Positions 1-33,823 of a stretch of DNA of 33,823 nucleotides are shown here, piece by piece. Source of the stretch: Sedimentisphaerales bacterium (GTDB lineage Bacteria > Planctomycetota > Phycisphaerae > Sedimentisphaerales > Anaerohalosphaeraceae); the NCBI GenBank assembly GCA_016935635.1, contig JAFGQP010000165.1:1-33823 (forward strand), written 5' to 3'. The notes beneath the pieces are model-generated. The model ran no database searches. It saw only the letters and a list, made by a program, of their open reading frames with translations, and was not told where the DNA came from. Both the position numbers and the translations under genes were made by a program. Positions within the stretch are counted from its first letter, which is position 1. Each line of letters starts with the position of its first letter.

Positions 1-308
1 GAGCCGGACAAATCAAACCGTGAGATGGAGCTGTTGCCGGTGTGCGCGGCCCGATTGGAAACAAACAATTCCGTCGGACTTCGCAGGGCCGCCGCCGAGG
101 GATCGTTCAGCATTGCCCCCGGAATCGGCGTCAGTTGGATAATCGCACCAAAGGTATCGAACACCATATAGCGTCGCACCCCCTGACCGCCGCCGGCACC
201 CATCGGGGTTTCACAGATGATAATCTGATATGGCGACGCCTGAACCGGCTGCATCCACGGAAGTAACGCCAAAACAAGACAAAATAACACCACAGTTCGC
301 AATGTCAT
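1..308 (-). CDS. Exported protein, 5' part only (runs off left edge)
   Basis: The minus strand from an ATG at 308 stays open to the window edge (about 102 codons). The first 24 residues form a clear Sec signal peptide (MTLRTVVLFCLVLALLPWMQPVQA, cleavage before SPYQ). A GGAGAG Shine-Dalgarno sequence lies 6 nt before the ATG. The visible mature part (IIICETPMGAGGG..., RRYMVFDTFGAIIQLTPIPG, LFVSNRAAHTGNSSISRFD) reads like the first blades of a surface beta-propeller or NHL-type protein, but I recognise no named family. It is transcribed away from ssrA. The family cannot be settled without the missing C-terminal part. Confidence 0.75.
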   Translation of the reverse strand, partial: MTLRTVVLFCLVLALLPWMQPVQASPYQIIICETPMGAGGGQGVRRYMVFDTFGAIIQLTPIPGAMLNDPSAAALRSPTELFVSNRAAHTGNSSISRFDLSG

Positions 309-472
309 CTTTACTCTCCTCGAAAAACTATCACCCTCCGGGGATATGCAGAAATTTGCCCGGAATATACCGGATTTTATACCAAAAATGTGGCAAAAAA
401 GCAAGAAAATAGGCGGGTGTCAATTTGTAAGTCTTTTTATATAATGCAGATAGAGGAATTTCAGTGCCGCTC
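309..472. other. Divergent intergenic region
   Basis: Non-coding space between the exported-protein gene on the minus strand and ssrA on the plus strand. It should hold the minus-strand promoter of the first gene. I see no further gene in it; short open frames on the plus strand lack ribosome binding sites. Confidence 0.5.
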
Positions 473-501
473 TTGTGCTGGGCAGGATTTTATCGTACAA
501 T
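473..501 (+). promoter_or_regulatory. Sigma-70-type promoter of ssrA
   Basis: TTGTGC at 473-478 and TACAAT at 496-501 are separated by 17 bp. The expected transcription start is around 508, a few bases before the mature tmRNA 5' end at 515, which fits a short 5' trim by RNase P. Confidence 0.65.
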
Positions 502-514
502 ATAGATTCACATC

Positions 515-866
515 GGGGGCGAAAGGCTTCGACCGGATAAGTTGACGGTCGGTTGGCGTGTCGAGGATAACGGTTGGCCTCGTTAAATATCCGTTAAAAA
601 ACTTAACTGGCAACTACCAGTACCAAATGGCTGCGTAAATTACGCAACCCGCATCGGTGGGTTTTCCCGTGAATCTGCCGTTTGCGACGACTAGCGGGAT
701 AGCTGAGGCGTCTTTTCGCAGCGCCAACGCGAAATCCTTTGCGAAATAGCGATGCGGCAAGCCTGTCGTTGGGCGTGCCGTTGGGCGAATCCTAAAATAA
801 CGACTACACATGTAGAAGACCGGCCTGAAATATCTCGGGACAGGGGTTCGAATCCCCTCGCCTCCA
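515..866 (+). ncRNA. ssrA: Transfer-messenger RNA (tmRNA), one-piece
   Basis: tmRNA rescues stalled ribosomes and tags the unfinished peptide. The 5' end (GGGGGCGAAAGGCUUCGACC from 515) and the 3' end with T-arm GGTTCGAATCC are diagnostic. Acceptor bases 515-521 pair with 859-865 (one G-U), with discriminator A866; CCA is not encoded. The tag frame starts at GGC 609 and reads GNYQYQMAA, stop TAA 636-638; the stop lies in a small hairpin (TGCGTA/TACGCA). The upstream TAACT resembles the pentamer before the resume codon of other tmRNAs. The tag ends MAA rather than the commoner LAA. The last 25 bases form the left attachment site of the adjoining island, so the gene remains intact after insertion. 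Confidence 0.95.
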
Positions 867-2312
867 TTTTTGAGTAGATTTTGAGGGTTGCGGTTTTTGA
901 TGATGAAAACCGCATATTTTTCTTTGAAACACTGGTTTTGACGCATTCTGAGAAATTGCTTGCTGTCCAGAATAGACTGTTTTATTTTCCTCCGGAACGT
1001 CATGCGCGGCTAAGTAATCGGCACTATTTTTTGTGCCGTTTTCTTGTGATGTCTTTTTCTGTTCAACACCTACTGCATTAACCGCAACATTATCGGTTCC
1101 AGTCTTTTTCTGTTCCTGGACATTCCCGCCAGTCAGATCAGGCAGAGTATCGACCGCTGCTGTCAGGCTTTCCCGGAAAGCATGGGAATAAACATTCATC
1201 GTCAACCGGATATCACTGTGCCGCAAGAGTTCCATAGCCGTTTTGGGATTCGTTCCGCTGGCGGCCAGCATGGAGGCATAAAAGACCCGGAAGCTGTGAA
1301 AATCAAAGACCCTGCCGCTGTCATCCTTTTCTGGAATGCCCGCAGCCTTCAAATCCTCACGCAGGACTCGGACTTCATGGGAACTGGCTGCCGTCTTGAA
1401 AGCAGGGCAGTCTGGGAGTTTACCCGCAAAGAAGGTTTTCAGGCGTTTTGCAAATTCCGGTTTCAATGGTATTACTGCGTCCTGTCGGTTCTTGGTGAAT
1501 TTGCCTGCCAGACGCACTACGTTGGCCGTAAAATCAAAATCACCCACGGTTAAAGCCCGTAGTTCGGCCGCCCTCAGCCCTGTCATAGCGGCGGTCTCAT
1601 AATGCATAGCCCGTTCCGTTCCGGTTATCCCTCTCCGGGTTTCGCCGCTGGCCGTTACCGCTAAAAGGGTCCGCATCTGTTCTGCGGTAATTGCCCGCCG
1701 CCGGCGTTTATCATCCTGGGCCGTATCGAGAAGGGCGATATGCTCTATGGGATTGGTATGAGCCTTGCCGTCCTGTTTCATCCACCGAAAGAAGGTTTTG
1801 AGAATGCCAATGTAGTGGTTGGCAGTCTTTCGGCTAATTTGTTTGGCTTGGACCTCATCATCGAGAAATCGCTGTATCCGGCTGGCCGATACGTCGGATA
1901 GGACCTTGAATCCACATCCGTCCAGCACGGTCGTAATCCGGGTATAGGCTTTCTGGCAATACTCTGCGGTGTTGCCCTTGTTTCCCAGATAGGTCTTGAA
2001 TGCGGTCAGATGTTCGGATAATCGGACTGCTGAGGCTGCCCGCTGCGGGGGGATAATCTGCCATGCGACCAGCTTGGTTACAATCCGCTGAGGCAGGCCG
2101 TCGATCCATGTCTGCATGTCCGGCGATGGTTCCTGGTGCCCGGCCTTGAGATTGATGAGAGTTTGGATTTTATCACCAAATTGGCGGGTCAGGTCTTTAT
2201 CGGCAAAGCCAGGGAAGCGGTGCCGCTGGCCATCAACATAGAAGTCCAAGCACCACTTTTTCGCCTTTTTGGTCTGTCCTGCCTCGGTATAGGTTTGTCG
2301 GTAAACCCTCAT
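804..2312 (-). CDS. int: Tyrosine site-specific recombinase (island integrase), C-terminus replaced by insertion
   Basis: It would catalyse integration and excision between ssrA and the circular island. 502 residues: an arm-binding N-terminal region (1-70), a SAM-like core-binding domain (about 95-195), and a catalytic domain (about 205-385) with Arg247 (TGLRAAEL), a Lys in the beta-hairpin (271 or 274), His339-x-x-Arg342 (HSFR), His365 (LLRHSD) and nucleophile Tyr375 (NVYSHA). A strong GGAGG lies before the ATG, which overlaps the XRE gene stop (ATGA). Residues 395-490 are a polar linker. Codons 482-490 are the attachment core, and the last 12 codons (CPEIFQAGLLHV) are antisense ssrA, so the present C-terminus is a product of integration. 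The native end is probably encoded at 13377-13571. Transcription runs into ssrA on its antisense strand. Confidence 0.93.
   Translation of the reverse strand: MRVYRQTYTEAGQTKKAKKWCLDFYVDGQRHRFPGFADKDLTRQFGDKIQTLINLKAGHQEPSPDMQTWIDGLPQRIVTKLVAWQIIPPQRAASAVRLSEHLTAFKTYLGNKGNTAEYCQKAYTRITTVLDGCGFKVLSDVSASRIQRFLDDEVQAKQISRKTANHYIGILKTFFRWMKQDGKAHTNPIEHIALLDTAQDDKRRRRAITAEQMRTLLAVTASGETRRGITGTERAMHYETAAMTGLRAAELRALTVGDFDFTANVVRLAGKFTKNRQDAVIPLKPEFAKRLKTFFAGKLPDCPAFKTAASSHEVRVLREDLKAAGIPEKDDSGRVFDFHSFRVFYASMLAASGTNPKTAMELLRHSDIRLTMNVYSHAFRESLTAAVDTLPDLTGGNVQEQKKTGTDNVAVNAVGVEQKKTSQENGTKNSADYLAAHDVPEENKTVYSGQQAISQNASKPVFQRKICGFHHQKPQPSKSTQKWRRGDSNPCPEIFQAGLLHV
842..869 (+). repeat. attL core, 28-bp direct repeat (copy 1)
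   Basis: Identical to 13571-13598. It contains the ssrA T-stem/loop, itself an inverted repeat (GGGGTTCGAATCCCC), which is the usual crossover region for tRNA/tmRNA-targeting integrases. On the minus strand it is also codons 482-490 of the integrase (KWRRGDSNP). Confidence 0.92.
1007..1023 (+). repeat. 17-bp repeat near left island end (copy 1)
   Basis: CGGCTAAGTAATCGGCA, identical and in the same orientation as 13493-13509. It lies inside the integrase gene about 138 bp from the attL core. It could be an arm-type integrase binding site. Both copies are in the same integrase frame (ADYLA), so an internal duplication of coding sequence is the alternative. Confidence 0.6.
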
Positions 2313-2545
2313 CGTTTACCTCCTTTTGTCTTGCGGAGTATCAGTCCTAAGGCATCTGCCAGCTTTTCAGTATTTTTGAAACTTGGCATTCGCTCTCCAG
2401 ACATGAATCGTGACATGACAGATTTGTTGATTTTAGCCTTTTGGCTAATCTCCTGCTGACTCATTCCGCTTGCGAGGACAGCCGCTTTTATGGTTTGATA
2501 CCAGTCTTGTTTTTCCGCATTGCTCATAATAGTAATATACCCCAT
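2309..2545 (-). CDS. XRE/Cro-type helix-turn-helix regulator
   Basis: Small DNA-binding protein of about 78 residues. The HTH is clear: MSQQEISQKAKINKSVMSRFMSGERMPSF, followed by KLADALGL, as in lambda-repressor-like domains. I chose the ATG at 2545 because it overlaps the stop of the upstream gene (TAATG) and so should be translationally coupled; a downstream ATG at 2527 is possible and an upstream TTG at 2569 less so. The gene overlaps the integrase start by 4 nt, so the two are co-translated. It probably controls the integration module, perhaps through the palindromes at 3099-3161. It has no sensor or protease domain. Confidence 0.85.
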   Translation of the reverse strand: MGYITIMSNAEKQDWYQTIKAAVLASGMSQQEISQKAKINKSVMSRFMSGERMPSFKNTEKLADALGLILRKTKGGKR

Positions 2546-2964
2546 TATTCTATGGTTGTCAATACGCAACTTGAAAGATTTTCAATGTTTTTTTTGGTTT
2601 CGACCAATTGGCTCAGGCAAAACTCAAGGGCTGATTCGTCCCCGCTTACGTCCTGGCCTTCTCCAAAGAGGTTTGGATGTTGGCGGATAATTCCATAAAT
2701 TATTCGACGTGTGAAAGGCTTCCCCCTTCGGGTTATTCCCAGTTCATTCAATTTCGCTGCGGTCCAAGCTGCTGATTTCCCGCACCGCCGACTTAGGCGA
2801 ATTGCCATAATGGTAAGCCTCTCAAAAGGGCTACTCGTGGCCCTATAGCCGAATGGTAATCGAGCACTCAGGCCAGGGCGCTCCGCTTCGACCTGGTCAA
2901 GCCCCAGTTCGATTGCAGCGTGACCATCAATAATATTTTCGGGTCCATTCTCAGGTTTTTTCAT
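2545..2964 (-). CDS. HTH protein resembling the linker/DNA-binding region of serine recombinases
   Basis: 139 residues from the ATG at 2964, chosen for its good Shine-Dalgarno sequence (AGGA, 6 nt spacing); an ATG at 2985 lies within the leader. The middle (RLPFGYRATSSPFERLTIMAIRLSRRCGKSAAWTAAKLNELGITRRGKPFTRRIIYGIIRQ; key motif AAKLNELGITRRGKPFT) resembles the segment after the catalytic domain of large serine recombinases, where a LN-x-x-GI-x-TRRGK-x-W motif leads into a helix-turn-helix. There is no catalytic serine domain, so it is not a recombinase by itself. It starts the operon with the XRE gene and integrase and may act as accessory factor or regulator. Function not known. Confidence 0.7.
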   Translation of the reverse strand: MKKPENGPENIIDGHAAIELGLDQVEAERPGLSARLPFGYRATSSPFERLTIMAIRLSRRCGKSAAWTAAKLNELGITRRGKPFTRRIIYGIIRQHPNLFGEGQDVSGDESALEFCLSQLVETKKNIENLSSCVLTTIE

Positions 2965-2985
2965 TCTTTTTCCTTTCTTTATCAA

Positions 2986-3205
2986 AGTTTCTTACCAAGT
3001 TGGCGACACCACGCCGCCGTTAGTTTTTAGTTGCTTTCGGTCGAGTAAGGCGTCGTACCCGACCAAGAAGACATCCCGCTTCGCACAGGGGGGATGGTAT
3101 TCTTAAGAATGTTATCATCCGTGAGCAATAGTAAACGGCTAAACAACTATCATATATGATAACTGTGATGTGGCTTTTGTCTTTTTGCTTATTCATATCT
3201 GATAA
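2986..3205. promoter_or_regulatory. Dyad-rich regulatory region upstream of the integration operon
   Basis: This gap holds two perfect palindromes: ATTCTTAAGAAT (3099-3110) and TATCATATATGATA (3148-3161). Related half-sites of the form ATATGATAACT, ATCTGATAACT and TTTGATAGCT recur near 3154-3164, 3197-3207 and 3229-3240, the last inside the neighbouring gene's 3' end. A further stem CATCCC/GGGATG spans 3072-3097. The set looks like an operator region, most simply for the island's XRE protein. I could not place a convincing -35/-10 pair. Confidence 0.5.
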
Positions 3206-3658
3206 CTATTCCGGTGTTTTTGTATTCAGATTTGATAGCTGGGATTTCCTTTTTCGGACAAACGGAGGGATTATTGCTTGTCGTTTTACATGCACAAAAT
3301 CCGGCTGTCCGTACAGCTTCCAGCGGTCGGGTAAACTCCACTTTGTCGGCTGTCGATGCAGACCACTGGAAGGTTCGGCAATGTCTAAAAATCCAAGGTC
3401 AACCAGTTCCGTCAGGCAGCGGCTAAAGGTAGCCTGCGACATTTTCAATCGCCTTGTTGCGTCTTCATAGGTAAACACGATTTCGCCGTTATTGACTATG
3501 ATTGCTTTACTATGTTTTCCCTGGCGGTCCTTGGGTTTATAGATTTTGCGGCGGCGGCAAAACTCCAAGAAGACCCTGAATGTATGCGGTGATTTTATGG
3601 CCTTGAATGCAGAGCTTTCTAAAAGGTCATTTTCAAGATAAACGCCAGCAGGGGGCAT
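3206..3658 (-). CDS. Winged-helix DNA-binding protein of unknown role
   Basis: 150 residues. The centre (IVFTYEDATRRLKMSQATFSRCLTELVDLGFLDIAEPSSG) is a typical winged helix: helix-turn-helix followed by a beta wing. The N-terminal half (SPHTFRVFLEFCRRRKIY) is a helical region often found in phage and plasmid replication-type wHTH proteins. The tail is basic (KRQAIIPPFVRKRKS). The start is 2 nt after the stop of the upstream CxxC gene, so the genes are translationally coupled. Possibly a replication or transcription factor of the island; I cannot tell which from sequence alone. Confidence 0.75.
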   Translation of the reverse strand: MPPAGVYLENDLLESSAFKAIKSPHTFRVFLEFCRRRKIYKPKDRQGKHSKAIIVNNGEIVFTYEDATRRLKMSQATFSRCLTELVDLGFLDIAEPSSGLHRQPTKWSLPDRWKLYGQPDFVHVKRQAIIPPFVRKRKSQLSNLNTKTPE

Positions 3659-3660
3659 AA

Positions 3661-3966
3661 TCAGTGCCTCCCAGTCGAGTTTGTCGATTCTTGGTCTGAA
3701 ATTTGAGCTTTATCGCCATTTTTCAGGCTTTTGAAAGGTCTATATAGCCAAAGTGGGCAAGAATACGCCACACAGGTTCGGATGCTGTCGCGTTCCCAGC
3801 CGCAACATTCTCCGCAAAATGAGAATATTGCTGCTGCCATGCTTTTGCCATTTTGAGCTTGGTCATATTTCTTGCGGAATGAAACAGGCATATCCTGTCT
3901 GCGTTTTTTAATTCGTTGATTTCGTCTTGAGTTCTCTTCCGCTGCGAGATAAGATAGATTTTGCAT
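3661..3966 (-). CDS. Small CxxC-motif protein (phage/island type)
   Basis: 101 residues from the ATG at 3966, chosen for its AAAGGA Shine-Dalgarno sequence with 8 nt spacing; an earlier ATG at 4005 would translate the leader itself. The signature is a compact cysteine motif: FCGECCGWERDSIRTCVAYSCPLWLYRP. The pattern C-x2-C-x2-W...C-x4-CPLW-x-YRP is one I know from many short phage and mobile-element proteins, presumably a metal-binding knuckle. The N-terminus is basic and helical (RRNQRIKKRRQDMP). It sits in an operon with the excisionase-like genes upstream and the winged-helix gene downstream. Function unknown. Confidence 0.75.
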   Translation of the reverse strand: MQNLSYLAAEENSRRNQRIKKRRQDMPVSFRKKYDQAQNGKSMAAAIFSFCGECCGWERDSIRTCVAYSCPLWLYRPFKSLKNGDKAQISDQESTNSTGRH

Positions 3967-4024
3967 TAGATTTTCCTTTCTGCTGGTCGCCGGGTGTTCC
4001 AGCACCGTAGGCGGCTTTTTTTAT

Positions 4025-4246
4025 TTAAGTATTTCGCGTGTTTGCTTTCCACTCCCATTGCCGCCGCGGCGGGCACCCGCAATTAACCCAGGCTTCGACC
4101 TCGGCGCGGCGGAGAAGGAGTTTTTTGCCGAACCGAATTTCGCTGGGTCCGATGCGGCCGGCAGCCTTTTGAACAAAATAAGTCGCCCGGCTGATCCCCA
4201 ACAGTTTGCATACGCTATTGACATCGATCAGCAGCGGATTATCCAT
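4025..4246 (-). CDS. AlpA/excisionase-family HTH protein 1
   Basis: 73 residues from the ATG at 4246, preceded by GGGGGAA at suitable spacing. LLIDVNSVCKLLGISRATYFVQKAAGRIGPSEIRFGKKLLLRRAEVEAWV is the standard MerR-like winged HTH of AlpA and HTH_17 proteins, which bend DNA as recombination directionality factors or activate integrase genes. It overlaps the end of a second such gene (4239-4430) by 8 nt. In this position it is the best candidate, together with that gene, for the excision factor of the island. A longer start at 4324 is unlikely because it would overlap most of the neighbour. Confidence 0.85.
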   Translation of the reverse strand: MDNPLLIDVNSVCKLLGISRATYFVQKAAGRIGPSEIRFGKKLLLRRAEVEAWVNCGCPPRRQWEWKANTRNT

Positions 4247-4430
4247 TGGTTCCCCCTTTTTCGGCCAGTCTGTCAAGGGCTGCTTGTACAGCAATGGGAT
4301 TAAACCGATATCGTCCCCCCACAATCAAATGCGGGATTTGGTTTTCAGCCGCTAACCGCCGCAGATATGCCTTTGGCAATTGCAGGCGTGCCGCTAACGC
4401 TTCGAGTGAAATGTAAGTTGTTTTTTCCAT
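4239..4430 (-). CDS. Excisionase-family HTH protein 2
   Basis: 63 residues from the ATG at 4430 (an in-frame TTG at 4439 is possible). YISLEALAARLQLPKAYLRRLAAENQIPHLIVGGRYRFNPIAVQAALDRLAE is a DNA-binding excisionase-type fold (HTH_17: LEALAARL, helix-turn-helix, then wing GGRYRF and helix). It is the first gene of a tightly packed run continuing with excisionase-like protein 1. A perfect dyad (4431-4452) directly precedes the start and overlaps the ribosome-binding region, suggesting autoregulation. The two tandem paralogous-looking proteins may split the roles of directionality factor and activator. Confidence 0.82.
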   Translation of the reverse strand: MEKTTYISLEALAARLQLPKAYLRRLAAENQIPHLIVGGRYRFNPIAVQAALDRLAEKGGTNG

Positions 4431-4452
4431 AAGGCCCAAAATATCAGGCCTT
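4431..4452. promoter_or_regulatory. Dyad next to the excisionase-like start codon
   Basis: AAGGCC-N10-GGCCTT, perfect 6-bp arms, ending one base before the ATG at 4430. The position over the ribosome binding site suggests an operator or an RNA hairpin that controls translation of the excisionase-like operon. Confidence 0.4.
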
Positions 4453-4505
4453 AGATGAGTGTCAAAACAATGGTCTGCGTGATACTAAAATGATACGATA
4501 GAACG

Positions 4506-4991
4506 TTATCTTTGGGGATATCTGGACGCGACTTCTTTTTCGCTGACAATGTGTGGGCTGTTTTTTGCAGCTTTTTCAAGACGATATGACTTTAATATAC
4601 CATCTTCAATATTGCGTTTTAATGTACCTCTTGAGACTTTATATCTCTCTACAGCAACCAACAGGGTTATAAGGTCGTTTGGTATTATGTTGTGCTTATT
4701 CTCCTGGGCTGCTTTTCTCCCTTCCTCAAGTGCGTTAAGAATAATCAAATTGCTGGGGTGTGTGCTGCCTGTATAGCTGCCGACGTATAGGACATAGCGG
4801 GCTATGAGCAGGTCGTTGCTACATCGGCTTGCTATAAGCAAAATGCGTTTCCAGTCCCTTGATACTGAGGCAAGCTCCCAGGCTTCGTTCAATTGCTCGA
4901 AGCTGCTTGTCCATTGCTCCGCTTCTGTGAACATCCCTGGATTGTCATTTACGAATTGGGCTGCTTCATTTAAGACTTTTTCGGTGTCCAT
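4506..4991 (-). CDS. Island protein of unknown function
   Basis: 161 residues, mainly alpha-helical and acidic in the N-terminal half (MDTEKVLNEAAQFVNDNPGMFTEAEQWTSSFEQLNEAWEL). The C-terminal third contains a possible HTH (NDLITLLVAVERYKVSRGTLKRNIEDGILKSYRLEKAAKNSPHIVSEKEV), similar in layout to excisionase-like domains with key words VSRGTLKRNI. The ATG at 4991 follows GAGG with almost no spacing, and a 2-codon frame (ATG GAC TGA, 5002-4994) sits just ahead, so initiation may be controlled. A long terminator-like hairpin (5003-5091) lies directly upstream. I do not recognise the family. Confidence 0.65.
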   Translation of the reverse strand: MDTEKVLNEAAQFVNDNPGMFTEAEQWTSSFEQLNEAWELASVSRDWKRILLIASRCSNDLLIARYVLYVGSYTGSTHPSNLIILNALEEGRKAAQENKHNIIPNDLITLLVAVERYKVSRGTLKRNIEDGILKSYRLEKAAKNSPHIVSEKEVASRYPQR

Positions 4992-5002
4992 CCTCAGTCC
5001 AT

Positions 5003-5091
5003 AAAAAAACCGGCTTCGGGGATGGTGTTGACCGGCTCTTGTGAAGCCGCTGGGCTTTACAGCTTACAGACACCATCGCCGAAACCGGCTT
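5003..5091 (-). terminator. Long hairpin with U-run; terminator or attenuator
   Basis: On the minus strand a 23-nt arm (5091-5069) pairs with 5029-5007 with one internal mismatch, one end mismatch and two G-U pairs; the 39-nt loop can form small inner stems (GGCT/AGCC). It is followed by seven T residues (5009-5003). It ends the transcript of gene 5194-5541 or attenuates gene 4506-4991, which starts only 12 nt further on. Confidence 0.7.
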
Positions 5092-5193
5092 ACGGATAAT
5101 TGCATTTTCAACAAGATTCGTCATGCCTTCATATATCGGCATGGTTGCGGAATTAGTCAAGACTTTTCTGAACATAGTGACCAGCCGAATTGG

Positions 5194-5541
5194 TCAGCAG
5201 CGCCGTTCCACCATCGGATACCACAAGTTTTCGATTAGTATCTCCGCGGCTTCCTCCAGGCTGTGACCTTCCTCCGGTTCGGGTCCCTGTTCGTCCCCCC
5301 TTACGTCCAGCAGCATCTTGATCTGTTTTGCTGGACTCATCCCGATCAGGCTGTGTGCCAGAAGCAGCAGGCTTTCCTGGTCGCTGCCCCACGTCCCCTT
5401 CAGTTCGTGGTTCTGAAGATACCACAGTATCAGTTGTGTCGGATACAGGTGGTTTGGATTTACTTGCTCGCTGACCCTTTCCAGCATCCGCTTGCACATC
5501 TGACACATCGGCAACTGGTTTTGTTTGATTGGTTCGGCCAT
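5194..5541 (-). CDS. Island protein of unknown function with N-terminal CxxC
   Basis: 115 residues starting at an ATG with GAGG 7-8 nt upstream. The N-terminus holds PMCQMCKRMLERV, a CxxC pair that could bind metal or be redox-active. The rest is helical (LYPTQLILWYLQNHELKGTWGSDQESLLLLAHSLIGMSPAKQIKMLL) and ends with an acidic helix (EEGHSLEEAAEILIENLW). No signal peptide or membrane segment. Its upstream region contains a 31-bp dyad (5622-5652) related to those upstream of hsdM, hinting at shared control. An overlapping, longer frame on the same strand (5153-5560) has low-complexity K/R/G/S/T composition and is not believed. Confidence 0.7.
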   Translation of the reverse strand: MAEPIKQNQLPMCQMCKRMLERVSEQVNPNHLYPTQLILWYLQNHELKGTWGSDQESLLLLAHSLIGMSPAKQIKMLLDVRGDEQGPEPEEGHSLEEAAEILIENLWYPMVERRC

Positions 5542-5597
5542 CTCTCTGCCTCTTTTTCAATTATACCACATTGCAGAATATGTTTTGATTATTTTCA

Positions 5598-5652
5598 GAT
5601 CACAGAAATGGACTCGGATTGTCCAGAGTGTGGACATTGGCCACTCTGTGGA
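5598..5652 (-). repeat. 31-bp dyad with conserved flank, copy A (inverted relative to copy B)
   Basis: The dyad 5622-5652 has the form TCCA-N23-TGGA. Read on the minus strand, its outer arms, spacing and about 22 bases of flank (5621-5600, CAATCC...TCCA) match 12039-12094 on the plus strand; the dyad centres differ in sequence. It lies 81 bp upstream of the gene starting at 5541 and beyond the last gene of the hsd operon. Confidence 0.6.
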
Positions 5653-5765
5653 CGATTCATATCCTCTAATTCATCTCTCAATCTTCTTTAGCTTCGCTCA
5701 GACATGGCGCACATATCAGATGTTGATAATATCCGGATGAGTCTGTCGTTTCGACGGAAAACCAA

Positions 5766-6065
5766 TCAATAGACGAGGCCGTTTGCCCATTCCTTGCCGG
5801 TCAATCGCTGAAGTTCTTTATAGGCGGGTTCGTTTGGGCTTCCGTATGTCTCGACAAAAATAACCTCTTTGCCGGTGGAATTCCCGCGGGGACTTACGAA
5901 AGCATACCGGTACAGAACGCCCGACGATGTATCCAGGACAAAGACATCTGAAAAGGTATTGCTGGTCACGATTTGAAACTTTCCATTTTCGCTCTGATTG
6001 CTGGCATTGCCCATCACCAGAACCGCAATCACCACCACAATTACACCGCACAAAAACTGCTTCAT
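5766..6065 (-). CDS. Small exported or membrane-anchored protein after hsdR
   Basis: 99 residues. The first 19 (MKQFLCGVIVVVIAVLVMG) form an uncleaved signal anchor or signal peptide; AAAGGG stands 8 nt before the ATG. The remainder is a short beta-rich domain (FQIVTSNTFSDVFVLDTSSGVLYRYAFVSPRGN), a pattern seen in single-blade or small periplasmic proteins. It lies 66 bp after hsdR in the same direction and is probably in the same transcript or just behind it. An exported protein is unexpected next to a cytoplasmic restriction complex, so it may be a passenger. No named family recognised. Confidence 0.65.
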   Translation of the reverse strand: MKQFLCGVIVVVIAVLVMGNASNQSENGKFQIVTSNTFSDVFVLDTSSGVLYRYAFVSPRGNSTGKEVIFVETYGSPNEPAYKELQRLTGKEWANGLVY

Positions 6066-6131
6066 TGTTCAGCCCTTTCAGTAAATGAGTGTTTTTTGAA
6101 TATGGCGATAGTGTATCTACTGCCGTGCTTA

Positions 6132-8528
6132 TCACGCCACGGCCTGCTGATACAGATACTTCTGGAAGCCGGAAAAGACCTTGCCGATTTCGTCGGGCCT
6201 TCCCAGGTCCGCCACAGCGTCCGCAATCGAATCGTGATACTTCAACCGCAATAGCGGCGTCAGTTTCTCCTGGTCCAGTTCCTCAACACCGACATTGACA
6301 TAGTGCGACAGGACAAAGTCGAGGAAGGCCTGCTGCTTATTGTTAAATTGCGAATGAATCACCATCTTGGCCTGCTCGGCCCGTTCCTCCCGGGTCAGCG
6401 GCGGCAAGGCATACGCCACATACGCCAGCACATCGAAAATATCACTCTTTTCCGCATCGATAATCTTCTGCATCTCCAATAGCTGTTCTTTCCCGAAGCC
6501 CTTATCCGCCAGTCCTTCCAGCAGTTTTCGCCGCGTATCCGGCACGCTCCACAAGGCCCGCAGTTCCGCCTCATTCCTGAAAAAGTCTGGCAGTTTCCCG
6601 AACAGCAATTCCATAAATTGCTGTGCCGACATTGGCGTCCTGTCCGGATGCCAAAAGCTCGTTACCATCATGTGCTGGATAAATCGCTCCTTGCCATCGG
6701 CCAGCTTGACCCTGGCGGGTTTCTTTTTCTTGCACACACAACGCAGCTTCCCGCAGACCGGACATGGCTCTTTCTCGCATTCGCACGGACTCTTACCGCA
6801 CACCGGGCACGGCTGCGGCGGGTTCTTCTCACAGACACAGGGACGGCAGCCGCATACCGAACAGGGTTTCGTTTCTTCCGGTTCGAGGGGCTCCCCATCC
6901 CATTCCGGGTCGCTGAAATGATGGTGGGCCTTGACGAAGTCGTAAATCGTGAAATAGTCCTTGCCGTCATACAGCCGCGTACCCCGTCCGATGATCTGCT
7001 TGAACTCGATAATATAGTTGATTGGCCGCATCAGGACGATATTGCGGATATTACGGGCATCCACGCCGGTTGCCAGTTTTTGCGAAGTCGTCAGGATAGT
7101 CGGAATCGTCTTCTCGTTATCCTGAAAATCGCGGAGATGCTGCTCTCCCAGCGCCCCGTCATTGGCCGTCACCCGCTGGCAGTAATTCGGGTCCGAACTG
7201 GCCTTCATCTGGTTAATCAGGTCCCGCACGGCAAGGGCATGGTCCTGCGTGGAACAGAATACCAGCGTCTTTTCATTGGGATTGATTTGCTCCATGAACA
7301 GCTTGACCCGGTGGGCTTCCCGTTCGCGGATTACGATAATCTTGTTGAAGTCGGGTTCCGTGTACCGTTTCCCGGCCTCGATTTCGCCTTCAATCAGCTT
7401 GTCATCGGGGGTATAGATGTATTCATCCAGCGTCGTGGAAATCTGCTTGACCTTGAACGGCGTAAGAAAACCGTCGTTAATCCCATCCTTGAGGGAATAG
7501 ATATAAACCGGTTCGCCAAAATAGCGGTAGGTATCCACATTGTCCCGGCGTTTGGGTGTAGCGGTCAGCCCCAACTGGACCGCGGGGGAAAAATAATCCA
7601 TGATATCCCGCCAGTTGCTTTCGTCATTGGCACCCCCGCGATGACATTCATCGATGACAATAAAGTCGAAAAAGTCCGGCGGGTACTCGCCAAAATAAGG
7701 TGACGGCTTCCCATCCCTGGGCGGCCCGCTCATAAACGTCTGAAAGATGGTGAAAAACAGGCTGCCATTGGTCGGGACCCGGCCCTTCCGGCGAATGTCC
7801 TCCGGTGAAATCCGTATCATCGCATCTTCCGGAAACGCAGAAAAGGCATTATACGCCTGATTGGCCAGGATATTGCGGTCGGCCAGGAACAGAATCCGCG
7901 GACGGCGGGTGGGCTGGCCGCTCAGGTTCCATCGGCTATAAAACAGCTTCCAGGCAATCTGAAACGCAATAAACGTTTTGCCCGTTCCCGTGGCCAGGGT
8001 CAGCAGGATACGCGGCCGGTTCTCGGCAATCGCTGCCATCACCCGTTCGATGGCGATATCCTGATAATAGCGGCTCGGATGCGAACCGCCTTTATCCTCA
8101 AACGGCACAGCCGCAAAGCGGTCCCGCCATGCGTTTTCAGTGGCAAAGACGATATTCCAAAGTTCCTGCGGTCCCGGAAACGCCGCCCGTTCCCCCTCCT
8201 TGCCGGTCTGCATGTCAATTCCATAGATACCCTGTCCGTTCGTCGAATAGGCAAACCGGACCTGCATCTTCCCCGCATAGTTCTTGGCCTGGGCCACACC
8301 TTCGGTCAGGGCCTCATCCCATGCCTTGGCCTCCACAACGGCCAGCTTGGTATTGCGGTATTCCAGGACATAATCCGCCGTCAGGCCTTTGCCGCGTCGC
8401 CCATAGCCTTCGATACGGCCCGGGGTAATCGGATATTCCCGCCGGATGCGGCTGCCATCGACAACGCCCCATCCCGCCGCGGCAAGGGCGGGGTCAATCT
8501 GTTCGGCTCTGGTTTCGGCTTCATTCAT
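6132..8528 (-). CDS. hsdR: Type I restriction enzyme, R (nuclease/translocase) subunit
   Basis: The motor and nuclease of the HsdR2M2S complex: it pulls unmodified foreign DNA past the complex and cuts it. 798 residues. PD-(D/E)XK nuclease near the N-terminus: Asp52 and Glu66-Ala-Lys68 (ADYVLEY..VVEAKA). Superfamily 2 helicase motor: Walker A ATGTGKT (179-185), DECH 293-296, TATP 322-325, motif VI QIIGRGTR (511-518). C-terminal HsdR-type domain about 610-798 (EcoEI-R family style). Between motor and C-terminal domain lies an unusual Cys-rich stretch (556-600) with three units of the form C-x-VCGK-x2-C-x-C. Starts 16 nt after the preceding gene. All main motifs intact, so likely active. Confidence 0.95.
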   Translation of the reverse strand: MNEAETRAEQIDPALAAAGWGVVDGSRIRREYPITPGRIEGYGRRGKGLTADYVLEYRNTKLAVVEAKAWDEALTEGVAQAKNYAGKMQVRFAYSTNGQGIYGIDMQTGKEGERAAFPGPQELWNIVFATENAWRDRFAAVPFEDKGGSHPSRYYQDIAIERVMAAIAENRPRILLTLATGTGKTFIAFQIAWKLFYSRWNLSGQPTRRPRILFLADRNILANQAYNAFSAFPEDAMIRISPEDIRRKGRVPTNGSLFFTIFQTFMSGPPRDGKPSPYFGEYPPDFFDFIVIDECHRGGANDESNWRDIMDYFSPAVQLGLTATPKRRDNVDTYRYFGEPVYIYSLKDGINDGFLTPFKVKQISTTLDEYIYTPDDKLIEGEIEAGKRYTEPDFNKIIVIREREAHRVKLFMEQINPNEKTLVFCSTQDHALAVRDLINQMKASSDPNYCQRVTANDGALGEQHLRDFQDNEKTIPTILTTSQKLATGVDARNIRNIVLMRPINYIIEFKQIIGRGTRLYDGKDYFTIYDFVKAHHHFSDPEWDGEPLEPEETKPCSVCGCRPCVCEKNPPQPCPVCGKSPCECEKEPCPVCGKLRCVCKKKKPARVKLADGKERFIQHMMVTSFWHPDRTPMSAQQFMELLFGKLPDFFRNEAELRALWSVPDTRRKLLEGLADKGFGKEQLLEMQKIIDAEKSDIFDVLAYVAYALPPLTREERAEQAKMVIHSQFNNKQQAFLDFVLSHYVNVGVEELDQEKLTPLLRLKYHDSIADAVADLGRPDEIGKVFSGFQKYLYQQAVA

Positions 8529-8544
8529 GGCGCGTCCTCGATTC

Positions 8545-9186
8545 TCATGTCAGGAGTTTTCTGTTGCCAACCTTCCAAACTAAAAAGTCCATTAGGCGAT
8601 TGGGGTGACATTTTTTTAGTTCTTCATCACGAGCTTTAAGGTTATTTAAGATGAGCACTATCTGTTCATTTTTTGCCCATTCTTCGTAACTGTCGTGCAC
8701 TCTATCAAGGAAATCAACAAACCAACCTATTCGATTCTCTATGTTATTTGAACTGTCCAGGGCTTTTTCCCCAAAGAATGCGAGCACATGTTTGTCGTAA
8801 ATTGGACTGCTTTCAAGATGCATAGCAACAAGTTTTGAAACAAATGAAAAGGGTATCGCGTAATCGCCTTTTTTGCGTTTAATTTTGCTGAGTTCAGTGA
8901 GAATCTGACAAAAGACCGGTTTTCCATAAATGACGATTTTTTCTTCGAACAGTATTTCGAAGTATCTCTTTTTGAATTCGTCAGTCAGTCCTCCAGTATT
9001 GAGAGCGTAATAGTTTGTGAAAAGGGTACAAAATCGGTTGCGAGCAAAAGAGCTGGAATCAGGCAACAATGCTTTCAGCTCTAAGTAGGGGCAAAAATCG
9101 GAGTGAAACATCCACTTCTCGGCCTTATTTAATGCCTCGATATGCTTTGATTCAAGTCGCATGATTTGATTTTCGGCTTTGTTCAT
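8545..9186 (-). CDS. Unknown protein encoded inside the type I R-M operon
   Basis: 213 residues, no signal peptide or membrane segment, rich in aromatic and charged residues. Recognisable blocks are LFTNYYALNTGGLTDEFKKRYFEILF, a basic turn (KIKRKKGDY), PFSFVSKLVAMHL and PIYDKHVLAFFG. I have the impression of a small helical family whose members sit beside restriction genes (the F-SF-SKL...PIYD pattern), but I know no experimental function and give no name. It lies 9 nt after hsdS and 16 nt before hsdR, so it is co-expressed with the enzyme. Roles to consider: restriction control, an extra effector, or a specificity partner. The start is uncertain (ATG 9186 or 9162; neither has a good Shine-Dalgarno sequence). 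Confidence 0.85.
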   Translation of the reverse strand: MNKAENQIMRLESKHIEALNKAEKWMFHSDFCPYLELKALLPDSSSFARNRFCTLFTNYYALNTGGLTDEFKKRYFEILFEEKIVIYGKPVFCQILTELSKIKRKKGDYAIPFSFVSKLVAMHLESSPIYDKHVLAFFGEKALDSSNNIENRIGWFVDFLDRVHDSYEEWAKNEQIVLILNNLKARDEELKKCHPNRLMDFLVWKVGNRKLLT

Positions 9187-9195
9187 AGAGGAATC

Positions 9196-10392
9196 TTATA
9201 GCTCCCCATTAAATGCCTGATGCAGCAGTGATTTTTTCAATTCCTCCAGCGTCGCAATTTTTTGCCGATAAATCAATTCGAGATGTTGGGTTTCGGCGCG
9301 CAGTGCCTCAAATTTCGCAACAATGCGTTTCTGGTCTTCAAGCTTTGGCGGAAGCGCCACCGTCAAGGCACTCCATTTTGATTTATTGATGATAGGCAAA
9401 GTAGCCTGCCCAGAACTCAACAACACACGCCGCTGAAAGCTCTCGGTGAGCATCTGATAATAAACAAACTTGTGTGATACGCCGTCGAACGGCGTGAGTG
9501 CGTTTGTTTGCTGGTTTGTCGTTATGTCGCGGTCGCAGTAGCCACATTTTCCAATCGTAGCTCCGATGCAGACCATCAGTACCGAGCCGGCGGTGATTTT
9601 GCGCGCTTCTGCCAACCCCTTGTCGCTAAGTCCGTCATTCTCGTAATCCAGCGAGCCGTCTGTGTTGAAGTCTGCCGGCTTTACGAAAGGAATGAAGTCG
9701 CCATAGTTTGCTCTGTCTGAAGTTTTCGGTGTCGAACCGGTCTGCGTTGTTCCAATCTGCTCAAGTCTCTTCTCCACCCACCCCTCACCTTTTTGGGTGA
9801 AGACGGTATTGAGATAGCTGTCAAACAAGTCCCGGGCATTTTGGAGATTTTTTTCCGCATTCGCCTTGGCCGTGGCAATCCCCTCAAATGCCGCATCGAG
9901 AATCCCCACAATCCGCCGCTGCTCAGGGAGAGGAGGGATTGGAACCTCGATGTTTCGTACCAGAATCATGTTAAGCCCGCGTCGATCATTTCCACTATCA
10001 CAAGTAATTGTGCGAAGTTCTTGGTAGCGTCCATGTAGGTTTAAATACAGATATTCGGGTAGCAAGTAAGCGTGGTCTCTCGGACAAATGCTAACCAATG
10101 ATTGATTGCATGTAGCCTGTGTACGTAATAGTGCAACCGTACCTCGTGTTTTGCCTTGACCATTCAATGCTATCATTACTGAATTCAATGGAAGAAGTTT
10201 CGCATTTGAATTCCTCATTCCTTCTTCTGTAATACGTCCTTCACAGTCATATATCTTATGTTGATGAATATCGCCCGACACCAACCATTTAATGTTACCA
10301 CCAAAATACTCAGGTTTTGACCTGCTTGGTGTTCCCCCTGTCATTAGGTCACATACATCCCCAATCCTTTTGGTTGTCCACCCCTTTTTCAC
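9196..10392 (-). CDS. hsdS: Type I restriction-modification specificity subunit
   Basis: It reads the bipartite target sequence and holds the two HsdM subunits. 398 residues in the usual order: target recognition domain 1 (1-150; GDVCDLMTGGTPSRSKPEYFGG), conserved helical spacer 1 (about 155-200; PPLPEQRRIVGILDAAFE), recognition domain 2 (207-345; TTQTGSTPKTSDRANYG) and spacer 2 (346-398; EDQKRIVAKFEALRAETQHLE). The two half-repeats are complete, so the protein should read two half-sites. It starts with GTG overlapping the hsdM stop (GTGA). The two recognition domains are clearly different from each other, so an asymmetric target is expected. Confidence 0.95.
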   Translation of the reverse strand: MKKGWTTKRIGDVCDLMTGGTPSRSKPEYFGGNIKWLVSGDIHQHKIYDCEGRITEEGMRNSNAKLLPLNSVMIALNGQGKTRGTVALLRTQATCNQSLVSICPRDHAYLLPEYLYLNLHGRYQELRTITCDSGNDRRGLNMILVRNIEVPIPPLPEQRRIVGILDAAFEGIATAKANAEKNLQNARDLFDSYLNTVFTQKGEGWVEKRLEQIGTTQTGSTPKTSDRANYGDFIPFVKPADFNTDGSLDYENDGLSDKGLAEARKITAGSVLMVCIGATIGKCGYCDRDITTNQQTNALTPFDGVSHKFVYYQMLTESFQRRVLLSSGQATLPIINKSKWSALTVALPPKLEDQKRIVAKFEALRAETQHLELIYRQKIATLEELKKSLLHQAFNGEL

Positions 10393-11840
10393 AGCAGCCC
10401 CCGAATCTTTTCCAGGACCTTGGCGCTTTCAGCATCCAGAGCAGCAATCTCCTTCATAATCTCTTTGGGACTGCGGTGCTTGACTTCCTCGCCGCCGTTG
10501 GGATTTTTGACCGACAGATCAAAGGTGTCCGGGTCGATGTCCTTGGCGTCGATGCTCCAGCTTTTGGGGGAGTCGGCCCTGGTTTTTTGCAGCTTGACAA
10601 ACTCCGCCAGGTCATCATCATTGAGCGGATTGGTCTTGCCCAGGTTGCGTCCCGGGTCAAGCTGATAGTACCAGATGTTACGGGTCTTGCTGCCTTTTTC
10701 AAAGAACAGCACCACGGTCTTGACTCCTGCCCCCAGGAATGTGCCGCCCGGACAATCCAGGACTGTATGCAGATTGCAGCTTTCCAGAAGCAGCTTCCGC
10801 AGACTGACAGAGGCATTGTCGGTATTGGACAGGAAGGTATTCTTGATGACCACACCCGCCCGGCCTCCGGCCTTGAGCATCTTGATAAAGTGCTGGAGGA
10901 ATAAAAACGCCGTCTCACCCGTCCGGATGGGGAAATTCTGCTGCACTTCCTTGCGTTCCTTGCCGCCGAAGGGAGGATTGGCAAGGATGACCTCAAAGCG
11001 GTCCTTGTCCTGAATGTCGGCCAGATTTTCAGACAGCGTATTGGTATGCAGGATGTTGGGGGCCTCGATACCGTGCAGAATCATATTCATAATGGCGATG
11101 ACATACGCCAGCGACTTCTTTTCCTTACCGTAGAAGGTGCGGGTCTGGAGTGTCGTCAGGTCTTTGGTGGTCAGCTTCCCCTTGGCCTTGAGGTACTCGA
11201 AGGCTTCGCATAAAAAGCCCGCCGAACCGACTGCCCCGTCATAGATGCGTTCACCGATTTTGGGCTGAACCACCTGAACGATGGCACGAATTAAGGGACG
11301 CGGGGTGTAATACTCGCCTCCATTCCGGCCGGCGTTGCCCATGTTTTTTATCTTGGCTTCGTACAGGTGCGATAGCTCATGTTTTTCGGTCTGTGAACGA
11401 AACCGGAGATCGTCGATATGGTCGATAATCTCCCGCAGATTATAGCCGCTGGAAATCTTGTTCTTGATCTCGCCGAAAATCTCACCGATTTTATATTCGA
11501 TGGTGTTGGAGCTGCTGGCCTTCTCCTTGAACTTGTGCAGATAGGGGAACAGCTTCTGATTGACAAAATCCCGCAGGTCGTCGCCGGTCATGGCGTTACG
11601 GTCCAGCTTGCCGTCCTTGTCCTTGGGGGCCGCCCAGGTATCCCAGCGGTAGGGTTTGTCGAGGATATAGGTGTATTTTTTGCCGTTGAGTGCGGCTTCG
11701 TCGGCCCGGTCCTGTTCCAGCCCGTCGAGGTACTTCAGAAACAGCAGCCATGAGGTCTGCTCGGTATAATCCAGTTCAGTTGTACATCCCGCCTCTTTCC
11801 ATAGGATGTCATCGATGTTTTTGAACGCTTGCTCAAACAT
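10389..11840 (-). CDS. hsdM: Type I restriction-modification DNA methyltransferase subunit
   Basis: N6-adenine methyltransferase that protects host sites and is part of the restriction complex. 483 residues: N-terminal helical HsdM_N domain (1-130), then the class gamma catalytic domain with SAM motif I as YDGAVGSAGFL (from Asp201) and catalytic motif IV NPPF (288-291). The C-terminus (IMKEIAALDAESAKVLEKI) is a coiled helix that would pack on HsdS. First gene of the hsd operon; AGG lies 5-6 nt before the ATG. It follows a long non-coding leader with dyads that may control expression, as expected for a newly entering restriction system that must methylate first. Confidence 0.95.
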   Translation of the reverse strand: MFEQAFKNIDDILWKEAGCTTELDYTEQTSWLLFLKYLDGLEQDRADEAALNGKKYTYILDKPYRWDTWAAPKDKDGKLDRNAMTGDDLRDFVNQKLFPYLHKFKEKASSSNTIEYKIGEIFGEIKNKISSGYNLREIIDHIDDLRFRSQTEKHELSHLYEAKIKNMGNAGRNGGEYYTPRPLIRAIVQVVQPKIGERIYDGAVGSAGFLCEAFEYLKAKGKLTTKDLTTLQTRTFYGKEKKSLAYVIAIMNMILHGIEAPNILHTNTLSENLADIQDKDRFEVILANPPFGGKERKEVQQNFPIRTGETAFLFLQHFIKMLKAGGRAGVVIKNTFLSNTDNASVSLRKLLLESCNLHTVLDCPGGTFLGAGVKTVVLFFEKGSKTRNIWYYQLDPGRNLGKTNPLNDDDLAEFVKLQKTRADSPKSWSIDAKDIDPDTFDLSVKNPNGGEEVKHRSPKEIMKEIAALDAESAKVLEKIRGLL

Positions 11841-12038
11841 AGTGGCCTTTTCTTATCGCATCCGTAACGCGTTTGTAAGCAATAAAATCAAGATGCCTCC
11901 TTGAAACCTATTTTCAGCGGGAACACCGGAAACAACCGACTCCCGAGGAAAATATTGTAGCTTCAATCTTCCAACAGGGCAAGCAAGAAAACCCCCTCAA
12001 GATACTATCGATACCGCAGCAGATAGAAGACAAGAAAA

Positions 12039-12094
12039 GTCCACAGAGTCCGGTTACAGGACTCTCTGGACAATCCAACTCCACTTATGTTGGG
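12039..12094 (+). repeat. 31-bp dyad with conserved flank, copy B
   Basis: 12040-12070 is TCCA-N23-TGGA with 12-nt arms that differ at one base. It shares GTCCACAGAGT, a 14-nt spacer and CTCTGGACAATCC with the minus strand of 5598-5652; the match continues weakly to about 12091. It lies 200 bp upstream of the hsdM start. Confidence 0.6.
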
Positions 12095-12115
12095 TGATGT
12101 ATAAGACTCGATTTG

Positions 12116-12146
12116 TCCAATATAGTGTTTTCAACACTACTCTGGA
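12116..12146 (+). repeat. Third 31-bp dyad
   Basis: Again TCCA-N23-TGGA and exactly 31 bp, with inner arms AGTGTT/AACACT around a 3-nt centre. Its right end (CTCTGGA) equals that of copy B; the rest differs. Centre-to-centre distance to copy B is 76 bp. Confidence 0.5.
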
Positions 12147-12515
12147 ATATACGTATCCATAATGTCTGCATATATAAGAACAATGCTATCGAAAATTTTT
12201 ATGGGTATCTTTGGGCCGGGGTCCGTACCTTTCAAAGTATTGCTTACGACTTTTTCACAAACAACACATAAAAGGTCTTAAATAGATGGAGTAGTGCCAT
12301 TGGCCCTTTATTGGACCATACGCATCGTCAATAGAGCATAAATCTCAAGCGTCGGGAACGCCGGTTCTATAGGTCAGCTAATGACTGACACCCGACCCAT
12401 AATGTCCTGTTTATTAAAAATCAGTATTTCCCGGAAAGAGGTAAGGGGAGTCCCAGCGGCAAAGCCGGTGGAGGGTGTGGTAAAGATTTTCCGGCCTTGG
12501 GGCCCCCCGATTTTT

Positions 12516-12779
12516 TTAATGATGTCTGGAAAGTACCTGCTCTGCCTGTGCTGCTGTGATTCGGTCGGGGTGATACCCTGCTGCTTCCAGCGTCCTGATC
12601 TCGGCACTGTACCTGGCTATCAATGCCGACAGATGCGGACTGTCTTCGGGCTGTTCCGGCTGTCCTGCCTGGCTCTCGGCTTTCCGCTGCCTGTACCGCC
12701 GCATATAGGCCGCCCAACATCTGGAACACATCCCGGCTCTGACGGCTGGCTCTCGTTGACATTCCTTACATGGCTTCAT
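12516..12779 (-). CDS. Small zinc-ribbon-like protein
   Basis: 87 residues. CKECQREPAVRAGMCSRCWAAYMRRYRQR gives two CxxC pairs about 12 residues apart, a treble-clef or ribbon-like metal site followed by a basic helix, as in many short phage and island proteins that bind nucleic acid. The C-terminal part (LSALIARYSAEIRTLEAAGYHPDRITAAQAEQVL) is helical. It has no good Shine-Dalgarno sequence before the ATG at 12779, so expression level is uncertain. It follows a strong terminator (12812-12849) and so must have its own promoter in the short gap, if expressed. Confidence 0.6.
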   Translation of the reverse strand: MKPCKECQREPAVRAGMCSRCWAAYMRRYRQRKAESQAGQPEQPEDSPHLSALIARYSAEIRTLEAAGYHPDRITAAQAEQVLSRHH

Positions 12780-12811
12780 TCGGGTATCGTATCGGCTTTA
12801 CTGGCTGATGA

Positions 12812-12849
12812 CAAAAAAAGAAAGCCGCCCGATGTTCTGGACGGCTTCC
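12812..12849 (-). terminator. Rho-independent terminator after gene 12923-13348
   Basis: Minus strand: arm GAAGCCGTCC pairs with GGGCGGCTTTC (one G-U, one bulge) around an 8-nt loop and is followed by TTTCTTTTTTTG. In the circular form it would end the reconstituted integrase operon. Confidence 0.8.
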
Positions 12850-12922
12850 TGGTTAGGGTTCTGTTTACCCCTTGAAATAGCCTGTTTATTGGCCTTTTTG
12901 GGGCTTTCTCCGCTGGACCCTA

Positions 12923-13348
12923 TCAGCCTACTACCTGGAGTGTGTCCGCCCCTGGAATGGGCTGGAATTGGCCATTTTCGACCTGTTCAAGGGCAACCTG
13001 CTGCCGGTGTTGGTATTCTGCCAACTCGATACCGCTGATAATGCCGTTCCAGAAGTATATCTCTTTCAGGACATCGGCTGGCGGTTCCGCATTGCCCTTG
13101 TCCACATTGATTGCTTCCGCCTGGATGATTTCCCTCCGGACAATTTCGCCGACTTCATCCTGTCGCAAGGCCAGCTTCATCAGGCCTGCCACTAATGCCG
13201 CTTCCTTCTGTGAAAGAGTCTGTATGCGGTCGATGAGTCCGGAAATAAAAAGATTGCTGTGATGCGGCTCGTCGGCCATAAATTCCCTCGTGGTAATCAT
13301 GCGGGTCTTTTCAAATTCGCAGTAGGTTGTTGTTTCGGTCTGGTTCAT
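12923..13348 (-). CDS. Island protein of unknown function near right end
   Basis: 141 residues, preceded by AAAGGAG about 10 nt before the ATG. The protein is helical and acidic (SGLIDRIQTLSQKEAALVAGLMKLALRQDEVGEIVRREIIQAEA), without signal peptide or membrane segment; the last part is rich in Gln and Glu. It starts 28 bp after the stop of the split integrase tail (13377) and is followed by a clear terminator. In the integrated state nothing but attR lies upstream on its strand; in the circle it would be behind the integrase. That arrangement suggests a role tied to the excised form, but this is inference. Family not recognised. Confidence 0.7.
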   Translation of the reverse strand: MNQTETTTYCEFEKTRMITTREFMADEPHHSNLFISGLIDRIQTLSQKEAALVAGLMKLALRQDEVGEIVRREIIQAEAINVDKGNAEPPADVLKEIYFWNGIISGIELAEYQHRQQVALEQVENGQFQPIPGADTLQVVG

Positions 13349-13376
13349 GGTTCAATTTCTCCTTTCAAAACTATGG

Positions 13377-13571
13377 TTATTTATCGGCGCAGACTGTCCG
13401 CACCAATGCGATGATTGTTTGCCTGACATGCTCAGGCAGGGTAGGCCATGACGCGATGATATGCCCCAATTCGGGGAATTTCGGCAGTAAATCGGCTAAG
13501 TAATCGGCAGAGGGATTCGATTGAATATCTGTAAGTGCTTGTGTTTCCTGCTGGTTATGGCAATCCGACAA
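13377..13571 (-). pseudogene. Detached C-terminal segment of the integrase
   Basis: 64 codons that continue the integrase frame out of the 28-bp core. After the core-encoded ...GDSNP the frame reads LSDCHNQQETQALTDIQSNP and later a well-ordered helix with key words LLPKFPELGHIIASWPTLPEHVRQTIIALVRT, stop TAA at 13377. The composition looks like genuine protein. In the present arrangement its only starts are a TTG at 13571 inside the core or later codons, so it is probably not made unless GAGG in the core serves as a ribosome site. Joining it to integrase codons 1-490 by excision gives a 554-residue protein. A short HTH-like or oligomerisation role is possible; no function is known to me. Confidence 0.75.
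13493..13509 (+). repeat. 17-bp repeat near right island end (copy 2)
   Basis: Identical and in the same orientation as 1007-1023, about 61 bp from the attR core. A partial further copy (AGTAAATCGG) abuts it on the left (13486-13495), giving a tandem AGTAA(A)TCGGC arrangement typical of arm-type sites. Confidence 0.6.
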
Positions 13572-13598
13572 GGGGTTCGAATCCCCTCGCCTCCATTT
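13571..13598 (+). repeat. attR core, 28-bp direct repeat (copy 2)
   Basis: Identical to 842-869. It carries only the T-arm and acceptor 3' strand of ssrA; no tmRNA body precedes it, so it is the duplicated partial copy left by integration. Confidence 0.92.
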
Positions 13599-13923
13599 AT
13601 TTGCAGGATAGTGTTATACACAGAGTATGGCAGAGAAAAGGGATGGTCCTCATCAGGGAGGGGTACGACCTGTTGTGAGAGGCTAATTGTAGATTGACAA
13701 TTCATGAAAAATCCATTTTTCTAGTTGCAACTCTGTGTTTGTCTTTTTGAAAGTCAATATTTGTCAAATGAAGATTTCGAAGAAAACATCATCAATATTC
13801 TTGATGTCAACTTTTGTAACCCTCCTGTTATTGGGTGCGATTCTCTAATCCTTTTTCTGAGCGTAGAACAACGCTACATTTAATATCGACTTTCTCAATA
13901 GCCCCGATGTCCTTAGTTTCTCA
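13599..13923. other. Chromosomal region right of the island
   Basis: Presumably the sequence that followed ssrA before insertion. It contains one short hydrophobic frame (13768-13848) and a small stem AGCGT/ACGCT near 13859-13875; nothing else convincing. Confidence 0.5.
13768..13848 (+). CDS. Possible 26-residue hydrophobic peptide
   Basis: ATG to TAA frame encoding MKISKKTSSIFLMSTFVTLL followed by LLGAIL: a basic start, then one hydrophobic segment, like a signal peptide or a tiny membrane peptide. No clear ribosome binding site. It could be the broken start of an exported-protein gene or a chance frame. Confidence 0.25.
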   Translation: MKISKKTSSIFLMSTFVTLLLLGAIL

Positions 13924-14778
13924 TTAACGACAGACCCTGAACCCAAAGCCGTAGTACGTGGAATCCGGCGCAAAACCAAACCAGAATGAAACCCTGGTGG
14001 AGTCGCTGCTGTCGTACCATGCGCCGCCGCGGAGGATGCGTTGGCTTCCAATGACAGAACTGGTCCACTCCCAGACATTCCCGGACATGTCCGACACGCC
14101 GTAACCATAAGTGCCAAATGTTCCGACCGGGGTTGTGCCGTAAGGATGCGAGGAATTAATAAAGTTTGCGATACTGGTATTGATCGTGGTGCCGCAGCCA
14201 TGTGTATAGGCGCCGTTGAAATCCGCCATGGCCTGCCATTCCCCCTCGGTCGGCAACCGCCAGCCGTAAAAGTCGGCAAAAGCAGTGGCCCCATACCAAC
14301 TGACATACGTTACAGGGTGATTCTCAAAACCCGGATCCACGGTAAAGGTGCTGCCTGTCCAGTTAATGCGTGACGCCCCGCCGCTGGTGGCTCCATTGAA
14401 GGTATAACCGCCCCCTGGAAGATTACAATAGTGTTGTCCGGAATAAGGGCCGCTTATACCTGCAACATAGTTGCCGCTGACGGTGATCTCGCCGGCTGCC
14501 AGTGCGGCGTTAAGATACTGAGTAAACTGGGCATTGGTTGTTTCATACTTGCTCATATAGCCGTAAAAGCCACCCTGTCCTGAAACACCGGGATCATTGA
14601 TTTGTTGTGTCCACGCGATGTCCGGCTCCTGGACCCCATTGACCAGCCACTCAGACGCTAGCATCGCCATATCTGCAAGGTCTACACGACAATCCCCGTT
14701 CAAATCCGCTGAAGGACATGCAGCGAAACAACTCAGGCTAAAACCGCTTATAAAGAGAAGGGCAATCAAAGTTTTCAT
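13924..14778 (-). CDS. Exported dockerin-like / FGE-sulfatase-fold protein
   Basis: 284 residues. Signal peptide (1-19, ending CFA), then one dockerin-like calcium segment (ADLNGDCRVDLADMAMLASEWL, about 23-45), a mark of Phycisphaerae exported proteins. From about 50 to the end is a formylglycine-generating-enzyme (SUMF1) fold: GYMSKYETTNAQF, HPVTYVSWYGATAFADFYGWRLPTEGEWQ, MSGNVWEWTSS, RILRGGAWYDSS and the terminal GFRVCR. The segment that carries the two active-site cysteines in true FGE (after RGGAW) reads YDSSDSTRVSFW and has none, so it probably does not make formylglycine and serves as a binding or structural domain. Only one dockerin repeat is seen. Good PilS-like or sulfatase neighbours are absent here. 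Confidence 0.88.
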   Translation of the reverse strand: MKTLIALLFISGFSLSCFAACPSADLNGDCRVDLADMAMLASEWLVNGVQEPDIAWTQQINDPGVSGQGGFYGYMSKYETTNAQFTQYLNAALAAGEITVSGNYVAGISGPYSGQHYCNLPGGGYTFNGATSGGASRINWTGSTFTVDPGFENHPVTYVSWYGATAFADFYGWRLPTEGEWQAMADFNGAYTHGCGTTINTSIANFINSSHPYGTTPVGTFGTYGYGVSDMSGNVWEWTSSVIGSQRILRGGAWYDSSDSTRVSFWFGFAPDSTYYGFGFRVCR

Positions 14779-15052
14779 CTTGCCGCCTCCAATAATCTCA
14801 AACCATTTTAACAGATTCAGTTCAAAACAAAGTTGATGTAAATAGGTAGATTTTTACGTTGGGCTCTCTTCTTTTGTGCCAATAATTTTTTGGCAACAAG
14901 GGAGGAAATCAAAGGAAGGATGCTATTTGTGGTTGATAAGGGATTCTGACGAGAGAGGGATGGCCGTTGCCCAGCAATCCAAAAGCATACGTTTATAACC
15001 TGGAATCACAGGGCATGGCATGAACTGCTGTTGGGCAGTGGATGTATCGGCT
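14779..15052. other. Intergenic region
   Basis: Contains the upstream region of the FGE-like gene and a small perfect stem TGCCAA/TTGGCA near 14877-14893. No gene seen. Confidence 0.5.
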
Positions 15053-15628
15053 TTACATAATCGTACAGGCTTGCTGAATAACCAGGAGAATCCGGTCCAG
15101 ATTGGAAGGTTCCGTTACAACGGCATCAAAGCCTTTATTCTGGAGATTCTTTGATTCATTTTCGCAGAGACCAGCCGCAATGGCTATGACCTTGGTGTCT
15201 TTGAGCTCTTCATTTTCACGAATATGAGTACACAGTTGATGGGCGTCAATCTGGGTTGACATTAGATTAATCAGGATAACATTTGGCAGGAATTTCTGTG
15301 CCATCAGTCCCGCATCAAAACTATTTTGAGCGGATTCAATATCGAATGCCCCCTTTGAAGTTAGGGCTTCGGTCAGGGTGGTACAGGCAGTCTCGTTGCT
15401 GTCAATCAGAAGTATCCGGACATGGCCTTTGTCGAGTCCGTCTGTCGGAATATTGTGGGCTTTCATAAATCGGATCAGCTCACTCAGCGGAATACGGCGG
15501 TCCCGGGAGCCGGGAATCCTATAGCCGCGAAGCTGGCCGGAGTCGAACCATTTTGTCACAGTACGGGGTGCGACATTGCATATTTGAGCGACCTGGCCGG
15601 TCGTAAGGACATCTTTTCTTTTCAGCAT
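15053..15628 (-). CDS. HTH protein with degenerate response-regulator receiver domain
   Basis: 191 residues from the ATG at 15628 (an upstream start at 15661 would only add leader). Residues 7-60 are an excisionase/MerR-like HTH (VLTTGQVAQICNVAPRTVTKWFDSGQLRGYRIPGSRDRRIPLSELIRFM). Residues 70-190 follow the CheY fold (RILLIDSNE, FLPNVILINLMSTQIDAHQL, KVIAIAAG, AVVTEPSN). The phosphorylated Asp is replaced by Asn (VILIN), the Thr/Ser position by Ala (AIAAG) and the conserved Lys by Glu (TEP), so normal phosphotransfer is unlikely. Probably a transcription factor in which the receiver fold serves dimerisation or binding. It stands alone, with no histidine kinase nearby. Similar HTH-receiver proteins seem common in this bacterial group. 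Confidence 0.85.
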   Translation of the reverse strand: MLKRKDVLTTGQVAQICNVAPRTVTKWFDSGQLRGYRIPGSRDRRIPLSELIRFMKAHNIPTDGLDKGHVRILLIDSNETACTTLTEALTSKGAFDIESAQNSFDAGLMAQKFLPNVILINLMSTQIDAHQLCTHIRENEELKDTKVIAIAAGLCENESKNLQNKGFDAVVTEPSNLDRILLVIQQACTIM

Positions 15629-15814
15629 AAATAATACCCTGAAATGAATCAATATAATCATGCGGAAACATCTTCATTCCACTGGAAACAGATTCGTCAA
15701 GAAAGGGGACTCGATTAACGAAAAACCTTGTTTTAATGAATATAACGTCTTTCAGGCTAAACGGGGTCCGATAATTTAAGAATCGAGAATATTTGCTGTA
15801 GAAATGGTTTTCGC

Positions 15815-15842
15815 TTGACCGAAATCAAAGATTAGATATGAT
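15815..15842 (+). promoter_or_regulatory. Sigma-70-type promoter ahead of the rny leader
   Basis: TTGACC (15815-15820) and TATGAT (15837-15842) with a 16-bp spacer; expected start near 15850, right before a small stem (ACCCT/AGGGT). Confidence 0.6.
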
Positions 15843-15849
15843 AAAGAAT

Positions 15850-16319
15850 AGACCCTTTGCGTAGAGGGTTAAATATAGATAGCGTTTCCGTCTGACGGAG
15901 GATGATTCGGGCCGGAGGATGGAAACCAGCACAGCCGACCACGGAAAGTGGGCAGGCAGCAGAGCTTCATAAACATCGGTCTGCGACAAAGATGGGCGAA
16001 AGGCGGGACAAGAAGTGGTCCTGTCAAGTCCGAAATCGGTGTCGTGTCGGTGAATGTAGTCAAGACAGAGTTGTATAATAACAACGGCTTCGGCCAAGGT
16101 GCCGGGGTATGGGAAGCAACCCAATGAATGTATTCTTTCGAACAGGCAGTTTCGGCTCCAAAACCAAGAGCAGTCTGTCTGAGAAGGAGATGTTGCGCCT
16201 CAAGCGTTGCTGATACTGGTCTTGTTTTGTTGACTTCATACCTTTGCTCATGCTGCTGTAACCCCTTGCGGGACCTGTGCATAAGACCGAATATGCAGTA
16301 GTAAAAGGAAAGGTGCAGC
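15850..16319 (+). other. Gene-free, structured leader or possible ncRNA upstream of rny
   Basis: About 470 nt between the promoter and the rny start with no credible frame but many short stems: CCGTC/CGG near 15888, CCAC-GGAAA-GTGG near 15940, GGAC/GTCC near 16010-16024, CCG-AAAT-CGG near 16030, GGC-TTC-GCC near 16086, CCC-TTGC-GGG near 16261. It does not show the conserved blocks of RNase P RNA, SRP RNA or tmRNA. It is either an unusually long rny 5' leader or a separate small RNA. Confidence 0.4.
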
Positions 16320-17900
16320 ATGGAAATATTAGCACAAGCGATGGGGGGAAATATCATCATCGGATTGTTTCTGGGGATTTTTGTTGGCGGTGGTGGGGCG
16401 GTTCTACTGGTTGTGGGCCTTGCCAAAATGCGGTCCAAAAAGGTCGAGCAGGAGATTCAGAATCGCATTGAAACAGCCCGTCGGGAAGCCGACACGATAG
16501 TCAAAGAAGCCCGTCTGGACGCCGCATCTGAGCAGATGAAAAAGCGTCAGGAGTTCACCTCTGAGGTTGAGAAAAAAGAAGGCGAGCTGCGAAGTCAGGA
16601 ATCTCGTCTATCTAAAAAAGAAGATGTCCTGGAGCGACAAACTGAGCAACTTATTCAGCGCGAAAAACAAGTCAAGCAATCCGAGCAGGAAGTACAAAGG
16701 CAAATCCAGAGCTACAATTCAAAGAATAAGGAATTATCAACAGTTCTTGCCCAGCAGAAAAGTCAATTGCTGAAAATTACCGGGATGGATGTTGAGCAGG
16801 CTCGTCAGTTGCTCTTGACCAATCTCGAGGAAGAATGTGAACGAGAAATGGGTCAGTTGATTACCCGTAAGGTCGCCCAAGCGGAAGAACAGGCCGAGGA
16901 AAAATCCAAGGAAATCATCAACCTGGCGATTCAGCGTTATGCGGCCGAACAGACGTGTGAGGTCAGCGTTTCCATGGTTGATATCCCGAATGACGAGATG
17001 AAAGGTCGCATTATTGGTCGTGAAGGCCGGAATATCAGGGCGTTTGAAAAGGCGACTGGTGTTGACGTGATTGTGGATGATACGCCGGGTGTGATAGTGG
17101 TCAGCGGATTTAATCCGATTCGTCGGGAAGTGGCTCGACTGAGTATGGAGCGCCTGATTCAGGATGGACGCATCCACCCAAGCCGAATTGAAGAAATTGT
17201 CGCCCAGACCAAGAAGGATGTCCATGCCAAGGTGATGCAGATTGGCAAGGAAGCCGCCGAAGAAGTGGATGTTCGCGGTCTGAATAACAAGATTCTCGGC
17301 ATGCTGGGAGCGCTGCATTATCGCACCAGTTACGGACAAAATGTTCTGCGGCACAGTGTGGAAGTGGCTTTCCTGGCCCAGGTGATGGCCGATGAATTGG
17401 GGCTGGACGGCACCATGGCCAAGCGGGCGGGTTTGCTGCATGATATCGGCAAGGCGATGGACCGTGAAATCGAGGGCGGTCACCCGGCCATTGGCGCCAA
17501 TTATCTGCGTCGTTTCAAAGAGCCGCAGATTGTGATCAATGCCGTTGAAGCTCACCATGGCGATTGCCCGCCGGACAATCCCTATACGCCGTTGATTGCC
17601 GCAGCGGATGCCATCAGTGCATCGCGTCCGGGTGCTCGCCGCGAAACCCTGGAACGTTATATCAAACGTCTTGAGAAGCTGGAAGAAATTGCCGGCAGCT
17701 TCAAAGGCGTGGAAGGCTGTTTTGCGATCCAGGCAGGGCGTGAAATTCGTGTCGTTGTCGACGCCAACCAGATTAATGATGAATCCGCGATGAAAGTCGC
17801 CCGTGATATTGCCAAGAAGATTGAAGAGGAAATGACCTATCCAGGTGAAATCAAAGTGACTCTGCTGCGTGAGGTGCGCTGCGTGGAGTATGCTCGATAA
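16320..17900 (+). CDS. rny: Ribonuclease Y
   Basis: Membrane-anchored endoribonuclease that starts mRNA decay. 526 residues, the normal family length: N-terminal transmembrane helix (about 11-35, IIIGLFLGIFVGGGGAVLLVVGL), long coiled coil (40-200, rich in E/K/Q), KH domain with GRIIGREGRNIRAFE (about 229-243), and HD domain with His374-Asp375 (LLHDIGKAMD) as metal-binding site, then the RNase Y C-terminal domain. The start ATG follows GGAAAGG. It is followed by a YmdB-type phosphoesterase gene, as in Bacillus (ymdA-ymdB), which supports the assignment. The long leader may allow autoregulation. Confidence 0.97.
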   Translation: MEILAQAMGGNIIIGLFLGIFVGGGGAVLLVVGLAKMRSKKVEQEIQNRIETARREADTIVKEARLDAASEQMKKRQEFTSEVEKKEGELRSQESRLSKKEDVLERQTEQLIQREKQVKQSEQEVQRQIQSYNSKNKELSTVLAQQKSQLLKITGMDVEQARQLLLTNLEEECEREMGQLITRKVAQAEEQAEEKSKEIINLAIQRYAAEQTCEVSVSMVDIPNDEMKGRIIGREGRNIRAFEKATGVDVIVDDTPGVIVVSGFNPIRREVARLSMERLIQDGRIHPSRIEEIVAQTKKDVHAKVMQIGKEAAEEVDVRGLNNKILGMLGALHYRTSYGQNVLRHSVEVAFLAQVMADELGLDGTMAKRAGLLHDIGKAMDREIEGGHPAIGANYLRRFKEPQIVINAVEAHHGDCPPDNPYTPLIAAADAISASRPGARRETLERYIKRLEKLEEIAGSFKGVEGCFAIQAGREIRVVVDANQINDESAMKVARDIAKKIEEEMTYPGEIKVTLLREVRCVEYAR

Positions 17901-17978
17901 TTTAGAGGGGCAGGTCTTGATACGGCGGACATCTGAAGTTGGTCTTGTCGTGTGGAAAGTCCTGCCAGCGGGTGCTGG

Positions 17979-18836
17979 ATGAAGCTGAATATTCTATGTA
18001 TCGGGGATATTGTCGGTCGGCCCGGACGGCGGGCTCTGGCTATGCGCCTGGCTGGACTGGTCAAGGAACGGCAGATCGATTGTGTGATTGCCAATGCGGA
18101 AAACGCCGCCGGGGGGTCTGGACTGACGCCGCAAATCTATGACAAGCTGCTCAAATACGGGGTGCACTTGATCACCCTGGGTGACCATGCATTCCGTAAA
18201 AAAGATATTATACCCGTTCTGGAAGGCAACACGAATATTGCCCGCCCGGCGAATCTGTCTGTCAGTGCAGCGGGTCGCGATTATGCGATTTATCAGACAG
18301 CTCGCGGGGTGTCAGTGGCGGTGATCCCGCTGATTGGCCGGATTTTTATGAAGCCGGCGGACTGTCCGTATGCGAAAATCGATTCGATTTTGCCTCGGGT
18401 TGCCCAGCAGGCGGAAATTGTCATTGTCGAAATGCATGCCGAAGCCACCAGCGAAAAAGTTGCGATGGGTTACTATCTTGACGGCAAAGTCGCCTGTGTG
18501 TTCGGGACGCATACGCATATTGTGACCGCAGATGAGCGCATTCTGCAAAAAGGGACGGCCTACATTACGGATATTGGCATGACCGGATCGCATGATTCGG
18601 TGCTGGGGCGTAAAAGTGAATGTGTGATACGGGCATTCCGAACGCAGATGCCGTACCCGTTTGAGATTGCCACCGGCGATGTCCGCATGAGCGGCATTCT
18701 TGTGACGGTCAACAGCCACACACGCACAGCGGAGAAAATCGAACGGATTCAGCTGACTCTCGATGAGGCGGATGCGATTGAATACGATAACGACGACGGC
18801 CGGCCGGACTACCAGAATGCCGGTTTTTATCCCTGA
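17979..18836 (+). CDS. ymdB: YmdB-type metallophosphoesterase (TIGR00282 family)
   Basis: 285 residues from the ATG at 17979 (MKLNILCIGDIVGRPGR); an upstream GTG at 17952 adds a stretch not seen in the family. Metal ligands typical of the family are visible: GDIVG near the N-terminus, ANAENAAGG, TLGDHAFRKKDI (normally GNH; here GDH), VEMHAEATSEK, GTHTHIVTADERIL and ITDIGMTG. Members hydrolyse 2',3'-cyclic nucleotides and, in Bacillus, affect biofilm and RNA decay with RNase Y. It lies 78 bp after rny in the same direction and is likely co-transcribed. The N-to-D change in the GNH motif is worth noting but Asp can still bind metal. Confidence 0.92.
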   Translation: MKLNILCIGDIVGRPGRRALAMRLAGLVKERQIDCVIANAENAAGGSGLTPQIYDKLLKYGVHLITLGDHAFRKKDIIPVLEGNTNIARPANLSVSAAGRDYAIYQTARGVSVAVIPLIGRIFMKPADCPYAKIDSILPRVAQQAEIVIVEMHAEATSEKVAMGYYLDGKVACVFGTHTHIVTADERILQKGTAYITDIGMTGSHDSVLGRKSECVIRAFRTQMPYPFEIATGDVRMSGILVTVNSHTRTAEKIERIQLTLDEADAIEYDNDDGRPDYQNAGFYP

Positions 18837-18984
18837 TATGCCCATGGTTTAAGCCTCGAAATGCTCTGTGCCGGGATAAACGGTGTTACTTAATCCGAAG
18901 GGACGTTGTCTTTATAAAGATAGTTAGTGTCGTACAATCGATGCGGCAGTGTAAACCGAAAACAAGGCAAAACAGGTGAACTTT

Positions 18985-21255
18985 ATGAAAAACATCACGA
19001 TTGCGAGGATGTCGGCGTTTGTTTTTTTCATCGCAGTATGGCTTCAAATCCCTTCGTTTGCGATTTCACGCGATGATTATCAGCGGGCGGAAAAACTCCG
19101 CGAAACATACTCCAACAAGGTTTTCAAAAAAACCATCCAGCCCAACTGGTTTGATGAAAATCAGAAGTTCTGGTATAGAAATAACTTCAAAGAAGGCAAA
19201 GAGTTTATCCTTGTGGATTGCCGGCAGGGGACACGCGGTCCTGCCTTTGATCATCAGCGGCTGGCGGAGGCGCTTTCGACGGTTTTGTCAAAAACATACG
19301 TCGGGCAGAACCTGCCTTTTGATACCATAGAACTCCTTGAAGGCGGCAAGATTCTGCAATTTGATCTGGAAGGCAGGCGGTGGCGATTTGGTCTGGAGAC
19401 GTATGAATGTTTGACGCCGGGCGGCGAGGCGCTGGCCGAACAGAAACAAGAACCCGAACAGCCCCAGCGGCCCCGCCAGCGGAATCGCAGACCGTGGCAG
19501 AATAATAACATTTCGCCTGACAAGGCCTGGGAGGCGGTGACCAAAGAGCACAACCTCTATCTGAAATCCACGCAGGACAGCCGTGAATTTCGAATCAGTC
19601 ACGATGGTGATCCAAATCACTATTATGGCTGGCCGAGCTGGTCCCCGGACAGCAAGACGATTGTGGCTTATCGAATCCGGCCGGGGGAGAATAAACCGGT
19701 GCACCGGATTGAATCCTCGCCCAGGGACGGCGGGCGGGCTCTGCTGCACTTCAATAATTACCTGCTGCCGGGGGATCGGTATGATATTCTGGAAATGAAC
19801 CTGTTTTCCACAGAGACCAAGGAGCGAACCAAGGTCGATGATCAGCCGTGGGATGCTTTTGGCGTGCCGCGTATTCGCTGGGCCAAAGACGGCAAGAGTT
19901 TTCTTTTTGAGCATCGGTATCGCAGTCACCAGCGGCTTGCGGTGGTGCGGGTGGATGTGGCGACCGGCAAATCCAGCGTGATTATCGATGAGCGGTCCGA
20001 AACGTTTGTAAATATCAATTACAACCCCGTCGAGCCGCAGCATCTGCAGGACACCGATGAGATTATCTGGTCGTCGGAGCGGGACGGCTGGCTGCATTTG
20101 TATCTGTATGACAGCAAGGCGGGCCAATTTAAAAATCAGATTACCAAAGGCAACTGGATTGTGCGGGAAATCGTACGCGTGGATGAAAAAGCCCGAACGA
20201 TTGAATTCAAGGCCTCGGGTATGGAGGCTGACCGCGACCCGTATTACATCCAGTATTACCGGATTGGGTTTGATGGTTCCGGGCTGGTTTGTCTGACTCC
20301 GGGGCATGGGACTCACAGCGTACAGTTTTCTCCCGACAGAAGTGTTCTGATCGATACCTATTCACGCGTGGATATGCCCCCGGTGCATGAACTTCGCAAG
20401 GCTGACAACGGTGATTTGATTTGCGAGTTGGAAAAAGCCGATGCTGAAGAACTGTTCAAGGCGGGCTGGCGCGGGCCGGAGCCGTTCTGTGCCAAAGGAC
20501 GCGACGGCAAGACCGATATCTGGGGTGTCATCTGGCGGCCGCGTACTCTGGATGAGTCAAAGAAATACCCCATCATTGAAGATATTTATGCGGGGCCGCA
20601 GGATTCGTTTGTGCCCAAAAGCTGGCGGGATTATGATTCCAACCAGGCGCTGGCGGAACTGGGATTTGTTGTCGTTCAGTGCGACGGGATGGGCACACGC
20701 AATCGTTCCAAGGGCTTTCACGATGTCTGCTGGAAGAACCTGGCCGATGCCGGACTGCCGGACCGCATCCTGTGGATCAAGGCGGCGGCTGCCAAGTACG
20801 CCTATATGGATATTGAGCGGGTGGGTATCTTCGGCACCAGTGCCGGCGGACAATCGTCGACGGGAGCGGTGCTGTTTCACCCGGAATTTTACAAGGTCGC
20901 GGTTTCCTCGTGCGGCTGTCATGATAACCGAATGGACAAGTCTTACTGGAATGAGCAATGGATGGGCTATCCGGTCGGGCCGCATTACGAGCAGCAGTCC
21001 AATATCACCAACGCCGGCAAATTACAAGGGCATCTGCTGCTGATGGTCGGTGAGCTGGATGATAATGTGCCGCCGGAGTCCACCTTCCGGCTGGCGGATG
21101 CTTTGATCAAGGCCAAAAAGGAATTCGAGCTGGTGGTTCTGCCTGGGGCAGGGCATACCTCCGGCGACTGGTTCGGCAATCGCAAGCGATGGGATTTCTT
21201 CGTGCGTCATCTGCTGGGCGAGCAGACACCTGCCTGGAATGCTGCAACACCATAG
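18985..21255 (+). CDS. Exported S9-family (dipeptidyl peptidase IV-like) serine peptidase
   Basis: 756 residues from the ATG at 18985, behind AGGTG; a GTG at 18976 is less likely. Signal peptide 1-26 (ending IPSFA). Residues about 150-490 form the DPP-IV N-terminal beta-propeller (YYGWPSWSPDSKTIVAYR, DEIIWSSERDGWLHLYLYD), and about 500-750 the alpha/beta-hydrolase domain. The catalytic triad is visible: Ser619 (GTSAGGQ), Asp692 (GELDDNVPPEST) and His724 (PGAGHTSG). The propeller is preceded by a Pro/Gln/Arg-rich linker (EPEQPQRPRQRNRRP). It probably degrades peptides in the periplasm. A TACAAT box at 18933-18938 may be the -10 element, but its -35 box is poor. Confidence 0.93.
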   Translation: MKNITIARMSAFVFFIAVWLQIPSFAISRDDYQRAEKLRETYSNKVFKKTIQPNWFDENQKFWYRNNFKEGKEFILVDCRQGTRGPAFDHQRLAEALSTVLSKTYVGQNLPFDTIELLEGGKILQFDLEGRRWRFGLETYECLTPGGEALAEQKQEPEQPQRPRQRNRRPWQNNNISPDKAWEAVTKEHNLYLKSTQDSREFRISHDGDPNHYYGWPSWSPDSKTIVAYRIRPGENKPVHRIESSPRDGGRALLHFNNYLLPGDRYDILEMNLFSTETKERTKVDDQPWDAFGVPRIRWAKDGKSFLFEHRYRSHQRLAVVRVDVATGKSSVIIDERSETFVNINYNPVEPQHLQDTDEIIWSSERDGWLHLYLYDSKAGQFKNQITKGNWIVREIVRVDEKARTIEFKASGMEADRDPYYIQYYRIGFDGSGLVCLTPGHGTHSVQFSPDRSVLIDTYSRVDMPPVHELRKADNGDLICELEKADAEELFKAGWRGPEPFCAKGRDGKTDIWGVIWRPRTLDESKKYPIIEDIYAGPQDSFVPKSWRDYDSNQALAELGFVVVQCDGMGTRNRSKGFHDVCWKNLADAGLPDRILWIKAAAAKYAYMDIERVGIFGTSAGGQSSTGAVLFHPEFYKVAVSSCGCHDNRMDKSYWNEQWMGYPVGPHYEQQSNITNAGKLQGHLLLMVGELDDNVPPESTFRLADALIKAKKEFELVVLPGAGHTSGDWFGNRKRWDFFVRHLLGEQTPAWNAATP

Positions 21256-21283
21256 TTTGCTGCTGGGATGGTGCCGCCGGCGA

Positions 21284-24200
21284 TTAAGTCAGATTTTCCA
21301 CGCACCATTCCACGAGCCTGGTCTGGTTTTTATCCGGCAATTCCAAGGCCTGACGAAGCTGCTTAAGAGCTTCGGAGAGGAATGGATTTTTCAGGGTTTG
21401 AGCCAGTCTGACCAATGTTCGTGCCGCCGCACGCCGCACCGAAGCGACATCGCAGCCAATCGCGGCAATCAGTGAATGAATCGCCTGTTCAGTCGATAGA
21501 CCATATCGAAGCAGCACGTCTCCGGTTTCGCTGTCTTCGGTATAAGCAATTTCCTCAATGAGCCGCAATGCATCCAGATGGACCGGCAGTGAGGTATCCT
21601 GGACTTTGGCGAACATTTCGATATAGTCCCGCAGCGGTTTAATCCAGCGGTGGTCTCGCGTGAAGGCGTTAAATACCAGGTCATCGTAATCGAGCGGCTT
21701 TGGCTTGCCATTGGCATCCTTGTACAGTCTGCGTCGTCCATGATAATAGATTTCCACAGCGTCCAGCATGGCCTCCAGGAGTCCTTCGCCGCTGAAGCCG
21801 GTGAATTTAATGCCATTGGCCGGATATTCTTTATCGCCGAAGTCATTGTCAGCGACGGTATGCTGCAGGCCGTCCTGATGATGAGCGACAATCGGGGTGC
21901 CGCCGGCGTGGGCTTCCTGCTGACTGATGCCGCAGGGTTCGCCGACTTCACCGCCGGAGGGCATCACAAAATACTGGCATCCCACGTAGAGATTGCGGTA
22001 TAAGTCCGGGCTTAGATTGCCTTCGGGATAATAAGCGAATCGCCCGGCCATATCCGGACGGGATGCAATTCGCCGCAGATGAGCGTCGTAGCGTCGACCG
22101 TCGGGGCTGTCCTCGACACGGCCGCAGATGACAAACTGAATACGCGAATTGGACTGGAGGAACTGTTCCAGGACGGTATTGCCGTCCATTTTCCAGGTTT
22201 CATGACGGACGTAACGGTTTTTGCCGTCGGTATAGACTTTCCAATCGACCAGCAGCTCAAAGCCTTTCTGCTTGCTGATGCGGTGCAGCATGCCGAAGAT
22301 GACATGGTCCAGGCTTTCGCTGTCCGGCGTTAGACGAATATGAGAGTTGTTCTGCAGGTCGAGCTTGGCTGTTTTCTTGGCGGCGTAATATTTGTAAAAC
22401 AGGCGTTTTCGGGCCGAAGGCTGCCAGGTTTCGACGAGACTTTTTTTGGTGCCGAACCAGAACCGCTGGCGTGCGGCCATATTGAATCCGTTCCGCCGGG
22501 CAAAAAACAGCCCGAGGCGTTCTTTTTCGGCAAATTCCCAGACGTGGTTAAACAGCCAGGTCTCTTTGAGCATACGGACTTTCATGGCTCGGCTGACGGT
22601 GCCGATGAAGTGCGAACTTCGCAGCATCGTATGCATCAGGTCAATCTGATGGCCGTTGGGGCTGTAGCGATTAACCGCCAGGTCGTAATGGAATCGCGGG
22701 TCCAGTCCCAGCACTGAGCAGTAATAATTGCGTTTGACGGGATTGGCTTCATCCAGGGTGATGCCGTAGGATGGATGCGGATTGTGCATCATGCTGCCGA
22801 CTTTGGTCTGGGCGAAATGCGGGTCGTCGCGGTATTCTTTCCATGTGGTCATGAAGGCGGCGACCAGCCATGACGGCCATTCATTAGTCTGAATAATCGA
22901 GGGATAATAATTATAGGCCCGCAGCGCTTCCAGCGTGCCCTGTGCCAGGACGCGGGCACGGCGGATTTTGTCTTCGCCGGTGGCACCGCTGTAGGGGGCG
23001 TCCAGATAGGCGGCGTTTTCCAGGTACAGGACTTCGATGCGGGCGCGCTTGCCGTGTTTGCGGCGGAGCAGGTTGGCCCTCAGGATGTTGACGATTTCGA
23101 CTTTTCCCGGCGAGGTGGTCTGGGTGGCGTCGTTGAAATTCGGGAACTGGATCGGGAACTGGTGGCCTTCGAATTTGGGCGCAAAGTGGGACAATATCTG
23201 TTTGCGGTTTTTCTCGTACAGGGGGGTAACCAGTACAACGTGGAATCCCAGTTCGCTGAGCACGTCAGCGATGTCGGTGGTGTAGATGCCGACGCCGCCG
23301 GAGGCGCCGCTGAAGCGTGATTCGGGGGAAACCAGCACAATGGTGCCGATGGCGATGGATTGCAGGATATCGGCGGCAGCGCGGGTGAGGTCTTTATCGA
23401 ACCGGTCTTTTTCGTTGACGGTGATGCGCATCAGGCAGTCGATAACCGCCTGGCGGACAGTGGGATTGTCGGCGCTGATTTCCCGCAGCAGCAGGCCGAC
23501 CGAGGCGGCGCCGAAATCATTTTCTTTGATGGACCAGTGAATCAGCAGACCGAATAATTCGCTGAAACGGTCGAAATCGGCCCGTTCCGGCTCACAGCAT
23601 TCCGAGAAGACCCGGGCGACGTAGCAATGACGAATGCGGTCGGCGCGGCCGTATCGGAAGAACCGCCGGAAGGAATCGAAGAGGACCTGTTTTTCCTGGA
23701 TGGCCTGCTCTTTGGAGACGATTTCAAAAATGCTGCTGGATACCGGCTGGATGACGCCGCCAAATCCCAGTTCGAGCAGTTCGTGGCCGGACCAGAATTC
23801 CTTTTGTCCCCATCGCATCTTGCCTTCGACGTTGTTGTAGCGTTCCCGCATTTCGTAAAATTCGCCGAATTCGATGCCTTCAATCGGCTGGCCGGTGTCG
23901 GCGCTGCGAAGACGGAAATTATACGTGCGGGCCAGGGCCTGCTGGCCGTCGAGCATGGGGTTGGGAAAGTTGAAAACGCACAGCATTTTTTCTTTCTGGT
24001 AGCTGCGGACAAAGGCGGCGATACGTCCGTTGCCGGTGGCAATCGGGGCCAGCGTGCCTTTGGTCAGTGCCGGGTGTTCATCGGCGAATGCAAACAGGCC
24101 TCGCAGGTAGGTGCCGAAGCCGCGGAGATAGGGATAATGATTCAGGATATCCTGGCGGGCCAGGTTTTCGTCGTACCAGGGATGCGAGAAGCGGTTGTTG

Positions 24201-26818
24201 ACCCAGTGCTTCCAGCATTCGGTGTAGGCCATGTCGAATCGGCGTGGAAATGAACCGGCCTCCGGGCTGGGCAGACGGCTGATATGATACATAATCGGGC
24301 CGTAGCTGCTGAAGACCAGCAGGGCCGCTGCCGGCCAGATCATGTTCTGGTAATTGCTGGCCGGGGATTCTTCATCGTGGCTGTTGAACATCGACAGGGT
24401 CTGGCCGCCGTAGCGGTGCAGCAGGCGTTTGAGATATTCGAGGTTGTTGTTGAGTCCCAGCGGGCTGTGGACGGCCTGTCCGCTGCGGATATTTTCGAGA
24501 TTTTTGATGATGGCGTTGTAGGGAATTGTCGCCGATTTAATCATGCGAACTTCGTTGGCGTGCCATTGTTCGCTGTAGGCCAGCAGGGCGCCGGGAACAG
24601 CTTTCTGGACGCGATAGGCGATATACATCAGGGGGATGTTGGGCTCGTTGGTGCCGCGCAGGTCCACCGGTTCAAATCCCTTGACGGTGACTTCGCCCAG
24701 CAGTTTGGGCATCTGGGCCAGATCCGGCCGGACCGGGAATACCGTATCAAAACCGTGGCCGACATCGACGCGGAGACCAAAGCCCATACGAGTCAATTGG
24801 ATGCAGACATCGACCAGATATTCCACGTTATCGAGGTCTCGCATATTGACCATGAAGCTGTCCAGCCATTCGTCCCATTCGCCGTCCCAGCCAGCTCGGC
24901 GGGTCAGTTTGCCGTCTGGCCCCGCGATATAGACCGGCATGGCATACGGCCAGCTGTGCCATGCGCGTGAAAAATGGCTCAACACGCACAGCAGGATTTT
25001 CATGCCGAGCTGATCAGCCTTCTGTTTGAGTCGCAGCAGGGCTTCGATACCGCCTAGGTCCCGCCGGACGGTGCGGCCGTCCCAGATGGAAAAGACTGAC
25101 GGATCCGGGCCGGCTTCTCCCGCCCAGCCCAGCTCCAGGGCTCCCAGCGGATAGATGCGGGTGTAGCCTTCTTTTTTGATGGAGGCAAGCTGTTCGGCCA
25201 GGTCGTCGAAGGTGCCATAAACGAACGCGCCGGTTTCATCTCGCACGGGACGCATGTTGTCGTCCAGTTTGAGGTTGAAGGTGTCGGCATACAGGCTTAA
25301 GACGCGATGGCCTCGTTCGTCGGCGACGCGTTTGAGCAGGCCGTGGGAATTTTCGTCGAATTTCTCAAATTGCCAGGTCTTGCCGTCATCAAAGGATGTC
25401 TGGACGGAGTAGTGAATCCAGCCGTTTTTGCCGGGCAGGTGGGCCTCAAAGTATAGTTTTTCCCCGGTACAGGCCTGTTTGTCGAGAGCCATTGCCAGGG
25501 GTTTCTTGCGTCGGCCGTTGACCGACCATTGAATCCGGGCCTGGATATGCTTGAGGCTGATGCGAGCGGGTTTGCTGAAATGGATGCGCACCGTCGGCGA
25601 TTCCCCGCGGAAGAAGCTGCGGTTGATGCGGGCTGTGGGAAAAAACGGCGGACGCTCAGTCAGTAAATCTTCCAGAACCTTGCTGATGCGAAGGCAGACC
25701 GAGCGGCTGATGCCTTTGTTCGGATGATACCAGTAGTACAGGCCCGCATAGAGTAATCGCAGGGATTCCTGCGGATTGTGTTTAAGGCGAATGCGGCGAA
25801 TCAGTTCGTCGATGGCGGCGTTGACCGTATGCACGTGGTCGGAAATCAGCATGTGGGACAATTCATCCAGTGCGGGATCGGCGGCGCGAGCCTTGAGACG
25901 TTCGACCCAGGGCTTGATAAACGATCCATGGTCATGAAAAATCTCCGTCCGTATGCCGTTATGAACGATACTCAGGCGGGCGGCATCAATGCTCATGGCA
26001 TCGATAAAATACTCCGGTGCCAGCCGTACAGCCTGCATGACGTTGTTTTTAAGTTCATAAAGTACAATAACGGTTCCAGCATCAAAAAACAGATGTTTAA
26101 ATCCGGCGGCTGTTTTTTTTGCTGCCGTCAGATTCAATTTCTGATGCTCGGCATAAAGGGTCGCTTCATGGACCAGAATGGACCGCAATTGCGTACGGCG
26201 TTTGTCCGAGTCCACCTGCGAGATATTTAAAAAGTCTGTTGCGGAGGCGGTTTTTCCGAAATGTGTCCAAAATTCATGAAGGGATAAAATTGTGTCAAGC
26301 TGAATAAGAACGTTCTGCATGTGGGCGAATGCGGCGTCGTCTGCAAAGGCATCCAGCTGACGAATGGTTGCTTCCAGGACGACCTTGTGTGCCTTGTAGA
26401 ATCGCAAAGCCGCATGGTGGATATGGCTGATGTGCAGATCTGCGTGGCATTGATGGTATAAAACCATAGCCAGGCATCCAATTAGAAAAGATTCCCGCTG
26501 TGCCTGCTCTTTGGGGCCGAATTCTAACAGCCGGGTATTGAACAGGATTTCATGCGGCATCAGGGTGGGTACCAGAGGAACGGCAGGGCTGACGCGCAGA
26601 CGAATCTTTCGTGTGTTAAGATGGGTAAATGCCTGTGCGTTGTATTTTTGTACAGTTTGCCAGGTTAATTCAAGGCAGCGATGCAAAAACAGGGCCTTGT
26701 CTCTGCCCAGTCCGTTTAAAACCGTCAAATCGTTCTGAATTTCACATTGCCCCTGCGGGGTAAATGAAAAAACCGCAACCGTATCCAATCCTTTGACCTG
26801 CGACTTTTCGGCGTTCAT
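21284..26818 (-). CDS. Giant fusion: GH13-like alpha-amylase domain plus GT5-like glycogen synthase domain
   Basis: 1844 residues. (a) 1-395: helical region of unknown family. (b) About 400-500: beta-sandwich like that before GH13 maltosyltransferase cores. (c) About 505-1030: GH13-like barrel; nucleophile Asp685 (GLRVDVGH), likely acid/base Glu750 (AYSEQW), third acid Asp815 (FNSHDEE). (d) 1040-1155: HEAT-like helices. (e) About 1157-1700: GT5 starch/glycogen synthase domain with GGVGIYTTDIADVL (1174 on), R1513/K1518 in LHRISKQKG and EPCGISQQEA (Glu1627). (f) 1740-1844: helical repeats. The GT5 lysine of the KTGGLADV motif is replaced (SGASGGVG), so nucleotide-sugar use should be tested. It could build or remodel glycogen-like glucan in the cytoplasm; no signal peptide. 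It stands alone, convergent with the peptidase gene. Confidence 0.85.
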   Translation of the reverse strand: MNAEKSQVKGLDTVAVFSFTPQGQCEIQNDLTVLNGLGRDKALFLHRCLELTWQTVQKYNAQAFTHLNTRKIRLRVSPAVPLVPTLMPHEILFNTRLLEFGPKEQAQRESFLIGCLAMVLYHQCHADLHISHIHHAALRFYKAHKVVLEATIRQLDAFADDAAFAHMQNVLIQLDTILSLHEFWTHFGKTASATDFLNISQVDSDKRRTQLRSILVHEATLYAEHQKLNLTAAKKTAAGFKHLFFDAGTVIVLYELKNNVMQAVRLAPEYFIDAMSIDAARLSIVHNGIRTEIFHDHGSFIKPWVERLKARAADPALDELSHMLISDHVHTVNAAIDELIRRIRLKHNPQESLRLLYAGLYYWYHPNKGISRSVCLRISKVLEDLLTERPPFFPTARINRSFFRGESPTVRIHFSKPARISLKHIQARIQWSVNGRRKKPLAMALDKQACTGEKLYFEAHLPGKNGWIHYSVQTSFDDGKTWQFEKFDENSHGLLKRVADERGHRVLSLYADTFNLKLDDNMRPVRDETGAFVYGTFDDLAEQLASIKKEGYTRIYPLGALELGWAGEAGPDPSVFSIWDGRTVRRDLGGIEALLRLKQKADQLGMKILLCVLSHFSRAWHSWPYAMPVYIAGPDGKLTRRAGWDGEWDEWLDSFMVNMRDLDNVEYLVDVCIQLTRMGFGLRVDVGHGFDTVFPVRPDLAQMPKLLGEVTVKGFEPVDLRGTNEPNIPLMYIAYRVQKAVPGALLAYSEQWHANEVRMIKSATIPYNAIIKNLENIRSGQAVHSPLGLNNNLEYLKRLLHRYGGQTLSMFNSHDEESPASNYQNMIWPAAALLVFSSYGPIMYHISRLPSPEAGSFPRRFDMAYTECWKHWVNNRFSHPWYDENLARQDILNHYPYLRGFGTYLRGLFAFADEHPALTKGTLAPIATGNGRIAAFVRSYQKEKMLCVFNFPNPMLDGQQALARTYNFRLRSADTGQPIEGIEFGEFYEMRERYNNVEGKMRWGQKEFWSGHELLELGFGGVIQPVSSSIFEIVSKEQAIQEKQVLFDSFRRFFRYGRADRIRHCYVARVFSECCEPERADFDRFSELFGLLIHWSIKENDFGAASVGLLLREISADNPTVRQAVIDCLMRITVNEKDRFDKDLTRAAADILQSIAIGTIVLVSPESRFSGASGGVGIYTTDIADVLSELGFHVVLVTPLYEKNRKQILSHFAPKFEGHQFPIQFPNFNDATQTTSPGKVEIVNILRANLLRRKHGKRARIEVLYLENAAYLDAPYSGATGEDKIRRARVLAQGTLEALRAYNYYPSIIQTNEWPSWLVAAFMTTWKEYRDDPHFAQTKVGSMMHNPHPSYGITLDEANPVKRNYYCSVLGLDPRFHYDLAVNRYSPNGHQIDLMHTMLRSSHFIGTVSRAMKVRMLKETWLFNHVWEFAEKERLGLFFARRNGFNMAARQRFWFGTKKSLVETWQPSARKRLFYKYYAAKKTAKLDLQNNSHIRLTPDSESLDHVIFGMLHRISKQKGFELLVDWKVYTDGKNRYVRHETWKMDGNTVLEQFLQSNSRIQFVICGRVEDSPDGRRYDAHLRRIASRPDMAGRFAYYPEGNLSPDLYRNLYVGCQYFVMPSGGEVGEPCGISQQEAHAGGTPIVAHHQDGLQHTVADNDFGDKEYPANGIKFTGFSGEGLLEAMLDAVEIYYHGRRRLYKDANGKPKPLDYDDLVFNAFTRDHRWIKPLRDYIEMFAKVQDTSLPVHLDALRLIEEIAYTEDSETGDVLLRYGLSTEQAIHSLIAAIGCDVASVRRAAARTLVRLAQTLKNPFLSEALKQLRQALELPDKNQTRLVEWCVENLT

Positions 26819-26886
26819 GAATCATCCTCGTCAGGGCATCCCATTGACCCGCAGACACACAGGTCTTTTCGTTATTTCTATATAAT

Positions 26887-26915
26887 ATCATTGCACTTTG
26901 TCGTGATTTTGTCAA
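26887..26915 (-). promoter_or_regulatory. Candidate promoter of the GH13-GT5 gene
   Basis: Minus strand TTGACA (26915-26910), 17-bp spacer, AATGAT (26892-26887), about 70 bp before the start codon. A TATTAT box just beyond gives a better -10 but a 22-bp spacer. Confidence 0.4.
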
Positions 26916-26965
26916 GTGGAATGGTCATGAATCGAGGAAATAATTACAGCCGAGACAATGGGGAT

Positions 26966-27961
26966 TTATTCTGCTTTCAGCTGGCGGCTCATCAAATCAG
27001 CCAGGGCTTGATGCACGCTCTTGTTGTCGTGGATGATGGTGTACACGGCTTCGGTAATCGGCATTTCAACGTGATATTTTCCGGCCAGTCCGAGAACCGA
27101 TTCGCACGTTGCCGCACCTTCGACGACACTGTGTGTTGCGGCCAGGGCTTCGGTAGCCGAGGCCCCTTTGCCGATGCGTTCGCCAAAGGAACGGTTACGG
27201 CCTTTGGGCGAGACACAGGTGGTGACCAAATCGCCAAGGCCCGATAATCCTGCGAAAGTTTTTTCTTTAGCTCCCATGGCGATGCCGAGCCGTTCAATTT
27301 CGGCCAGTCCGCGGCTTAGCAGGGCGGCTTTGGCGTTGTCGCCGGCGCCGATGCCGTCGATAATCCCGGCGGCAATGGCAATGATATTTTTCATCGCCCC
27401 GGCCAGTTCCACACCAACAAGATCGTCGTTGGTATAAACACGAAACATCGAGGTATTAAAGGCATGCTGGATCTGTTTGGCCAATTCGAAATCTGCACAG
27501 GCTGCAGTCGCTGAAGCAGGCAGTTTACGAGCCAGTTCGTCGGCAATTGTCGGGCCGGAAAGTACCGCGAGTGGATGGCTTTCATTCAGAATTTGCCTTA
27601 AAATTTCCGTTGGGCGAAGCAGGGTCTTGTTTTCTATCCCCTTGGTCGTACTGACAATGGGAACTCCGGCCGGAAGATGCGGTTTGAGCCGGGCCCAGAT
27701 ACCCCGTGTATATTGACATGGGACCGCAGAAACAACCATTTCTGCCTCAGCCAATGCTTTTATATCGTCGGCCTCATACTGTAATTCTGTCGGCAATGGA
27801 TACCCCGGCAAAAAACGGACATTTTCGCGTTTTTCGGCAAACTGGGCAAGCTGCGCAGCATCAAAGCCCCACAGTGTCGTCCGGATGCCGTTTTCACATA
27901 ACAGCATCGCACATACACTGCCCATCGCTCCATCGCCAACAATTGTTACAGTCTTAAACAT
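26966..27961 (-). CDS. gpsA: Glycerol-3-phosphate dehydrogenase [NAD(P)+]
   Basis: Makes sn-glycerol 3-phosphate from dihydroxyacetone phosphate for phospholipid synthesis; cytoplasmic. 331 residues, normal length. Rossmann domain at the N-terminus (TIVGDGAMGSV; the usual GAG is GDG here), STTKGIENKTL near 104-114, catalytic Lys191 in GAMKNIIAIAAGI, and GLSGLGDLVTTC in the C-terminal domain followed by the SFGERIGKG motif. Start ATG at 27961. It lies 147 bp downstream of the GH13-GT5 start on the same strand and is divergent from the phosphatase gene. No accessory features. Confidence 0.96.
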   Translation of the reverse strand: MFKTVTIVGDGAMGSVCAMLLCENGIRTTLWGFDAAQLAQFAEKRENVRFLPGYPLPTELQYEADDIKALAEAEMVVSAVPCQYTRGIWARLKPHLPAGVPIVSTTKGIENKTLLRPTEILRQILNESHPLAVLSGPTIADELARKLPASATAACADFELAKQIQHAFNTSMFRVYTNDDLVGVELAGAMKNIIAIAAGIIDGIGAGDNAKAALLSRGLAEIERLGIAMGAKEKTFAGLSGLGDLVTTCVSPKGRNRSFGERIGKGASATEALAATHSVVEGAATCESVLGLAGKYHVEMPITEAVYTIIHDNKSVHQALADLMSRQLKAE

Positions 27962-28000
27962 GACCTGTATTTAACCACCAAATGGATAGAAAATCAAGGA

Positions 28001-28029
28001 TTTACATGGATATTCAAAACGTGTATAAT
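28001..28029 (+). promoter_or_regulatory. Consensus promoter of the phosphatase gene
   Basis: TTTACA (28001-28006), 17-bp spacer and a perfect TATAAT (28024-28029), about 52 bp before the GTG start at 28082. Confidence 0.7.
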
Positions 28030-28081
28030 CTTTCTTCAACGAGGTAATTATGTTGGGTGTAAATTAGAGAGGATACAGCGC

Positions 28082-28765
28082 GTGAGAAAAAAAGAAATCA
28101 AATCACCGTTTAAGCCGCGACAAATTGTGCTGGCCTGTGTGTTTATTGTTCTGGTGCTGGCGTTTTATGTCTACTGGCTGTTTTTCAAGCCCATTTCCCC
28201 CGATCCGGGCTTTGCATCATTGCGGGTTGCCAATGCCGCAGCCAACCCCAACGGGCCGGAGGTGCAAAAAATCCTGGCCACGAATCATGCCGTGCGGTTC
28301 GATTTGCCCGGCTGTTCTAATCTGCACAAAGTCAGCGACTCGCTGTATCGCGGTGCCCAGCCGACCAAAGAAGGCTTTGAGAATCTTAAAAAGCTGGGCA
28401 TCAAGACCGTGGTCAATCTGCGGGGGCACCACTCCGACGAGGAATTACTGGCCGGAACGGGACTGGATTATAAGCCGATTCCGATGGATACTTGGGATGT
28501 GACGCCGAACAATGTGATGGCGTTTTTACGCATTGCCGCCGATCCGAATGCCGCGCCGGTGTTTGTCCACTGTCAGCATGGCTCCGACCGGACCGGCACC
28601 ATGGTGGCGGCATATCGAACAATCATTCAGGAATGGAACCGGGATCGTGCTATCCGGGAAATGACGCACGGCGGATTCGGATTCCATCCCCTCTGGACGG
28701 AACTGCCCGCCATGCTGCGTAAGCTGGATATTGAGGCAATTAAAAAAGAAGTCAATGCCAATTAA
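28082..28765 (+). CDS. Membrane-anchored dual-specificity/tyrosine-phosphatase-like protein
   Basis: 227 residues starting at GTG, with AGAGGA 8 nt upstream. A short basic N-terminus is followed by one transmembrane helix (about 15-35), then a phosphatase domain: LYRGAQPTKEGFENLKKLGIKTVVNLR and the signature HCQHGSDRTG (His163, Cys164 nucleophile, Arg170). The likely general acid is the Asp in MDTWDV (about 136-140). The domain should face the periplasm or cytoplasm side depending on topology; positive residues at the N-terminus suggest N-in with the domain outside. Substrate unknown; phosphotyrosine, inositol phosphates or phosphorylated lipid/sugar are possible. Convergent with the antiporter gene 26 bp away. 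Confidence 0.88.
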   Translation: MRKKEIKSPFKPRQIVLACVFIVLVLAFYVYWLFFKPISPDPGFASLRVANAAANPNGPEVQKILATNHAVRFDLPGCSNLHKVSDSLYRGAQPTKEGFENLKKLGIKTVVNLRGHHSDEELLAGTGLDYKPIPMDTWDVTPNNVMAFLRIAADPNAAPVFVHCQHGSDRTGTMVAAYRTIIQEWNRDRAIREMTHGGFGFHPLWTELPAMLRKLDIEAIKKEVNAN

Positions 28766-28791
28766 GCAGCGGGTACGGGGGATTTCGGTTT

Positions 28792-30510
28792 TTATTTACG
28801 GATAATCACCTGGGGTGTGAGTGCGGTATGCAGGATGGCCCAGATTTCATCCGCATTGTCGCATTGCATAATATCCTGCCGGACTTGCGGATTGCTTATG
28901 ACGCGGGCAATCAAGCCCAGGATTTGCACCTGCACATCGTCATCCGAGGCCGGCGTCAGGATTAAAAAAATGAGTCGAGCCGGCTTGTCATCGGGTGAAT
29001 TCCATTCAATACCCCCCAAGGACCTGCCAAACACAACAATGGGACTTTTCAGAGAAGCAAGTCGGGCGTGAGGAATGGCAATCCCTTCTTCCATGGCCGT
29101 GCCCATCGTGTTTTCACGCTGAAGAACATGGTCATATACCTCTTCGGCTTCGAGAGAACCGTCAATTCCGGCACTCAACGCACAGAGTTCTCCAATGGCA
29201 TGTTCTTTATCCCTGGATTTGAGATGTGACAGAATTGCCCTGTGGGAGAAGTACTCAAGAATACTGATTTCCCGTCGTTTGCGGATGGAATAACTTAACC
29301 AGGGTCCGAGGGTGACAGAGGAAACGATGGCGCTGAATACAATGGCAACAAAGACCAGTTCAGTAATAAGGTTGTATTCCAGGGCAAGCATACCGATAAC
29401 GATTTCCATGGCCCCGCCGGGTGTGTGTGCGATGGAGATGGCCTGGCGGTTTGAGGTTGGCAGTCGGGTGAAACAGACACCAATCCAGGCACCGAGATAT
29501 CTGCCCAGTATGCCTACCACGCTCATCAGTAGAATAAGAAAAACATCAAAGCTCCTCAAAAAATCGACCTTAAGGCCAATGTTTACAAAAAACAGCGGCA
29601 CAAAGATGGCGTAAACCATCTGCGAAATAATCTGACGGACGTTTTCGGACAGGGCCCGGCTGCCGCCGGCCATCATGCCGGCAATAAAAAATCCAAACAG
29701 GGCATGAATGCCGATCTTTTGGGTAATCGCTCCGCACAAAAGCCCCAGCAGGCAGATGAATGTCAATGAAATACCGGGCTGCGGCAGTTTTTTTTCTTTT
29801 ATTTTAGCCAGAGCCGCATGGGTCAGTATTCTTCCGCCAGTCAGGCAAATGGCTGCAAATCCCACGGTGGCGCCGGCGATGGCGAAGATTGCCATGGGGC
29901 TCAGGCCCGTTTGTGTAAAATATCCCAATACGATAGTGAAAAGCAGCCACCCGATGAGGTCATTAATTGATAATGCAGAGATGATCAAGAATCCCAGGTC
30001 GGTTTTAGACAGCTTCAAATCGTGCAAAGCCCTTGCGGCAATCGGCAGGGCACTGATGGTCATTACGGTCGCCATGAAAATGGAAAATATCAGTCGCTGG
30101 TCTGGATTGGTCAGATAGTGTTCAGGCAGAAAGTAACAGGGAATAAAAGCAATAGCCATTGGAATGACGATGTCGGATAAGGCGATTGCCAATGCGTCTT
30201 TTTTTTGTCGCCAGGCGGATGAAAGGTCAATCTCAAGGCCGGTTTCCAGCAGGAGGAATAAAACGCCGATCCATGCCACGGTTTCCAGCATATTCTGCTG
30301 AACCGGATCTGCCGGGAAAATTGCCTGATGCCATCCCGGCAGGAATCTGCCCAGAATGGTTGGCCCCAGCAGAATGCCGACCAGGATTTCAGCGGTCAGG
30401 GGCGGCTGCTTCCATTTGCGAAATAATTCCCCCAGTCCCCGGGCCAGGCCCAGCAGCACGAACAACTGAACCAGAAAAATTAAAATGTTGTGTTCGCTGA
30501 GATTCTGCAT
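28792..30510 (-). CDS. CPA2-family cation/proton antiporter fused to a PTS EIIA-type domain
   Basis: 572 residues. Residues 1-410 hold about 12 membrane helices of a Kef/NapA-type sodium or potassium/proton antiporter (LTAEILVGILLGPTILG, LLETGLEIDL, ALSINDLIGWLLF). The transport site is Asn183-Asp184 rather than Asp-Asp, which in this superfamily goes with electroneutral exchange. Residues about 430-565 are a fructose/PtsN-type EIIA domain with phosphorylatable His481 in EEGIAIPHAR. This suggests that ion exchange is regulated by phosphotransfer or by binding metabolites. There is no TrkA-N domain as in KefB/C. Downstream of the MTA phosphorylase gene by 64 bp on the same strand, possibly one transcript. 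Confidence 0.92.
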   Translation of the reverse strand: MQNLSEHNILIFLVQLFVLLGLARGLGELFRKWKQPPLTAEILVGILLGPTILGRFLPGWHQAIFPADPVQQNMLETVAWIGVLFLLLETGLEIDLSSAWRQKKDALAIALSDIVIPMAIAFIPCYFLPEHYLTNPDQRLIFSIFMATVMTISALPIAARALHDLKLSKTDLGFLIISALSINDLIGWLLFTIVLGYFTQTGLSPMAIFAIAGATVGFAAICLTGGRILTHAALAKIKEKKLPQPGISLTFICLLGLLCGAITQKIGIHALFGFFIAGMMAGGSRALSENVRQIISQMVYAIFVPLFFVNIGLKVDFLRSFDVFLILLMSVVGILGRYLGAWIGVCFTRLPTSNRQAISIAHTPGGAMEIVIGMLALEYNLITELVFVAIVFSAIVSSVTLGPWLSYSIRKRREISILEYFSHRAILSHLKSRDKEHAIGELCALSAGIDGSLEAEEVYDHVLQRENTMGTAMEEGIAIPHARLASLKSPIVVFGRSLGGIEWNSPDDKPARLIFLILTPASDDDVQVQILGLIARVISNPQVRQDIMQCDNADEIWAILHTALTPQVIIRK

Positions 30511-30574
30511 TGTCCTGTATCTTATCCAACAGGATTCAAATTATCCAGCCTGTTTCTTGTCGGTCTGGAAAAAT

Positions 30575-31438
30575 TTATCGGAATAAAACGGATAATTCGT
30601 CTTTGGTTTTCGGGTCCATGGCTTTGGGATTGGTCCAGACGGCCATTTCGAGACTTTTGCGGCAGGGACAGGTATCCTCGCACAGACTGTCCCCGGCAGC
30701 CAGCACCACCTTAATCAGGCTGATGGCATTGTCGGTGGCGGTGTTGAGATTGCCGATAATTTCGCTGAGCAGGAGCTGTTTGTCCGTCTGGCCGTGATGC
30801 TCCTGCCAGCAGTCGTAATCGCTGACCAGTGCCACAAGGGCGTAGCACATCTGGGCCTCGCGGGCCAGTTTGGCTTCCGGCATGGCCGTCATCCCGATTA
30901 AATCCCCGCCCCATTTCTGATGCATCAGGGATTCGGCCCGCGTGGAAAACTGGGGGCCTTCCATGCAGACATACGTCCCGGCCGGGTGAACGGTCGTATG
31001 GATTTGTTTGGCTGCATCCTGAAGCCGTTTTCGCAGTCGTCCGCAGCAGGGCTGGGCCATCTCGCAGTGCACCGCTCCCAGGGCGTCGAAAAACGTATTT
31101 TGCCGTCGGAAGGTTTTATCGATGAACTGATCCACCAGCACCAGCTGCTTCGGGGCATAATCCTGCCGCAGCGAACCCACCGCGGCGCTGGCAATCAAAG
31201 CCGTAACGCCGATTTGTTTGAGGGCGAATATATTGGCCGCGTACGGCACGCGCGAGGGATTAAAGCAATGCCCCGGCCCATGACGATTCAGAAACGCCGC
31301 TTGGCCGCTGCCCAGCCTGCCGATGCGTATGACATCGCTGGGACTGCCGAAAGGAGTCTTGACTGTTTCTGTGCGTACCTCGGTAAGCTGATTGATAATA
31401 GCCTGCCCCAGTCCGGAGCCGCCGATAATTCCAATCAT
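30575..31438 (-). CDS. mtnP: S-methyl-5'-thioadenosine phosphorylase
   Basis: Purine-nucleoside-phosphorylase fold enzyme that splits 5'-methylthioadenosine with phosphate, in methionine salvage and polyamine metabolism. 287 residues from the ATG at 31438 (GAGGA 8 nt upstream; the longer frame from 31477 overlaps the preceding gene). Motifs: IGIIGGSGLG at the start, FLNRHGPGH (phosphate), IASAAVGSL (AV-GSL, normally SAVGSL), QFIDKT, MEGPQFSTRAES, GMTAMPEAKLAREAQMCYA and VSDYDCW, the Asp residues favouring 6-aminopurine. The related 5'-methylthioinosine enzyme cannot be fully excluded. The gene starts 16 bp after the exported propeller protein gene, so they form one operon with it. Confidence 0.92.
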   Translation of the reverse strand: MIGIIGGSGLGQAIINQLTEVRTETVKTPFGSPSDVIRIGRLGSGQAAFLNRHGPGHCFNPSRVPYAANIFALKQIGVTALIASAAVGSLRQDYAPKQLVLVDQFIDKTFRRQNTFFDALGAVHCEMAQPCCGRLRKRLQDAAKQIHTTVHPAGTYVCMEGPQFSTRAESLMHQKWGGDLIGMTAMPEAKLAREAQMCYALVALVSDYDCWQEHHGQTDKQLLLSEIIGNLNTATDNAISLIKVVLAAGDSLCEDTCPCRKSLEMAVWTNPKAMDPKTKDELSVLFR

Positions 31439-31454
31439 GATTATTTCCTCATGT

Positions 31455-33044
31455 TTATTGGCCCGCGGAACTGCCAAAGACCGACAAATCCGGCCTGGCC
31501 TGCGGGTCGGACAGATTATACTCCGGGGATTGGGTATTCTGCAATGGTTTTAATCGTGAGTCGGACAAATCCAGCCGATACATCATCTGATTGTATTCAT
31601 ACCGCGGCGTCGCATGTTTTTCGTCGCCGGAAAAGGTGATGCAATACGTCCCCTCCAGATAAATCAGCCGTCCGTTGTCCTGGTCAAAGTAGGGATGCTG
31701 CTTGGGATTGTAAAACGAATACTTGTTATGGGTGACGATTTTTTTTGCAGCAGTCCACGGTCCAACCGGCGTGTTCGCCTCGGCATACCATACCTCGCCG
31801 AGATGGGAACTGTCGCCTCCAAACTGATTGAAAATCATAATCCATTTTTGCCGCCATCGATTCCAGCAGACCGAGCCGCCATGCGGTGTAATTTGTTTGT
31901 TGCTGCCGCAGTCCACCATGTGCATGGCCTGATGCTCCTTCTGGAGGGCCTTTTGTGCAGCGGCCTTGGAGCCCAGACGCTCGGCCAGTTTGCCGAAGGC
32001 AATCCATTGACTGGATGTCTGTCCCTCATCCTGTCCCAGGGCCGTCAGGACTTCATATTGATTGGGGTCGCTTGCCTTGCTCAATACGGCTTCGACCCGC
32101 ATTCGAACCGCCGCCGGAAACGGGATGGCAAAATACCAGTAGGAAATGCCGTTGACCAGGACCGGGGTCGGATGGCCGCAGGCGTGATAGGGCATCGGCT
32201 GTTCGGCTTCCCGCAGGATCGGCTCAAAGCATTGTTTGGTATCGTTATACATCCCGATTCCCTTTTCATGGAAATGGCCCAGATCCTTCATTCGGGCAAA
32301 TTGACACAGCATTCGCTCTTGGCCCTGCGGGTCTTCCACGGTGATGATGCCGTCAATCCAGACCATCCCCGGCCCGTCCATCGGGAACATCTTTTTACTG
32401 AAGCCTGAGTCGTCGGTGAAATAGGTCAAATTTACCCCTTTATCCGGATCCAGCCCGCCTTTGCCCGGCAGTGTGCTGATCGCCCCGGAAGTAGCAAATT
32501 GCCCCAGTCCATAACTAACCCGCGCCGTATCCCCCCAGAACCAGTAGAGCCTGCCCTGATACAGGCAATTATTGGCCGAATCCTGCCCGCAAACCTGGGC
32601 ATTCAGCAGCGGCTGGTCAATCGGCGCCTCCCGTCCGGCCAGGATGCTGTCACGGTAAATCCCCTGGCCGGTCATGCGATAGAGTCGCTGAGCAATCTGA
32701 GTACGTTTTAGTTTGACTGTTGCGGTCTTACCCGGCTGGGTAGTCAGGGCGACTCCCCGCATTCCGAAACCGTCGGCGGCAAACTCATAGCCCGGGCTTT
32801 CGACGAAGAAAAAGACCTTTTGTCCCATCAGGCCCGGCTCGTCAAATGCCGCCATGCCGCCGCTGTCGGTATAAAGCCGAATCATGCTGGTCGTGCGAAG
32901 CTCTACCAGCGGCACGCCCCGGCCGGTCTGCTCATCCACGACGTGGATAAAAAAATAATCTGAAGCGGCGGCCCGACAAACCGAGGCTTGCGTGCAAAGC
33001 ATCATTGCGGATGACAGAATCGCAGTGTACATGATAGATTTCAT
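31455..33044 (-). CDS. Exported beta-propeller protein (DUF4185/GH43-like), function unknown
   Basis: 529 residues, with a signal peptide (about 1-26, ending CRAAA) and AGAGG 7 nt before the ATG. Residues 28-115 look like a carboxypeptidase-regulatory/Ig-like beta-sandwich (FFIHVVDEQTGRGVPLVELRT). The remainder, about 140-500, has repeated W/G/F-rich blades (YQGRLYWFWGDTARVSYGLG, PTPVLVNGISYWYFAIPF, GGSVCWNRWRQKWIMIFNQFGG, GEVWYAEANTPVGPWTAAKKI, YFDQDNGRLIYLEGTYC). The SPVGPW-type blade ends and the ordering resemble five-bladed glycoside hydrolase folds such as GH43 or the DUF4185 family. I cannot place catalytic acids safely, so sugar cleavage is only a guess. First gene of the operon with mtnP. 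Confidence 0.75.
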   Translation of the reverse strand: MKSIMYTAILSSAMMLCTQASVCRAAASDYFFIHVVDEQTGRGVPLVELRTTSMIRLYTDSGGMAAFDEPGLMGQKVFFFVESPGYEFAADGFGMRGVALTTQPGKTATVKLKRTQIAQRLYRMTGQGIYRDSILAGREAPIDQPLLNAQVCGQDSANNCLYQGRLYWFWGDTARVSYGLGQFATSGAISTLPGKGGLDPDKGVNLTYFTDDSGFSKKMFPMDGPGMVWIDGIITVEDPQGQERMLCQFARMKDLGHFHEKGIGMYNDTKQCFEPILREAEQPMPYHACGHPTPVLVNGISYWYFAIPFPAAVRMRVEAVLSKASDPNQYEVLTALGQDEGQTSSQWIAFGKLAERLGSKAAAQKALQKEHQAMHMVDCGSNKQITPHGGSVCWNRWRQKWIMIFNQFGGDSSHLGEVWYAEANTPVGPWTAAKKIVTHNKYSFYNPKQHPYFDQDNGRLIYLEGTYCITFSGDEKHATPRYEYNQMMYRLDLSDSRLKPLQNTQSPEYNLSDPQARPDLSVFGSSAGQ

Positions 33045-33071
33045 AATGGACCTCTACATTACAATGTATTG

Positions 33072-33823
33072 TTATTGTTTGGGTGCCGGGGTGATTGCCG
33101 TTTCCGGCTCAACCGCTTCCGCAGCATCTGTTTTTTCAGTTGGGGCCGCGGTATCCAGCTTCAGGTTGACAATCCGTCCCTTGGTCATCCGCTTAACCGA
33201 TAATTTCAGCTCGCCGCCGGCCTGTATCATTTTTTCGAAGGTGTCCACATCGGCCACCGGTTCATCATTGATATGCGTGATAATTTCAAACGGCTTGATT
33301 CCGCCGACACTGGCTTTGCTGCCCGGTTCAATTTTGGACACGATGACGCCCGGGTCGTCCGGTGTCAGCCGGAAGTACCGCTGTACTTCATATGTCAGAT
33401 TGCGGACAGTGATACCCATCGCTTCCGATTTGAAACGTTTTGCCGAATCATAATGGGACGGGCTTTCAGTGATTACCATATCCTTGACGAGCACTTCACC
33501 ATTGCGGAAAATCTCCCCCTGAAAATGCGTTCCGAATCCGAAATCCGTCAGCGAGCGAATCAGGGAGTTTTCGGCACCGGCCCAGGGCGTCGGCAGCTGA
33601 TCGTAGTATTCTTCCGAAAGTTCGCTGAGCTGCTCCCACGGAAACATCTCCCCGAAACCGAAGTCGTCATCGTCGAGGGCGACCTCCATCGGGCGGGGCT
33701 GCTTGTCGATGTGCAGCCGAAGCAGAATATCGCCCATCTCCAGCCCGACCTGAGAAGCGGGGGAGTTATCATAAACGAACGAAATAATGGCCCCGATTTC
33801 ACCGTCACGGGTCATGTCCGATA
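33072..33823 (-). CDS. PDZ-domain protein, 3' part only (runs off right edge)
   Basis: The frame is open to the edge: residues before the first internal ATG (SDMTRDGEIGAIISFV) still belong to a PDZ fold, so the true start is outside. The visible part (about 250 residues) has one PDZ (IGAIISFVYDNSPASQVGLEMGDILLRL), a linker of about 90 residues, a second PDZ (PGVIVSKIEPGSKASVGGIKPFEIITHINDEPVADVDTFEKMI), and a Pro/Ala/Glu/Thr-rich tail. This looks like the C-terminal end of a periplasmic HtrA-type protease or PDZ scaffold; no protease domain is within the window. It is 27 bp upstream of the next gene on the same strand, so probably in one operon with it. Confidence 0.85.
   Translation of the reverse strand, partial: SDMTRDGEIGAIISFVYDNSPASQVGLEMGDILLRLHIDKQPRPMEVALDDDDFGFGEMFPWEQLSELSEEYYDQLPTPWAGAENSLIRSLTDFGFGTHFQGEIFRNGEVLVKDMVITESPSHYDSAKRFKSEAMGITVRNLTYEVQRYFRLTPDDPGVIVSKIEPGSKASVGGIKPFEIITHINDEPVADVDTFEKMIQAGGELKLSVKRMTKGRIVNLKLDTAAPTEKTDAAEAVEPETAITPAPKQ

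Follow-up and report, generated by a model that had tools for sequence, protein, structure and literature searches.

In archaeal SSV-type (suicidal) integrases (SSV1, pTN3, pT26-2), attP lies in the integrase gene, which is split on integration, commonly at a tRNA target. The gene is divided into N- and C-terminal fragments with the catalytic domain in the C-terminal one, and the truncated forms are inactive in vitro. A 2021 review describes self-splitting (SSV-type) integrases as exclusive to archaea (PMC8371274), and no report of a bacterial attP inside its own integrase was found in the open-access literature. In the integration-dependent immunity of mycobacteriophages (BPs and relatives), attP is in the repressor gene (PMC4557955, PMC8092301); here too the attachment site is within one of the element's own genes and the two states encode different C-termini, the lost piece typically being an ssrA-like degradation tag. 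In Vibrio Aux3, an integrase lacking its C-terminal helices because of an IS insertion did not rescue excision (PMC7721734). The locus described below is an ssrA-integrated island from a planctomycete whose integrase gene is cut by its own attachment site.

Island geometry and the integrase gene

The window is the whole stretch of DNA that was analysed, 33,823 nucleotides from a Sedimentisphaerales bacterium. It contains a 12.7-kb island (842-13598) integrated in ssrA and flanked by exact 28-bp cores (Table 1). The 3' end of ssrA is rebuilt by the island, and the locus has the features of an ssrA-integrated genomic island: the RNA gene is restored at one end and direct repeats are found at both. 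The cargo at 6132-11840 on the minus strand resembles a type I restriction-modification set, the translations having been judged by eye; an HsdR-like gene also adjoins the tail of one relative (L071).

The island encodes a member of the tyrosine recombinase family (PF00589, E 7e-17) in which the catalytic R-K-H-R-H-Y set is complete by alignment (R247, K274, H339, R342, H365 and Y375). The integrase ORF reads through the core (KWRRGDSNP) into ssrA and stops after 12 host codons. When the island is joined as a circle, the integrase and the short ORF at the far core (the tail) are in frame across the core, giving a protein of 554 aa, against 502 aa in the integrated state, that ends in a conserved two-helix module. 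As this join is in frame, the tail belongs to the integrase gene as its 3' part and is not a separate gene downstream; the main point thus differs from that of the original prediction, which was the gene order. The chromosomal ORF keeps all of the catalytic residues together with the N-terminal domain. From the sequence, then, integrating strips a conserved tail from the integrase and excising restores it. The attP is in the integrase and not in a repressor, and the HTH gene (2309-2524) is wholly inside the island.

Table 1. Features of the island and its target in the window.
Feature	Position	Strand	Basis
ssrA (tmRNA), host integration target	515..866	+	ARAGORN
Integrase ORF, chromosomal form, 502 aa; last 12 residues from host ssrA	804..2312	-	ORF and PF00589
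att core, integrase side, 28 bp, within integrase ORF and ssrA 3' end	842..869	.	exact repeat
Terminator-like hairpin for ssrA, island-supplied, within integrase coding sequence	889..914	+	terminator prediction
Putative P-arm integrase site, 17-bp repeat, in integrase linker codons	1007..1023	-	repeat search
HTH_3 regulator ORF, likely start ATG 2524; TGA overlaps integrase ATG	2309..2569	-	ORF and profile
Promoter-like TTGACA-17-TATATT before HTH-integrase	2534..2562	-	consensus match only
HsdR	6132-8528	-	translation by eye
HsdS	9196-10392	-	translation by eye
HsdM	10389-11840	-	translation by eye
Strong intrinsic terminator after gene 12923-13348	12819..12850	-	
Gene 12923-13348, 141 aa; 28 bp past tail stop; own AGGAGA ribosome-binding site	12923..13348	-	
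Tail ORF, 3' end of integrase gene, starts at far core	13377..13571	-	ORF and in-frame join
Putative P'-arm integrase site, identical 17-mer, in tail codons	13493..13509	-	repeat search
att core, far (tail) end, 28 bp	13571..13598	.	exact repeat

Most related elements have short direct repeats common to both sides of the core, often in tandem with a 12-bp period (for example ACTGTACCGGAAACTGTACCGGA, ATGGTTGCCGGAATGGTTGCCGGT). The repeats on both core sides, including the 17-mer of the window, are putative arm-type integrase sites within coding sequence.

IMG/VR was searched with the integrase family profile. Three contigs (L162, L173 and L155) carry a single unbroken ORF comprising the catalytic domain, a linker, a tRNA-like core (encoding VGARTRNLRF, VGLEPTEN and VAQLDRASVF, respectively) and the tail motif. 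There was no whole tRNA at any of these three cores, and attP therefore appears to lie inside the gene in nature; judged by their sequence, the cores are tRNA-derived. A single-protein scan of IMG/VR with the window integrase gave no match, the exact attP junction of the window island was not found there, and collections of plasmid and phage records held no match for the integrase or the tail consensus.

In an AlphaFold model of the natural full-length protein from L162, the N-terminal part is a strand-strand-strand-helix domain and the catalytic domain comes next. Residues 421-535 are then disordered (pLDDT about 30), and the protein closes with two folded helices at 537-569 (pLDDT 86-89). 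The window tail, modelled alone, forms a hairpin as in L162. The models thus place attP in a disordered linker ahead of a folded tail. No relative of the tail was found in the PDB by sequence or by fold; the best PDB sequence match of the integrase is 6emy, the Int protein of Tn1549.

Conservation of the tail in Planctomycetota

The 64-aa tail was searched against 392 genomes of the phylum Planctomycetota at a loose cut-off (E<=1), and matches were obtained in 172 of them. Many lie on the same contig and strand as an integrase of the family, at upstream distances that range from several kb to tens of kb. Eighteen integrase-tail pairs were taken from these matches. Wherever an exact core repeat was present the tail fuses in frame (16/16), and each fused protein has a motif of the type xxIVxAWPxLPExxRxAIxALV at its C-terminus or shortly before it. 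The core of L068 is imperfect but its frame is consistent; in L066 a stop precedes the core.

A second set was assembled from family integrases picked without regard to tails, with an RNA-gene repeat within reach. The motif model came from the tail-chosen set and not from this one. The motif is found in frame beyond the far core in 15 of the 16 motif-bearing elements (L108, L113, L120, L123, L129, L136, L138, L210, L231, L235, L251, L255, L273, L308 and L320, the last also integrated in ssrA). L132, a twin of L108 with a frameshift, has the motif out of frame. The tail of L112 is divergent but in frame, L134 has no clear motif, and in L124 the motif is absent. Motif matches in the first integrase-chosen set numbered 11 on the integrase strand and none on the other. 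Overall, the frame agrees with that of the integrase in 31 of 32 motif-bearing cases.

Among the 80 best relatives from the genome collection, all but one (‘uncultured bacterium’) have record titles that name Planctomycetota. An integrase ORF overlaps an RNA gene at 57/80 and 35/58 of the family loci. Since such overlap is common in the family, a special switch acting on ssrA, as was originally envisaged, is unlikely. In five loci (L108, L132, L155, L234 and L235) the integrase overlaps a tRNA in sense, the 5' part of the tRNA being the core, and the core is still spanned. In L123, at about 9394-10600, a tail closes a 390-aa frame with an integrase match upstream; a tandem or remnant element, with its integrase fused to the tail of the next element, is the probable explanation.

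Not every member of the family has a split tail. One tail type is common to L112, where it is split, and to L021 and L030, where it is contiguous with the integrase and no att repeat was found. Short tail-less integrases of ~415-420 aa that end before the RNA gene occur in L005, L008, L009, L086, L088, L089 and L142, and these offer a ready-made set for comparison. Another tail-less element, L303 (4464-11911), also has a short integrase; its core falls outside that gene, and 12-bp repeats (AAGGCAGAGCAG) are found close to each of the two cores. The existence of tail-less members (L005, L008, L009 and L303) indicates that the tail is dispensable for some integration.

The right-end gene and rival explanations

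The gene order predicted for the circle holds at all coordinates: on the minus strand, the integrase is followed by the tail, 28 bp, gene 12923-13348 and a strong terminator (12850-12819; 12-bp stem, -20.4 kcal/mol, z -4.8, with a T-run). This geometry, with its short gap and closing terminator, is what would be expected if the main purpose of the arrangement were an expression switch, in which excision rebuilds an integrase-tail-gene operon and production of the right-end gene is confined to the circle. No sigma-70-like promoter was found upstream of 13348 (minus strand, 13349-14000), although the scan covered the sigma-70 type only, and there was no convincing minus-strand terminator before the core, the one candidate being a weak 6-bp stem at 1562-1544. 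Further support comes from L112 (G027:C24:23600-43500), where a Rep_trans replication initiator (PF02486, 1.2e-14) comes directly after the tail, its start overlapping the tail stop as ATGA. Owing to this overlap, excision in L112 could couple the integrase to replication, and for some elements an operon rebuilt in this way is credible; the arrangement suggests that the replication genes of L112 are expressed from the circle. However, of 32 related elements only 18 have a co-oriented gene next to the tail, which is near chance, albeit with crude gene calls in that region, and gene 12923-13348 is almost without homologues and carries a ribosome-binding site of its own. It has one clear homologue in the order (40%, E 3.6e-18), about 1.4 kb from the att core of L303; as the integrase of L303 is short and its core is outside the gene, this element shows no linkage between tail and gene. 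Matches of the right-end gene to a capsid protein (phrog_2006, Phi29 MCP) were weak and short, and this identity was rejected. The operon reading is therefore possible but unproven: its geometry is right, yet it is weakly conserved and not general, and as the main purpose of the arrangement it is unlikely. What stands of the proposed switch in attachment site position is that the encoded products differ by state and that excision would bring gene 12923-13348, with its closing terminator, downstream of the integrase. The most conserved output of the putative switch, however, is the integrase's own C-terminus and not the right-end gene. The original reading is thus partly supported, and gives way to one that is both more general and better supported, in which the integrase itself is split.

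The remaining alternatives concern the tail. It might act as a degradation tag, as in the BPs repressors, so that the circle form of Int is short-lived and the chromosomal form stable. Such logic is known where attP is in a repressor gene (PMC4557955), but the conserved part of the tail is a folded hairpin, and its last residues are not ssrA-like: they vary among elements (CADK in the window; RGL, MKT and others elsewhere) with no -AA ending. A tag is accordingly quite improbable. Less probable still is a tail that is a small gene in its own right, perhaps for an excision helper, and is translated alone at attR. Its product would be small and helical, and a possible start with a Shine-Dalgarno-like site precedes 10 of 32 tails; against this, the attR tails have no start codon or ribosome-binding site in common, their frame matches that of the integrase in all motif-bearing cases but one, and the unintegrated contigs carry one fused ORF. 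Given the want of a common start, the simplest reading is that the tail is expressed in the circle as part of a fusion. It is also conceivable that the overlap is passive, with attP merely near the 3' end of the integrase gene and the frame open by chance, as long open frames are a feature of high-GC genomes and the core is outside the ORF in some family members. The motif is kept in frame in elements that have diverged and that use different tRNA targets, which makes this a very remote prospect, as does the count of 13 in frame out of 14 (made before L308 and L320 were added), for which the binomial probability is 6e-6.

Proposed mechanism and comparison with known systems

The observations are best accommodated by splitting of the integrase gene. 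It is quite probable that attP in the 3' part of the gene causes it to be split on integration, that the full gene exists in the circle only, and that the tail tunes recombination. In this scheme, attP (the core and both putative arms) occupies codons for the predicted linker between the catalytic domain and the terminal two-helix module. The sequence shows that integration at the 3' end of ssrA cuts the gene: the module is stranded at attR, where no start signal recurs consistently, and the chromosomal gene is left with a whole catalytic domain and an end of a few host-encoded residues. Full-length Int may perform or favour integration, and the tail-less chromosomal Int may be less active or changed in direction, which would stabilise the integrated state until excision; excision might then proceed through tail-less Int and a helper, or through full-length Int supplied in trans. 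As a secondary effect, transcription of the circle from the HTH-integrase promoter might run on past the tail into the next gene (12923-13348 in this island). The role of the tail is likely to be regulatory rather than catalytically essential, because the integrases of tail-less subfamilies (L005, L008, L009 and L303) end before the core. The chromosomal Int could, on the other hand, be fully active.

The choice between integration and excision is central in phage and island biology, and is usually credited to separate helper proteins. The present locus raises the possibility that the crossover itself sets a direction signal within the integrase gene. More tentatively, there may be a phylum-wide bacterial class in which the hairpin-bearing Int of the circle integrates and the tail-less chromosomal Int is excision-only or silent. 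Such a class would carry its own direction switch, which in some elements would further tie replication or accessory genes to the excised state. If this is so, self-splitting integrases extend to bacteria, where they retain the catalytic domain. It would also account for the tRNA-antisense C-termini of planctomycete integrases and for orphan tail ORFs found where islands end, and the tail would be an easy marker for locating the far end of such islands.

With Islander/TIGER-type ssrA and tRNA islands the locus has in common integration at the end of an RNA gene and direct-repeat borders, but here the integrase ORF spans the crossover site. Like the heterobivalent integrases (lambda Int; the Tn1549/Tn916 type), the protein has predicted N-terminal arm-binding and catalytic domains and core-flanking repeats; it differs in an extra disordered linker that encodes attP and in an extra C-terminal helical hairpin. 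The Vibrio Aux3 integrase that lacks its C-terminal helices offers an analogue for the putative effect of losing the tail. As in the SSV-type integrases, attP lies within the integrase ORF; integration does not, however, part the catalytic domain from the N-terminal part, with which it remains whole, only the C-terminal module is lost, and the host is bacterial. In BPs-type immunity the cut gene is the repressor, whereas here the integrase is cut and the lost piece is a predicted folded module. The present case therefore has logic in common with both the SSV-type integrases and BPs-type immunity, and fits the definition of neither.
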